64,000 nucleotides of DNA, taken from NCBI GenBank assembly GCA_029266615.1, contig JAQSWN010000001.1, positions 1-64,000 of the forward strand, written 5' to 3'. Positions 1-64,000 of this stretch are shown piece after piece (within the stretch, counting starts at the first letter, position 1; every line of letters begins with the position of its first letter). This stretch comes from Polyangiaceae bacterium. GTDB taxonomy: Bacteria > Myxococcota_A > Polyangia > Polyangiales > Polyangiaceae. A model generated the notes under the pieces. The model saw only the letters and a program-made list of their open reading frames with translations. It searched no databases and had not been told where the DNA came from. The translations under genes were made by a program, and so were the position numbers.

Positions 1-884
1 TCCTGGTCCACAGCGCACATTAGCCGGCGGCTCTCCAAGCGCGGCCCAACCAGGCGCAATAGCTCAGACTCTACGTCTTGCTCGCTGCCGATCAGCTCAC
101 CCGGGAGCTGCGACAGCGAGTCCACGAGCACTGCCTCTGTATCGTCGCCAGCGACCACGTGACGCGCGAGTGCCTTGGAAAGCGCGTCTGCTAACTGTTC
201 GGGAAGGTGCTCTCGCAACCCCTGACCGAGCAAGCGAGCCGGAGAGAGGCCGGTCGCGAGCTCCATGATGAGTCCGGGAGCCGTGTCGGCCGCGGCGGAG
301 GTGTAGGGCGTGCGACCGGGAGCCGCAGGGGGCGCCGGCGCAGGAATGAGCAGGGTTTCGCCAAATTCGGCGAGCCAAATCGCGTCCGGATGGAACACGC
401 TACTCGCAGCGATGCCAGTAGCGCTGCCCAAGAGTTCACGAGCGGCTAATGACGCCTTGAGCGCGTCCAACGCGATCCTCACCGCGACGGGAGCCGGGAG
501 CGTCGTGCGTTGCTTGCGCAGGGCAGAGCGCACTTCCGTGAGCGCCACGCCGGGAACGTACTCACTCGCAAGGTAGGTGTGGCCCTCACTTCGGACGCAA
601 CCGAGCAGCTTGAGCAACTTGGGATGCGCAATGCTGCGCGCCAAGTCAATCTCGGAGGCCATTTCCTGCACTTCGTGTGCAGACAAATCGCGCAAAAGGA
701 CGAAGCGCCCCGCGTCTTCACCCTTGGTGAGTCGCCCCAAGTGCATTGGCCCGCGTTGGCCCTCGAACAGCTTCAACATCAGCGAACAAGGCGGCGTGAG
801 GCTCGTGCGGCTCCGGGAAACATCGTCACTCGACGGCGCGGATTCATCGAACGCCGGTGCACTCTGCGGAAACACGGACCTCAT
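1..884 (-). CDS. Kinase-like protein lacking catalytic motifs (putative pseudokinase), truncated by window edge
   Basis: Own translation of minus strand from ATG at 884: MRSVFPQSAPAFDESAPSSDD...HLGRLTKGEDAGRFVLLRDLSAHEVQEMASEIDLARSIAHPKLLKLLGCVRSEGHTYLASEYVPGVALTEV...; N-lobe-like pattern, no HRD or DFG; open to position 1; absent from supplied ORF track because it runs off the edge. Confidence 0.7.
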   Translation of the reverse strand, partial: MRSVFPQSAPAFDESAPSSDDVSRSRTSLTPPCSLMLKLFEGQRGPMHLGRLTKGEDAGRFVLLRDLSAHEVQEMASEIDLARSIAHPKLLKLLGCVRSEGHTYLASEYVPGVALTEVRSALRKQRTTLPAPVAVRIALDALKASLAARELLGSATGIAASSVFHPDAIWLAEFGETLLIPAPAPPAAPGRTPYTSAAADTAPGLIMELATGLSPARLLGQGLREHLPEQLADALSKALARHVVAGDDTEAVLVDSLSQLPGELIGSEQDVESELLRLVGPRLESRRLMCAVDQ

Positions 885-1062
885 GTGTTCAGCAGTTGCA
901 AGAAGCGCGCGCGAGGTCAACTCCAACCCGACGTCAGGCAAAAGATGGTGAGCGATCCGAAAACTTTGGCCTTCGCCCTCGCATGGCGTTTGCTACACTC
1001 TCAGGTGTGTTGGGAACATTTCGCTCGGGCTGCGCGCGACGCCACAAAGCGCAGGGACAGAC

Positions 1063-2541
1063 TTGGCAGACGTGAACGCGGGGAAGCGGCTTGGCCAATA
1101 CCGTTTGCTGGTGCCAATCGGCGCAGGCGGCATGGGTCGCGTATGGGCTGCGCTGGACGAGAGCTCCGAGGAGCAACGCTTCGTTGCGATCAAGCTCGCC
1201 CTCGATGAGGGCGCCGATACCAAGTATTGGACGGCGCTAGCGGACGAAGCGGATGTCGCAGCGCGCATTCAGCACGTCAACGTGTGCCGCAGCTTCGGCT
1301 TAGGCACGACCGGAGACATCCACTACCTTGTCATGGAGCTGTCCGACGGCGCCTCGTTGCGGGACTGGTTGGACGCGGTCCCCGGACAGAAGCTGCCTCC
1401 AACCCTCGCGGCTCAGATCGGGATGAAGGTAGCGGCCGGGCTTCACGCTGCACACGAGCTGACCGACGACGCGGGCGAGGCGATGCACGTCGTCCACCGC
1501 GACGTGTCGCCGCAGAACGTGCTTATCGATCGGCGCGGGCGTGTTCGGCTCGCGGACTTCGGCGTGGCCAAAGCGCGCGGGCAGCTGCGTCGCGCGACCG
1601 AGACGGGGGAGATCAAAGGCAAGCTCAGCTACATGTCGCCCGAGCAAATCACCTCCAAAGAGGTGGACGCTCGCGCCGATGTCTTCGCGCTGGCATGCGT
1701 CATCTACGAAGCCTCCCTAGGAGTGCGGGCCTTCCAGGGGGGAGACGCGCTCACGACGATGTACGCGATCCTCGAGCAGCCGGTGAAGGCGCCCAGTGAG
1801 ATCGATCCCTCCTACCCCAAGCGCTTGGAAGCGGTGCTGCTGCGCGCGCTGGAGAAACAGCCGGACGCACGCTTTCAATCGGCGGCGGAGCTGCAGAGCG
1901 CACTCGCGACCTGTTTAGACGAGGACCTCACCGCGCCCGGCGACCGCCACATCGGGCGAGCGCTGGCATCCGTCATGGATAAGCAGCTTGAAGCTCGCCA
2001 TCAGTCGCTCTGTGCAGCGGCCGAGCGCGTGCGGCGCGGCGAATCGCTGGAACCGCCGAGCGCAGCGCTACCTCATACCGTGCGTTCGACGACGCAGGAG
2101 GGCGTCGCGCTCACGAACGATGTTGCTGCTCCTCGACCGAAGAGCAACAACCGCGCGTGGCTCGGACTTGCTCTGATCGGCGTGGCCTTCGTGGCGGTGG
2201 GCTGGTTGATGCGACCAGGGCCCCGCACCGCCGGCGCAGCGCGTCCGGAAGCCGAGCACGCCCCACCCCTCACCACACTCACACCGGTAGCCGAGGTCGC
2301 CGTTACAGCCGAACCGCCGCTCGCGAGTGCAAAGACGGCCGCACCGGACCAAGAAGAACTGCCGCCAACGAATGCACCCCCGCTAGGGGGCCGCCCGCGA
2401 AAAGCACGCACGGTGGCTGCGAGCGTGGCGTCGGAGCCGACGGTTGCGGCGGCACCGACAACGACGGGCATGCCTGCGGTGAAGCGCGGCCCGGCGAAGC
2501 CGCCGCGCACCATCGACCAGAGCAACCCATTTAGTAACTAG
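1063..2541 (+). CDS. Serine/threonine protein kinase with TM segment and Pro/Ala-rich extracytoplasmic tail
   Basis: TTG start; GAGGMGRVW, VAIKLA, HRDVSPQNVL, DFGVAK, SPEQ motifs; TM WLGLALIGVAFVAVGWLM; ends IDQSNPFSN. Confidence 0.95.
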   Translation: MADVNAGKRLGQYRLLVPIGAGGMGRVWAALDESSEEQRFVAIKLALDEGADTKYWTALADEADVAARIQHVNVCRSFGLGTTGDIHYLVMELSDGASLRDWLDAVPGQKLPPTLAAQIGMKVAAGLHAAHELTDDAGEAMHVVHRDVSPQNVLIDRRGRVRLADFGVAKARGQLRRATETGEIKGKLSYMSPEQITSKEVDARADVFALACVIYEASLGVRAFQGGDALTTMYAILEQPVKAPSEIDPSYPKRLEAVLLRALEKQPDARFQSAAELQSALATCLDEDLTAPGDRHIGRALASVMDKQLEARHQSLCAAAERVRRGESLEPPSAALPHTVRSTTQEGVALTNDVAAPRPKSNNRAWLGLALIGVAFVAVGWLMRPGPRTAGAARPEAEHAPPLTTLTPVAEVAVTAEPPLASAKTAAPDQEELPPTNAPPLGGRPRKARTVAASVASEPTVAAAPTTTGMPAVKRGPAKPPRTIDQSNPFSN

Positions 2542-3595
2542 AGCTGGCGGCGTCGTCGGCTCAGCGCCGCTAGGCCGACCAACGCCGCGAAAATGCTCGA
2601 CGTGGGGGAGGCGCCGCACGAGACCTGACACCCACCGGAAGCACTCGCGGGCTGCTGCGCTTCGGGCGCCTCAGCAGGCTCTCCGCCACTGCTGCCAGCG
2701 GTCGGCGATTGGCCGCCCACTGGCGCCTCACTCGGCGGCGCGCCGCCAGCGGCGCCGCCGCTATCAGCGCCCCCCGCGCCGGTTGAGCCGTCCCCCGGAA
2801 ATGGTTGCCCGGCAGCTTCGAAGCCCGCGCGCAGCAGCTCCGGATATCGGTTCACCTGGGCGAAATAGTTCAGTGCGTTTTCGGAGGTGCAATCCGCGAC
2901 AGTTTCACCGGGGAAGCCGAGAGAGTAGACGCCGACGACGGCGCCGCTTTCCGAATCCAAGGCTGGGCCACCGCTATCTCCTTTGCAAACAGCTCGGCCG
3001 ATGGCGAACGTGTTTGGAAGCGTATCTATGTACTTCACTGGCACGCCGTCACGACGGCGACGAGCCGACCAACGAGATGCCTCGGCGCTCGATTCAGAGA
3101 GCCCGTAGCCCACGACGGAAACGCGCGTGGTCTTGCCGACGACCTTAGTCAAGGCGAGTGGGACGAGAGGTAGGGCGAGGCTATGATTTGCGTCGCGAGA
3201 GCGGCCGGGTCTCCGCCCGGGAGACCACTGATAGCCTCTTTTTCGGGCTGTCTGCCGGCAAATATGTGAAGGTTCTCTGGCGGGCTCGAGGCTCCCAGCT
3301 CGCCGCCGCTCGGTACCATCAGCGAACCGTCCGGGTTGCAGCGGATGTTGTCTGCCGGGTACTCCGCTACGATGCAGTGCCGTGCCGTGAGGAGCAGGTT
3401 GGGCGCTATGAGCGACGCCGAGCAGACGCTCGTGTCTCTAGTTCGATCCGTGCGGAGGATGAGAACGCCGTCATCCGCGTCGGTGGAAGGGACGCCGCTG
3501 ATGACAGGTTCAGTGACCACGCTCGACGAATCCTGAGGCTCCCCGGATGCACTGCATCCAGCGACAAGCAGAAGAGCAGCAGCGATGCGGCTCAT
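2538..3595 (-). pseudogene. Trypsin-family serine protease split by a frameshift (ORFs 3149..3727 and 2538..3152)
   Basis: Upstream ORF from MSRIAAALLLVAGCS (3595) contains LLLTARHC (His box) and stops at 3149; downstream frame resumes VSVVGYG...CKGDSGGPAL (Ser box) and a MYXO-CTERM-like tail SGGCQVSCGASPTSSIFAALVGLAALSRRRR. Confidence 0.75.
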
Positions 3596-5415
3596 GGAAG
3601 TGGGAAGAAGTTGGGGTAGCAGAAGGACGAACCTGAGAGTTTCAGCTGCTCGGGGCTCTTTGGATCCATGCGCAACATGTCGAAGCTCACGCTCGGCGAT
3701 CCACTCTGCGGCCTGCTGACGCACCACACGCTGCCCGGCGAATTGCGCGCACCGGTGTCCGGTTTGAAGTCCGGCGGCCCCAGGGTTCCAACCAGCTTCA
3801 CCTGTGCTCGGTTCCTGAGATTTCCGAGCACGGTGTTCACCATTCCGGCGTTTTCGCCGAGGCCGACGGTAACCTCGACTGAACCGGGACCACCTATCAA
3901 GGAGCTCATGCCGTTCACGACGTCTTCGCCGTCGAACTCTTCGCCCGCTGGTGAGAGCAATGCCGCAGTCAGGCTATAGAGCATGAAGTACGCGGCGTCA
4001 TACATGTTCTCCCGGCTCTCCAACCCTTTCTGCTCGGGGTAGCGTGCTTGAATGTCCGCGAGGTACTTATCGTAGAGAGCGCTATCTTCTACTGAGGCGT
4101 AGTTAACGCCCGCCATGATCTTGTCCACGTCCGTCATCCCGGTCTGCTGCATCCCATCAACTTCCATGCCGAAATAGAAGGAAGGCATCGATAACGATGG
4201 GTCGAACGCGTTGCGCGGCGACAGTATGTAGAAGGGGGACTGGTCCAAAGCCTTCGGCCCCTGTATCGCGGTGAGCGTCGGGTCAATGAACTCGGCGCCA
4301 CCAAGCGACACGACGATGTCCGCCGAGCCGGGATCCTTTAAGGCGGTTATCACGCCCGATGTGTTGATCGAGCCCGAATCCTTGCCCGCGACCTGGACTT
4401 GGATGCGTTGATAGTTGTTCCGGTTAGTGCTCGCATTTAGAAAGGCACCGTTCACCTTCACTTTGCTCGGGAGCGAGTTGGCCAGGTCGAGCGAATAAGT
4501 GAGGTCGGTGTTCACGATCGCGACCTTGACCGGCTTGTCCCGATCCACGGGTTTTCGGATCCGATTTCGGACATAGCTTTCTGCGAGCTCAAACAGGGGA
4601 ACGTAAGTTGGCAGGAGGTCCGTGACCGGGCCGAGCATGTGCCAAAGCAGACCGCTCTCATCCTGCGAGATGAGTGAGCTATCGGCTTCGAATGGGCCGA
4701 GCAGGAAGACTGGACGCGGGCGCGCCTTCACCTCGTTGTAAACGGTAGAAAGATCTGCAGACGGCAGAGTCGCGAGGATCGCGGGCACCTGCACAGTGTC
4801 CACCAGATGGGCGACGCTCGCGGCGAGGTCCGGCTTCGTCGATTGGCAGAGCACCATCACGAAGGGGTGCCCGTCGACACCGCCGAGCGTGGCTTGCATG
4901 AACTCCTCGAGCGCAAACTTGTAGATCAGCGTGTATGGATGACCCTCCGGGTTCGAAGCATCGATGGGCACATACGCACCGAAGATGATCGGCTTGCCCG
5001 GCTTGGTGAGGTACTCGGTCGGGTTCTCCTCCGTACCCGCCACCACGTAGGGGCAGTGCTCCGGAATCGTGAGCGGGACGCACTTCTCCTCTTGGCAGAT
5101 GTACGGCTCGCCATCGTGGTCGTCGATGCACTCCTTGTTCTTGGTGCACTCGGCGACGACGGGGGCGCCGGCGGTGCCGCCTTCGGGCTTCGTCCCCCCT
5201 TCGCTCTCGGTGCCGCCGCTGCCGGAGCCGGACGTGTTCGTCATGTTGGCGACGCACACGTTTTCGGAGCTACACGAATAGTCGCCGAACTTGCGGCAAT
5301 CTCCGTCGGTTTTGCATTGATCCACGCTCAGGTCGCGAACGATTGAGCAGCTGAACAGGGCGAGGCATAGGGAGCTACAAAGCAATAAGAGTGAACGAAC
5401 GGAGCGGGGGCTCAT
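3592..5415 (-). CDS. Periplasmic-binding-protein-like (Peripla_BP family) lipoprotein with Cys-rich N-terminal module
   Basis: Lipobox-like LALFSCS; two Cx5DxxC-type motifs; IIFGAYVPIDASNPEG...LATLPSADLSTVYNEVKARPRPVFLLGP...VKVAIVNTDLTYSLDLANSL. Confidence 0.8.
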   Translation of the reverse strand: MSPRSVRSLLLLCSSLCLALFSCSIVRDLSVDQCKTDGDCRKFGDYSCSSENVCVANMTNTSGSGSGGTESEGGTKPEGGTAGAPVVAECTKNKECIDDHDGEPYICQEEKCVPLTIPEHCPYVVAGTEENPTEYLTKPGKPIIFGAYVPIDASNPEGHPYTLIYKFALEEFMQATLGGVDGHPFVMVLCQSTKPDLAASVAHLVDTVQVPAILATLPSADLSTVYNEVKARPRPVFLLGPFEADSSLISQDESGLLWHMLGPVTDLLPTYVPLFELAESYVRNRIRKPVDRDKPVKVAIVNTDLTYSLDLANSLPSKVKVNGAFLNASTNRNNYQRIQVQVAGKDSGSINTSGVITALKDPGSADIVVSLGGAEFIDPTLTAIQGPKALDQSPFYILSPRNAFDPSLSMPSFYFGMEVDGMQQTGMTDVDKIMAGVNYASVEDSALYDKYLADIQARYPEQKGLESRENMYDAAYFMLYSLTAALLSPAGEEFDGEDVVNGMSSLIGGPGSVEVTVGLGENAGMVNTVLGNLRNRAQVKLVGTLGPPDFKPDTGARNSPGSVWCVSRPQSGSPSVSFDMLRMDPKSPEQLKLSGSSFCYPNFFPLP

Positions 5416-5416
5416 G

Positions 5417-6874
<1,458 letters not shown>

Positions 6875-6923
6875 AGCTCACGTGAAGTGCATCGCGCATT
6901 TATGGTAGGGTCGGGTAATACAC

Positions 6924-6951
6924 AGGGGTATACGCCATCACTTCTACCCCT
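6924..6951. promoter_or_regulatory. Perfect 7-bp inverted repeat AGGGGTA-N14-TACCCCT in divergent intergenic region
   Basis: Arms 6924-6930 and 6945-6951, between divergent genes 5417..6874(-) and 7046..8524(+). Confidence 0.4.
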
Positions 6952-7045
6952 GATCGCGCTATTATTTAGCCAAAATTGCCACAAAAGTCCTCCTAACGAT
7001 CAGTAGCGACTACCACTCACTCCGCAGTACTCTTTTAAGGTAAGG

Positions 7046-8524
7046 ATGGTTGCCGAACGGCATAGAGGGGACGCGCTGACCACCGTGCGTCCGAGCAAGG
7101 AAGCAGCCGCGCAAGCGGAGCAGCAGAACGCGCTCAAATCGCTCGCAAAGCCCGCCGCAGACCTGGCTGAAGAAGCTTCGGATGTTGCGCCGACCGCGAT
7201 CGCGCGGCCGCAGCAAGTCGTCGGCCGATACCGCTTACTCATGCCGCTCGCGGAGGGCGGCATGGCGCAGGTTTGGGCAGCCAAGCCGGACAAGGGCGGC
7301 CTGTCGCGCACCGTCGTGATCAAGCTAGTTTTGCCCAAATTTGCGGCAGACGAGCAGTACTCGCGCATGTTCATCGACGAGGCCATGGTGGCTGCCGCCA
7401 TTCGCCATCCCAATGTTTGTGAGATCCACGAGCTGGGAAAGCACCAGGACCTTCTGTTCATGGTCCTGGAATGGGTTCCGGGAGACACGATGAACGGCCT
7501 CGTGCAGGGCGCTCGCCAAGCCTTGCCAGACGCGATCGCCGCGCGCGTCATCGCAGACGCGTGCGCCGGCTTGCACGCAGCTCACGAGGCTTTGGGGAAG
7601 GACGGGCTGCCTCTCGGCATCGTCCACCGGGACATCTCCCCGCAGAACATTCTCGTAGACTTGCATGGCCATGCGAAGGTCAGTGACTTCGGTATCGCGA
7701 AGGCGCGCCACCAATTGCATGCGCGTACGCAAACGGGCGAAATCAAGGGAAAGTTCGCTTATATAGCGCCTGAGCAGATCCGTGGCGGGGTCGTGGATCG
7801 CCGCGCAGACATCTACTCGCTCGGCTGCTTGCTCTACGTGGCGACCACCGGGCAGCGCCCGTTCGGCGGCGGCGCGACCGCGTTGGGACGCATCGTTCAG
7901 GGCAAATACGCGCTGCCGAGCGAAGTTCGCGAGGGTTATCCGCCCGGCCTCGAGCAAATCATCCGCAGAGCGCTGTCCGCCTCGCCGGACGAGCGCTTTC
8001 AAACGGCGGAAGAGATGCGCATCGCGCTCGAAGGTTGGCTGCAGACTTTGCCCACGCCGGTCACGCACGCGCAGGTCGCGGCGCTCGTGGCGGAGCGGCT
8101 TTCACCGGAGAAACGTAAGGTGATCGACGCGCTGCTCACCACCGCGCGCGTCGTCCCGGAAGAGCTCGCGTTTCGGCTGCTACCAGAGCTGGAGCTCACG
8201 CAAACGCCGACGGCGCAGCTCGCGAAATCGAGCCCCACCGCCGCTCCTTCTGCGCGCGTGTCTCGCCCCGGGCGTGAAATATCTCGTCCCGGTCGTGGAG
8301 AAGGGTCTCGCTCCGGTCGAGAGGCGTCTCGCTCCGGTCGAGAGGCGTCGCGCTCCGGTCGAGAGGCGTCGCGCTCCGGTCGAGAAGCGTCGCGCTCCGG
8401 GGTCACGGAACCGAGCGTGTCCGTGAGCTTCACGATGCCGCAGTTTCGCAAGCGTCGCTTTCCGTGGGTCGTGGTGCTGGTGGTGCTCCTTCTAGCTCTT
8501 TTTGCCTACATTCAGTATCGGTAG
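7046..8524 (+). CDS. Serine/threonine protein kinase, C-terminally membrane-anchored, with heptapeptide repeat
   Basis: YRLLMPLAEGGMAQVW, VVIKLVL, HRDISPQNIL, DFGIAK, APEQ; SRSGREA repeats; C-terminal TM WVVVLVVLLLALFAYIQ. Confidence 0.95.
   Translation: MVAERHRGDALTTVRPSKEAAAQAEQQNALKSLAKPAADLAEEASDVAPTAIARPQQVVGRYRLLMPLAEGGMAQVWAAKPDKGGLSRTVVIKLVLPKFAADEQYSRMFIDEAMVAAAIRHPNVCEIHELGKHQDLLFMVLEWVPGDTMNGLVQGARQALPDAIAARVIADACAGLHAAHEALGKDGLPLGIVHRDISPQNILVDLHGHAKVSDFGIAKARHQLHARTQTGEIKGKFAYIAPEQIRGGVVDRRADIYSLGCLLYVATTGQRPFGGGATALGRIVQGKYALPSEVREGYPPGLEQIIRRALSASPDERFQTAEEMRIALEGWLQTLPTPVTHAQVAALVAERLSPEKRKVIDALLTTARVVPEELAFRLLPELELTQTPTAQLAKSSPTAAPSARVSRPGREISRPGRGEGSRSGREASRSGREASRSGREASRSGREASRSGVTEPSVSVSFTMPQFRKRRFPWVVVLVVLLLALFAYIQYR
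8261..8400 (+). repeat. 21-bp in-frame tandem repeat encoding (A/E/G)SR(S/P)GRE units in kinase 7046..8524
   Basis: Near-identical GCGTCGCGCTCCGGTCGAGAG units seen directly, with degenerate copies upstream. Confidence 0.9.
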
Positions 8525-8525
8525 C

Positions 8526-8542
8526 TGGCACACGCCGTGCTT
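8526..8542 (+). promoter_or_regulatory. Candidate -24/-12 (sigma54) promoter
   Basis: TGGCAC-N5-GTGCT, correct GG-to-GC spacing of 12 nt, one mismatch to TTGCW in the -12 box, about 70 nt upstream of the ATG at 8612. Confidence 0.35.
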
Positions 8543-8611
8543 AGTCATACGTTCGTGGCGTCGCCGAAGAGCATTGTGCAAGGCGCCCGCCGCAAAGGAC
8601 GTATCAAACCA

Positions 8612-10042
8612 ATGATGAAGCGATTCGGCGTGGCCTTGTCTGTAGTGGGCTGTGCTGTCGGGTGTGCAAGCGCGGATCCTGGGGATCCTGCGCAAGAAAG
8701 CGTGGGACAGAGCGCGAGCGAGATCGTTCGCGCAGACAAGCTGGGAGGGCCAGACGCCGCGGTGGCGGTCGTCGGTCTGACCGGCACCGGCGGGCGGCGC
8801 TACTGCTCCGGCGTCGCGGTCGCCCCGCGCGTCGTGATCACCGCGGCGCACTGCCTGACCGACATCGTCGAGCGCACGATCGTTTACTACGGCGCGGACG
8901 TCACCGCCGACCAAGACCAGTTCTACAACGAGGACGATCCGAGCCAGCCTTGGACGGTCGCGACGACGTGGGTTCAGCATCCCGACTACGTGGCGGACCT
9001 ACACTACCCGGACCTCGCGGCTGTGTACCTCCCCCGCGAGCTGCCGTTCCAGCCGGCCGAGCTCCTGCGCACGCCGCTGCGCAACAGCGACTTGAACGAC
9101 CAGCTGACGGTCAGCGGCTGGGGCGCCTCGAAGGCCCTCACGCCCGATCTGAGCGAGTTCGAAGGCGTGGGCATTCAGCGCACAGCCAAGATCCCCTTCC
9201 TGGGCTCGCCCACCGTGCGAGACTTCGTGCCCGCGGACCCGAACAACGGCCTGTTCGTCCCCTCCATCCGCGCCGACCTCGCGAAGTTCGGAGGGCGCGC
9301 CCCGGAATCCAACACCTGCGCGGGTGACTCCGGCGCTCCCATCTACGTGAAGCGCGGCAACCGCCAGTATGTCGCGGCCATCAACTTCTTCACCGGCCTC
9401 TCTTGCGAGGGTTATTCGATGGCCACGCGCGTGGAGCCGTTCTTGCGCTGGTTCGACGAGTCCATCGCCAAGGGTGGCGAGCTTGCCATCGCTCCCAAGC
9501 TCAAGTGCGTAGACGAAGGTGCGGACGGGTCTTACACCGCCTTTTTCGGCTACGAGAACCCAAACGTCGTCAACGTGGAAATCCCGCTCGGCCGCGACAA
9601 CAAGCTGCGTGAGGACACCGCGGGCGTGAGGCCGACGAATTTCCTGCCGGGTTCTCACCCCTGGGACTTCTTCTTGGAGTTCGGCCGCAGGGACAGCTTG
9701 GAGTGGGAAGTACGCTCTGGTGGTAATAGCTGTCACGACCGCGAAAAGCGCGCGGTCGCCAGCAAGCGCTCCCCCCGCTGCGACGAAGCGGCGCCAGACG
9801 TTTCCTGCGCGCAGCTGTGCAAGGGTTTCGACGCGTGCGGCTTCGGCATCGATTTCGGCGACTGCATGACCGATTGCACCTCCAACATCGGCTTCTTCCA
9901 GCAGGAGCTGCCGCAGTGCTTGGCGCCGTGGGTCGCGCTGAACCGCTGCATGGCCGCGTTGCCGACCGAGGAACTCTGCAACTTCAGCAGCCCGCCTTCC
10001 TGCGTGGACGAGACGGCCGCTTACGAAGCCTGCTTTCTATAA
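8612..10042 (+). CDS. Trypsin-family serine protease lipoprotein with C-terminal Cys-rich domain
   Basis: VGCAVGCASA lipobox-like; VVITAAHC, PDLAAVYL, CAGDSGAPIYV triad boxes; C-terminal segment rich in Cys. Confidence 0.88.
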   Translation: MMKRFGVALSVVGCAVGCASADPGDPAQESVGQSASEIVRADKLGGPDAAVAVVGLTGTGGRRYCSGVAVAPRVVITAAHCLTDIVERTIVYYGADVTADQDQFYNEDDPSQPWTVATTWVQHPDYVADLHYPDLAAVYLPRELPFQPAELLRTPLRNSDLNDQLTVSGWGASKALTPDLSEFEGVGIQRTAKIPFLGSPTVRDFVPADPNNGLFVPSIRADLAKFGGRAPESNTCAGDSGAPIYVKRGNRQYVAAINFFTGLSCEGYSMATRVEPFLRWFDESIAKGGELAIAPKLKCVDEGADGSYTAFFGYENPNVVNVEIPLGRDNKLREDTAGVRPTNFLPGSHPWDFFLEFGRRDSLEWEVRSGGNSCHDREKRAVASKRSPRCDEAAPDVSCAQLCKGFDACGFGIDFGDCMTDCTSNIGFFQQELPQCLAPWVALNRCMAALPTEELCNFSSPPSCVDETAAYEACFL

Positions 10043-10063
10043 GTAAAGCGAGCCGCGACCCCT

Positions 10064-11716
10064 GTGCACGAGCAGAGTGGAACCCACCCCCGTCCCCGAT
10101 GTAGCGAGGTAGGACCCTTAACGAAATTCGAAGAAAAAAACGCCGGACCAGCGACCTCGATCCAAAGTAGTGTGAAGGACCGAGGGTCGCTGGAGGTCCT
10201 GCCTCGCTCATTACCCATGCCTACCGGAAGCACTTCACTCAACGCGGGCGACACGCTCGGTAGCTATCAGCTGCTCATTCCCATCGGCGAAGGCGGCATG
10301 GGTCGGGTCTGGGTCGCTCGCGAAAGAGAGACGGGCGCGTTCGCGCGCTACGTCGCGATCAAGACCGCGCTCGCTGAGTACTCTTCGAATCAGAAGTTCT
10401 GGACGGCGCTGGTAGACGAAGCGCACATCGCTTCCAGCCTGCGCCACCCGAACGTGTGCGTGATTCACGCGGTCGAGACCGAGGGCACGGTCGTGTACCT
10501 CGTGATGGACTGGTCGGACGCCGGCTCTTTGCGAGAAGTGCTGGACGGCGCGGAAGGCGAGCGCATTGCGCCTTCGGTCGCCGCTCGCATCATCGCCTCC
10601 GTGTGCGCGGGCCTTCACGCCGCGCACGAGCTGAAGGACGAGCACGGCGCCGCGCTCGGCGTCGTTCACCGCGACGTCTCCCCGCAGAACATCCTGCTGT
10701 CGACGTCCGGTCAGGTGAAGGTGGCGGACTTCGGCGTCGCCAAAGCGCGCGGCCAGCTGCAGGAAGCGACGCGCACGGGCGAGCTCAAAGGCAAGCTCAG
10801 CTACATGGCGCCCGAGCAGGTCACGCTCAAAGCGTTCGATCGTCGGGCGGACATCTTTGCGCTCGGCTGTGTGCTGTACGAGGCGACGCTCGGCAAGCGG
10901 CCGTTCCACGGGAACGATGCGCTCGCCACCCTGTACTCGCTCTTGGAGCAACCGCTCACCAAGCCTTCGGAGCTGGACCCGAACTACCCCGAGGGGCTCG
11001 AGCAGGTCGTCTTGAAGGCGCTCGCGCGTGAGCCGGGCGATCGCTACCAAACGGCGGAAGAGCTCGGCTACGCGCTCGAGTCGTGGTTGGGAGCGACGCG
11101 AACCATCGTGACGGAAGCGAACGTCGCGCAGCTCATTCGGGAGACGCTGGGTGAGCAAATCAAGGAGCGAAAGCTCTTGCTCGACGAAACGGTTCGTCGC
11201 TTGGACGCGGGCGAGCTGCTGGAGGACGAGTTAGGCCATACGTCTTCCGCGCCGACCCAGCTCGGCATGTCGACGCAAACCGGCGGAAGTCAACTTGCCA
11301 AGCGGAGCTCGGCGCCGCTCTTCGTGGGGGCGACGCTCCTCGCCGCCGCTGGTGCCGCGCTCTGGTTCGGCGTCGGTCGCGGTGAACGCCCGGCGGCCGT
11401 GCCGGAGCCGCCCGTCGCGTCGTCCCCGGTGATCCCCGCCGCCGTCGCCTCACCCCCGCCTGTGGTTCCGCACGCTCCCGCCGCGCCCAGCGTGGAGCCC
11501 CGTGCCGCGCAGGAGCCGGACGGCGTGACACGCTCGCCGAACGGCAAAGCGCGCCCGCCGCGCGTCGTAGCTGGCCGTCCCCCAGCGGCTCAGCCCGCAG
11601 GAGCCGCTCCGGCTGCACAAGCGCCGGCGCCGCCCACACGCGCTCCAGGAGAGCTTCCCACTGTCATCGAAAAAGCGCCGCGCTCCCTCGACGCCGACAA
11701 CCCGTTCGCCAAATAA
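10064..11716 (+). CDS. Serine/threonine protein kinase (start possibly ATG 10217)
   Basis: YQLLIPIGEGGMGRVW, VAIKTA, HRDVSPQNIL, DFGVAK, APEQ; TM LFVGATLLAAAGAALWFGV; ends LDADNPFAK. Confidence 0.95.
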   Translation: MHEQSGTHPRPRCSEVGPLTKFEEKNAGPATSIQSSVKDRGSLEVLPRSLPMPTGSTSLNAGDTLGSYQLLIPIGEGGMGRVWVARERETGAFARYVAIKTALAEYSSNQKFWTALVDEAHIASSLRHPNVCVIHAVETEGTVVYLVMDWSDAGSLREVLDGAEGERIAPSVAARIIASVCAGLHAAHELKDEHGAALGVVHRDVSPQNILLSTSGQVKVADFGVAKARGQLQEATRTGELKGKLSYMAPEQVTLKAFDRRADIFALGCVLYEATLGKRPFHGNDALATLYSLLEQPLTKPSELDPNYPEGLEQVVLKALAREPGDRYQTAEELGYALESWLGATRTIVTEANVAQLIRETLGEQIKERKLLLDETVRRLDAGELLEDELGHTSSAPTQLGMSTQTGGSQLAKRSSAPLFVGATLLAAAGAALWFGVGRGERPAAVPEPPVASSPVIPAAVASPPPVVPHAPAAPSVEPRAAQEPDGVTRSPNGKARPPRVVAGRPPAAQPAGAAPAAQAPAPPTRAPGELPTVIEKAPRSLDADNPFAK

Positions 11717-11719
11717 GCC

Positions 11720-12745
11720 ATGACTCACACGCTTCGACGCATTCACCTTGGTCTTTGGCTCAGCGGGGCTCTCACGGTTTCCGCTTCCGCTTGGGCGGCC
11801 GAGCCGGCGACGCCCGCTGGTCCCACGCCTCCGAGCGGTACGGCCGCGCCGGAAGACAAGCCCTCCCCCGCCGCGGTGGAAGAAGCGGGCCGTCGCTACG
11901 ACCGCGGCCTCAAGTTCTATTCGGAGGGCGACTACCGCCTAGCCGTCATCGAGTTCGAGCGCACCTACGAGCTCGTGCCGGACTACCGCGTGCTCTACAA
12001 TATCGGCCAGGTCCGAATTCAGCTGGGGGACTACGCGCGCGCGCGTAAGGCGCTGGAACGCTACCTCAAAGAGGGCATAGGGCAGCTCAAGCCCGAGCGC
12101 GAGAAAGCCGTGCACGCGGATCTCGAGATGCTCGAGAGCCGTACCGCCACCTTGCGCATCAACTGCAGCGAGGCCGGAGCAGACGTGCTCGTGGACGGCG
12201 AGGCGGTCGGCACTACTCCCCTCCCCGAGGCCGTGCTCATGAACGCAGGCGAGCACAACATCGAGCTGCGCAAGCTCGGCTTCCGCTCCCAAACGCTCCG
12301 CCGTACCCTCGCTGGTAGCGACGCGAGCGAGTTGGACGTCAAGCTCGAGGCGGTGCCGGTCGCCGCGCCCGCCGCGGCGTTGTCACCCGTCACGGCACCT
12401 CCTGTCGCGCCGCGTTCGACGACGCCTATGTGGATCGGTTGGAGCGTCACCGGTGGTCTCGCCGCCGGCGCGATCGTGACGGGCGTGCTTGGCAATCGCG
12501 CCGCGGACGACCTGGAAGAAGCGCGCGGTCAAAAGGACGTGAGCGCCGCCTCGCTGAAGTCGGATAGCAACAAGGCGAAGATGCTGCTCATCACGAGCGA
12601 CGCGCTGGCTGCCGCCGCCGTCATCACGGGCGGTATCTCGCTGTACCTCACGCTCAAGAGCCCGAGCCGTGACGAGCCTCGTGACAGCGCGCGCATCGGC
12701 CTCAGTGTGGCGCCGGGTGGCTTGCGGCTCGTCGGCACGTACTGA
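11720..12745 (+). CDS. TPR + PEGA domain membrane protein
   Basis: Signal peptide; RGLKFYSEGDYRLAVIEFERTYEL.PDYRVLYNIGQ TPR; ADVLVDGEAVGTTPLPEAVLMNAGEHNIELRKLGF PEGA; two hydrophobic segments. Confidence 0.85.
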   Translation: MTHTLRRIHLGLWLSGALTVSASAWAAEPATPAGPTPPSGTAAPEDKPSPAAVEEAGRRYDRGLKFYSEGDYRLAVIEFERTYELVPDYRVLYNIGQVRIQLGDYARARKALERYLKEGIGQLKPEREKAVHADLEMLESRTATLRINCSEAGADVLVDGEAVGTTPLPEAVLMNAGEHNIELRKLGFRSQTLRRTLAGSDASELDVKLEAVPVAAPAAALSPVTAPPVAPRSTTPMWIGWSVTGGLAAGAIVTGVLGNRAADDLEEARGQKDVSAASLKSDSNKAKMLLITSDALAAAAVITGGISLYLTLKSPSRDEPRDSARIGLSVAPGGLRLVGTY

Positions 12746-12761
12746 GGCGGCCGTCGCCTCA
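12743..12761 (+). terminator. Hairpin TGAGGCG-gccgt-CGCCTCA overlapping stop of TPR/PEGA gene
   Basis: Perfect 7-bp stem, only a short T run follows (GTTTCGT). Confidence 0.4.
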
Positions 12762-12852
12762 GTTTCGTCCGTGGCCTTTCGGGCCCAGTCGACGGGATGG
12801 ATGCGGCGGCAGCCGAGGCGACGCCCCTGACGCGCGTGCCAGGAGACGAGAC

Positions 12853-13326
12853 GTGAAGCCGAGACTCGTTACCGTATTGTGTCTCTGGACATGCGTGGGT
12901 GGATGCAGCGGCGCCCCAGCAGGGGAAGCGGGCGTACCGTCTGCCGATACGCTCCCTGCGTGCGAGTCCCCTCAGCAAGCCGGATGTGCCGAGTGCTGCG
13001 TGGAGCAAGCTGGGCCCGAAGCTTCTGATCAGAGCTGCTACCGGCGCACGGCTTCGGACCTCCGCTCACGGCGAGCAAGCGGCGTCGAGTACGCGGAGGC
13101 TGCGACCTTCCTCAACGTTGGCCAATGCCCGGCCACGTGCCGCCAGTGCGCCGCGTGCACGCGAGACCGCAAGAAGAGCTACCAGCAGCTTCTCTCGAAG
13201 GGCTGTGACTGCTTGGACCCGTTCGTACGCGAAACGGCTCGTAGCATCGACCCCTGCTTCAGCGACGGGTGCGGCTGTATTTGTAGCCGGCTGAGCGAGC
13301 TGAGCGAGTGCGGACCGCCCTTCTGA
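12853..13326 (+). CDS. Cys-rich lipoprotein of unknown function
   Basis: Lipobox-like VGGCSG; about 20 Cys in 157 aa. Confidence 0.65.
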   Translation: MKPRLVTVLCLWTCVGGCSGAPAGEAGVPSADTLPACESPQQAGCAECCVEQAGPEASDQSCYRRTASDLRSRRASGVEYAEAATFLNVGQCPATCRQCAACTRDRKKSYQQLLSKGCDCLDPFVRETARSIDPCFSDGCGCICSRLSELSECGPPF

Positions 13327-13664
13327 GCGTGGGCGCAGAAACTGCTGACCCGCGAGCCCCCCGGAAGACTTGGTAAACACTCCTGCCGCTGCCGTGGGAC
13401 AAGCGCGCCGCTGCGTCGTCTTTTCTCGACCCCGGGTGGAAGGAGAGCTTCGCCGCGCGACATACGTCAGCACCGGGCTCCTTGGCGTGCTCGCGCGTCA
13501 TGCACCACCAGGTTCGAACCATGCCGCGATCACTCCGAAAGCCGGCAAGTGTCTCTAGGACGCTCGCTGATTCAGTTCGACCACGAATTTTGTCATCGCG
13601 CCCACACGGAAATGAGCTCGCGAGCCCCTTCCTCACTGAGCGGATAAGCGCTGCGGAGTCCCTC

Positions 13665-14855
13665 ATGAGCTTTGCTACGAAATGTCTCGGTTCGATTTTG
13701 ATGCTGAGCTCGAGCTCTCTGGCATGCGGGTCCAAGCAGGACGGCGAGAGCGGGATTGGCGGCGTTGGATCTAGCAGCGGCGCCGGAACCGGGGCCACCG
13801 CCACCATGGGGATTGCGGGCTCCTTCAGCCTCGCCGGGAGCGCAGTCGCGGGCGGAACCGGCGCCGTAGAGCCGGGCGGCGCCTGCCAAGCCGTGACTGC
13901 CGGAGCCATGGTGCAGCCGGTGTTTCTCGTGTTCGCGTTCGACGTCTCCGGCAGCATGGGCAAGGGTGACGCGGAGTGGCACGACCAAAGCTTGAAGTGG
14001 GATCCCATCGTCGCCGCGACGAAATCCTTCTTCTCCGACGCGACATCGCAGGGCCTGTCCGCCTCGCTCAAGTTCTTCCCAGTAGCGGGAGGGGACGACC
14101 TGAGTTGTAGCGCGGTGACGTACGCCACTCCGGACGTCCCGATGACTCCGTTGCCGAGCGCCGCGTTCGCCGCCGCCCTCGACGCCAATACCCCGCAAAC
14201 AGAGGACGACTGGATCGGCGGCACTCCCACCGCTTTCGCGATTCGTGGCACGCAGGAGTACATTGCGGCCCAGCGAGCCGCTGCGCCGGGACGCTACGTC
14301 ACCGTGCTGGTGACCGACGGCTACCCGCAAGGTTGCGGTGGCGACGCCGACGAAATCGCGACCGTGGCGGAGGACGTGGCGAGCGCTCTGAGCAACGGTG
14401 TCGAGACGTACGTCATTGGTGTAGCGAATCCGCCCGTAAACGACGCGCCAGACGTCGTCACCAATCTTCAGCAAATCGCCGTCGCTGGCGGCACGGAGCG
14501 CGCGTTTCTGATCGACACGGGCAGCCCCACTGCGACCAGCGCCGCGTTCTTGGACGCCATTGACGAGATCCGAGGCGCCGCCATCTCCTGCAGCATCGAG
14601 ATACCGCAAGCTCCGGACGGGCGCGCGTTCGACAAGCAGAGGGTCAGAGTGACGTACACGACCGGCGCTGCGAGCCAAAGCGAACTGGTCTACGACGCCG
14701 GTTGCTCTCAGCCGAACAGCTGGCGCTACGACGACCCGCTCGCGCCCCGGCAGCTCATCTTGTGCGACGCCTCGTGTGAAACGGTTCGCGGAGACATTGC
14801 CGCTTCACTCGGAATCGAGTTTGCGTGTGAGCAGGTAATCGACATTCCGGAATGA
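13665..14855 (+). CDS. VWA domain lipoprotein with Gly/Ser linker
   Basis: SLACGS lipobox; FVFAFDVSGSMG MIDAS (DxSxS); VTVLVTDGYPQGC. Confidence 0.85.
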   Translation: MSFATKCLGSILMLSSSSLACGSKQDGESGIGGVGSSSGAGTGATATMGIAGSFSLAGSAVAGGTGAVEPGGACQAVTAGAMVQPVFLVFAFDVSGSMGKGDAEWHDQSLKWDPIVAATKSFFSDATSQGLSASLKFFPVAGGDDLSCSAVTYATPDVPMTPLPSAAFAAALDANTPQTEDDWIGGTPTAFAIRGTQEYIAAQRAAAPGRYVTVLVTDGYPQGCGGDADEIATVAEDVASALSNGVETYVIGVANPPVNDAPDVVTNLQQIAVAGGTERAFLIDTGSPTATSAAFLDAIDEIRGAAISCSIEIPQAPDGRAFDKQRVRVTYTTGAASQSELVYDAGCSQPNSWRYDDPLAPRQLILCDASCETVRGDIAASLGIEFACEQVIDIPE

Positions 14856-14989
14856 CCCGAGGAGTCTCGCCATTTCGACATCCGCATGCTGTGAAAACTA
14901 CGAAAGCTCGAGAAACCTCTCCCCTAATGCGCAACGCCATGACTCACTCTCGCGGATCACACACAACGCGCGACGCCGTAAACTCATCC

Positions 14990-16309
14990 ATGGCGTCCTC
15001 CCGTAGCGCTCGTCGAGCAACCTGTGCGTTGCTGCTCGCCTTCATCTGCGCATGCAGCGCCGAGGATAGTGGAGTATCGCCGGGTGGAAGCGCCGGCACC
15101 GGAGCCGGTGCGTCGAGCTCCAGCGGCGGAACGTCGCCAACTTCCGGACAGGCGGGCGTCGGCGCCGGAGGGACGAGCAGCGGAGCCGGCGGCCTTGCCG
15201 GCAACGCGGGCGGGACGAGCGTCGGCGGCAGTCCCGCGGCGGGCGCTGCGGGCAGCGGCGCCGGCGGGGTCAATACGGGTCAAGCCGGGGGCGGGAGCGG
15301 CGGCAGCGCAGCTGGCTCCGGCGGTATGAGCCCCGGAGGTACGAGCCCCGGAGGCATGAGCTCCGGCGGCGGCGGCAGCGGAAACACTGGCGGCGGCGGC
15401 GGCAGCTCCTGCGGCGTCCAACCCGTGACCCCGAATGCTCTGCCTGCGGTCCGCAACGTGCTCTGCTACCTCTACTCCATCAAGGGCAAGAACACGCTCT
15501 CAGGCGTCCAGGACTGCAGTTGGAGCCCGCAGGACGACATCGGGTACGTGCAGTCGAATACGGGCGTCTACCCGGCCATCATCGGTGGGGACTTTCTCTA
15601 TACGGACGCGGTGGGCACCGCCACCGCCGCCTGGAACGCGGGCAGCATCCCCATGATCCGCTATCATATGGGTCGCCCGGAGGATGCCGATAGCTACGAG
15701 TCGTCCTTGGCTACGACGGACCTCGCCGACACCCTGAAGGTGGGCTCGAGCCGCTATAACGGTTTGATCAAAAAGTTCGATCACGCCGTCAGCGAGCTCT
15801 TGCGGTTGCAAACCGCGGGCGTGGTGGTGCTGTGGGCGCCTTTTCACGAAGCGCAGCCGGGCGGCTGGTTCTGGTGGAGCAAGGGAACTGGAGAGCAGTA
15901 CCGCCAGCTGTGGAAGCTGATGTTCGACTACTTCGCGCAGAAAGGCGTCAAGAACGCGGTCTGGCTCATGCCCTTCAGTGGCGTCCCCTCCAACTCTTTT
16001 TACCCCGGCAACTCCATGGTGGACTTCGCCGGCCCAGATACGTACGGCGACTCTCAGCCGTTCGCTTCGATGTATCGAGCGGCGGTCACCGCGATCGGCA
16101 ACAGCACGATGCCCATCGCGTTGCACGAGACCGGGTACGTTCCGAACCCGCAAGACATGTTCGACGGCGGCCAGGCTCCCTACGTTCTTTTCAGCGTCTG
16201 GTGCTCGGGGGACTGGGTGCAAGACAAGAACAAGAACAGCGTGGCGGAGCTACGCACCGCGTACACCCACGAGCGCACCCTGAACCGCGGTGAGCTACCC
16301 AAGTTCTGA
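14990..16309 (+). CDS. Glycoside hydrolase family 26 (beta-mannanase-like) lipoprotein
   Basis: FICACSAED lipobox; Gly/Ser linker; WAPFHEAQPGGWFWW (acid/base) and IALHETG (nucleophile) motifs. Confidence 0.88.
   Translation: MASSRSARRATCALLLAFICACSAEDSGVSPGGSAGTGAGASSSSGGTSPTSGQAGVGAGGTSSGAGGLAGNAGGTSVGGSPAAGAAGSGAGGVNTGQAGGGSGGSAAGSGGMSPGGTSPGGMSSGGGGSGNTGGGGGSSCGVQPVTPNALPAVRNVLCYLYSIKGKNTLSGVQDCSWSPQDDIGYVQSNTGVYPAIIGGDFLYTDAVGTATAAWNAGSIPMIRYHMGRPEDADSYESSLATTDLADTLKVGSSRYNGLIKKFDHAVSELLRLQTAGVVVLWAPFHEAQPGGWFWWSKGTGEQYRQLWKLMFDYFAQKGVKNAVWLMPFSGVPSNSFYPGNSMVDFAGPDTYGDSQPFASMYRAAVTAIGNSTMPIALHETGYVPNPQDMFDGGQAPYVLFSVWCSGDWVQDKNKNSVAELRTAYTHERTLNRGELPKF
15070..15410 (+). repeat. Low-complexity Gly/Ser/Ala-rich linker in GH26 protein
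   Basis: GGSAGTGAGASSSSGGTS...GGGGSGNTGGGGGSS read directly. Confidence 0.85.
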
Positions 16310-16318
16310 GCGCAAACG

Positions 16319-16828
16319 ATGAAGCGGGTCGCGCTCTGCCTCTGGGTCGTCTTCATCTTGGCGGCCGTCGGTTTGCTCGTCGCCGGTCGTTCTTCCAAGC
16401 GCTCGGCGCCAAGGGCCGCTCACCCCCCTGTGGCCGCCTCGATGGCGGTCACGGCTTCGCGGCTCGAGGTTCGGAGTGCGGACAGCACGCCTACGACCGT
16501 GACGGTAAAGTCAGCCGTCGCAGCGGTGGGACCTCCCAATGAGCGTTCCATCATGAACGAGCTTCGGCAATTGGGCTCGAAGGATCCGCAGCTCTCCCTA
16601 CAGCTAGCGCGTCGAGGCAACGCGCAGTTTCCGAACACGGCAGATGCACCCGAGCGCGAGTGGTACGCGATCCGCGCGCTCGTGGACTCGGGTGATTTAA
16701 CGGAGGCAGTGGCGGCGGCGCGCCTGTTCGTGGAGGCGTTTCCGAACCATCCCTTGGCCCAGGACGTCGCGCGGCACTTACTCACTCATCCGCTGACGCA
16801 CCCGACCGAAGTCGGCTACGGCCAGTAG
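16319..16828 (+). CDS. Membrane-anchored TPR-like protein
   Basis: N-terminal TM VALCLWVVFILAAVGLLVAG; AREWYAIRALVDSGDLTEAVAAARLFVEAFPNHPLAQDV-type repeat. Confidence 0.6.
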   Translation: MKRVALCLWVVFILAAVGLLVAGRSSKRSAPRAAHPPVAASMAVTASRLEVRSADSTPTTVTVKSAVAAVGPPNERSIMNELRQLGSKDPQLSLQLARRGNAQFPNTADAPEREWYAIRALVDSGDLTEAVAAARLFVEAFPNHPLAQDVARHLLTHPLTHPTEVGYGQ

Positions 16829-16845
16829 CGGCCCGCCGGATTGCG

Positions 16846-17514
16846 TCAGCGGTTCTCGACGTGAATCGCGGCCCAGAGCGTCTCCGCAAAGCACACGATG
16901 CCGGAGACGGCGCCGAACTCGATGCGGTCGCACTCGAGCAGGTGGCGGAGCTTGCGCGGCTCCAAGCGCTGGCCGTTGACGGCAGTGTGATTGGTGCTGT
17001 CCGCGTCCGCGAGGCTAAACTCGCGCTCTTCATGCCGGGAGAACCAGGCATGGAGCTTGGAAACGCTACCGTCGCGCAGGACGATGTCGTTGTTGGTGGC
17101 GCGGCCCACGGTGACGCGATCGTGGGAGATACGGTCAGCGCTTTCGCGCTTGCGAAGGGGCAAGACGTAGTGCTTGCCGAGGCCGAGCTGCTCCCGAACG
17201 ATCGTCGCGCGGTCTTCCTCCGTGCGCTTGGCGGCGGCCAGGAGCGCGGCGACGGCATGCTTGTCCAACGCTTCCGTATGGTAGTCGAGCCGGCGCGCGG
17301 GGAGACCGGTGCGGCTGCCTTCGCCCGCGGCCGCCTTCAAGGCGTTCAATACCTCCCCCCCTTCTTCAACTCGGAGCACGAGCAAGAGCGTATCGGCGTA
17401 CTCAGCCGAAAACGTGGTCTTGCCGCGCGTGGACAGAGCGCGACTCACCTCTTCGGGCAGGAGCGACTTTGCCAGTTGAACGAGGGTCGACACGACAACT
17501 CCCGAGATTACCAC
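16846..17514 (-). CDS. FHA domain protein
   Basis: VTVGRATNNDIVLRDGSVSKLHAWFSRHEEREFSLADADSTNHTAVNGQ. Confidence 0.85.
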   Translation of the reverse strand: MVISGVVVSTLVQLAKSLLPEEVSRALSTRGKTTFSAEYADTLLLVLRVEEGGEVLNALKAAAGEGSRTGLPARRLDYHTEALDKHAVAALLAAAKRTEEDRATIVREQLGLGKHYVLPLRKRESADRISHDRVTVGRATNNDIVLRDGSVSKLHAWFSRHEEREFSLADADSTNHTAVNGQRLEPRKLRHLLECDRIEFGAVSGIVCFAETLWAAIHVENR

Positions 17515-17525
17515 GCCCTTAAGGG

Positions 17526-18164
17526 CTAGACCGGATCTTTGTGGCGGGCGGCGCGAAGCTCCAGCGCCCTCGAGAAGTCGCGCTTGGCGGCCGAAAGCCG
17601 CGAGTAAACCGTGTTCAGGTTCGTGGCCGTTGCCTCGGCGATTTCCGGAGCCGTCATTCCCTCTAGTTGGGACATGACGAAAACTGCGGCGTGCGTCTCG
17701 GGCAGCGTTTCCAGCAACTCGCGCACGATGAGCGCGGCTTGCCGGGCTTGCGCCTGCTCGAGTGGGCCGAGGGCCTGGTCAGCAACGAGCGCGTCCGGGT
17801 CGTCTACGACGGAGCTCGTGGAACGCCCAGCGCCCTTGCGCCGGCGAGTGCGACGGTAGTTGCCGACGACCCGTAGCAAAATGCCAAAGACCCAGGTCTT
17901 CACGGCGCAGCGCCCCTCGAACTGCTCGAGCTGGCGGTGCACGGCCACGAACACTTCCTGCACGACGTCGTCGATGGCGCTCGGCAGCACTCCCAACCGA
18001 CGCGCGCTGCGCCAAACGATCGGGAAGGTCTCGGCGTAGACGGCTTCGAACGTGGGGCGCACGGCAAGTGAGCCGGGCCGCTGCTCTCGTTCGAGCGAGC
18101 CTGGCTCGCGGCCTGGCTCAATCGCGGTGAGGGGCGCAGGAGGGCTGATGGTGATCGCTTGCAA
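17526..18164 (-). CDS. ECF-family RNA polymerase sigma factor
   Basis: FEAVYAETFPIVWRSARRLGV...IDDVVQEVFVAVHRQLEQFEGRCAVKTWVFGIL...EGMTAPEIAEATATNLNTVYSRLSAAKRDF. Confidence 0.93.
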   Translation of the reverse strand: MQAITISPPAPLTAIEPGREPGSLEREQRPGSLAVRPTFEAVYAETFPIVWRSARRLGVLPSAIDDVVQEVFVAVHRQLEQFEGRCAVKTWVFGILLRVVGNYRRTRRRKGAGRSTSSVVDDPDALVADQALGPLEQAQARQAALIVRELLETLPETHAAVFVMSQLEGMTAPEIAEATATNLNTVYSRLSAAKRDFSRALELRAARHKDPV

Positions 18165-18207
18165 GCGTGGTGTCGTCGAGCCCGCGTGTCGAGTCGCGGC
18201 GACCGGA

Positions 18208-20907
18208 CTAAGGGAGGTAGCGTTCGCCGGCGGTGGTCAACGTGCTGCTTGTCCCACTTCGGCCGCTCCACAGGACGAACTCAGTACCTGTCCACACACC
18301 GGCACCGTTGATGTGGGAGGCGCCGGAGGGCCACGCGCTCACGGGCGCCCAGGCGTTGGTGGTCGAGTTGTAGGTGGCGCCGTTGGTGAGGTAGGTCGTA
18401 CTGCTGTAGCCGCCGAGAAGCAGCGAGACGCGGGGCTTGATGCGAGCCGTCCAACCCGTCTGCCGATTGAGGAGAACGCGCGCGCTGGGCGCCCCCGCAC
18501 CTGCCATCGGGGACCAACGGTCGGGTGCTACGTCGTACAACTGGCCATCCGCTTTCACGGCGTCGCTCGCGCCGCCCCAAGCAAGTAGCAAGGAGCCGTC
18601 CCAAGACCCGAACGCTCCGTACCGGTCGCTCGGACCGTCTTTTCCGCGACGCCATGCGTTCGCCGCGACGTCCAAGATGAACGTGGCGTTGCCCGCGCCG
18701 CTCCCTCCCGGTCGACCTGCGTACACGAAGAGCAGCGAGCCCGACCAGCTGACGAGCGGCTCCGTGCGCGGGCTCGGTGCCATCTGATTGGAGACCGCCG
18801 ACCAAGCATTGTTAACGGGATCGTACAGGTTGACGGCGCCGGTGGGGGAACCGTTGCGATCTACACCGCCGTAAATGAGCACGCGCGAGCCGGTCCAAAA
18901 GCCGTAGGCACCGCGGCGCCCCGTCGGGGCTCCGACCGTGGTCATCGCGGACCAAGTGTTTGTGACCGGATCGTAGCGGCTGCCGCTGTTGTAGTCAGCG
19001 TTGTCCGCGACGTCTCCCCCGCCCCAAACGACCATGACCGAGCCGGTCCACACCGCGGTGGCGAGGATACGGGCGCTCGGCGGCGTGCCGGTCGCGGCCA
19101 CGGCGGCCCACGTGTCCGTGGCCGCGTCGTAAATCGCGCCCGTGGCCAGGGCCTTATTGGCGGCGTCGTTGCCGCCCCAAACGAACAGCTTCGAGCCCAG
19201 CGCCGCCGAAGCGGCTCGCTCGCGCGCAACGAAGCCGGCCGGGGGCGCGGCGGTCGCGACCCACTTGGGAGTGCATCCAGACGCCGTACAGGTGCGACCG
19301 GGGCCGCAGTTGTTGTCACAGCCGCCGCAATTTTTGGGGTCGTTGGTCGGGTTGACGCACTTCAGGTTGCAGGCGATTTGCGGCGCCGCGCACGTCAGGC
19401 TCACACATTGGTTGCCGGTGCAGACCTTGCCGCCGTCGCAGTCCGAGTCGCTGCAGCAGTCGAAGCACCCCGTGCTGGAGCAGCACTTGCCTCCTCCGGC
19501 GCACTGCGCGCCGACCGAACACGTCCCGGCGTTGCACACGTCTGCGGTGCACGAGTTACCGTCGCTGCACTGTGCGTCGTTGCAGCATTGCGCGCAGGTT
19601 GCGCCGCAGTCATTGGGTGTCGTGGGCGCGCAAGCGCACGAGCCGGCGTTGCAGGTCGCGCCGAGCTTGCACGCGTTGGTGCAGCTGCCGCAGCGCGCGC
19701 TGTCGGTCTGCGTGTTCGTCTCGCAACCGGCCGCGCCGTCGCAATCAGCGAAGCCGGCGGTGCAGGTCGGCTTGCCCGCGACGCAAGTCTGGTTCACGCC
19801 GACCGGCTTGTCGCACGCGCCGCAGTTCTCAGGATCCGTCTGAGTGTTCACACACGAAGCGCCGCACAGCTTCAGGAGACCGCAGCCCTCCGTGCATTGA
19901 GTGCCGTCACACGCCGGCAGGCTCGCCGGGCAAGAAACCGTGCAAGAGCCGCAGTGGGCGGGGTCGTTGATGGGCGTCTCGCAGCCGGGAACCTGCGGGT
20001 CACAGTCCAAGTAGCCGGTGGCGCAGCCACACTCGCCGGCTGCGACGCACAAGCCGTGGGGGCCGCAATCCAGCGCGCAGGAGCCACACGTGTCATCGTC
20101 GGTGACGGCAGCCTCGCAGCCGTCACCGATGTCGGCATTGCAATCCAACAGACCGACGGCACAGCCGCACGTCGAGTCCGAGCAACTTTGACCGGAAGCG
20201 CACGCCTTGCCGCAGCCATTGCAGCTGGCTTTGTCCGACGTGATGTCCGTTTCGCAGCCGTTCTCCTGCTTGTCGTCGCAGTCGGCGGTTCCGGTCGGGC
20301 AGACGCAGTAGCCTTTCACGCACTCCTGCTTGAACCCACACTCGATACCGCAATTGCCGCAGTTCATCGGATCGCTTGCGGGGTTTACCTCGCAGCCGTC
20401 CACGATGTTCTTGTTGCAATCCACGAACCCTTGCTGGCACGTGTTGGTGCACGACGAGCTCGCGCACGTCGTGCCAGGACAGCCGTGACCGCAGGTCAAG
20501 CAGTTGTTCGGATCGAACCGAGTGTCCACGCACACGTCGTTGCAGCACGTTTCGTTGGGCCCGCAGTCGTCGCACGGGAGGGCCGTCCCGGGGTCGCCCC
20601 CCATGCCCGCCATACCGACAACGCTACCGCCGGTGCCCGAGGTGTTGCCGGTGCCGCCACCGCCGTTGCCGGTGCCGCCGTTGCCGCCTTGGTCGGGCGC
20701 TCCGGATGAGTCGTTGGCGCCCGCCTCGGCGCCATTGCCTCCGGGCTTGCCGCCCATCGTCTGAGTGGTGCCGCCGCTGGCCATCTCTCCGGCGGCGCCC
20801 GGCGAGACGGTCGTGAAGTTGTCGTCCAGCACAGCGGGGCAACCCGTCGCGCCGAAGCCCACGAGCGCGAACACCAAGCCGCGTAGACGAGCCAGGTTCG
20901 TCTTCAA
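18208..20907 (-). CDS. Surface lipoprotein with Stig1-like Cys-rich repeats and Kelch repeats
   Basis: TTG start overlapping upstream stop; GFGATGCPA lipobox; about eight DPxNCGxCG-type units; W.A.....P..R.......WTGS...VWGG Kelch units. Confidence 0.85.
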   Translation of the reverse strand: MKTNLARLRGLVFALVGFGATGCPAVLDDNFTTVSPGAAGEMASGGTTQTMGGKPGGNGAEAGANDSSGAPDQGGNGGTGNGGGGTGNTSGTGGSVVGMAGMGGDPGTALPCDDCGPNETCCNDVCVDTRFDPNNCLTCGHGCPGTTCASSSCTNTCQQGFVDCNKNIVDGCEVNPASDPMNCGNCGIECGFKQECVKGYCVCPTGTADCDDKQENGCETDITSDKASCNGCGKACASGQSCSDSTCGCAVGLLDCNADIGDGCEAAVTDDDTCGSCALDCGPHGLCVAAGECGCATGYLDCDPQVPGCETPINDPAHCGSCTVSCPASLPACDGTQCTEGCGLLKLCGASCVNTQTDPENCGACDKPVGVNQTCVAGKPTCTAGFADCDGAAGCETNTQTDSARCGSCTNACKLGATCNAGSCACAPTTPNDCGATCAQCCNDAQCSDGNSCTADVCNAGTCSVGAQCAGGGKCCSSTGCFDCCSDSDCDGGKVCTGNQCVSLTCAAPQIACNLKCVNPTNDPKNCGGCDNNCGPGRTCTASGCTPKWVATAAPPAGFVARERAASAALGSKLFVWGGNDAANKALATGAIYDAATDTWAAVAATGTPPSARILATAVWTGSVMVVWGGGDVADNADYNSGSRYDPVTNTWSAMTTVGAPTGRRGAYGFWTGSRVLIYGGVDRNGSPTGAVNLYDPVNNAWSAVSNQMAPSPRTEPLVSWSGSLLFVYAGRPGGSGAGNATFILDVAANAWRRGKDGPSDRYGAFGSWDGSLLLAWGGASDAVKADGQLYDVAPDRWSPMAGAGAPSARVLLNRQTGWTARIKPRVSLLLGGYSSTTYLTNGATYNSTTNAWAPVSAWPSGASHINGAGVWTGTEFVLWSGRSGTSSTLTTAGERYLP

Positions 20908-21911
20908 AATGCCCCCGTGATGCTCGCGCCGCTGGGACCCATGAAGATGCCGACGGCGGCCCGATTCGTGTCGCGCCGAGAGGGCGCTGTCAGCAGGATG
21001 GTGACGCCAGCGGCGATGCCCACCGCGGAAGCGACGTAGCCGATCGTCGAAACGGTGCGCAGCGAGCGGAACGAGCTCAGCGAGTCCGCGCCCTCCGTGC
21101 CATCCACGCACGCCCGATTCGGGCACTGCCGTTCGGCGTCCGCGTATTTCGATCCTGCCATCAACCCAGTTACGATCCCGGTGCCCAAGCCGACGAGGCC
21201 GAGCCCACCCGCGGCGAATGCGGCGGGTCGGTGCCACGACGAGCGAGGCGGCTCGGGGGGCGTGCTGATCGCAGGCGCGGGGACGGGCGTCGCCACGGCT
21301 AAGGGCGCGCTCGTCGGAGCGGCGACACGGATTTCGACCGTCTTGTGCTCACGCTCGGCGAGCGCAAACTGCACCCGTGAAATTTCTCCGCCCGGCACTT
21401 GCGCTTCCAATTGGTGATTGCCGGGATCCAGCGGCATCTGCACGCCGAGCAAAGCGGACTTGACGCGTTCTCGATCGATGGTGACGCCAAGCTCCGGAAG
21501 TTGCGCCCCCGACCCCGCGACGACGATGGTCACTCTCGGGATGCGAGGCTGTAGCTGCAGCTCTTCGCTCTCCGCGTCGCGCACCGCTTTGCGGAACGCT
21601 TCGGGCGAGCTTGGCCCGAGCGGCGTGCGGATGGCACGGAGGTAGGCCTCCTCGGCTTCCACCAAACGCCCGAGCTTGGAGAGCGAGCGAGCCTCGTAGA
21701 GCGCGAGGGTCGGCGCCTGGACGAGGGCGTAGGCGCGGTGAAACAAGTCGCGCGAGCGCTCGAAATCGCCCTTCTCGAACGAGTCGCGACCTTGCTCGGC
21801 GAGGTTCCGCGCGGCGTTACGCTCACCGTCGTCCGTCGGCTCGGCGGTATGACCCTGACCCGCGGATACCGTCAGCGCGAGGCAGAGCGCGACCGAGATC
21901 CAAGGCCTCAA
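20904..21911 (-). CDS. TPR protein with PEGA-like segment and two hydrophobic segments
   Basis: LAEQGRDSFEKGDFERSRDLFHRAYALVQAPTLALYEARSLSKLGRLVEAEEAYLRA; start overlaps kinase stop by 4 nt. Confidence 0.8.
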   Translation of the reverse strand: MRPWISVALCLALTVSAGQGHTAEPTDDGERNAARNLAEQGRDSFEKGDFERSRDLFHRAYALVQAPTLALYEARSLSKLGRLVEAEEAYLRAIRTPLGPSSPEAFRKAVRDAESEELQLQPRIPRVTIVVAGSGAQLPELGVTIDRERVKSALLGVQMPLDPGNHQLEAQVPGGEISRVQFALAEREHKTVEIRVAAPTSAPLAVATPVPAPAISTPPEPPRSSWHRPAAFAAGGLGLVGLGTGIVTGLMAGSKYADAERQCPNRACVDGTEGADSLSSFRSLRTVSTIGYVASAVGIAAGVTILLTAPSRRDTNRAAVGIFMGPSGASITGAF

Positions 21912-23371
21912 AACCCGAACTCCTCGGCGCGTTTGCTCGTCGGACCGGAACGGGTGGCGCTTGGCGCGCTGGGCTTGGCTTTAGGGGACTTCACGGGTGT
22001 ACTGAGGCGACGCGCAGGTGGGCTGACCGCAGCCGCCGCGTCTTTCTGTGGAAGCGGAGCGACGCCAGGAGCGGGCTCGGCCTCTGGCGGCGGGCTGGGC
22101 ATCGGCATCTCGGTCGGGGCTGCCACCGGTGGTGATACGGCCACCGCCGGGCGCAGTTCAGCCCGAGCCGGAACCGGGGGTGCAGCGGTTTTCTTCTCCC
22201 GAAGCAGCGCGAAGGCCCCCACCGCGCCGAGCGCCGCGAAGCCGAGGGCGAGCAGCGCCAACCCGCGCGCGCGGCGCCGACGGCGCGGCCGCACCTCGGT
22301 CTTGGCGAGCGAACTGGGCAGCGGCTCTCGATGCGGCGCCGCCGCGAGCTCCAAGGGGATGAGCAGTGGTGGTGGGAGCGTCGGCGTCTCGTCCGATGGC
22401 AGCTCCGAGTTGACCAGGATCTGCACTCCGGTGATGGCGCTGTCGAGCCAAGCGTGGCGCAGTGAGCGCCCCGTGGCGTCGACGCGGACGCCGCGCTCGA
22501 ACAGCCAGAGCGCGAGCGCCTCGCCCAGCTCCCACATCGAGCCCCAGCGCTGCTCTCGATTCTTCTGCAAGCAACGCGCAATGATCATCCAAAGCTGGGC
22601 GTCCCCCGCCGCGAGCTCGGTCGTCGGCTTCGGTGCGTCTCGCAAGATGCTGCGCATGAGCGCGTTGTAGTTGTTGGCGGCGAAAGGCGGCTGCCCGGTC
22701 ACCGCCTCGTAAAGCACGACGCCGATCGACCAGATGTCGCAACGAAAGTCGATGTCGTCCAGACCCTCGGCTTGCTCCGGCGAGAGGTAATACGGGCTGC
22801 CCATGACCGTGCCGACCTGGGTGAGGCGCGACACCGGTTGTTCTCGCCCGAGCTTGGCGATGCCGAAGTCCAGTACCTTGGGCTGCACGCGGTTCTGACT
22901 GTCGACCGCGATGAAGATGTTCTCGGGCTTCACGTCGCGGTGCACGATGCCCTTGTCGTGCGCCATACCGAGCCCGTCGATGATGGGCAAGAGCAGCGCG
23001 ACCGCCGAAGGCGCTGGCAAGCGCTGCTCGCGTTCGACCCGTTTATTGAGCTCCTCGCCTTGCAGCAGCTCCATGGCAAGGAATGGCTCGCCTTGTTCGC
23101 TGGTGCCGAAGTCCAGCACTCGCACCATGGCCGCATGACCCAGCTGCGCCGCCGCGCGCGCCTCGCGGGCCATGCGTTCCACGGCCGGAGTCCCGGCGAG
23201 CTCGGGCCGCAGCATCTTGAGCGCGACCTCGACGTCGAGCGCAGTCGAGTGCGCGACCCAGACGACGCCCATTCCTCCCTCGCCGAGCTTGCGCGAAAGC
23301 ACGTAACGGTGCGCGATCACGTCACCAGCTTGGTGCTCACGAGTTACTACGAGTGCCGGTTCGGAAGCCAT
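21908..23371 (-). CDS. Serine/threonine protein kinase
   Basis: YVLSRKLGEGGMGVVW, VALKML, HRDVKPENIF, DFGIAK, SPEQ; TM LALLALGFAALGAVGAFALL. Confidence 0.95.
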   Translation of the reverse strand: MASEPALVVTREHQAGDVIAHRYVLSRKLGEGGMGVVWVAHSTALDVEVALKMLRPELAGTPAVERMAREARAAAQLGHAAMVRVLDFGTSEQGEPFLAMELLQGEELNKRVEREQRLPAPSAVALLLPIIDGLGMAHDKGIVHRDVKPENIFIAVDSQNRVQPKVLDFGIAKLGREQPVSRLTQVGTVMGSPYYLSPEQAEGLDDIDFRCDIWSIGVVLYEAVTGQPPFAANNYNALMRSILRDAPKPTTELAAGDAQLWMIIARCLQKNREQRWGSMWELGEALALWLFERGVRVDATGRSLRHAWLDSAITGVQILVNSELPSDETPTLPPPLLIPLELAAAPHREPLPSSLAKTEVRPRRRRRARGLALLALGFAALGAVGAFALLREKKTAAPPVPARAELRPAVAVSPPVAAPTEMPMPSPPPEAEPAPGVAPLPQKDAAAAVSPPARRLSTPVKSPKAKPSAPSATRSGPTSKRAEEFGF

Positions 23372-23487
23372 TCAGTGCACAGCCCAGCGATCGCCGCGGA
23401 CCGCCAAAGTCAAACCAACAACTTAGCACGAGGACCCGACGAGCTTGCACGTTGACACGATCATGCGGGGTCTCGGTCGCGTGGCGC

Positions 23488-23658
23488 TCCGCTCGCTACG
23501 CTCGCTGCGCTTTTTTGTCTCGGGGTGCTGGACTGTCGCTTGCCGTTCCGCTCGCTACGCTCGCTGCGCTTTTTCCCTCGGGGTGCTGCGGCTCGCCGTC
23601 TTGTGCGCTAGGCGTCTTTTGGCGCTGCGCTCGCTGCGCTTTTTTGTCTCGGGGTGCT
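23488..23658. repeat. Three direct copies of a ~40-bp GC/T-rich intergenic repeat (TCCGCTCGCTACGCTCGCTGCGCTTTTTTGTCTCGGGGTGCT)
   Basis: Copies at ~23488-23529, 23547-23587, 23622-23658 seen directly; last copy lacks the first arm. Confidence 0.85.
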
Positions 23659-23721
23659 CGGCTCGCGTGGCGGCGTGGGGTGCGGCACTTGTCCTACATG
23701 CGCGCTGTGGTCCGCGCGAGT

Positions 23722-24681
23722 TTAGGCGGAGGGAGGTTTGGTTTTGCGATCGTGCGGGAGCTTGAACTGCTCTTCGGCTCCAGCGACATCAGATGTAGGA
23801 GGAGGGGCGCGGCGGCTCGGTCGTGGGCGCGGGCGCTTTGGCAGTGGTGGCGGCTTGGGACGACTCTCGACGACGGGGGGCAGACCGCGGGCGATCGCGG
23901 GCGCGCTGGTTCCGAATGGCCAGGCGATGTTCGGGGGCGGGGTCGCGGGGCGCGCGAGCAAGTAGCCCTGCGCGTAGTGCACGCCGAGGTCGCGCACGCA
24001 CGCGAGCTCCTCCACGGCCTCGATCCCTTCGGCTACGACGCGAGCTCCGAGCTCGGTGCACAGGTTGACCATGTGCCGCACGACCGCGCGACTCCGCGGG
24101 CGACGGTGAATGTCGCGCGTGAGTGCCAGATCCAATTTCACGATCGCCGGCATCAGGTCGACGACGCGCTGGAGATTCGAATGGCCGGCACCGAAGTCGT
24201 CGACGACGAGGAGGGCACCCGTGCGACGACACAGCTCGTTGAGCACGCTCTTGCACAGGTCGAAGTGGGTGAACGCAGCGGACTCGGTGATCTCCAGGAA
24301 GACCGGACGCGCGTGGAAACACAGCGGGTCGTCGGGCCGAACGAGCCAACGCGAGTTGAGCTCTTCCGGATGCAGGTTCACGAAGAGCGGGATGTCGCCC
24401 GAGGTTCCGAACGCGACCTCACGGATGAGGCGGCCCAGTCGCCCGCACGCGTTCTCAGCGACGGCGCAATCGAACAGCACGGGCGGAGACGCGTACTCGG
24501 GGCGCCGACAACGCACCAATGCCTCCTGCGCGAACACCTGGCCGGTGCTGAGCTCCACGATCGGCTGAAAGACCACCCCGAGATCCGACACCGTGAGCGT
24601 CCTCACGCCGCCTACGCCGTCCGCGGCCTCGACGCCCGAGAAGGTCCAGTTCAGCTTATCCATCGCTAGCAACCCAGCCAA
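23722..24681 (-). CDS. EAL domain protein (putative c-di-GMP phosphodiesterase)
   Basis: FQPIVELSTGQVFAQEALVR, NLHPEE, FLEITE, DDFGAGHSNLQ, KLDLAL, VVAEGIE. Confidence 0.9.
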   Translation of the reverse strand: MAGLLAMDKLNWTFSGVEAADGVGGVRTLTVSDLGVVFQPIVELSTGQVFAQEALVRCRRPEYASPPVLFDCAVAENACGRLGRLIREVAFGTSGDIPLFVNLHPEELNSRWLVRPDDPLCFHARPVFLEITESAAFTHFDLCKSVLNELCRRTGALLVVDDFGAGHSNLQRVVDLMPAIVKLDLALTRDIHRRPRSRAVVRHMVNLCTELGARVVAEGIEAVEELACVRDLGVHYAQGYLLARPATPPPNIAWPFGTSAPAIARGLPPVVESRPKPPPLPKRPRPRPSRRAPPPTSDVAGAEEQFKLPHDRKTKPPSA

Positions 24682-24928
24682 ACGCGAGTCGAGCCGCAGA
24701 GCCTAACCTGCCGCGTCACTTCCGGACGGCCACTCCTCGGGTCAGTTCAGGGGTGTTCGTCCACTCACCTTTGACTACATAACTCCCGCGGGTGACGAAG
24801 CTCGGCCGCTGGGAGGACGGAGCAACCCGTCACAGTTGGAAGCAGTGCCGCAACGCGCGACTGACCCTAGCGTGAGTAAGCACTCATTTTTGCTATCTTT
24901 TTACGGTCATCTCTGGCAAACGTCCCAT

Positions 24929-24973
24929 GCCGACAGGGCCTTAGGCTTTCCCCCCCGGCCGGGCTCTGTCGGC
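24929..24973. repeat. Inverted repeat GCCGACAGGGCC / GGCTCTGTCGGC
   Basis: 12-bp arms with one mismatch, downstream of gene 25009..26061(-); no T tract. Confidence 0.55.
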
Positions 24974-25008
24974 ACTACCGCGCTTCTCGCTGCGCGATGA
25001 CTGCGCGC

Positions 25009-26061
25009 TTACTTCAGGTCTTGAGCGAAGAGCTCGCCGTCCACCGACGAGTAAAGACGCGAGCAGTCCGCGTTGGGAGACACGCCCTGACGGGCTCCGA
25101 AATCCGTCGGCTCGTAGAAGGGTGCGCCGGGACGAGAACGGAAGAGCGCCATGGCGTGGTTGGTCGCTTCGTCGAAGTAGAAGATGGCGCGCTGGTCTGC
25201 GGACACGGCGTTGATGCGCTTGTACGCGCCCACGGCTCCGCCCAGCGTGTACATGTCGATCTCGCTCCCGATGTCGAAGCGGCCGTCCGTGCCGCGCGTG
25301 CTCTGCACCACGAGGCTCTGGCCGAGGTAGCTCAGGAAGTACAGCGTGTTGCCGTCGTTCGAAAGCACAGGCCAACCTAGCTCTCGGCCGCTCATGGGCT
25401 TCTGCGCGTTGATGCGCGAGAAGGCGGTGACGTCCGCTTCGGTCGAGAAGGAGTCTCCACGCGCGGCCCGAGTCACCGCTCCGAATCCCGAGTGGTCGGA
25501 GAGCACCAGCACCAACGTGAGACCATCGCTCGACAGGGACGCCCCCGTAGCGGCTTCGTAGCCCTCAGGAAGCGACACTTCCTGGGGCTCGAACGGTTCC
25601 TCGGGCGAAGCTCGGTCCGCAACGTGCAGCTCGAGCGCCGGAGCCTCGCCCGTGACGAGCACCGCGCTGAGCTCGTCCGGAGTCATGGCGAGGAGCGTCG
25701 CGCCGGTCAGCACCGGATCGAGCTCCTGGGCAGCGGGTTTCCCCGGCATCATTGCGGGGTCGCAGAGCCCGGGAGTGAAAGTCGGTGCCCCCGCCGTTTC
25801 GTAAACGATGTCTTCGCCTCCGCCGGCGCCGCCCTGCCCCACTCCCGCTCCCGCGCCAGCTCCAGCTGTCCCGAGGCCGGCATCAGCGCCTGCCTCCGAC
25901 TGGGAGCCGCTCCCGGCACGACTGCTCTTACCGCCCGTGGTGGAGCTACCCGACGCCCCCTCGAAGGACGCGGGCGGCCGTTCGTCGTCACCGTTGCAGG
26001 CGGAAGCCGCGACGAGAGCCGCAGCGCAGAGCCAATGGAAGTAGACGTGGCGCATGCTCAT
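25009..26061 (-). CDS. Lipoprotein with PD40/WD40-like beta-propeller repeats
   Basis: Lipobox ASACNG; GATLLAMTPDELSAVLVTG, PVLSNDGNTLYFLSYL, VSADQRAIFYFDE repeats. Confidence 0.7.
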   Translation of the reverse strand: MSMRHVYFHWLCAAALVAASACNGDDERPPASFEGASGSSTTGGKSSRAGSGSQSEAGADAGLGTAGAGAGAGVGQGGAGGGEDIVYETAGAPTFTPGLCDPAMMPGKPAAQELDPVLTGATLLAMTPDELSAVLVTGEAPALELHVADRASPEEPFEPQEVSLPEGYEAATGASLSSDGLTLVLVLSDHSGFGAVTRAARGDSFSTEADVTAFSRINAQKPMSGRELGWPVLSNDGNTLYFLSYLGQSLVVQSTRGTDGRFDIGSEIDMYTLGGAVGAYKRINAVSADQRAIFYFDEATNHAMALFRSRPGAPFYEPTDFGARQGVSPNADCSRLYSSVDGELFAQDLK

Positions 26062-29000
26062 TCCGAGGGCGGGCAGCTGTAGGCCTGGCGCCAATCCGTC
26101 AGCTTGGGGGTCGCGGTCTTCTTGAGGTTCGGCGCGAGGCGAAGTGTGATTTTGAGGTACTTACGCTGGGGGAGCTTGGCGGCCGTGAGCAGCGCGCCGA
26201 TGTCTTGCCCCACCCACCCCGTCACCGTCGCGCCGGTGACAGTAGCGACCTTCACGACGCCGGCGAGGCTCACGGCCGTGGGCGCGTCCGGAACGACCTT
26301 GAACGTGCCCGGGTCGTCGGAGGTCTCGGCGTAGATTTCGATGTAGGAGTCGGTCGGCGGCGTCTCTGCCTTCCAGTCGAAGAAGCGCCACACCGGCTTG
26401 GTGCCTTTGCCGCACTCCGCGGTGTAGACGCGCGTGAAATTCGTGGGCTTGTACGAAGGGAGAGGCGGCGGCTTCGTGCACACGTTCGAGACGCACGGGT
26501 AGTTGAAGCAGCAGTCGGTGCTCTGCGTGCAGGCGCCGGCGGCTGCGATGCAAGCATTGGGCGGCGGCACGCTGGCGCAGTGACGCGTCGGCGGCGAGCT
26601 GATCGGCGTATCGATGCGGCAGACGCCGGTCTTGGGCGACCCGGTGCCGCCGCAGCAGTCTTCGTCCACGTCGCACGACGACGCCGACGTCGACCCCGCC
26701 GGACGGCAGGATTCGGTTACCCAGTACGCGCGCTCGTTCAAGTACGAGCCGCCAGACTCGCTGAAGGCCTGATTGGGAAGGAAAAAGGCAGGGTGGCTGC
26801 GGTCGGTCGTGCTGCTCACCGCGTCGTCGATCGCGCTCACCCAGAGCATGCTCTGGATTTGCGACGTGTTGGTCATAGCCGTGTAGCTGTTGACGTTGGA
26901 GTAGTCCTGCTGCACGGCAGGCAAGTTGATGGTGTTGCCGTACGGACGGGTGCTGGTGAACACCGCCCACCGGTAACCGCCGGCGGCCGTCGGTAGCATC
27001 GTGGCCTGATAAGCCTTGTTGCGGTCCACGGCGCGTTCGCCGTTGTTCAGCCGATCCAGCGGGACGGGCACCGGGGCGGCCGCGGTCGTATCCACCGACA
27101 AGAGCTTGCCTGGATCTTCGAAGTAGTTCGTGGGGCCCATGTAGCCGTAAACCGTGAAGCTGTTGCGGCAGCAGTAGTCCCCCGGCGTCGTCGTCTGATA
27201 GATGACGCTCTTCGAGTCACTCTCGTAGGTGGGCCACTTGATGACGTCGCCGTACGGGAAGTTGTTCACGACCTGGCGACGGTTCTTGAAAAGCTTGCTC
27301 GACTGGTCGAAGTCGAACGTGCTGAGCCCCTTGCGCCAACCCGAGTTGGTGGCCGAGTCGCCGTCCACGAACACGAGCTTGCTGCCGTTCGGCGCGAACG
27401 TCGGCACCATCATCACCGACTGGCCGAGGCCCCAGTTGCCCGGGCTCTGCGCCGTTACGTCCACCGGCGGGCTGCCGACCGCGTTCGGCGTCTGCCACGC
27501 CACGTAGGGGTAGCCGTTGCCGTTGTCGCCGCCAGCACGAATGTAGCCGTTGAGCGTGGTGTCTCCGGTCGGGCGAAAATTGGCCTGCGGAATCGCGATG
27601 TACGACGTCGCGCCATTGCAAGCCGGCTTCCAGCGCACGCGAATACCGGAGCCGCCGCCGTTCTCGGTCCAGTCGACTTTGAAGTCATAAAGGAGCGCGC
27701 TGTCGAGCCAGCGAGCCGCGTATTTCGTGCCAGAGCTGGTTTGCTGCAGCAGGCGCTCCCCGCCGATCCAAACGTTGGCGGTGTCGTCGGCGTAGACTTC
27801 GAACTCGTGCACGCCCGTGCACGCCGGCTGCATGCGGCCCGTGAAACGGCCGGACAGCGTGTCGCTGTTCGTCAGCGCGCGACCGTAGCTGAAGCGATCG
27901 CTGCCGAAGTCGAAATCCACGTTCGGCACGAAGGTTTGATACGCCTGCGGAGTCGTCGAGTTGTTCATCGACCCGGAGCCGAAGCCCATCGTGTCGTAGT
28001 AAGTGACGGTCAGGCCGGTGGCGGGCGTGGTCCAGGTCGACGGCGGGAAGATGCGCGCCGAAGGGATCGGCTCCTGCGTCGTGATGAACGACGACATCTT
28101 CCAGCTCAGCTGCATCCGGGCATTGCCGGTGGTTTGGACGTGATCGACGTGCACCTTCAGCTTATCGCCGGCGGTCACGGAGAGCGGAGTCGTCGAACAG
28201 GCATTGCTCGTCGACGTGTTCGAGCTGAGGACGGTGGTCGTGAAGTTGAGTGGGTTCGTCACCTTCACGACGTAATTGTCGTCCGCACTGATGCAGAACG
28301 TGAGGGAGGTCGTGGCCGGCGCTTCGACCACGGCGTCCCACGTCGTCGTGAAGTTGGACTGGTTGATGTTGAGGTTGGCGTCGCTGCTGCCCTTCACGGG
28401 CTGCAGACCGCCCCAGTCGTAAGAGAGGTCGGACTCTAGGCGCGTGATCTGGTGGTTGGCCGAGTCCTTGTACAGGACCTGGGCGCCGTAGGGCCCGCCC
28501 GCGGGAAACAACTGCGACTGCGGAATCAAGCCGTACGGAGTGAGCGCAGTCGCGCTCGTCGTCGCGCTGCCCCAGCGGAGCTTGACGATGCTCTGCCCGT
28601 TCTTGTCCTGGGCTTCGAGCCTGATGGCGGTCTGCTGCCCGCGGGTCAGGCTCGCGTTGGCGGTGAACTTGTTGGTGTTGCTGTTGCCCAGCTGGTTGAT
28701 GATGACGTTGCCGCCCACCGTGAGCCGCACGCCGATGTTCGTTTCGACCTCGAAGGGCACGCTCTCCGTGAACAGGCCTTCGACGAAGCCGCTCCAAGCA
28801 ACGGTGTAGCCGTCGGCCGGCACGGGACCGCCGGGCGAGCCCGTCCACTCGAACTCCGGACGCGGATCGATGCGGCGCCACGAGTTACCGGTCCAGTTGT
28901 TGGTGGAGTAGTAGTCCGCCAACAAGCCGTAGCCTTCGCCGCCCGACAGCACGCTCTGAGGCAGGGAGACGTTGCGATTGCTGTCGATACCGACCACCGC

Positions 29001-31031
29001 TTGCCGGGTGTTGCCGTAAATGTTGTTCGTGGCAAAGATGAACTGACCGTCCGGAGTCAGCGGAGCCCAGGCGAAGCCACGCCAGTCACTGCCGCCGTTG
29101 GCGTAAGGCGTGTTCGGGTTCGGGAAGTCCGACAGCACCGTGAGGTTGCCGGCCGCGTCAACGTTGGAGATGCCGGAGTTCGTGCTCCAAGAAGAGTCCG
29201 CGGTGGCGAACTTGGTCCCGTTGGCGGACATCGAGTGGCACACCGGGCAGCCGTTGTCGGTCGCGAAGGCGTTGACGGCCGCGTTGTCCCCGGCCGGGTC
29301 GAGCCTCATGATCTTAGAACCGCCGCCATACTGCGTGTAGAAGATCTTGCCGCGCAGTGGGCTGCTCGAGAAAATGACGTTCTTGGTGACCGCCTCTTTG
29401 AGCTGCCCACCGACGATGCGCTGAATCGAGATGCGGCCCGTGCCGCCCTTCGCCGTGCGCTCGAAGTAGCCCCACTGGTCGCGAGTGAAGGTGTAGCGAA
29501 GGTTGCTCGGCTCCGGGATGATTTTGGACCAACTGAAGATCGCGGTGCCGGTGGCGGGGTACCGCAGCTGGACCTTCACCGCGGACGCCGCGCCCGTCGT
29601 GCCCGTGTCCCACTGCAGCACGGGAGGTTTCATCGCGAGCGGGAACACCGTCGCGTCGTAGGGATACAAAATCTTGGCCGTATCCGCGCCGTTGGTCGTG
29701 TTGGCGTTGAAGGTCGAGGCAGCCCCGGTCGGGGCCTCGAGGACCTCCGTCGCGTTCACGGTCACGTTCACCGTGGCGGTGTCCTTGAACTCCTGGATGT
29801 ACGCCGTGACCTTCATCGGCCCGGCTAGGGGGCTGACCAGCGACACCACGCCGTCGGTGGACACAGTGGCGCGGTCCAACGCGTCCAGCCCCCACGCCGC
29901 GTTGAACGTGCCGTCGTAGCAGCCCGCCGGTATGAGGTTCACGGTCAGCGGCACGTTGGCCGGAGTCGTGGCGAAAGGCGGCAAGGTGCTGCTTGGAGGC
30001 GACAAGTACGCGTCCGAAATGATCGCCTTGGGCACGCTCGGGGAGCTCCAACGAAGCTCGGCGGACGCGCCGCCGCCCCGCTCGTAGTACTCCATGCGGA
30101 TGTTGGCCGGCACGCCCTTCGTGAGATTGATGGGCGCCGTGGGGTACTCGGTCGGTCCCTGATCTACCCACGCGTTCACGACCAGCGTGCCGTTGATCCA
30201 CAGCCGAACGCCGTCGTCCGTCCGAGGGTAGAAGACGTAGGCCTCGGTGGCAGGCGGGTTCACGGTGCCGGTCCAGCGGATCGTGAATTTGTCGTTGCCG
30301 ATGCCGCTCACGCCGGGCGAGACCGCGCCGAAAGCGAAGTTGATGTTAGGGTCCACGCGCGTCCCCGTGACGGTCCACGTCGAGGGGATGGAGGTGATGG
30401 AGGTGCTGATCTGATTGAAGTACTCACCCAACAAACCCGAGGTCGGGTTGATGGCCGTGACCACGAGCGAGCTCGTCGCGGGCGAGAGCTTGATGCTGGT
30501 GCACGTGTTCGCGGAGGGATCCGGCGGCACGGTCGTGAGCGTCAGCCCGTCCATACCCGCGGTGAGCGCGGGGTTGTTGCTCACGTCCAGGTTCTTGCTG
30601 TCGTCCACCACGACCTGGCAGTACGGATCGCAGGGGTTGTCGATGCACGCTTTGGACGTTCCAAGGCCTTCGGTCTGCACACCGGGCACGGAGTCCGGGA
30701 GCATGTAGATCTTGTCGCCTTCGCAAGCGCCCCACTTTCCGTCCACGCACTGGCGCGTGCCCATCGAGCACGCCGTGTAGTCGCCCGAGTGCCGGGAGAC
30801 GTGGCCGCAGTCGACGACTTCGCCTTCAGTGCCGCACGAGCAGCCTTCTTGAGGAGTCCTACAGTCCGGCATGCTGGGGGTGTTGCCGGTGTTGCCGACG
30901 CCATTGTTATCGGCGCCGCCGTCTCCACCCATCAGCCCAGAATGAGACGACTTCTTGCTGCAACCGACGCTGAGCGCAGCAACGAACAAGCAAGCGAACG
31001 CCAGCGAGCGCGAGAATTGGGCGCGGACCAT
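26058..31031 (-). CDS. Very large PA14-domain lipoprotein with CXXCH motif and C-terminal Cys-rich module
   Basis: LSVGCSKK lipobox; several PA14-like segments (GLLGEYFNQ...FTIRWTGTVNPP...YVFYPRTDDGVRLWINGTLVV; GYGLLADYY; GLTVTYYD); NGCPVCHS. Confidence 0.85.
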   Translation of the reverse strand: MVRAQFSRSLAFACLFVAALSVGCSKKSSHSGLMGGDGGADNNGVGNTGNTPSMPDCRTPQEGCSCGTEGEVVDCGHVSRHSGDYTACSMGTRQCVDGKWGACEGDKIYMLPDSVPGVQTEGLGTSKACIDNPCDPYCQVVVDDSKNLDVSNNPALTAGMDGLTLTTVPPDPSANTCTSIKLSPATSSLVVTAINPTSGLLGEYFNQISTSITSIPSTWTVTGTRVDPNINFAFGAVSPGVSGIGNDKFTIRWTGTVNPPATEAYVFYPRTDDGVRLWINGTLVVNAWVDQGPTEYPTAPINLTKGVPANIRMEYYERGGGASAELRWSSPSVPKAIISDAYLSPPSSTLPPFATTPANVPLTVNLIPAGCYDGTFNAAWGLDALDRATVSTDGVVSLVSPLAGPMKVTAYIQEFKDTATVNVTVNATEVLEAPTGAASTFNANTTNGADTAKILYPYDATVFPLAMKPPVLQWDTGTTGAASAVKVQLRYPATGTAIFSWSKIIPEPSNLRYTFTRDQWGYFERTAKGGTGRISIQRIVGGQLKEAVTKNVIFSSSPLRGKIFYTQYGGGSKIMRLDPAGDNAAVNAFATDNGCPVCHSMSANGTKFATADSSWSTNSGISNVDAAGNLTVLSDFPNPNTPYANGGSDWRGFAWAPLTPDGQFIFATNNIYGNTRQAVVGIDSNRNVSLPQSVLSGGEGYGLLADYYSTNNWTGNSWRRIDPRPEFEWTGSPGGPVPADGYTVAWSGFVEGLFTESVPFEVETNIGVRLTVGGNVIINQLGNSNTNKFTANASLTRGQQTAIRLEAQDKNGQSIVKLRWGSATTSATALTPYGLIPQSQLFPAGGPYGAQVLYKDSANHQITRLESDLSYDWGGLQPVKGSSDANLNINQSNFTTTWDAVVEAPATTSLTFCISADDNYVVKVTNPLNFTTTVLSSNTSTSNACSTTPLSVTAGDKLKVHVDHVQTTGNARMQLSWKMSSFITTQEPIPSARIFPPSTWTTPATGLTVTYYDTMGFGSGSMNNSTTPQAYQTFVPNVDFDFGSDRFSYGRALTNSDTLSGRFTGRMQPACTGVHEFEVYADDTANVWIGGERLLQQTSSGTKYAARWLDSALLYDFKVDWTENGGGSGIRVRWKPACNGATSYIAIPQANFRPTGDTTLNGYIRAGGDNGNGYPYVAWQTPNAVGSPPVDVTAQSPGNWGLGQSVMMVPTFAPNGSKLVFVDGDSATNSGWRKGLSTFDFDQSSKLFKNRRQVVNNFPYGDVIKWPTYESDSKSVIYQTTTPGDYCCRNSFTVYGYMGPTNYFEDPGKLLSVDTTAAAPVPVPLDRLNNGERAVDRNKAYQATMLPTAAGGYRWAVFTSTRPYGNTINLPAVQQDYSNVNSYTAMTNTSQIQSMLWVSAIDDAVSSTTDRSHPAFFLPNQAFSESGGSYLNERAYWVTESCRPAGSTSASSCDVDEDCCGGTGSPKTGVCRIDTPISSPPTRHCASVPPPNACIAAAGACTQSTDCCFNYPCVSNVCTKPPPLPSYKPTNFTRVYTAECGKGTKPVWRFFDWKAETPPTDSYIEIYAETSDDPGTFKVVPDAPTAVSLAGVVKVATVTGATVTGWVGQDIGALLTAAKLPQRKYLKITLRLAPNLKKTATPKLTDWRQAYSCPPSE

Positions 31032-31385
31032 TTGAGCCAACTGCTGAGCGTTACACAACGCGTTCGTCTCGTCACTTGTATGACGCTGTCCCACACTCAC
31101 CGGGGACGGCCGAGACGGCGCAGAGCTAAAGAAGGGCACGTCGTGCCTCCTTCACTTCTCGTGCCGCACGTCGCGCGGTCGCCGATCGCTTTGTCGCGGC
31201 GCGATTCCACGTGTCGGGCCCACACTCAGATCGCAATCTCATGCGCGGGTACGCAAGTTTCGCAGAGTGACTGTTCCCGAAAATCACGACATCTCCAGCC
31301 CTCGAGTACGGCCTTCGACGTGTAGGACTTAAGCGCACGCGTGTGTGCGTCGTTCCCCGCCACGCACGCGCACGCACCGCCGAGC

Positions 31386-31850
31386 TCAGCGCGGTAAGTG
31401 TTCCTGCCACACGTGCGCCCAGTCTTTGGACGTCCGATCCGGGAACGGCGCCACGTTGCACAGCGCGCGCTCGAACTCCAGGGGCTCGCTGAGGAGCTTG
31501 ATTTCTCCCCACACGTCCGCGAAAGCGCGCGACGCGGGGCTAGCGCCGCTCGGCTGGGTCAAAAGCACGATTGACGCGAATTTCTCGCGTTCGGCTCGGA
31601 CCAGCCCCTCGAAGCGATTGCGCGCGAGGTGGTCGTAGCCGCGGAGCGCGCTAGCGTCGGCGAAGTAGGCGAGCGTGGTCACGTCTGCGAGCACCACGCG
31701 CAGCGCCGAAAGGTAACTGTCACCCAAGGTCGCCGAAAGGCGGCCCACGAAGCGCGCGTAAAATACGCGGGGCGCCACGTAGCCGAAGGCGACCGCGGCC
31801 TCGGCGTCCTCCAACATACGGAGGCCGGCAGGGTTGAACAGCTCGTACAT
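31386..31850 (-). CDS. Hypothetical protein
   Basis: 154-aa ORF with balanced composition, no competing ORF on other strand of comparable quality. Confidence 0.55.
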   Translation of the reverse strand: MYELFNPAGLRMLEDAEAAVAFGYVAPRVFYARFVGRLSATLGDSYLSALRVVLADVTTLAYFADASALRGYDHLARNRFEGLVRAEREKFASIVLLTQPSGASPASRAFADVWGEIKLLSEPLEFERALCNVAPFPDRTSKDWAHVWQEHLPR

Positions 31851-32018
31851 TCTTGCTCAGAACGAACGGAGCTTTTCCCGCAAGCTTGAGCAATTGTGGA
31901 CGCCTTCCGAGCACCTGGCGGCACGCCGGGCAGCGAGCGCTGGCTCTGCCGGCGTCCGTCAGCGCGCCCGGATGGCGTGCGTGTCCGACACCTCACCGCT
32001 CGCTACGGCGTGACCTGC

Positions 32019-32468
32019 TCAGGCGACGTTCACGACGCGTCGCAGCTGAACCGCGGAGCTCGGCGGGGCGACCGTATGCGGGCTGCGGACCGCGGTTCGT
32101 GCCGCTTGCTGCAGCTCCTCCAAGCCGAACGGCTTGGCCAAGAACGCGGCTGCGCCAGCGGCCGTGATCAGCTCCGGCCGCGCGTCGCTCGACCCGGACA
32201 TCACGATGACGGGGCAGTCGCAGCCCTGCTGGCGCAAGGCGCGCAGCAGCTCGAGCCCGCTCATTCCGGGCATCTCCAGGTCCGTGACGATGAGGTCGAG
32301 CTCGTAGGCCGAGGCCAGACTGAGCGCGTCCCGGCCGGTTCCGACCTGCGCGACGTCACAACCAGCCTGAGCGAGGGCACTCCGCAGCACGCGACGGAGA
32401 ACGACGTCGTCATCTACCACCAAGACTCGTGGCCGCTCCCCCACCGTAGACTGAGTGCTCGCGCTCAT
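32019..32468 (-). CDS. Single-domain response regulator (CheY-like)
   Basis: RVLVVDDDVVLRRVL...DLIVTDLEMPGMSGLELL...VIVMSGSSD...FLAKPF. Confidence 0.92.
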   Translation of the reverse strand: MSASTQSTVGERPRVLVVDDDVVLRRVLRSALAQAGCDVAQVGTGRDALSLASAYELDLIVTDLEMPGMSGLELLRALRQQGCDCPVIVMSGSSDARPELITAAGAAAFLAKPFGLEELQQAARTAVRSPHTVAPPSSAVQLRRVVNVA

Positions 32469-32625
32469 GACCTGGCAGGACTCGTTTTGCAAATTGTCGG
32501 CCAATACTGCAGAGACGCCGCGCGGCCGCTTCCCCCTACTTTGCGCGAACAAATAGGTATGACCACCCCGCGCCGCGCGGCGAGCTTGCACCGCGTGTGG
32601 CGAATCGCTTCGCTCTGAGCGGACC

Positions 32626-33432
32626 TCAGTGGTCCAAGGCGTAAACGATCTGGACGGACGTCGTCACCGTCAGCTCGCCTCTCTCGACAGGCGCTGCGTT
32701 CGCCGCTTCGCTTCGCATCATCGCGAACGCCGGCATTGGCCCCGGCGACCCGCCCTCGAGCTCCGTGATTGAGACGGGCGCTCCCAGCTTGACTCCCGCC
32801 AGCTGCGCGAGCCTCTCTGCGCGCGCCTTCGCGTCCGCCACCGCTTTCTGCCGCGCGGTCGCGAGCAGCGCGCTCGGATCCTCGAGCTCGAAACGGATGC
32901 CGTACATTTGGTTGGCGCCCGCCGAGGTGGCGGCGCTGAGCACTTGGCCAGCGCGATTGAGGTCACGCACCGTCACCTCCACGTTGTTGGTCGCGACATA
33001 GAACCCAGTAGGAGGTAGCGGCGCCGGAGGAGGCGCGGCGGGCCCCGCCTTGGTGGCAGCCGTTGCCGGCGTCGGCTCGAGCGGGCGCGGCGGCTCCGGG
33101 TTGCGCTCGAAGTTGAGTGAAACGGTCGCCGTGCGCAGATCCGCTTCGGCGACGCCGGCCTGCTTGAGCGCCGTGACGACTCGCGCCATGCGCGCGTTCA
33201 CGTCCGACACTGCTTCCTCGGCGGTGTTGGCGCGTGTCTCCACACCGATGGTGGTGCGGGCGACGTCCGGCTTGCCGTTGGCTTTGCCGTTGCCGGTCAC
33301 GGTCACGCCGCGAACGGGTCCGTTGGCGGTGTAGATGGTCTTGCCGCCGTGCGGCGCGCACGCCGAGAGCGCAGCACACGCCAGAGCGACCAAACACGCG
33401 GAATAGGCGAAAGCAGCGGGGCGAAAGGGCAT
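32626..33432 (-). CDS. SIMPL (DUF541) domain lipoprotein
   Basis: ALSACAPHG lipobox; VRGVTVTGNGKANGKPDVARTTIGVETRANTAEEAVSDVNARMARVVTALKQAGVAEADLRTATVSL. Confidence 0.9.
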   Translation of the reverse strand: MPFRPAAFAYSACLVALACAALSACAPHGGKTIYTANGPVRGVTVTGNGKANGKPDVARTTIGVETRANTAEEAVSDVNARMARVVTALKQAGVAEADLRTATVSLNFERNPEPPRPLEPTPATAATKAGPAAPPPAPLPPTGFYVATNNVEVTVRDLNRAGQVLSAATSAGANQMYGIRFELEDPSALLATARQKAVADAKARAERLAQLAGVKLGAPVSITELEGGSPGPMPAFAMMRSEAANAAPVERGELTVTTSVQIVYALDH

Positions 33433-33514
33433 GGCCTGGTGTGGTACCAAACTCGCGGCGCGTACAGGGCGCAAATTGCTACGCTGCGTGCAATCTAGCG
33501 CTGGTAACTAGCTG

Positions 33515-33958
33515 CTAGCGGGGACCACGCAGCTCGCGCAAATGACTGACGAGCTCCAGATCCGCGTCGCTGAGCGAGCGGTGCCGCTGCTGCATCGTTT
33601 CCAGGTACTGGGTGAGCAGCTCGCCGTCTGCCCGACTGAGCAGGGCCTTCGCGGATTCGAGCGCCGCCAGCAGGCTCGGGCTCAAGGGCGCGTCCGTGAT
33701 GAGGTGAAGCTCAATGACCCAATCGAGCCACGGCACGCTCGCCGTTCGCGTCGCCAACTCCAACGCAAGCACACACACACGCTCGCGCAGTTCCTCGGGC
33801 ACGTGCCCGCCTCGCCCGGCGTGACGCAGCAGGCGGGTCACCTGGATCGCGAGCAACTGCTCGGCCTCGGAGCTGTCGCCGGCGGCCGCGAGCTCCAACG
33901 CCTCATTCAGACTTTCACTGATGGCGAGCGTGACGTCGGAGCTCGGAGCGGGTCGCAA
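33515..33958 (-). CDS. Hypothetical alpha-helical protein
   Basis: 147-aa ORF, helical composition, between well-supported minus-strand genes. Confidence 0.55.
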   Translation of the reverse strand: MRPAPSSDVTLAISESLNEALELAAAGDSSEAEQLLAIQVTRLLRHAGRGGHVPEELRERVCVLALELATRTASVPWLDWVIELHLITDAPLSPSLLAALESAKALLSRADGELLTQYLETMQQRHRSLSDADLELVSHLRELRGPR

Positions 33959-34000
33959 TGTGGAACGGTTACCACAATGCCACTCCAGGGCAAGGCGCGG

Positions 34001-35284
34001 TCAGCGGATCGGAACGTCGGTCAGCCTCTTCACCAGCGCCGCCTGATCGTGATCCTGCGAGAGCTGAACGAAGCCGTTGTCCCATTCCGGGGGCAGGCTG
34101 ACGACGCGCAGCCGCTGCGACGCGTCCTTCAGCTCGCGGTAGGTTTGGTTCGCCATCGCGTCCAAACCGTTGCCCTCGAGGCTCAGGCGTACGGGAACCG
34201 AGCCCTTGGCTTCGTTGAAAGCAATCTGACCGTCGGACGACGCGATCGTACGCAGCCAATTGAGCGCGTCTTCAGGGTGCTTCGCGCCCTGCGGCAGCGC
34301 GAAGACGTCTGTCCCGTAAAGGAATACGCCTTCCGAGTCGGGCGTGGCCGCGACGCCGAAGTCCACGTTCGGTGTCCAACCCAGCTGCGTGAGGTAGCCC
34401 TTGGCCCAGTCGCCGTGGATGAACATCGCCGCTTCCCCCTGGTGCAAGGCGTCGGCCGCTTGCGTCCAGCCAAAGCCGTCACCCGCCGCCGTGTCGACGT
34501 CGATGTAGTCGGTGAGCACCTCGTCGAGCAGCGCGACGACCGGCGCCAGATCGTCGCCCTCGACCGGCGCCTTCTCGATGAAGTACTTGACGAATTTTTC
34601 CGGGCCGAGCGCGCCGAGCGCTAGCGCGACGAACACCTTGTTGATGATCCACCCTTGCGAGGTGGAGATGGCGAGCGGCGTCACCCCCGCCTCCTTCAAC
34701 TTCTTACAGGCGGCGAGGAACTCCGGCATGGTCTTCGGCGCCGTGACCCCGTGACGCTTGAGCACGGACACGTTGTAAAAGAGGCTGTTCTCTCGGTGAA
34801 CGTTGACCGGCACGGCCATGAGGTGGCCGTCTACCGTGACGTCAGCGAGCAACTCCGGCACGACGTCTTCCTCTAGCTCGCCTTCGGCGAACAAGTCGTC
34901 GAGCGGCGCGAGGAGGTTCGGAGTGTCCGCCAAAAAGCCCGTCTTCAGCTCGAAGGCGTTGGTCTGAAACGAATCCGGCGGCTCACCTTTTTCGAGGCGC
35001 TGGCGGAGCACCTCCTTCGCCTCCGTGCCACCGCTGATGAGCGCGGGATCGGTAGCCGCGTTGAAGATACGGGCGTTGGGATAGCGGTCCTTGTGGAGGT
35101 CGATGAGGGACTGCAACGCCTCCGCCTCACCCGGCGCGGTCCACCACGAGAATACCTCGACGGTCACCTTTTGCGGGTTGCCGTCCACCGGTCCATCGCC
35201 ACCGTTGTCACCATCCGAGCTGCAACCAGCCAGCAATAAGCCCAGGCCCAACGACAATGACCACGAACGCAGTGAACGCGACAT
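34001..35284 (-). CDS. Extracellular solute-binding protein family 1 lipoprotein (sugar ABC type)
   Basis: LLLAGCSSDG lipobox; VTVEVFSWWTAPGEAEALQSLIDLHKDRYPNARIFNAA; GEAAMFIHGDWAKGYL; FALPQGAKHPEDALNWLRTIAS. Confidence 0.92.
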   Translation of the reverse strand: MSRSLRSWSLSLGLGLLLAGCSSDGDNGGDGPVDGNPQKVTVEVFSWWTAPGEAEALQSLIDLHKDRYPNARIFNAATDPALISGGTEAKEVLRQRLEKGEPPDSFQTNAFELKTGFLADTPNLLAPLDDLFAEGELEEDVVPELLADVTVDGHLMAVPVNVHRENSLFYNVSVLKRHGVTAPKTMPEFLAACKKLKEAGVTPLAISTSQGWIINKVFVALALGALGPEKFVKYFIEKAPVEGDDLAPVVALLDEVLTDYIDVDTAAGDGFGWTQAADALHQGEAAMFIHGDWAKGYLTQLGWTPNVDFGVAATPDSEGVFLYGTDVFALPQGAKHPEDALNWLRTIASSDGQIAFNEAKGSVPVRLSLEGNGLDAMANQTYRELKDASQRLRVVSLPPEWDNGFVQLSQDHDQAALVKRLTDVPIR

Positions 35285-35449
35285 TTACTCTCCTTGGCGC
35301 GCGACCTGACGCGTCACCTCGAAGATATACTACGGCGTTCCCCGAAGAAGGCTTTAGCCGTCTCGTGCTGAGGCATCGAATTCTGCAAGTGCGCCCCGCA
35401 CCTACGGGGGAGTCGTGAGTAGGCGGCGATGCGCGGCGCCGCCTTCAAA

Positions 35450-37123
35450 TCACTCGAAGCGCGCGGTAGCCATCGAACGAGGAGGCAGCGAAATCGTGCC
35501 GCCACTCGGCAGCGTGCCCAGATCCGCCATGCGCTCTTGGCCGCCGAAGACAGTGCGGCTGAGCGAGAAAGAGCGACGTTCACCCACGTCCAGCCCGACC
35601 GACTGCGTCACGAACCCGGAGTTGATGAGTATGACGGTGAGGGCGTCGCTGTCGGGCGAGCGCCAGGCGGACACGAGCACGCTCGGATCGTTCGAGCTCG
35701 CTCCCACTCGTGTGTAACCTGGCTCCGTGTCTTTGGCATAGTGGCGCATGGCGAAGTAAGGCTCTTGGAGGACGAACTCGCCGTTTTCCAAGCCGATGAG
35801 CGCGGTGGGATTGGTGGCGGGGCCCGAGCGCGGTCCGACCAGAGCCGTCTGCAGGTACATCGCGGCGCCTTCGCTCACCAGCGAGTGGTGGATGAGGAGC
35901 GCAGTGTCGAAGCCGTCCGCCTGCATCTCCGTTTGAAAGATGGGCAGGGCCATGCTGGCTTGCAGCTTACCCAGCGCGGTGAGGCGCGCGACGTCCAGAT
36001 TCGTCGCGTCGGAGCCGTACATGTGATGCGCGATGGCGTCGACCCGCGAGGTGTCCAGAGCCTCGAAGTAGCGCTCGGCACCGTGCACACCCACGAGATC
36101 TGGAGCGAGCAGTTTTGGCACCGTCGGCAAGCCGGCGAGCCCTGCGAGCACGGCGTCCAGCGCCTCCGCGTAGCCGGGGTACCGGACGGGAGTGGTCACC
36201 CCACCGACGCTCACGTTCTCGGTGCCCTCCGACGGTAGGAATTTGCACGCTTCCGCCGCGGCGCCGGCCACGGGCGCCCAGTCCGGATTGTTTTGAATGC
36301 CGATATAGTCCGGCACCAAATCGACCTTCGCGTAGGCCGCGAGGGTGCTGCGCCAGTGTTCGGCGAAGCCCGCGTAGTCGAAGGCTCCGCCGGGCAGTAG
36401 CGACAGCGTGCAGTTCGAAGGCCCGTTGCCGCAAAAGGTGGCGCCATTCTGCTTCAGACTGGCCGGCGGGCTCCAAGAGCTCAGGAGCACGAGCGGTTTT
36501 CGCCCCAAGCGGCTGGTTGCCGCGGCCACGAGCGACTGCGCTTGCGCGAGCTGAGCGTCGCTCACCTCCCCGTAGCGGTTGCGGATGCGCAAGACGTCCA
36601 GCCCCAGGCCGTCGAACATCGCGGCGTCCAGGTCCGCGCGATCCGTGAGCGACGCCAGCTCGTCTTCCGCGTAGCCGACGGTCGCGCCGAAGCCGACGAG
36701 CGTCTGCAATTGCGTTTCCGGGCTCACCGCGACCTCCACGGTGGGCGCCGCCTGGGGCACGCAAGCGCCCGCGGTGCACGTGAAACCCGGACCGCACTCG
36801 GACGGCCCACAGCTTGGTAAACACATGCCCCCTCCCGGCGGCGCGGCTCCCGCGCAGGCGGCGACGGCGGTCGCTCCGTCCGAGGTGAAGCAGGTAGAGC
36901 CGGGCACGCCGCTGCAGTCCGACGCGCTCGCGCAGGAACGAGAGCATATGCCGCAGACGCAGCTGAGGTCGCCGCAGTCTGCGTCGCTACCGCACGTTTT
37001 AAGCCAGTTGGTGTGGCTGTCACCTTGAGGCCCGGGGTTCGAGTCCGGGTTGCAGGCCGTAACGGCGACTAGCCCCAGCGTGACCAACAAGCCGCTCGCA
37101 AGCGCTGAACGCAACACCTTCAT
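35450..37123 (-). CDS. GH30-like (glucosylceramidase-type) glycoside hydrolase lipoprotein with Cys-rich N-terminus
   Basis: VTACNPD lipobox; QTLVGFGATVGYAEDELASL; GLDVLRIRNRYGE; YIGIQNNPDWAP; LPIFQTEMQ. Confidence 0.75.
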   Translation of the reverse strand: MKVLRSALASGLLVTLGLVAVTACNPDSNPGPQGDSHTNWLKTCGSDADCGDLSCVCGICSRSCASASDCSGVPGSTCFTSDGATAVAACAGAAPPGGGMCLPSCGPSECGPGFTCTAGACVPQAAPTVEVAVSPETQLQTLVGFGATVGYAEDELASLTDRADLDAAMFDGLGLDVLRIRNRYGEVSDAQLAQAQSLVAAATSRLGRKPLVLLSSWSPPASLKQNGATFCGNGPSNCTLSLLPGGAFDYAGFAEHWRSTLAAYAKVDLVPDYIGIQNNPDWAPVAGAAAEACKFLPSEGTENVSVGGVTTPVRYPGYAEALDAVLAGLAGLPTVPKLLAPDLVGVHGAERYFEALDTSRVDAIAHHMYGSDATNLDVARLTALGKLQASMALPIFQTEMQADGFDTALLIHHSLVSEGAAMYLQTALVGPRSGPATNPTALIGLENGEFVLQEPYFAMRHYAKDTEPGYTRVGASSNDPSVLVSAWRSPDSDALTVILINSGFVTQSVGLDVGERRSFSLSRTVFGGQERMADLGTLPSGGTISLPPRSMATARFE

Positions 37124-38115
37124 GGCTCATCCCCTTCGGTGACCAAATACTGACCGCAGTAGACCGTGACTCTGTAAGTTTGTGCGGGCCGGTTTTCGCG
37201 ATTGTACTCCGCGACCTCGTTCCAGAGTGGGACGACCTGCTCGCGCAGCGCCGCCAGCAGACGCCGCACCTCCTTCTCGCGGGGGTGCCCCGGCCACAGA
37301 TCGAACGACCACGTCGTGCCGCCGACCTCATCTGCGGCGGCCGCGACGTGCTTACCACTGACGAGCTTCGCGGCAAGCGCGCTCAGCACCGCGCGGTGGT
37401 GATCGATCACGGCCGCTTCCCAGCCCGCCGCCTCGCCGACCGGAATCAAGCACTGCTCCGTAGTGCAATACGTGCCGTCCGGTCGTTCCTCGATGCGAAT
37501 GCGCTCTTCACGCGCGAGGCGTTGCAGCGCGGCCTCCAGCGCGGCCTCGGGCAGCGGCAAGATCTCCGCCAAGCGAGCCTTCGGCATGGGGCTAGCCCGG
37601 TAGACGTGCACCCAAACGAGGGCCGCGTTCGTCGCCTCCGCGTCCGTGCTCGCAGCCGTACCGAGCTGCTCGAGCTCTTCGGCGGTGGCCAAACGATAGC
37701 TGGTTTCTTGTCCGCGCCCGCTGCGGCACACGAGCCCGCTCTCCACCAAATCGCTCAAGATGCTGCGCACCTTCAGCTCTTCGTCGTGGTCGAAATGCTC
37801 GAGGACCTCGGCGCGTGTCGCGCTCGCGCGCTCTTCCAAGAACGAGTGCACCGCGCTCCACAACGTCACCCCGCGCCGCGTCGCGGACTCGCTGAGGCGC
37901 TGCACCTTCTGCTGGTACGAGCGAAGCGCGATGCCGAACATGTCCGCGATCACCTTCTTGCCGACGCCCTGCGACTCCAGCTCGCGCACCAATCCCATGA
38001 ACACTTCGTCGGCGACGTGGGACAGGGGGGAGCGGGTACCATCCGCGGTGGAGAGCTGAGCGATCAGCACCATGGTTTGACGAACAACCGCGTCGATCAG
38101 GATTTGGGCGTTCAT
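37120..38115 (-). CDS. Putative winged-helix/HTH regulatory protein
   Basis: GVGKKVIADMFGIALRSYQQKVQRLSES HTH-like; second wHTH-like segment KVRSILSDLVESGLVCRSGRGQETSYRL; overlaps GH30 start by 4 nt. Confidence 0.65.
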   Translation of the reverse strand: MNAQILIDAVVRQTMVLIAQLSTADGTRSPLSHVADEVFMGLVRELESQGVGKKVIADMFGIALRSYQQKVQRLSESATRRGVTLWSAVHSFLEERASATRAEVLEHFDHDEELKVRSILSDLVESGLVCRSGRGQETSYRLATAEELEQLGTAASTDAEATNAALVWVHVYRASPMPKARLAEILPLPEAALEAALQRLAREERIRIEERPDGTYCTTEQCLIPVGEAAGWEAAVIDHHRAVLSALAAKLVSGKHVAAAADEVGGTTWSFDLWPGHPREKEVRRLLAALREQVVPLWNEVAEYNRENRPAQTYRVTVYCGQYLVTEGDEP

Positions 38116-38422
38116 GAAGGCTTGGCCGGACAGCGTATTTAGGACTCAGCTCAAGAGCTGGGGCCAGACCAATCAGCGTAAGTGTGCCCGCTTGGTGCAG
38201 GTGAGGATTTCCTCACCTTGCGTCTGGAAACGTGCAGTAGGAGGGCGAGCGCGCGCGGGAGCTTCGAGGGCGCGTCGCAGAAGACGGGGAAGCCTTCGAC
38301 GTCGCCCGTGGTTCCGAGTCTCACCCTGGCCTGCACGGGGGCGCAGGTAGGGCGCACGGCTACGCGCCGCGCCTCCTCCGAGCGCTCGAGAGGGACGGCG
38401 CGCCCCGGGAGCAGGGGCGCCA

Positions 38423-39421
38423 TCAATGCAGGTACTTGGAGATGCTCGCATACCAGCTCTCCGCCATACGCGCGTATCCCGCGTCGTTCGGGTGGACGCC
38501 GTCTGCCAGCTCACTGGTGGGGAAGCCCTTGAACTGGTCGACGAACAGGACGTGCTTGCCTTGCTCGGCGCGCGCGTCCACCACCCCCGGCACGCCCGCA
38601 TTGTAGGTGCTGACTTGGCTCGCGGAGCCGGGGAACGGGATGATGTTGGCGACCACGAGGAGCGCGTCGGGCAAGGTTTGCACAATCTGGTCGATGAGCG
38701 CACCCAGGCGCTCCTCGGCGCCGCTCGCGCCCTGGTACATGTCGTTGGTCCCGATGTGCAGGAGCACGATGTGCGGATTGACGCCCAAGGCGGGGGTCGG
38801 GACGATGCCGTCGACCTGCGAGATGGTCCAGCCGCTGTGTCCCTCGTGAGCGCGCGGGAACGGCGTGCCGGCGACCATCTGCGGCCCGTTCATCGAACCG
38901 CCCACGAACGTGATGTTCTTGCCCGCTTCGCGCGCCAGCTCGAACAGGTGAATGCGGTAGCCGCCGGCCACGGTCAGGCCGTCGGTAATGGAATCTCCGA
39001 GCGGCAAGATCTTGCACACGCCGCTCGCAGGACAGGGTGCGAAGCCCGCGCCCACGCCGCCGCCGCCGGAGGTGCTGCTCCCGGCTGCATCCGACGCGCC
39101 GCCGACGCCGCCCGTTGCGCCATTGCCGCCGGTCCCGCCGCCAGCCGCGGCCGGGGCGCCTCCGCTGGCCGTGCCGGCGCTCTGGCCGCCCACGGCAGCG
39201 CCGCCCCCGGCCATGCCGGCGCTGCGACCGCCGCTCGCCCCGCCACCGCTTCCACCCGGGGGCATCCCGGCGGCTCCGCTCGTCCCTCCGGCGCCCGCCT
39301 GCCCGCCGGAACCGCTCGGCGGCTCCATCTGCGCGTCGCTACACCCCTGGCATGCGACCAGCGCACATGCCGCAAGCAGTCGCTTTCGATGCAGGTTCCC
39401 TAGGCGCCGCGCGCGAGCCAT
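38423..39421 (-). CDS. SGNH/GDSL-family hydrolase lipoprotein with Gly/Ala linker
   Basis: VACQGCSD lipobox; LPLGDSITDGL, EGHSGWTI, LLHIGTNDMYQG, LADGVHPNDAGYARMA. Confidence 0.92.
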   Translation of the reverse strand: MARARRLGNLHRKRLLAACALVACQGCSDAQMEPPSGSGGQAGAGGTSGAAGMPPGGSGGGASGGRSAGMAGGGAAVGGQSAGTASGGAPAAAGGGTGGNGATGGVGGASDAAGSSTSGGGGVGAGFAPCPASGVCKILPLGDSITDGLTVAGGYRIHLFELAREAGKNITFVGGSMNGPQMVAGTPFPRAHEGHSGWTISQVDGIVPTPALGVNPHIVLLHIGTNDMYQGASGAEERLGALIDQIVQTLPDALLVVANIIPFPGSASQVSTYNAGVPGVVDARAEQGKHVLFVDQFKGFPTSELADGVHPNDAGYARMAESWYASISKYLH

Positions 39422-39601
39422 GCCCCAGCCGATAACCCTCAGGAGCTAGAGCGATAAGACGAGGAATACCTCGCCAGTTCTGCGCAAAATTCGCGTACGA
39501 AAGGCCCACACCTAGACTACAACCTTCGCGTCACGCTCCAATCCAGTGAATTGCGTCAGCGGCGTGATCAGCTGGCGGAGGGTCGGGAATTCATCTGGAC
39601 G

Positions 39602-41326
39602 ATGCAGGAGCGTGGGTGTCGCTCGTTCTGGATTGCCGACCGCGGCCTACTCGCCACGGGCCTGCTTGCGGCGCTGGCGAGTCTAGCCGGTTGCACGGGA
39701 AAAGTGGGAGACGGTCCGATGGAAGGGATCGACCTCGGGGGGAGCTCGAGCTCCGGGACGGGTGCGGGCTCGGGCGTCGGTGGTAGCGCGGACAACCCGA
39801 CCGGCGGCTCCGGTTCGACCGTCGCGCGGGGCATCGATCTGCCAGGCGAGCCGAAGTTCTTCCGCTTCGTCCGTCTGACGAACAGCCAATGGGCTCGAAG
39901 CGTCCAGGACGTCTTGAAGCTGGCCGCGCCCTCAGGCTTGGAGGTCACCTTCCAAGGCGCGGTCTCCGGCACGACTGACTTTCGGAACAACGAGCTCTTG
40001 CTGGACGTGAACCAGCGGGGGTGGGCGGACTACCAAGCTGCCTCGGAAAAGCTGGCCGAACAGGTCACCGCGTCGAACGCTGCCCTCACCGCCGTGTACT
40101 CAGGGACGGACGCGGCCGGTTTCATTCAAAGCGTCGGGCGTCGCGCTTACCGCCGCCCGCTGACGGCGGCCGAGCTGACCAGCTATCAAACCCTCTTCGA
40201 CGCCGGGAGCGCGATGGAGGGCATCAAGAGCCCCTTCGCCAAAGGGGCGGCGTTGGTCATCCGCGCTCTCCTGCAATCGCCGCACTTCCTCTACCGAACG
40301 GAGCTCGGTGAGCGCCACGCTCCGCTCAACGGGTACGAAGTGACAGCCAAGCTCTCGCTGTGGTTGCGCGACACGACGCCGAGCGAGGCGCTCTTGGACC
40401 GCGCCGGGGAGCTCACCACGCCGGACGCAATCGCGGGCCGAGCCAGCGAGATGCTGGAAGAGCCTACGGCGGTCGCGGTCATGCGCGAGTTTCACCGCGA
40501 GCTTTTGCATTTCGACCGCTACGCGCAAATCAGCAAGCTCGGCGTCCCCGGGTACACGGAGTCGCTCAACGCGGAGTACCAGGAGAGCTCGTATTTGTTC
40601 TTCGACCGCATCTTCAGCCAGGGCCAAGGGCTCCGGGACGTCTTGACCAGCACCAAAGGCTTCGTCGGTCCCGGCATGGCCAAGCTTTACGGCGTGCCTC
40701 CAAGCGGCAGCGGCTTCGTCGAGCAAGACCTCGGACCGACGCGCGCGGGATTCTTCTCTCAGCTCCCTTATTTGACGCTCAACGCGCTCAACGACGAGGC
40801 CGACTCGATCCACCGGGGTGTGAGCATCAACCTGGACGTGCTGTGTGCGCCGCTCGGCCCGCCAGTGGCGATGCTGCCCCCCGTCCCCGAGCTGAAGCCC
40901 GGGCAGACCAACCGCGAGCGCATCACCACGCTGACCTCGGGCTGCGGCGGAGTGTGCCATAACGAGCTCATCAACCCCGTGGGGTTCGCGTTCGAGCACT
41001 TCGACGGGATGGGCCAGTATCGCGAAACGGAAGGCGAACGCCTCACCATCGACAGCAGCGGCTCTTACACCTTCAGCGAAGGCAAGAAAGACTTCCAGAA
41101 CGCAGCCGAGCTGATGCAAGCCGTCGCCGAGAGCGATCAGGCGCACCTCTGCTACTCGAAGAAGCTCGCGAGCTTCGGCCTGCAGCGCGACGTGGTCGCG
41201 GCCGACATGCCGTGGCTCAGCAAGCTGTCGGAAGTGAGCAAGAGCCCGGGGAGCTCGGTGAAGAAAGTCATGGTGGAGCTAGCAAGAAGCGACGCGTTTC
41301 GCGCGCACGCCGGAGGTTCGCAGTGA
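39602..41326 (+). CDS. DUF1592/DUF1588/DUF1585-type lipoprotein
   Basis: SLAGCTGK lipobox; FRFVRLTNSQWARSVQDVL; GRRAYRRPLTAAEL; CGGVCHNELINPVGFAFEHFDGMGQYRETE. Confidence 0.88.
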   Translation: MQERGCRSFWIADRGLLATGLLAALASLAGCTGKVGDGPMEGIDLGGSSSSGTGAGSGVGGSADNPTGGSGSTVARGIDLPGEPKFFRFVRLTNSQWARSVQDVLKLAAPSGLEVTFQGAVSGTTDFRNNELLLDVNQRGWADYQAASEKLAEQVTASNAALTAVYSGTDAAGFIQSVGRRAYRRPLTAAELTSYQTLFDAGSAMEGIKSPFAKGAALVIRALLQSPHFLYRTELGERHAPLNGYEVTAKLSLWLRDTTPSEALLDRAGELTTPDAIAGRASEMLEEPTAVAVMREFHRELLHFDRYAQISKLGVPGYTESLNAEYQESSYLFFDRIFSQGQGLRDVLTSTKGFVGPGMAKLYGVPPSGSGFVEQDLGPTRAGFFSQLPYLTLNALNDEADSIHRGVSINLDVLCAPLGPPVAMLPPVPELKPGQTNRERITTLTSGCGGVCHNELINPVGFAFEHFDGMGQYRETEGERLTIDSSGSYTFSEGKKDFQNAAELMQAVAESDQAHLCYSKKLASFGLQRDVVAADMPWLSKLSEVSKSPGSSVKKVMVELARSDAFRAHAGGSQ

Positions 41327-42768
41327 GTCACGAGCATTCCGCACCGCTGGGTAACTCTTTCGCAGCGCTGGGCTTGCCGCCTCGCCGCACCGTGAACCGC
41401 CGCGCCTTCTTGCGCGCGGGCGCAGTCGCGGTCGGCCTGCCCTTCTTGGAGGGCTTACCCGCACGCTCCGCGTGGGCTGCCGACAGCACGCCCGTGTTCA
41501 GCTTGTTCATCGTCGCGGCCTGCGGCGTGGTGGGCAGCAAGTTCTTTCCGAGCGCAACCGGCGCGCTGACCGCGAGCGGGCTTGCGGGGCAAACCGGGAA
41601 GGCGACGAGCGTGCTCTCACCCCACGCGGAGAACCTGCTTTTCGTTCGCGGCATCAATTTCCCGATGAACGGCGCCACCAACTGCGGGCACGCGCAGGGC
41701 CTCTGTCAGGCGCTCACCGCCGCTCCCGCTGGCGACGGCGGTAAAACCGCCTACTCGCAAGGCATCTCCGCGGACATGGTGATCGCCAAGGCCGTCAATG
41801 ACTCGGGAGTGGATCCGCTCACCCTCTACGCCGGCAACCGCATGAACGGCTACATCGCCGAGCGCATCTCCTTCAAGGGCGCGGGCGCGGGGCAAGTTCG
41901 CTCTGCCGACGACAACCCGTATACCCTGTACTCGAAGCTCATCGGCCTCACTGGCGGCGGCACGAGCACGCCGGGCGAGCCCGTGCCAGCCGAGCTCTTG
42001 GCCAGCCGCAAGAGCGTGAACGACCTCGTGCGCGGCGAGCTCAAGAGCCTGATGGGCCTGCCCGCGCTCAGCCAGGACGACAAGCTGCGCCTCGAGCAGC
42101 ACTTCGACGCCATCCGGGACACGGAGGTCACGATGGGCGAGATGGCCGCGGCATGCAGCCAAGACGGACTCTCCGCGACCCAAATCGAGGCCCTCAAGAC
42201 GGGCCTGGCGTTCAAGACCGACGGCATGATCGAAGACGTCGCCAAGCTGCACTTGGAGCTCGTCGCCCTGGCCTTCGCTTGCAACTACAACCGCGTCGCG
42301 ACCATTCAGCACGGTGACGGCACGGATCAGACCAAGTACGGTGTCCCTTCCAACGCCACCCTGGGTTGGCCCTTTCACCACCTCAGCCACCGCGTGCAGT
42401 CCGATGGCGACGTCGGCTCCAACAGCACCGCCGAGCAAGCTCACGCCGAAATCGACGTCTTGCGCATGAAAACCTTGCTCCACGGGCTCGATCAGTTCAA
42501 GGCGCGCGGCCTGCTCGACAAGTCTTTCGTGATGTGGACGAACCACGTCGCCGACGGTCCGTCACACAGCTTCAAGAACGTGCCAACGATCATCGCCGGC
42601 AACGGCGGCGGCTACCTGAAGCAGGGCGCGTACGTGGACGCCGGCAACGTCACGAACAACCGGCTGTTCAACACGCTCATCGCCGCGGCCGTGCGTGACA
42701 AGTCCGAGTGGACGCAGAACTTCGGCAAGGGCAGCGGCTCCGGCGGTATCGAAGCGCTCGAGGTGTGA
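41323..42768 (+). CDS. DUF1552 protein with twin-arginine-like signal
   Basis: GTG start overlaps upstream TGA; NRRAFLRAGAVAVGLPFLEGL; LFVRGINFPMNGATNCGHAQG; ATIQHGDGTDQTKY. Confidence 0.85.
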   Translation: MSHEHSAPLGNSFAALGLPPRRTVNRRAFLRAGAVAVGLPFLEGLPARSAWAADSTPVFSLFIVAACGVVGSKFFPSATGALTASGLAGQTGKATSVLSPHAENLLFVRGINFPMNGATNCGHAQGLCQALTAAPAGDGGKTAYSQGISADMVIAKAVNDSGVDPLTLYAGNRMNGYIAERISFKGAGAGQVRSADDNPYTLYSKLIGLTGGGTSTPGEPVPAELLASRKSVNDLVRGELKSLMGLPALSQDDKLRLEQHFDAIRDTEVTMGEMAAACSQDGLSATQIEALKTGLAFKTDGMIEDVAKLHLELVALAFACNYNRVATIQHGDGTDQTKYGVPSNATLGWPFHHLSHRVQSDGDVGSNSTAEQAHAEIDVLRMKTLLHGLDQFKARGLLDKSFVMWTNHVADGPSHSFKNVPTIIAGNGGGYLKQGAYVDAGNVTNNRLFNTLIAAAVRDKSEWTQNFGKGSGSGGIEALEV

Positions 42769-42777
42769 CGCGGCCAC

Positions 42778-43296
42778 TCAGAACAGGAGCGCTTCGCCTT
42801 CGGGGAGCGCCGCTTCCAGGTTCCCGCTGGGCGTCGTCGGGAGCTCGAAGCCTTCCAGGTACTCGCATTCGACCCACACGCAGACCAGCCCGCTTCCGGC
42901 TTGAAAGACCTGGGTAGCGGCGGGAGTGCGGCAGGTGAGGTCCAAGTTCTTGCCGCTGATCGCGGCCGGGGTCGCGAGCATCACCTCCGCGCCCAGCGCC
43001 AGGAGGCGGTTTTTGACCCGCCCCATGAGCTGGTTGGATAGCTCTCGGATCCAGTCCTGGTGCGACTCCGCGTCTCCCGGGTGAGTCCGCTCCAGCGGCT
43101 CCGCCGTGCTGACGAGCACCAGCGCACCCCTCACCTGGCGCCCTCCGAAGCCCATCACGCTACAGTAGAGGAAGTTGTCGCCCGGAGCCAACAGCGCGCT
43201 CGACGCACAGTCCAGCGTCAACCCGTAGGCGGAGAAGAGCTCCTGACAGCAGTCGGAGGCCAAGTCATCGAGGGGAGAGTTGTTCGGTTTTCGCAT
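42778..43296 (-). CDS. CheX/CheC-type chemotaxis phosphatase-like protein
   Basis: DWIRELSNQLMGRVKNRLLALGAEVMLATP = Dx3Ex2Nx21P pattern. Confidence 0.75.
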   Translation of the reverse strand: MRKPNNSPLDDLASDCCQELFSAYGLTLDCASSALLAPGDNFLYCSVMGFGGRQVRGALVLVSTAEPLERTHPGDAESHQDWIRELSNQLMGRVKNRLLALGAEVMLATPAAISGKNLDLTCRTPAATQVFQAGSGLVCVWVECEYLEGFELPTTPSGNLEAALPEGEALLF

Positions 43297-43304
43297 GGGG
43301 CAAT

Positions 43305-43673
43305 TCAGGCCGTGAGCTTACGGAGGGTCGCGACGAGAGTCGCGGGCTTGAACGGTTTGACCAGCCAGCCCCGAGCTCCCGCGGCCTTGGCCCGCTGCAT
43401 GAGCGCGGGCTGTCCTTCTGTCGTGAGCATGACAACCGGCAGTCCCGGGACCTTGCCTTGCGCACTGAGCGTCTCCAATAGCTGAAGCCCTCCGAGCCGC
43501 GGCATGTTGACGTCGCACACCACCGCCGCCAAGTCTTGGCGCGCCGCGATGGCGTCCAGCCCCTCGATACCGTCCGCGGCCTCGACGATTTCGAAGCCGG
43601 TGTCGGCCAAAGCGGCGCGCACTTGCTGCCGAACGGTCGCCGAGTCGTCGACGACCAGAATCTTCTTGTCCAA
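43305..43673 (-). CDS. CheY-like response regulator
   Basis: TTG start; KKILVVDDSATVRQQVRAAL...AVVCDVNMPRLGGLQLL...VVMLTTEG...GWLVKPF. Confidence 0.9.
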   Translation of the reverse strand: MDKKILVVDDSATVRQQVRAALADTGFEIVEAADGIEGLDAIAARQDLAAVVCDVNMPRLGGLQLLETLSAQGKVPGLPVVMLTTEGQPALMQRAKAAGARGWLVKPFKPATLVATLRKLTA

Positions 43674-43927
43674 GGCGTTGTCTCCCTCCGCCGAACAACG
43701 CTCGCTGCGCCTACGCCTTAAGAGCGAACCATTCACGCACGCCGCGAAGCTCACCGCCGAAATCGCTAATATTACCGAGCACTTGAGCAACTTCACACCG
43801 ACGCCCCTCCCGCGTTGAGACGGCTAAAGCAATTTCGGGAAGGGCCGTTCTCGTCCAAAGGGATCGAAGCGCTCGGCCTGCTGAGGGCTTCGACCGCGCG
43901 GCGATCGCTGGAGGCAGCACGCGAGAG

Positions 43928-45106
43928 TTGGCAACGCCCATGGTAGCAGTGAGCCGTCCCCGAGTGGTTTGCGTCGACGACGAGCCGCACGTCGTCGGCG
44001 GTCTCGCTCTTCATCTGCGCCGCCGCTACGACGTGGAGCTCGCTACGAGCGCCCAAGCCGGGCTGGAGCTGCTCGACCGCATGCCGCCCGCGGCCGTGGT
44101 CATCTCCGACATGCGGATGCCAGGCATGAACGGCGGCGAGTTTCTAGCACGCGCCAGCGCGGCGCACCCCGAGACGACGCGAGTGTTGCTCACCGGCTAC
44201 GCCGAGCTCGACGCCGCCACGCGCGCCATCAACGAGGGGCGCGTGTTCCGGTTCCTGGTCAAGCCGTGCCCGCCGCCCGAGCTGCTGCGCACGGTGGAGG
44301 CCGCGGCCGAGCTGCACCGCGTGCTCGTAGCCGAGAGGGAGCTGATGGAAAAGACCGTGCGCGGCAGCGTGCAAGTGCTGTCCGACGTGCTCTTCGTCAC
44401 TCAACCTGCAGCGTTCGGGCGCGCTCATCGCGTCAGGCATCTCGTCGACCAGCTCCTCGTCAAGCTCGGGGAGCGGCCCTGCTGGCAGCTCGAAATTGCG
44501 GCTCTACTGTCGCAACTGTTCAGCATCGCGCTTCCCCCCGAGACGGTGGAGAAGCTGTATTACGGCGCGCCGCTGAGCAGCGCGGAGCGGGCGATGGTGG
44601 AGCGAGCGCCGGAGGTCACGCAGCAGCTGCTCGGGCACATTCCGAGATTGGACATCGTGCGGCGCATGCTCGCCGGTCATCATTTTCGGGCGGACGCGCA
44701 CCGTGCCGCGTCCAATGACGTCGATCCGGAAGAGCAGCTGGTTCGTCACGGAGCGCAGCTGCTCAAGGGCGCCGCCGAGCTCGACGTCCTGGAGGCGCAG
44801 GGCATGAGCGGCACCGGCATCGCTGCGGCGCTCAGGGCCCGGGCGCAAGACTACGAGCCGAACGTCCTCGCCGCGCTGCTCGGCGTGTGCGCTGAGCGGC
44901 CCGAGCCAGAGTCCATCCGTGAGGTACCGCTCAGCGGTCTGGAGCCAGGCATGGTGCTCGCCGCGGACGTCAAAACGACGAGCGGGGCGCTCTTTGCGGC
45001 GCGAGGCTGCGAGGTGACGGTGAGCCTGCTGGAGCGGGCAGGCAACTTCGGCGCGGGCGCGCTGAAAGAGCCGCTGAAGGTCCTCCCGCCCAAAGCCGTC
45101 GCTTGA
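43928..45106 (+). CDS. Response regulator with degenerate HD-GYP-like C-terminal domain
   Basis: RVVCVDDEPHVVGGL...VVISDMRMPGMNGGEFL...RFLVKPC; HRVRHLVDQLLVKLGERPCWQLEIAALLSQLFSIALPPETVEKLYYGAPLSSAE. Confidence 0.85.
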   Translation: MATPMVAVSRPRVVCVDDEPHVVGGLALHLRRRYDVELATSAQAGLELLDRMPPAAVVISDMRMPGMNGGEFLARASAAHPETTRVLLTGYAELDAATRAINEGRVFRFLVKPCPPPELLRTVEAAAELHRVLVAERELMEKTVRGSVQVLSDVLFVTQPAAFGRAHRVRHLVDQLLVKLGERPCWQLEIAALLSQLFSIALPPETVEKLYYGAPLSSAERAMVERAPEVTQQLLGHIPRLDIVRRMLAGHHFRADAHRAASNDVDPEEQLVRHGAQLLKGAAELDVLEAQGMSGTGIAAALRARAQDYEPNVLAALLGVCAERPEPESIREVPLSGLEPGMVLAADVKTTSGALFAARGCEVTVSLLERAGNFGAGALKEPLKVLPPKAVA

Positions 45107-45110
45107 AGGC

Positions 45111-46004
45111 TCAGTCTTGCTGAAAGCTCGCGACGACCGCGGTCATGTTGTCGGTACCGCCGCCTCCATTGGCGCGCTCGATGAGCATCGCGCAGCGCTG
45201 CTCGGCGCTCACGGAGCCCGTTAGTAGCCGAGCCAGCTCCGTATCCTTCAGGTGCTTGGTTACCCCGTCCGAGCAGAGCAGCAGCACGTCCCCCGACTGC
45301 AGGGTGAGCTTCTGAATTTCCGGCTGCGGCAAATCTTGCGAAGCGCCGAGCGAGTTCCAAAGAACGTGGTGAAGACGGGACGTCTCGTCCACGGTACCGG
45401 GCGACACCTCTTGCAGGCGCTGGGCAAGCGTGTGGTCGGTCGTCAAGCGCCGCAGCTCGCCGTCGCGGTAGAGGTAGCAGCGCGTGTCCCCCACGTGCGC
45501 GACGTACGCGATGGGCCACACGACGAGCGCCATGGTCAGCGTAGTACCCATCTGCGGCGTGCCGGAGCGGGCCCCCGTGCTCTTGACCGTCGAATCACCT
45601 TCCACGAGCGCGTTGTTCAGTTGGTCGCGCACTCCTGGGAGCGAGGGAGTGTGCGTGGCAGGCGGCAGGTCCACTTCGCGAGCGGTCGCCCAGGGCATGC
45701 AATTGAGCAGGTGATTGACGACCGCGGTCACGGCGACGCGACTGGCGACGTCGCCGCCACCCTGACCGCCCATGCCGTCCGCGACCACCAGCATGGTGCC
45801 CGCGGATTGCCCCGTGAACCAGCCGCGCGCGGTTGGGCTCGCGTCGTGGACCAGCATGCTGCGCTGGAGCGTCGCCACCAGGTAGGCGTCCTCGTTCGTC
45901 TTGCGCACCTTGCCGGTGTGCGTCAGCCCCGCCGCGTCGATGCGCACCTCGCTCTTGGTCGTAGGCGATGTTTGCACGGCGTCGAGAGCTGGTTGCGTTT
46001 GCAA
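45111..46004 (-). CDS. PP2C-type serine/threonine protein phosphatase
   Basis: GKVRKTNEDAYLV; MLVVADGMGGQGGGDVAS; VAHVGDTRCYLYRDGELRRLTTDHT; LLLCSDGVTKHL; GGTDNMTAVV. Confidence 0.95.
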   Translation of the reverse strand: MQTQPALDAVQTSPTTKSEVRIDAAGLTHTGKVRKTNEDAYLVATLQRSMLVHDASPTARGWFTGQSAGTMLVVADGMGGQGGGDVASRVAVTAVVNHLLNCMPWATAREVDLPPATHTPSLPGVRDQLNNALVEGDSTVKSTGARSGTPQMGTTLTMALVVWPIAYVAHVGDTRCYLYRDGELRRLTTDHTLAQRLQEVSPGTVDETSRLHHVLWNSLGASQDLPQPEIQKLTLQSGDVLLLCSDGVTKHLKDTELARLLTGSVSAEQRCAMLIERANGGGGTDNMTAVVASFQQD

Positions 46005-46016
46005 GGTGTCCCCCCG

Positions 46017-46541
46017 TCAGTCGGTGCCCGAGTCGCCCGCGTCACGCTCCGGCACGCACCAGAACGTACCGCTGCGCTGCTCTGCCTCCCGCTTTATGGC
46101 GAAGCAAAGGCGAATCGGCAGGGAGCGCTCGGCGCCGAACAGCAGCTCGTCCGTCAGGCTGAGCAGCTCTTCGCGCAGGGCCGGGCTCGCGTCGGCCGGC
46201 GCCATGATCACCAGCTCTTTCAAGCGGGGGCTCTGGGCGGCATGGCCGGCGAGGCCCATCGCGATGGCGCGACGCGCGCTGCTCGCCCCCAGCTCGCTCA
46301 CCACCAAGAGCGCGGAGTGGAAGACCTTGCTGCCTCGCTCTGCGACCGCGACGCGCGCCAGCGCGCGCTCGGCCAGCTCTGCGTCGGGCTCGCCCGAAAG
46401 CTGCGTGATGGCGGTGGTTTCGTCGAACTCCGCAGCGTCATCCCGACAAGAGAGTGACGCGCCTCGCTCCACTACCATCAACCGCCGGCGCGGGGCCGAA
46501 GGGTCGGACGCGGGGAGCTGACGAGCGCGGACGAGTCTCAT
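46017..46541 (-). CDS. Hypothetical protein upstream of PP2C phosphatase
   Basis: 174-aa ORF, 12 bp upstream of PP2C start, same strand. Confidence 0.55.
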   Translation of the reverse strand: MRLVRARQLPASDPSAPRRRLMVVERGASLSCRDDAAEFDETTAITQLSGEPDAELAERALARVAVAERGSKVFHSALLVVSELGASSARRAIAMGLAGHAAQSPRLKELVIMAPADASPALREELLSLTDELLFGAERSLPIRLCFAIKREAEQRSGTFWCVPERDAGDSGTD

Positions 46542-46715
46542 GGTCCGCTACTGAGCAAACGCCGTTCCAACGCCCATGAGCGTGAAACCGCGAAGGAATC
46601 TGGGGTCACCGCCGACCCAGTGAGACTTCTTGGCGCAGCGCGCCTCGCCTTGTGCCGGGATGTCACATCGTCGCCCGTCCCGCACGCAACACCGAAAGTG
46701 GAATCATCGCCCGGT

Positions 46716-47471
46716 TCAGAACAGCAGCTCGAGCGAGTTCTTGAATTCTAGGTCGAAGCGCTCGATGTCCGCGGGGAGCACGCTCGAGTAGCGGACGGTC
46801 GCATCCAGCCGACTGTGGAGGCGCTTGGTGATCGTGAAGTCCGCGCTGCTCACGCTCAATACGTCTACGTCTCGGAAGCGAGTCAGGCGCGGCTGAAAGT
46901 AGGTGACGTTGGTGAGAACGATGCGCTCCTGAGCCTTCAGGGTCACGGCGAGGTAGTTACTGACTCGATGGGCGGTGCCGTCGCCGCTGGGCTCGTCCGT
47001 CGAGAAATCTTCGTGCTCGTACATGTACGAGATGCCGTAGAAGAGCTCCACCGTATCCGCCTGCAACAGCGCGACGCGTGGACCGGTCCCGGCCAGCTCT
47101 CGGAGCGCGACGCGCCGAAAGCGGTCGCTCTCGATCTGGCCGTAAACCTCCCACCACAGCATGTCCGAAATCTCGTAGTTGTGGCGGCCGTGGGCGAACC
47201 ATTTGGCGACGCTGACCGCACGGTTGAGGCGCGCGTAGTCGCCGCGGAGCGTGGTGTACACGATGTTTCGCTGCCCGCGCGCGCCGAAGAAGCCGGCGCT
47301 GCCCAAAATCACGCCCTCCGTGTTGCCCGCGTAGGCCGACACGGAGGCTTGAACGCGCCCGCCCCAGCCGTCCTGCTTGAGCTGTTGGCGAAGCGGCTCC
47401 ACGTTGACCTGCGCCCGCGCCGCGACGGACCAGAGCATCATTCCTAGAGCGACGCGCGCAGCCCTAGCCAT
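46716..47471 (-). CDS. DUF481-like outer membrane protein
   Basis: Signal peptide; WGGRVQASVSAYAGNTEGVILGSAGFFGARGQRNIVYTTLRGDY...; C-terminal F. Confidence 0.75.
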   Translation of the reverse strand: MARAARVALGMMLWSVAARAQVNVEPLRQQLKQDGWGGRVQASVSAYAGNTEGVILGSAGFFGARGQRNIVYTTLRGDYARLNRAVSVAKWFAHGRHNYEISDMLWWEVYGQIESDRFRRVALRELAGTGPRVALLQADTVELFYGISYMYEHEDFSTDEPSGDGTAHRVSNYLAVTLKAQERIVLTNVTYFQPRLTRFRDVDVLSVSSADFTITKRLHSRLDATVRYSSVLPADIERFDLEFKNSLELLF

Positions 47472-48141
47472 GGCTCCGAGACGCGAGCGGCGAGTCTTCC
47501 AGCTGCTCCAGCAGCTGGGCCGGGTGATCGTAAATAGCGACGGCTCCCGCGAGATCCGCGTCACTTCGGCCGCCGCTGCGGAGGGCGATGGTGCGGATGC
47601 CGACCGCGGACGCCGCTTCCACGTCGTAGGGCGTGTCGCCGACCATGACGACCTCACTCGGCTCGTAGCCTAGCTTCTCCAGCGCCGCGCTGACGATGTC
47701 CGGATCAGGCTTCGAGCGCTCGGCGTCGCTCGATGAGCTTGCTTCCTCGATCAGATCTCGGACGTGCGCGAGGTCCAGAAAGCCAGCCAGCTCCTCGCCC
47801 TTGGCAGAGGTGGCGACGGCGAGGGCGAGGCCTCGGCTCTTCAAGCGCTGCAGTAGCTCGCGGGTCTGAGGGAATGGCCGGATGTCCGGCAAGTAGCGCT
47901 CCTTGAAAATCTCTGCGCGGCGCTTGGAGATGTGCTCTCCGCGCGGCTCGCTTTCCTCGACGCCCGCGAGCCGCGGGAGCAGCTTGTCCCCTCCCATGCC
48001 GATGAGGGGCCGCACGTCCGCGAAGCTCACGGAAACGCCTGCCTCCGCCAGCGCGTCCACCCACGAGCGCGCGTGGGCGTCGTTGCTGTTGATCAGCGTG
48101 CCATCGATATCCCAAATTATGCCGCGAAGGGGTCGAGTCAT
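47464..48141 (-). CDS. HAD-superfamily hydrolase (phosphoglycolate phosphatase-like)
   Basis: GIIWDIDGTLINSNDAH; LAVATSAKGEEL; EVVMVGDTPYDVEAA. Confidence 0.93.
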   Translation of the reverse strand: MTRPLRGIIWDIDGTLINSNDAHARSWVDALAEAGVSVSFADVRPLIGMGGDKLLPRLAGVEESEPRGEHISKRRAEIFKERYLPDIRPFPQTRELLQRLKSRGLALAVATSAKGEELAGFLDLAHVRDLIEEASSSSDAERSKPDPDIVSAALEKLGYEPSEVVMVGDTPYDVEAASAVGIRTIALRSGGRSDADLAGAVAIYDHPAQLLEQLEDSPLASRSHG

Positions 48142-49844
48142 GTCGGGCTCCGTTTCAGCTCGGGGAAGGGACGAACGCGAGAGACGAAATCCTCCGCGTC
48201 CAACGTGTTGAGGACCTGGCCGCGCCGCAGCCCCCCGCGGCGCGCCATCGTCACCCCGTAGCGCAAGACGTCGAAGCCGTGCACGGAGTGCGCGTCCACC
48301 GACACCACGAACGGAATGCCGCGAGCGGTCGCGTCCGGGATCCAGCGCGGGGGCAAATCCAGACGATGCGGGTCAGCGTTGAGCTCGATCGCGCCGCGGC
48401 TTTCCGAGAGCGCGTCCAAGACGACGCTCACGTCGCAGTCGATGGGGTCGCGGTGGTTCAGAATGCGGCCCAGGCCATGCCCCCATATCTTGAACAACGG
48501 TAGAGACAGCGCCCGCCGCAGCCGCTCGGTCATCTCGTCTCGCGTCAGCCGGTGCCGCGCATGAATGCTGGCGATCACGACGTCCAGCTGCTCCAGCACC
48601 GAGTCTGGATAGTCCAAGCTGCCGTCTCGCAAAATATCCGACTCGGTGCCACGCAAGATGCGGATCGGGACGAGCTCCTGGGCCGCTGCAATCTCGTCCC
48701 ACTGGCGGTGGAGCGCGTCGAGCGAGGCGCCGCGCGCGTAGTGGGCGCTCGGCGAATGGTCGGTGATGGTGATGTACCGCATGCCGAGCGCGTGCGCCGC
48801 CTGCGCCATTTCCAGCACGCTGTGCTTGCCGTCGGAGAACGTGGTGTGGCAGTGCACGAGTCCCTGGATGCTGGCGGCGTCCAAAAGCTCGTTCACGCCC
48901 GCCTCCGCGATGGTCTCCAGCGACACGATGCCGCTACGCAGCTCCGGCGGGACGAACGGTAGCTCTGCGGCCGCGTACAGCTCCGGCTCCGTCGCGAAGG
49001 AACGCTCCGAGAGCAGGACGCCTCGCGCTCGAGCGCGTTCGCTGACGGCCGCGACGTGAGCGCGGTCGCCCGTCGCCTCGAACAGCGTATTTCCCCAACG
49101 CTCCGGCGTGGTGGCGTGCACCCTCGCCGTTCGGCGCTGCGCCAAGTACACGAGCTGCTCAACGGGGTCGAGCCGTAACACCTGCCTCTCCGCGCGCAGC
49201 GGCTCTAGCGCTTCCGCGACGCTACCGGCGACGACCAGGTCGAGCTCCAGCAGCGTCTCTTCTCCCCGACGCACGGCACCCGCGGTGGAAGCACCTAGAC
49301 CTGCGCGCCCGAGTGTGGCGAGGAGCTGCTCCGAAAGCTCTAGCGCCTGAGACAGCAGCAGCGGCGAGGGCGGCTGGGAGCGGCTGCGCTGAAGCCATCG
49401 CTCCACGGCTTGCAGGAGCTGCTCCTCGGTTTTGGCTCCGAAGCCGCGAACGTCGCGCACGCGTCCCTCACGGCATGCCGCCAAGAGCTCGTCCACCGTG
49501 CTCACCCCGAGTGAGCTGCTGAGCGCTTGAATACGCCGTGGCGTGAGGCCCGGCACTCTCACCAGCTCTGCCGCGCCGGGCGGCACCGCGCTTCGTAGCC
49601 GCTCGAGCAGGCGTGAGGTGCCGGTGTTGTAAAGCTCCTGTATTTGCGCCGAGATGCCGCTGCCGATTCCGGGCAGCTCGCGGAGCCGGTCCTGCTCCAC
49701 GACCGTCGTGAGCTCGGAGCCGAGCGTCGCGACCGTCTCGGCGGCGCGCTCGTACGCCAGGATCTTGAACTTGGGCTCTTTCAGGTATGAAAGCAGCGCG
49801 CTCAGCTCCGACAGCGCCTCGTGAACCTGCGTCGAATCCTGCAT
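48138..49844 (-). CDS. polX: PolX-family protein: HhH + degenerate Pol-beta-like palm + PHP domain
   Basis: FKILAYERAAETV; LPGIGSGISAQIQEL; AGAVRRGEETLLELDLVV; VHCHTTFSDGKHSVLEMAQAAHALG; ITDHSPSA; ASIHAR; IWGHGLGR; IELNADPHRLDLPP; VSVDAHS. Confidence 0.9.
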   Translation of the reverse strand: MQDSTQVHEALSELSALLSYLKEPKFKILAYERAAETVATLGSELTTVVEQDRLRELPGIGSGISAQIQELYNTGTSRLLERLRSAVPPGAAELVRVPGLTPRRIQALSSSLGVSTVDELLAACREGRVRDVRGFGAKTEEQLLQAVERWLQRSRSQPPSPLLLSQALELSEQLLATLGRAGLGASTAGAVRRGEETLLELDLVVAGSVAEALEPLRAERQVLRLDPVEQLVYLAQRRTARVHATTPERWGNTLFEATGDRAHVAAVSERARARGVLLSERSFATEPELYAAAELPFVPPELRSGIVSLETIAEAGVNELLDAASIQGLVHCHTTFSDGKHSVLEMAQAAHALGMRYITITDHSPSAHYARGASLDALHRQWDEIAAAQELVPIRILRGTESDILRDGSLDYPDSVLEQLDVVIASIHARHRLTRDEMTERLRRALSLPLFKIWGHGLGRILNHRDPIDCDVSVVLDALSESRGAIELNADPHRLDLPPRWIPDATARGIPFVVSVDAHSVHGFDVLRYGVTMARRGGLRRGQVLNTLDAEDFVSRVRPFPELKRSPT

Positions 49845-49847
49845 GGC

Positions 49848-52364
49848 TCAGCCCAGGGCCGCCGCCAAGTAGCTCGAGGTGGCGCTGGCTTTGGATTTCG
49901 CGATCAGCTCGGGGGGCCCGGCCGCTACCACCCGCCCGCCCTCGTCCCCCGCGCCCGGTCCGAGGTCGATGACCCAATCGCTGTGCGCGATCACTTGCAA
50001 ATCGTGCTCGACGACGATGACGGTGGCTCCGCCGTTCACCAAAAGGTCCAGGTGCTCCAAGAGACGCTCCACGTCCGAAGGGTGAAGACCGGTGGTCGGC
50101 TCGTCGAGCACGTAGAGCGTGCCCGCGCGTTGTGAGCGCTGCAGCTCGGTGGCGAGCTTGATGCGCTGGGCCTCGCCGCCCGAGAGCTCCGTCGCCGGTT
50201 GGCCGAGGCGCAAGTAGCCGAGCCCGACTTGCAGCAGCACATCCAAGGAGCGGCAAACGCCGGGTTCGCCATCGAAGAACTCGCGCGCGGCGTGGACGGA
50301 CATGCCCAGAACCTCTGCCACGTTCTTGCCCCGGTACTTCACCTCGAGCGTCTTTTCGTTGAACCGGCCCCCCTTACAGGTCGGGCAAGGTGAATAGACG
50401 GAGGGTAAGAACAACAGCTCCACCATGACGAAGCCTTCGCCCTCGCAGGTTTCGCAGCGACCTTTGGCGACGTTGAACGAGAAGCGCCCCGCGTCGTAGC
50501 GCCGCTTCTTGGAAAGCGGTGTCTCGGCGAAAGCGCGGCGGACGTCGTCGAACAGGCCCGTGTACGTGGCGAGGTTGGAGCGAGGGGTGCGGCCGATCGG
50601 CCTTTGGTCCACCAGCACCAAGCGCTTCAGCCCCGCCGCGCCGTGGAGCGTCGCCCCTTCCAGACCTCCCGACGGAGCGGACTCCAGGTCATGCACGTCG
50701 AAGGTGGGCGCGGACTCGGCAGAGCCCAGCTCGCGCGACGCGAGCTCCACCAACGCCTGGCTCACCAGCGTCGATTTTCCGGAACCAGACACGCCCGTCA
50801 CGCTCGTGAGCACGCCGAGAGGGAACGCGACCGAGAGGGAACGCAGGTTGTTGCGCGACACGTCACGCAGCTCGAAAAATCCGTGTGCCTTGCGGCGTTC
50901 ACGAGAAGAGCCCCGCGCTTTAGCGAACAAGTAGGGGCCGGTCTTGGACTCGGCGACTTGAGCCAAGCCGCGGGGCGGTCCGCTGTACAGCACGCGCCCG
51001 CCTTGCTCACCGGCGCCGGGGCCCACGTCGACGATCCAATCCGCGCGACGAATCACCTCCAGCTCGTGCTCGACCACGAACAGTGAGTTACCCGACGCCT
51101 TCAGCCCGTCCAAAGCCCGTAAGAGCGCTTGGGTGTCGGCGGGGTGAAGCCCTGCGGACGGTTCGTCCAACACGTACACCACGCCGAACAAGCTGCTGCA
51201 CACCTGCGTCCCGAGCCGCAGCCGCTGCAGCTCCCCCGGCGACAAGGTCGGGGTGCTCCGCTCCAAGCTCAAGTAGCCGAGCCCCAGCTCGAGCAGGACG
51301 CGCACCCGCCTGGCCAAGTCCTCCGAGATACGCTGCACCACCTGCGCTCGCTCCGCAGGCTCGGTCGCGGCGGGCGCGCGCGTCCTTTCGAAGAGCGGAA
51401 AAAGCTCCTTGAGTGGCAGCCGGTGTATCTCCGAGATATCCCGGCCCGCGAATGTCACGGAAAGGGCCTCGGGCCGCAGGCGCTTGCCGTGGCACGCCGG
51501 GCAATCCGTGCCGACGAGGAATTTGGCGGCTCGCGCCTTCATTTGAGCGCTCTCGCTGCTGCCGAAGCTGGTCAGCACGTGCTTTCGAGCACTGGTGAAC
51601 GTGCCCTGATAGCTGGGTTCTTCGCGCCGCTTGAGGGCTCGCTTCACCTCCGCCAGAGTGAAGCCAGCGTAGACTGGCACGACCGGTTGCTCGTCCGTAT
51701 AGAGGATGAAGTCGCGCGTCTTTTTGGGTAGCTCACGCCACGGCACGTCCACGTCGTGCCCCAGTGTGGTCAGGATGTCGCGCAGGTTTTGCCCCTGCCA
51801 AGCCGTCGGCCAGGCCGCGACGGCTCGTTGCCGGATGGTGAGTGCCGGGTCGGGCACCATCAAGCGCTCCGTCACGTCGTAAGTTCGCCCCAAGCCGCTG
51901 CACTGCGGACATGCGCCCTCGGGCGTGTTCGGAGAGAAGGACTCGGCGTACAGCAGAGGCTGACCGCGAGGGTAGTCCCCTGCTCGCGAGTAGAGCATAC
52001 GCAGCAAGTTGGAGAGCGTGGTGACGCTTCCGACGGAAGACCGAGTGGTCACGCCCCCCCGTTGCTGCGCCAGCGCGATCGCGGGAGGCAGGCCGGTGAT
52101 CTCCCCGACCTCCGGCACGCTCATCTGGTGAAAAAGGCGGCGAGCGTCGGGCGAAACCGACTCCAAGTAGCGACGCTGAGCCTCCGCGTACAGCGTACCG
52201 AACGCGAGGCTGGACTTGCCGGAGCCGGATACCCCCGTAAAGACCACTAGCGCCTGGCGCGGCAGGTCGACGTCGACGTTCTTGAGGTTGTGCTCGCGCG
52301 CACCGCGGACCCGCACCAGCTCGTGCAACTCGGAAGCGCGTGGCGCGACGGGACCATCAGCCAC
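49848..52364 (-). CDS. uvrA2: UvrA-like ABC excinuclease subunit, short UvrA2/class-III type
   Basis: Two NBDs ([39 protein letters not shown]), CxxC zinc motifs [42 protein letters not shown] start at 52364 preferred because longer ORF overlaps PAP2 gene. Confidence 0.9.
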
Positions 52365-52477
52365 GGTCAGTATCGCTCGCGTTGGGAAGCTAAGGTCGGC
52401 GGCAAGACGGCCCGATACTAGCAGGCGTCGTGCCAAGCTCGGCCCGACGCGCGCTCGATCCTTGCACGGGTCAGTGC

Positions 52478-53110
52478 ATGCAAGATCGTCCGCTCGCTGC
52501 CAAGCTCCTCTTCGGTGCCGCCGCGTTGACCGCCCTCGCGTTCGGCGCGCTGACCGTCGCGGTGGGGCGAGGCAAGACCAAGCGCTGGGATAGCCGAGCC
52601 AAGCGCCTCTCCCATGAAGCGGTCGGCTCCGGCGAAGGAGCTCGAGCTGCGCGGTTCGCCGCCAACGCCGCCACACCGATCGGCAAATGGTGGGGCTACC
52701 TGCCCGCGTCGCTCGGCGTCTCGTTGCGGCTTCTGCGGGCGGGGCGGAGCACGGCCGCGTTGACGATCGCCGGCAGCGCGGTCGGCGCGGCCCTCTTGCC
52801 GCCCCTGCTGGACCGCTCGCTCGCGCATCGCTCACCGCCGCCGGAGCGGCGCGGCCCGAGGGTACAAAGCTATCCGAGCAGCCACGCGTTGCAGACGTCG
52901 GCGGTGGCGCTTACGACGGGCTACGTCCTCTGGCGCGAGAAGCTGGCGCCCTCGGGAGCTTTCGTCCCTCTGACGGCCGCTTCTGCGCTCGCCGGCCTGA
53001 GCCGATTCGTCCTGGACCGGCATTGGACGAGCGACTTGCTCGGGGGCTACCTCGCTGGCGTAGCCTTCGGAGCGGCGTGCGCGGGTGGGTACGAGCTGGC
53101 ACGCGGGTAG
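52478..53110 (+). CDS. PAP2-family phosphatase
   Basis: RVQSYPSSHALQTSAVAL and LSRFVLDRHWTSDLLGG. Confidence 0.8.
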   Translation: MQDRPLAAKLLFGAAALTALAFGALTVAVGRGKTKRWDSRAKRLSHEAVGSGEGARAARFAANAATPIGKWWGYLPASLGVSLRLLRAGRSTAALTIAGSAVGAALLPPLLDRSLAHRSPPPERRGPRVQSYPSSHALQTSAVALTTGYVLWREKLAPSGAFVPLTAASALAGLSRFVLDRHWTSDLLGGYLAGVAFGAACAGGYELARG

Positions 53111-53161
53111 CGTCACAATTCGCCCCACGCGGTCGGTCCAAGAATTGCTTGGACGTCGTCC

Positions 53162-53677
53162 ATGCTCGCTGAGAATCAAGAAGGTCATCGGCTGGTACGT
53201 TTGCTCGACGCGGCCGAGGCCGACCTCGCCGAGCAAGGCAACCTGACCCACGCGCGGCTCGTGGCGCGCCACGACGACAAGGTACTGCTCGTATTCGACC
53301 GACGCACTCAGCGCTGGCAGCTTCCCGGGGGCGCCATCGAAGCGGGTGAGACGGCCCGGGTGTGTGCAGCGCGCGAGCTACGTGAAGAGTCCAGCAACGA
53401 GTGCGATCCAGCGAGCATGCGCTACCTGTTCGGCTTCGAGCTGTTTCTGTACGGAACTCGCTTCGACCAACATCCCCGCGCCGAGCTCGGCGCGCTTTTC
53501 GAGGTCCCGATTCACCACCTGGCGTCGTTCATTCCCACGGAGGAAATTGGCGCCACGCTGTGGTGGAGCGGGTCCGAGCTGTCCCATGAGCTGGACGGCA
53601 TCGATCGCCAGCTCATCCAGCTCGCTCGGCCGATTGAGCCGGCCCTCGACCAGGAGCTGAGCGAAACCACACTTTAG
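53162..53677 (+). CDS. NUDIX hydrolase
   Basis: Nudix box GGAIEAGETARVCAARELREESSNEC. Confidence 0.9.
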   Translation: MLAENQEGHRLVRLLDAAEADLAEQGNLTHARLVARHDDKVLLVFDRRTQRWQLPGGAIEAGETARVCAARELREESSNECDPASMRYLFGFELFLYGTRFDQHPRAELGALFEVPIHHLASFIPTEEIGATLWWSGSELSHELDGIDRQLIQLARPIEPALDQELSETTL

Positions 53678-53772
53678 GCCGGATTATCTACCCCACAGAG
53701 GGGGAAGCCGTTTCGTACTTTCTGCCAGTGGCCTCGCCCGCTCCGGGTCCTGTATGCTCCGGGCTGACGGGC

Positions 53773-54231
53773 ATGCGCCACTACCCAGCCTATTGCTCAG
53801 ACTGCAAGCGTCTGTGGCTCGTTGCCACGCAAGACGCACCGTCCGCAAGCCCGACTTGCCCGCTCTGCAAGGAGCGCGGACGACTGGTGCCCGGGGCCTA
53901 CTATTCGGATCCGGCGAGCATCGTGTTCAGCAAGCTAGAGAGCGCCATCATCGCGTCCAAGATGGGCCCGGGAGCTCTCGCACGGCTCTCCGGCGAGCTC
54001 GAGCGGTTGCTGCCTTCGCCGACGGAGCAAGAGATCGACTCCGCCTTTCGCGAGGTGACGTCGCGTCTCTCGCTCGGCACGGAGCTGGATTCCACGTCGG
54101 GGAAGCGCGTGGCGCTCCGTATGATCGTCACGATCGCGAACACGCTCTCGCAGCCCGTGGTGCGTGAGTCGGGCGTCATGCGTTTGCCGCAAACCATCCG
54201 CGGCCTTTTCGACCCGACCAGCAAGCAGTGA
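53773..54231 (+). CDS. Zinc-ribbon hypothetical protein
   Basis: MRHYPAYCSDCKRLW...CPLCKERGRL (two CxxC). Confidence 0.65.
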   Translation: MRHYPAYCSDCKRLWLVATQDAPSASPTCPLCKERGRLVPGAYYSDPASIVFSKLESAIIASKMGPGALARLSGELERLLPSPTEQEIDSAFREVTSRLSLGTELDSTSGKRVALRMIVTIANTLSQPVVRESGVMRLPQTIRGLFDPTSKQ

Positions 54232-54275
54232 GGCATTAGGCCCCGCTGCGCGCCAGAGCGCGCGGCGGTCCGGAC

Positions 54276-55250
54276 TTGCGGCGCCTCGCTCAAGCTATCT
54301 CACCTGCAGTTCACGCTGGCACGTGGGCTGCACACGCCCGCGTACCTCCTGTGGAATCCGCGACTCTCCAGCCCTTGGTCTCGTACCTCTCGCCGCGCGG
54401 CGCCATGAGCCAGGTGCGGTTGCGATACGGTTCGAGCCCCACGGAGCAGCGCCTCGCGATTTACGCCTCGAGCTGTCTGCAGCGCCAACTCCGCTGCGAC
54501 AACATCCGCTTGGGCTTCAAGAAGAGCCTGCCGGAAGTGACGATAGCGCTGCCGCATTGGCAACACGAACGAGCGAACCTCCCGGCCTTCGACCGATTGT
54601 TCGAGAAGGTTGCGAGCGACGGGGATTTCCGACTCGTTCTCTGGTCGCGCGATTGGCTCGACGGAGTACAGCCGGCGCTGGAGCTGCTCAATCGCTATCA
54701 ACGCCTTCTGCCGTTGCCGCTGGACTATCCTCACCTTCCGCGCCTTGCGGAGGTGCTGAACGCGCGTCGGCTGCTCACGTCGGGCCAAGACGGGCAGGAC
54801 GCGTGGCGCTGGCTGCTGCGACTCACCGCGCACCCCTCGCTGCCACTCGAGCTTGCTGCCTTGTTTCACGACGTACTGCTCCCGACTCACGAAAATGGCT
54901 CCCGTGCCGTGTGGGCCTCGCTGGGCTGCCTCGGGTTCCGGCGTGCGGAAATGGTGGAAGCGACGGAGCTTGCGTCCCGAAGCGAGCTCGGGGAGAGCTC
55001 GACCACGGAGTTGGCCTTGCTGCGCGACGCGCGCGACTTGTGCTTTTTCTCAGCCAAAAGCTGGCAGTTTTCACGAGAGCAGGGTCCGAAGCAGACGCTC
55101 GAGCAGGTCCGTTGGCGGCTTGGGCGGATGTCCACCCGCGCGGTCTGCCTAGCCTTGGCGACGCGCCAGCCCGCGGACGTCTCGCGGATGATGGAGGAAG
55201 TGCTGGACGAAGACGAGCGCGCGCCCGACAGCGGCGTTCGACTCGCTTGA
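54276..55250 (+). CDS. Hypothetical protein (alternative start 54405)
   Basis: 325-aa ORF, VRLRYGSSPTEQRLAIYASSCLQRQLRCDNIRLGF; tail-to-tail with GH16. Confidence 0.6.
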   Translation: MRRLAQAISPAVHAGTWAAHARVPPVESATLQPLVSYLSPRGAMSQVRLRYGSSPTEQRLAIYASSCLQRQLRCDNIRLGFKKSLPEVTIALPHWQHERANLPAFDRLFEKVASDGDFRLVLWSRDWLDGVQPALELLNRYQRLLPLPLDYPHLPRLAEVLNARRLLTSGQDGQDAWRWLLRLTAHPSLPLELAALFHDVLLPTHENGSRAVWASLGCLGFRRAEMVEATELASRSELGESSTTELALLRDARDLCFFSAKSWQFSREQGPKQTLEQVRWRLGRMSTRAVCLALATRQPADVSRMMEEVLDEDERAPDSGVRLA

Positions 55251-55251
55251 G

Positions 55252-56556
55252 TCAGTTCGAGGCGGCCGGCCTCTGGTAGACGCGCACCCAATCCACCGCG
55301 AGCGATTGCGGGAACGCGCTGTCGTCGATGCCGTACCGGCCCGCCCATTGCCCGCCAATGGCGAGGTTGAGCAGGACGTGAGCTGGGCCCGCGACGTCTC
55401 CGTCCTTGTAAACCCAGCGGAAGCTCCGAGTGTAAATCTTCAACCCATCCACGAACACGCTGAGCTCGCTCGGCGTCCACTCGGCGCCGATGGTGTGAAA
55501 CCCTTCGTTGAAGTTGAAGGGGGCTCGGTAGTTTTGGATGCTGCGCTTGAACTTCGGGTGCTCGTAAAAGAATCGCGTCTCGTTCTGAGGGTCCTTCGTG
55601 GCCGCGCTGTGAATCTCGTGAATCCGGTCGTCCTTGCCGTTGTTCACGAACTCGAAGATGTCGATTTCCGGCGGGTGACTCAGCTTGCCGGACTCCGAGA
55701 CGTCCGAGTTCAACCAAAATGCCGGCCATACCCCGAGCCCGCCCGGCATTTTCACCCGCGCCTCCAAAAAGCCATAACGGAGCGTGAAGTCCGAGCGAAT
55801 CATACCGGACTCGTAGTTGACGCCAGAAGGCCGGCTCAGCTTGTTACGCTTGGCGGTAAGGTACAGCACGCCCCCTGCAACTTTGTGATTGTCGTTGTCG
55901 GCGTAGCGTTGGTTCTCGTCGTTCAGCCGGTCCAAAGTCTCGGACGAATAAATGTAGCGAGTGAACCATTTCGACCGGTCCAGCGTGGTTCCCGAGAACT
56001 CGTCGTTGAAGACCAGCGCGTAGCCAGCCGGCACGTAGGAGCCTGCCCACGAGGTGACCGGCTCCGTCCGCGGTAAAGGAGCGCGTTCTTGCAGTGAAGC
56101 TTGACCGAGCGACACGAGGCCTCCCTTCGCTTCTACTCGCACCTCCGCTCGTTCCGTGAAGGCGGGGGCGGTGAGGTCTACCGTGTAGGGCTTTTCCTGC
56201 TCGCCGCTCACGGGAACGCGGTAGGTGCGAAAGGACTCGTTCCTCTTCGGCTCTCGAAAGACGACCGCCACTGTCGCCGGGGCCTTGGTGGCGGCGGTGA
56301 AACGCAGCCGATAAGCGCGGCCCGCCCGGAGCTTGCCCGGCTCGATCGGAAAGGAAACGACGCCCTCGCGCGGGCGCGCGTCGCCTCGAAGGTCCGACGG
56401 TGCGAGCTCGCTCGCGTCGACGGGATGACTGGGAATTGGCGCGAGCGGAATCGCCCCTTTCACCGCTTCCAAGCGAGGCTCGGGGGGCGGCGGCTTCACG
56501 ATCTGACATGCGCACAGCGCGAGCAGCGAGGTGACCACAGACCGCGCGAGCATCAT
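55252..56556 (-). CDS. Glycoside hydrolase family 16 lipoprotein
   Basis: LLALCACQ lipobox; YALVFNDEFSGTTLDRSKW; GGLGVWPAFWLNSD; PPEIDIFEFVNNG catalytic motif; HTIGAEWTPSELSVFVDG. Confidence 0.93.
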   Translation of the reverse strand: MMLARSVVTSLLALCACQIVKPPPPEPRLEAVKGAIPLAPIPSHPVDASELAPSDLRGDARPREGVVSFPIEPGKLRAGRAYRLRFTAATKAPATVAVVFREPKRNESFRTYRVPVSGEQEKPYTVDLTAPAFTERAEVRVEAKGGLVSLGQASLQERAPLPRTEPVTSWAGSYVPAGYALVFNDEFSGTTLDRSKWFTRYIYSSETLDRLNDENQRYADNDNHKVAGGVLYLTAKRNKLSRPSGVNYESGMIRSDFTLRYGFLEARVKMPGGLGVWPAFWLNSDVSESGKLSHPPEIDIFEFVNNGKDDRIHEIHSAATKDPQNETRFFYEHPKFKRSIQNYRAPFNFNEGFHTIGAEWTPSELSVFVDGLKIYTRSFRWVYKDGDVAGPAHVLLNLAIGGQWAGRYGIDDSAFPQSLAVDWVRVYQRPAASN

Positions 56557-58040
56557 GGCGCTCCGGCGAGCCCTGGTTGGGGCGCGGGGCGCTTGCTTCG
56601 TCCGAGCGCGGTCTGTGCGAACCCGAGCAGGCTCTTCATCAGCTCGCGATCCAGTACGAATGTCACGCCCAGGAACGCGACCGCGCCTAGCGGCACCAAG
56701 AGCGCGAGCCGCAGCACGGCGGACGTGCTCCCCGGCAAGAGGTAGCGACCGAGCAGCACTGCCGCGACCATAATCAGCGAGGCGGCGAGCGGCACCCACG
56801 CGCCGCGCACCTGCTCCAGCGCCCCAAGCCCGGTTGCGCGCTTCAGCAGCATGAGCGTGATGGGCAGCGCCAGCAGCTCCCGGACGACCCAAATGCCCAC
56901 CGCCCAGCTCAGCGTCGGCACGCGCGTGATCCCGAGCGCCAGCACCACGAACCCGAGCTCCGCGGCCTTGCTGAACAGCAGGTCCCGCGGACGACCCAGC
57001 GCGGTGAGCAGCGGCGCGACGAGCACGCGCGGCCCCTGCACGAGCACGAGCAGCGCGAGCGCCGTGATGTAGGGCGCCGCCGGCAGCCACTTTTCCCCGA
57101 ACATCAAGCGAACGATCTCGGGGGAGAGCACGCCGATTCCGATGAAGCAGGCGTACAGCACGACGCACACGAAGCTCGTCGCGAACTGGAAGGCGCGACG
57201 CAACCGAGGCATGTCGTGCTGCAGGCTCGCCAGAGTGGGCAGCGCGACCTGCGTCGCCGCCGTCGCAGCGATAGACCAAAACACGTCGATGGCACGGAAG
57301 CTGAGGTTCAAATACCCGGCGATTTCCACCCCCAGAAAGATACCGGTGACGACCGCGAAGATGCGCTTCACCCCGAAGACCAGGAACAGAGAGCCCATCG
57401 AATAGAGGCCGAAAGCGCCGAGCTCTTTGAACTCCCGCTTGCCGAAGCGCAGGCGGGGGCGATTTTCGCTCGTCTGCCAGAGAATGGCCGACCCCACGGC
57501 GACAATCAGCACCTGTTGAGCGATGAGCCCCCAAACGCCAGCCCCCGCGACTATGAGCCCGACGCCGATCCCCGCGCCTGCGAAGCGGCCGACGAGGGAG
57601 CGCAGCGCGAGGGGGCGAAACGAAAGCTCTCGCCGCTGCCGAGCAACGATAGTGGCGCTGACTGCGGCCGCGGGGAAGCACAGCGACATGGCGCGCAGCA
57701 CGTCCGCCGCACGCGGCTCGGAGACGGCCGCGGCGAACGCGGGCGCGAGCAGCAAGCACAGCGCGACCAACACCAAGCTCAGCACGACCCCGAACGTGAA
57801 GGCAGTGTCGAAATGCAGGTCCTTCGCGTCCTCGCGCTGCACGAGCGCGTCGTGGAAGAACATGGTCACGAAGATTTGCAGGAGCTCCACCAGCGCCAAG
57901 ACCACGGCGAAAAGCCCAAACTCCGCCGTGGACAGCAGGTGCGTGTAGATCACCAACGTGCCCATGGAGATGAGGGCCAGCCCCGCGTTCTCGATGAGGC
58001 TCCACAGAGCCGATTTGGCGGTGCGCTCCTGCACGCTCAT
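56553..58040 (-). CDS. Polysaccharide flippase (Wzx-like, MATE/oligosaccharidyl-lipid type)
   Basis: Multiple TM segments; SALWSLIENAGLALISMGTLVIYTHLLSTAEFGLFAVVLALVELLQIFVTMFFHDALVQRE. Confidence 0.9.
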   Translation of the reverse strand: MSVQERTAKSALWSLIENAGLALISMGTLVIYTHLLSTAEFGLFAVVLALVELLQIFVTMFFHDALVQREDAKDLHFDTAFTFGVVLSLVLVALCLLLAPAFAAAVSEPRAADVLRAMSLCFPAAAVSATIVARQRRELSFRPLALRSLVGRFAGAGIGVGLIVAGAGVWGLIAQQVLIVAVGSAILWQTSENRPRLRFGKREFKELGAFGLYSMGSLFLVFGVKRIFAVVTGIFLGVEIAGYLNLSFRAIDVFWSIAATAATQVALPTLASLQHDMPRLRRAFQFATSFVCVVLYACFIGIGVLSPEIVRLMFGEKWLPAAPYITALALLVLVQGPRVLVAPLLTALGRPRDLLFSKAAELGFVVLALGITRVPTLSWAVGIWVVRELLALPITLMLLKRATGLGALEQVRGAWVPLAASLIMVAAVLLGRYLLPGSTSAVLRLALLVPLGAVAFLGVTFVLDRELMKSLLGFAQTALGRSKRPAPQPGLAGAP

Positions 58041-59083
58041 GCAAAGCTCCGCCGCAGGCGCGCCCGTGCGTCTACGAGGGCGCCCTGGACGGCGCCGCGG
58101 CCGAAGCGCAGTCGCATGAGCCCCCGCGTCGCCGCGGGAGGCGTCGCGGCGAGGGTCGAGAACCAGAGCGCGTGCTGGGTGAGCTTCGCCGGCGAGTGTC
58201 GTTCGGTTCGTAGCAAGCGCCACGCCTTCGCCAGCAGCCCCGAGATCGACTCCACGTCGCTACCCGGGTAGGTAAGCCCGAGCTTCTTCGCCATGAGGCG
58301 ATAATTGACGAACGCTAGCTCGTGGTCGAGCACGTCTTCGCTCGAGACGACGACGCCTCGCTCCGCAGCGTGCCGACGCATGAGCGCGATTTCGAGCCGG
58401 CGCTGGTGGATACGGGCCGGCAAGCGCGCCGCGTCCGAGCCGGTATTGGACCACAAGTTTTGGCCGTGCACTCGATAGGAGGCGAGCACTTCCGGCAAAG
58501 TGATGACGTCCCCGTACAGAGGCGCAACGGTGTTGAGGGCGCCGTCCGGACCAACGTCGGGGGTGAGCGGGAACATTCGCTCCGCGAGCCTTCGCGCGTA
58601 GGCGTTGCCGACCGAGACCGGCCAACGGTACGTGCCGGTAGCCTCGAACGAGCGGCGGACCTCGGCCGCGTCGTAGCGCGCGTCGAAGTGGCAGAACTTT
58701 CGGCCCAAGTCCCGCCCTTCCGCGTCGATGATGCGTAGGTCCCACTGCACCTTCGCGACCTGGGGTCCCCACACGGAGGCGACGCGCGAAAGGACGTCCG
58801 GCTCCAGCACGTCGTCGGCGTCGAGCAGCACGATGATGTCGCCACGACAAGCCGCGAAACCGGCGTTGTAGGCGGGGATGGAGCCGCGGTTCGGCTGCTC
58901 GATGACGCGAACGCGGTCCGCATAGCGAGCCAGCACTTCCCGCGAGTCGTCCGTCGAGCCGTCATTGACGACGATTATCTCGACGTGGGGGTAGCGCTGG
59001 GCGAGCGCCGAGTCGAGCGCCTGCGCGACGTAGCGGCCGTAGTTGTAGCAAGTGACGATGACGCTGAAGAGAGGTGCTTCCAT
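58037..59083 (-). CDS. Glycosyltransferase family 2
   Basis: FSVIVTCYNYGRYVAQALDSALAQRYPHVEIIVVNDGSTDDS...IVLLDADDVLEPD. Confidence 0.93.
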   Translation of the reverse strand: MEAPLFSVIVTCYNYGRYVAQALDSALAQRYPHVEIIVVNDGSTDDSREVLARYADRVRVIEQPNRGSIPAYNAGFAACRGDIIVLLDADDVLEPDVLSRVASVWGPQVAKVQWDLRIIDAEGRDLGRKFCHFDARYDAAEVRRSFEATGTYRWPVSVGNAYARRLAERMFPLTPDVGPDGALNTVAPLYGDVITLPEVLASYRVHGQNLWSNTGSDAARLPARIHQRRLEIALMRRHAAERGVVVSSEDVLDHELAFVNYRLMAKKLGLTYPGSDVESISGLLAKAWRLLRTERHSPAKLTQHALWFSTLAATPPAATRGLMRLRFGRGAVQGALVDARARLRRSFA

Positions 59084-59084
59084 G

Positions 59085-60356
59085 TTAAGCCCAAGCCGCC
59101 CGTGACAGGGGCGCCACTCGCGCGGAGTCCGTTCGCGCAGGGGCCGAAGCCAGCGCGCTCCCGAACGGCGTGAGCCCGACCAGCACGAGCGTGAGAAAGT
59201 TTTGTTCCGGAGACAGCAAGTGGCCACCCATGACGAACCAGCCCCAAAACAGGGCCGCCCGCAACTGAACGGGCAAGGAACGCCGCCGTAGGGTGAGAAG
59301 AAAAAGACTCAAAAAGCCGAGAAATCCCAGGCCGCCGTACTCGAAGAGCAGCTTCGCCCAGGTGGGGTCGTGAAACTCGAAGGAGCGCAGGGTGCGGAAG
59401 ATGGTGCCCGGCCCGTGGCCGATGAAGGCGCTGAACGGCGTGTCCACGAAAGTCTCTACGACGAGACGACCAGGCGCGATGTAACGAATGTACCCGCTGC
59501 TCTGGGTGCTGTCCGAGCTGAACTCGTTGACGCGACCGAGCGTGAAGGACAAGTTGAGAGCGTCGCCGAGCAACCAGAACACGAGCGCGCCGGCGAGCGC
59601 GATGCCCGAGACCCGCAGCACCGTCTTCACGCCGAAAGGGTAGAGAGACGCCAGCAGCAACGCGAGAATTCCGGTGCCCGAATAAGTGAGCAGGAGCGCC
59701 GCTCCCATGACGGCCACGCGCCACGGCCGTCTGGTGGTCACCGTCTCCACGATCAGCCCGAGCGCCATCAAGTAGGAGAACCCGGACGGCTCGCGAAAGA
59801 AGAAGCCGTTGGACTTGTTGAAGGAGCCCACGGGAATGACGGTATTGAAGATACCGTTCATGCGCAACGGCGCGGGGATGTAGCTCGAGTAGTCGAACAG
59901 CCAGTGGGCGTGAATCACGAATTGAAGCGCGAACTGGGCGACGCCCGCCGCGGCGCAGAGCAGACAAACGTCCAAAAAGCGCGCGTAAATCCAGCTAGCG
60001 TCGTCGTCCGCCAAAGCCCCTTGGCGCAGTACGAAGACGAACGGCAGGTACATCGCGCCGAGCAGCGCGAAAGAGCTGAAGGACGAGCTCTGTTCGTTCG
60101 CCAGCAAGCTGCCGAGCGCGACCGCCATGCATACCCCGTAAAGCAGCGTGCGCTCGAGGGAGAGCACGAGCTGCCCGGCCAAGCCGGCGATCCCCAGGAA
60201 AGGATAGATGGCGAGCATGGCCGCGCTGACCGACACCGCGCCGGAGGTCAGACCGAAGCGCTCGAGCACCGTCACGGAGAGCAACAGCAAGATCAGCGCG
60301 ACCCGTAGAACGCGGCGCTGAGTATGGTTGCGCGGAGCCGTGACGGCGTCGCTCAA
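59085..60356 (-). CDS. O-antigen ligase/polymerase-like membrane protein (Wzy-like)
   Basis: TTG start overlapping upstream stop; about 10 hydrophobic segments; periplasmic-loop pattern FREPSGFSYLMALGL...GHGPGTIFRTL. Confidence 0.8.
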   Translation of the reverse strand: MSDAVTAPRNHTQRRVLRVALILLLLSVTVLERFGLTSGAVSVSAAMLAIYPFLGIAGLAGQLVLSLERTLLYGVCMAVALGSLLANEQSSSFSSFALLGAMYLPFVFVLRQGALADDDASWIYARFLDVCLLCAAAGVAQFALQFVIHAHWLFDYSSYIPAPLRMNGIFNTVIPVGSFNKSNGFFFREPSGFSYLMALGLIVETVTTRRPWRVAVMGAALLLTYSGTGILALLLASLYPFGVKTVLRVSGIALAGALVFWLLGDALNLSFTLGRVNEFSSDSTQSSGYIRYIAPGRLVVETFVDTPFSAFIGHGPGTIFRTLRSFEFHDPTWAKLLFEYGGLGFLGFLSLFLLTLRRRSLPVQLRAALFWGWFVMGGHLLSPEQNFLTLVLVGLTPFGSALASAPARTDSARVAPLSRAAWA

Positions 60357-61543
60357 CTCGCCTCCTCCCCGCGGAGCACCTCGGCCGTGACCGGAGCCGG
60401 ATTCAGTAGCTCGCGGTAGAGTTGGGACGTCGTCTGTCCGATCGCGGTCCAGGCGGCTCCCGCTTCGACCTTCTCCGGGCGAGGGCGTTCCACGACCGCG
60501 CGCGCCATGCACACGGCCAGCTGCTCCGGGCTACCCGGCGGCACGAGGAACCCCTGCGTGCCCTCCTGGAGGTCCTCGGCGAAGATGCCGACCCGGCTCG
60601 CGATCAGCCATTTACCCAGTGATTTCACGAGGAAGTACACGCCGCTCGCGTCGATTTGCCGATACGGCATGAGGAAGCAGTCGGCTTCCGCGAACAAGTC
60701 CACCATCTCCTCTTCGGAGAGACGAGCGGCTCGGATTTGCACCTCCGACCCCACGCCGAGCGCCTTGATTCGCTCGCGGAGCGGCGTGAGGTCCATGCGC
60801 GGCCTCCCGGCGATGACCACCCGCGCTTGCTTGCGGATGAGCGAGGGCAGCAGGCCGAGCGCTTCGACGATGAGGTCGCAGCCCTTGTAAGGCTTGATTT
60901 CACCGAAAACGACGAACGTGTAGCGGTCGTCCTGGCCCCCGCGCGTGATGCGCGGCCGAGATGGCGGCATCGGCAAAGAGAGCGGGCCGTGCGGCACGAT
61001 CGCGATCTTTTCGTCCGGTATGTTGCGCGCCAAGAGCGCCTCGCGGCCGGCGCGAGTGTGAACGATGACTCTGTCGCTCAAGCGTATCGGCAGCTCGAAG
61101 CCCCAGGTTTGGAGCCGTGACATGCGCTGACCGTTGTAGGGCACGCTATCGTGTACGGTGAGCACGACCGGCGCGAAGAAGCGAATCACCCAGATGGCCA
61201 GCGTGTCCAACGGCGGCACGACGACCCACTGGAAGTGCACGATGTCTGGACGACGCCGCGCGACGCGCCACACGAGCCCGGCCAGACCGAAGGCGTGAGC
61301 GAGGCCCTTGAAGGCGCTACGGAGCCTGTTCGGTAAAAACGTGGCGCGCTCGATGAACCTGTAAAAGAACGGGTCGATCCGCTCCGGAGGAAGCTCTTGC
61401 CGGTCGCCGGCGCGGATGGGGCGCACCGCCCAGCTCGGCTCGACGCCGGCGTCCAGTAAGCCCTGCGTCAATGCGGCGTCGTAAGGCGCCGTGAACAAGG
61501 ATGGATCCACGAGCAGCACGCGCAGCGCCGTGCTCTCGCTCAT
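60353..61543 (-). CDS. Glycosyltransferase family 4 (group 1)
   Basis: RRPDIVHFQW; IAIVPHGPL; FVVFGEIKPYKGCDLIVEAL; DCFLMPYRQIDASGVYFLVKSLGKWLIAS. Confidence 0.92.
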   Translation of the reverse strand: MSESTALRVLLVDPSLFTAPYDAALTQGLLDAGVEPSWAVRPIRAGDRQELPPERIDPFFYRFIERATFLPNRLRSAFKGLAHAFGLAGLVWRVARRRPDIVHFQWVVVPPLDTLAIWVIRFFAPVVLTVHDSVPYNGQRMSRLQTWGFELPIRLSDRVIVHTRAGREALLARNIPDEKIAIVPHGPLSLPMPPSRPRITRGGQDDRYTFVVFGEIKPYKGCDLIVEALGLLPSLIRKQARVVIAGRPRMDLTPLRERIKALGVGSEVQIRAARLSEEEMVDLFAEADCFLMPYRQIDASGVYFLVKSLGKWLIASRVGIFAEDLQEGTQGFLVPPGSPEQLAVCMARAVVERPRPEKVEAGAAWTAIGQTTSQLYRELLNPAPVTAEVLRGEEAS

Positions 61544-62577
61544 GTTCCGTCTCCGGTCGCGGCTCGGAGCCGCAGCGGCACCGCCATCTCGCGAAGCCAC
61601 ACCCGTTCCCGGTGTTGCCAGAAGCCGAGAAAGAAGCCGAGGGCCCAAGCCGTGTGCATCACGAGCGCGGCCACGCCGCCCAAGAGCGCGTAGCCCTGGC
61701 GGTGCCGAACGACAAGCAGGATCGAAAAGGCCAGGAGCGCGGAGAAGTAGGCGGCTGGCCAGAGCATCAGCAGCGCCGTCCACGGCAGCAGCAGCGGGGC
61801 GAGCAGGGACAGCGCGAGGTGGCCCGGCACCGCGAGTTGCCGCACCCGTAGCGAATGCGGGTGCCGACGCACGGTCCGCGACCGCCCCGCCCCGTACTTG
61901 AAGTACTGCCAAAACAGCGAGCGGGCGTCCTTGCGGGGGTGATAGCCGAGCCGCACCTCGCTATCCAGATAGATACGGGCGCCCAGCGCGCGCTGCCGGC
62001 AGTCCAGCTCCGCGTCCTCGTTGTGAGTGAAGCTGTCGTCGTAGCCGCCCGCGGCGCGGAACATGCTCATTCGAAACGCGGCGTGGTGCCCGTGATCGAC
62101 GAATCCGCTTTGCTTGCCGGCTCGGTGCGCGGAGCCCCCGGTGCCGATCGGCGAGTTGGAGACCCAGGCAACGGCGCGCTGAAATGGCGTTTCACCGAGC
62201 GAGTCCATCGGCACGACGACCGCGTCCGCCCCGGTACGCTCCATCGTTTCTACCAGCTTGCGGCAGTAGCCGACCGGGTAGATAGCGTGCGCGTCGCAAC
62301 GGATGAGGATGTCGGCGTCGCGACCGTAGCGCCGCACGGCCGCGTTGACGGCGCTGCTCTGGATACGCGCGGGGTTGTTGATGAGCAGAACGTTGGGGTG
62401 ACTCTGCGCAAAGTCTCGGACTATCTCGCGTGTGCGATCCGTGCTGCCGCCGTCGGCGACGACGACTCGCAGCGCGAGAGGCCCCTTGTCTTGCAGCAGC
62501 CGCTCGAGCACACCTTCGATGTGCGCGGCCTCGTTCAGCGTCGGAATGACGCACAGAACCCGATAAGGCTTATCCAT
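61540..62577 (-). CDS. Glycosyltransferase family 2 (ExoA-like)
   Basis: VLCVIPTLNEAAHIEGVLERLL...VVVADGGSTDRTREIV; ILIRCDAHAIYP; HNEDAELDCRQRALG; C-terminal TM segments. Confidence 0.93.
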   Translation of the reverse strand: MDKPYRVLCVIPTLNEAAHIEGVLERLLQDKGPLALRVVVADGGSTDRTREIVRDFAQSHPNVLLINNPARIQSSAVNAAVRRYGRDADILIRCDAHAIYPVGYCRKLVETMERTGADAVVVPMDSLGETPFQRAVAWVSNSPIGTGGSAHRAGKQSGFVDHGHHAAFRMSMFRAAGGYDDSFTHNEDAELDCRQRALGARIYLDSEVRLGYHPRKDARSLFWQYFKYGAGRSRTVRRHPHSLRVRQLAVPGHLALSLLAPLLLPWTALLMLWPAAYFSALLAFSILLVVRHRQGYALLGGVAALVMHTAWALGFFLGFWQHRERVWLREMAVPLRLRAATGDGT

Positions 62578-62582
62578 GGATG

Positions 62583-64000
62583 TCAGCTCGCGTGAGGAGA
62601 GCTGGGTGCCGGAGCACCCGCGGTGCTCGGCCGCTTGCGCGACACGAGCGATACAGGCTTGGGAATGGGCTCGCTCTGGACGAGCGCGACGGAGCCGGGT
62701 CCATCGGTGCTCACGCCGACGCCGTTCAACACGACGCCGAAGCTGCGCGCCGACATCGTGAGCCCGCGCAGGTGCTCGAGGGCGGCTCTGCGCTCCGTGT
62801 TTTCCAGACGAATGACGCTTAGGACGCCGTCCACGTGCGGAGACAGCACCAGCGCGTCGGCGGCGGCGGGGAAGCTTGGCGCATCCAGCAGCACGTAGTC
62901 GCAGTGACGTTGGATCTCGCTCAGGAAATCGAGCATTCCAGGGCTAGAAAGCAGCTCCGGAGCTGCACCGTGGCCGGCCGCCACCGAGTAGAACTGCCCG
63001 AACGGCACCTTGACCGGGCGGAGCGACTCGTTCCAAGCGCGCTGTCCGAGAAGCACGTCCGCCAAGCCGGGCACCGCCGAGTCCCGTGGTCCGGGCGGAG
63101 GGGGTTGGTTCTCCGTGTGCCGCAAGTCGGCGTCCACCAGCACGACTCGTTTGCCATCCGCGGCCAACGCCGCCGCGAGCGCGAGCGCGCAGGTCGTCTT
63201 CCCGTCGCCCTCGTTGGGGGAAGTAAGGAGGAGGATGCGTCCGACGCCGGGATTGCCGGCCCGATACAGGTTCGCGCGAAGGGTTCGGAACGCTTCGGTG
63301 AAAGAGGAGCCCGTGTCGCTACCGAGCACGTCGAAGGAGCCGGCTCCTTGCACTCCGCGTCGCTCACCGCGGCGCTTGGGCCGATGCGGCACCGTCGCGA
63401 ATACGGGCAGCCCGTCCACGAACGAGCGCGCGTCGACCTCGCTCTGAAACGTGCTCGCGAGGAGGCTGCGCAAGAGCACCACCGCGATACCGAGAAGCAG
63501 CCCGAGGGGGGCGCTGGCAAGCCGCAACAAGAGCTTGGGCGAGTCCTCCCGGTAAGCGACTTGAGGCGCGTCCAAAATGCGGTTCTTGCTCAGGGTGGAC
63601 GCCTTGATGATGGCCGTCTGCTGCTGGCGCTCGAGCAGATACGAGTAGGTGCGGTTGTAAACCTCCTGCTCACGCGACAGCTGAATCAGCCTTAGCTCGG
63701 CGCCGGGCACGGACTTGAGGCGCGCCTCGAAGCCGCCAATGACGCCGTCCAGCGTGCCGAGGCTCTCCTTGGCGCGGGCGGCGCGGCTCGCGACGTAGTT
63801 ACGAATCGCCTCCAGCTGCGCTTCCACTTGCTGCCGTTGGTCGCGCAGCTCGGGGGCTCCGTCGTTGAAGCGGCTCTCGAGATCGGTGAGCTTCTGGCGC
63901 GCGGTGGTGAGCGCGGTCGCCATGTCGTCCAGCACCGTGTCCTTCGCCTCCCCCAGCATGAACGCGCCCACGGGCGGGTTCGGCTTCTTCAGAGTGCGCT
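62583..64000 (-). CDS. Wzc-like polysaccharide co-polymerase/BY-kinase-type ATPase, truncated by window edge
   Basis: Coiled-coil region; LIQLSREQEVYNRTYSYLLERQQQTAI; LLTSPNEGDGKTTCALALAAALAADGKRVVLVDADLRHTE; YVLLDAPSF; frame open to 64000 (TLKKPNPPVGAFMLG). Confidence 0.9.
   Translation of the reverse strand, partial: RTLKKPNPPVGAFMLGEAKDTVLDDMATALTTARQKLTDLESRFNDGAPELRDQRQQVEAQLEAIRNYVASRAARAKESLGTLDGVIGGFEARLKSVPGAELRLIQLSREQEVYNRTYSYLLERQQQTAIIKASTLSKNRILDAPQVAYREDSPKLLLRLASAPLGLLLGIAVVLLRSLLASTFQSEVDARSFVDGLPVFATVPHRPKRRGERRGVQGAGSFDVLGSDTGSSFTEAFRTLRANLYRAGNPGVGRILLLTSPNEGDGKTTCALALAAALAADGKRVVLVDADLRHTENQPPPPGPRDSAVPGLADVLLGQRAWNESLRPVKVPFGQFYSVAAGHGAAPELLSSPGMLDFLSEIQRHCDYVLLDAPSFPAAADALVLSPHVDGVLSVIRLENTERRAALEHLRGLTMSARSFGVVLNGVGVSTDGPGSVALVQSEPIPKPVSLVSRKRPSTAGAPAPSSPHAS

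Follow-up and report, generated by a model that had tools for sequence, protein, structure and literature searches.

Introduction

In bacteria, the Pol-beta-like polymerase of DNA repair is PolX. A noncanonical class of PolX was described by Prostova 2022 (PMC9226535), in which the proteins of Deinococcus radiodurans (catalytic triad AEE) and Deinococcus gobiensis (ARE) show no polymerisation and are strong Mn2+-dependent 3'-5' exonucleases, an early claim of polymerase activity for the D. radiodurans enzyme not having been reproduced. In the same work, one triad mutation in Bacillus subtilis PolX, D203A, abolished polymerisation and spared the exonuclease, a rare Glu at the triad was accepted as canonical, and LigD was found next to noncanonical PolX within operons of Alphaproteobacteria; the paper also already notes single genomes holding both canonical and altered PolXs (PMC9226535). 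Its authors raised the question why many lineages keep the PolX nuclease but drop the polymerase and asked for more phyla, and the word Myxococc- is absent from its main text. Furthermore, PolX-like proteins of Actinobacteria, PolX-related PHP nucleases without polymerase function, are without the whole polymerase region (PMC12926913), and a basic path for DNA is described in B. subtilis PolX (PMC6616362). Here we describe a PolX with a degenerate polymerase site and an intact PHP nuclease site, together with its relatives in Myxococcota.

Results

The polX gene lies in the window, i.e., the whole stretch of 64,000 nucleotides that was analysed, and starts with ATG (Table 1). A preliminary description of this DNA had reported, at exactly the coordinates given here, a PolX with a likely inactive polymerase palm and an intact PHP site; the observation itself stands, and what was missing from it are the strand, which is minus, the conservation throughout a clade and the prior description of the class. 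The product, hereafter the query, aligns end to end with the PolXs of Thermus thermophilus (3au2, 1.7e-77) and D. radiodurans (2w9m, 8e-67) in phmmer, and a Pfam search of it gave no palm match and for the thumb a sub-threshold match only. An AlphaFold2 model based on a 51-sequence alignment reached a pLDDT of 94.2 and a pTM of 0.89, with T. thermophilus PolX 3auo/3au2 and D. radiodurans 2w9m as its closest solved folds in Foldseek; the comparison covered Foldseek scores and DSSP, and the large rmsd to these folds probably reflects a different domain arrangement. In the model the palm is predicted with a normal fold, with E200/D202 and R241 on palm strands. A search of the query genome for a second, canonical PolX found none at E<=0.01; with this MAG 98% complete and 7% contaminated, such a gene is probably rather than certainly absent.

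Table 1 Features of the polX locus and its flanking genes in the window
Feature	Positions	Strand	Remarks
uvrA2-type gene, 3 nt upstream of polX	49848..52835	minus	true start probably near 52325
polX-like ORF, 568 aa	48138..49844	minus	PolX; polymerase site degenerate, PHP nuclease site intact
N-terminal 8-kDa/HhH and thumb region, residues 1-156	49377..49844	minus	Pfam HHH_8 6e-13, HHH_5 1e-10
Palm, residues 164-256, fast-evolving	49077..49355	minus	dN 0.245 vs PHP 0.074 against L002
Degenerate palm motif AGAVRRGEETLLELDLVV, residues 188-205	49230..49283	minus	Ser to Ala190, Asp to Glu200, Asp202 retained
Third catalytic strand TARVHATTPERWG, residues 239-251	49092..49130	minus	Asp to Arg241, codon 49122-49124
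dNTP-binding fingers motif EATGDRAHV replacing YFTGSKAHN	49053..49079	minus	degenerate
PHP nuclease domain, residues 326-560	48165..48869	minus	Pfam PHP 2e-10, nine ligands and groove residues
PHP motif I GLVHCHTTFSDG	48828..48863	minus	H331 and H333
PHP motif IV SVDAHS	48285..48302	minus	D517 and H519
HAD-superfamily hydrolase	47464..48141	minus	start overlaps polX stop (ATGA)

The triad of the query reads E200/D202/R241 in a 161-sequence PolX alignment, compared with D198/D200/D243 in T. thermophilus. The exchanges of Ser to Ala and of the first Asp to Glu, as well as the lack of the third catalytic Asp, all noted in the preliminary description, were borne out (Table 1). The missing third Asp is no alignment artefact, because a profile HMM built from canonical PolXs only aligned this strand ungapped, at the highest posterior and with Arg in the position of the catalytic Asp; a realignment that restores the Asp triad is ruled out, the nearest Asp being some 15 residues further upstream, in a different element. 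Nor do chance or sequencing errors explain the altered triad, since the closest relative, with 81% identity and from another genome, carries SEK, the triads of the clade are non-canonical except in L054, L056 and L033, and the reading frame is open.

The dNTP pocket is degraded as well: GS is changed to GA, the YF steric gate to EA and TGSK to TGDR, and Val stands where canonical PolXs usually have Asn (Ser in T. thermophilus), which in T. thermophilus numbering amounts to S188A, Y258E, L259A, S262D, K263R and S266V and leaves the steric gate, GS, Lys and Asn of the fingers motif all altered. In addition, the fingers comprise 52 aa, compared with 61 in T. thermophilus and a canonical mean of 63, and the palm is slightly short (74 vs 79). 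The Asp-to-Glu exchange alone is indecisive, because a rare Glu counts as canonical; at the level of sequence, the Asp-to-Arg exchange and the fingers changes are the decisive differences. We consider it quite improbable that the query has kept polymerase activity in weak or altered form, with Glu200, Asp202 and another acidic residue binding metal and permitting slow transfer: two of the three triad positions are still acidic and may retain some metal binding, Glu is accepted at the triad and activity was once claimed for D. radiodurans PolX, but the third position is Arg, the steric gate, GS, Lys and Asn of the fingers are lost, the closest relative has SEK, the claim for D. radiodurans could not be reproduced, and in B. 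subtilis PolX one D-to-A exchange suffices to abolish polymerisation (PMC9226535).

At the PHP site, all nine ligands (HHHEHHEDH) are found in the query, namely H331, H333, H363, E401, H428, H456, E487, D517 and H519; each ligand listed in the preliminary description is there, and its list was incomplete in omitting E487. The conserved Arg and Asn residues of the groove, R460, R465, N489, R494 and R535/R536, matched by motif to the basic residues along the DNA path of the B. subtilis enzyme (PMC6616362), are intact as well, and His431 appears, from the motif matching, to be the equivalent of B. subtilis Phe440. With triad and dNTP pocket lost and the PHP site fully kept, the protein is therefore predicted to be a nuclease or phosphoesterase without nucleotidyl transfer, a function already proposed in the preliminary description and supported, by analogy, by the biochemistry of the class.

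In comparison with the described systems, the query resembles the noncanonical PolXs of D. radiodurans and D. gobiensis in domain order, triad substitutions, substituted dNTP-binding residues with a degraded pocket, and deletions in palm and fingers, the latter being shortened, and shares with the class of Prostova 2022 the fully conserved nine-residue PHP site; it is a further member of the PolX class published in 2022. With canonical PolX (T. thermophilus 3au2 and B. subtilis, 31-32% identity) it has fold, domain architecture and PHP site in common, whereas the Asp triad, GS(x)RR and the TGSKxxN pocket are gone. On the NCBI PolX equivalog model NF006375/PRK08609, for which a canonical PolX is expected to exceed the curated cut-off of 426 and to carry DDD, the query reaches 346.9 bits and carries EDR. 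Unlike the Actinobacteria PolX-like proteins, it retains a folded palm and fingers, as seen from the full-length match to 3au2 and the palm of the model.

Full-length PolXs of several types were collected by whole-genome searches within the window's class, and plasmids and phages yielded only distant PolXs with less than 60% identity, which served as references. The lineage of the query is conserved across Myxococcota, with 35 relatives in which the triads drift (e.g., SEK, EER, AEE, HAE, ENS, RDE, GDE and DHS), the PHP ligands are 100% intact and the basic groove is conserved to near 100%. Over these relatives the three triad positions are occupied by E/H/A/D/R, D/E/A/Q/H and E/R/S/K/A, respectively, and triads vary even among species of a single genus. 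In genus g20, the proteins L048, L045, L049, L051, L052 and L008, from six species, begin their triads with D, R, E, G, R and A, respectively; the catalytic site in this genus is drifting at present.

The two domains evolve at different rates: between the query and its nearest relative L002 the palm/PHP ratio of dN is 3.3 (Table 1), in other altered pairs it is approximately 1.7-6.6, and in canonical pairs mostly approximately 0-1.5, with one at 3.3. Against L034, identity amounts to 81% in the PHP domain and 38% in the palm. The dN/dS values against L002 are 0.07 for the PHP domain and 0.17 for the palm, and with the palm below 1 we conclude that a structural role of the palm is retained. That the gene is a decaying pseudogene, having lost the polymerase and with the nuclease to follow, is hardly credible, given that the rapid evolution of palm and fingers, which would fit such decay, is set against a frame open in all relatives, with no frameshifts and no PHP ligand losses seen, a PHP site 100% conserved in 35 proteins from many genera, the low dN/dS of both domains and a tight operon.

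A tree built with the active-site columns removed placed the fully canonical L054 (G118) at the base of the query's clade and the canonical L033 as its sister, and the altered PolXs of D. radiodurans, rhizobia and other myxobacteria outside the clade. The AU test rejected one shared loss behind every altered PolX, which would unite the query with the D. radiodurans and rhizobial proteins (p-AU 8e-5), as well as one altered clade with L056 admitted (p-AU 2.6e-4) and the joining of the query's clade to the D. radiodurans group (p-AU 2.5e-4). The query therefore belongs to a different lineage from the D. radiodurans and rhizobial noncanonical PolXs, one in which loss of the polymerase site was independent of that in the Deinococcus/rhizobial groups. 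With respect to the main noncanonical cluster (Deinococcus, Bacteroidota and rhizobia), with which the query does not share its altered state by descent in this tree, independence refers to the D. radiodurans and rhizobial members only, the tree set containing zero Bacteroidota sequences. More than one loss inside the query's clade is unneeded, as an arrangement with the altered rows together and L056 outside was tolerated (p=0.108). L054 is probably no palm-swapped chimera: its palm is roughly equally close to the clade relatives L008/L048 (0.52-0.53) and to canonical PolXs (0.57), with no sign of a swap. Elsewhere in the tree, L168 (G327) and L123 (G144), with the altered triads EVR and GRE, form long branches adjoining canonical PolXs and are probably further independent losses.

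All six sampled genomes of one related genus, g15 (G021 and G262-G266), carry two PolX genes each. One copy belongs to the query's clade and combines a dead palm with an intact PHP site (L007, L044, L046, L047, L050 and L055), and the other (L137-L141, plus that of G265 read from L235) has a perfect polymerase site with DDD, GSYRR and YFTGSKAHN and a destroyed PHP site, e.g., VGAVHRGRA. Over the same species pairs from five genomes, mean dN was mirrored between the copies, at 0.114 in the palm and 0.017 in the PHP domain of the dead-palm copy, and 0.047 and 0.126, respectively, in the dead-PHP copy. In the related genus g20 the PHP site of the partner PolX is intact or nearly so (HHHEHHEDH in L087, HHPERHEDH in L096), a state suggesting that the palm was the first to be lost. 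We did not find this state of reciprocal inactivation described in the available portions of the published work on noncanonical PolX. L142 of genome G107 likewise combines a DDD palm with a PHP site that is destroyed and reads RNSVDQECK; the genome also carries L100, a PolX with both sites intact.

Investigating the gene neighbourhood, we observed that the neighbours of altered PolX genes are, in G096, G098 and G101, a divergently oriented Ku gene and one for a fused phosphoesterase-polymerase; in G090, G091 and G093, where Ku is not in reach, phosphoesterase-polymerase genes; and in G001 and G236, LigD polymerase and ligase encoded separately. The loci of altered PolX next to genes of non-homologous end joining (NHEJ) are L201 (G098), L202 (G101) and L203 (G096); L200, L204 and L205; and L186 (G001) and L188 (G236). 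The PolX-LigD link itself is already known and is here extended. LigD phosphoesterase and polymerase modules, which have folds unrelated to PolX and are encoded by separate genes, are likely partners in end cleaning and filling. Ku is present in 35 of 37 clade genomes, compared with 152 of the 286 class genomes (Fisher p 7e-9, uncorrected for descent), in 48 of 60 genomes with canonical PolX and in 8 of 21 with the class's other altered PolXs. The query polX itself is not adjacent to Ku or LigD, and its genome has two separate Ku-LigD operons (L223 on G000:C341 and L224 on G000:C315).

The immediate neighbours of the query gene are of another kind. The uvrA2-type product, 825 aa counted from the likely start, has D. 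radiodurans UvrA2 (2vf7) as its best solved match, with 1210 bits over the full length and in agreement with Pfam, and the order uvrA2-polX-HAD is also found in G006. D. radiodurans, too, has UvrA2 and a noncanonical PolX. That the main work of the query lies outside NHEJ, as a helper of UvrA2-linked excision repair or in 3'-end cleaning during base excision repair, is a possible if rather unlikely reading: the 3-nt gap and ATGA overlap are kept in the window and G006, and the HAD protein may act as a phosphatase or nucleotidase, but this gene order is confined to the two genomes, with different neighbours elsewhere in the genus, and two separate clade subgroups have Ku/LigD genes next to PolX.

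Discussion

Overall, we consider it very likely that the query is a noncanonical PolX that adds no nucleotides, acts as a 3'-end nuclease through its PHP domain, uses palm and fingers as a platform and serves in repair, chiefly NHEJ. For the query itself we infer the enzymatic activity, the platform role and the role in NHEJ; by analogy with the class, binding of gapped or broken DNA and trimming or cleaning of 3' ends by the PHP domain are strongly supported as its probable action. In the mechanism we propose, the 8-kDa/thumb/palm body would bind gapped or broken DNA, the dead palm and fingers would most likely form a DNA-binding and spacing platform offering ends to the PHP site, and the PHP domain would act as a Mn2+-dependent 3'-5' exonuclease or 3'-end-cleaning phosphoesterase. 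In the cell, this would most likely contribute 3'-end cleaning to repair, above all to non-homologous end joining; there the primase-polymerase domain of LigD may do the filling-in and the PolX palm would be dispensable for that reason.

On balance, it is rather likely that the two-headed PolX has been dismantled in Myxococcota, by an ongoing, independent loss of the polymerase in a clade tied to NHEJ and by a reciprocal split in one genus. The available portions of the published findings are extended by the independent loss, by the occurrence of altered PolX near Ku and split LigD genes and, most notably, by the reciprocally inactivated pair of a related genus. The myxobacterial clade is an independent replicate of polymerase loss, with the still-canonical L054 for comparison, and adds PolX genes physically linked to those of Ku and a split LigD, as well as a natural separation-of-function pair in one genus. 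Together, the replicate loss, canonical sister, NHEJ linkage and reciprocal pair make the question why the nuclease is kept and the polymerase lost testable with purified proteins. If our reading is true, two PolX genes in one genus would share the jobs of one.
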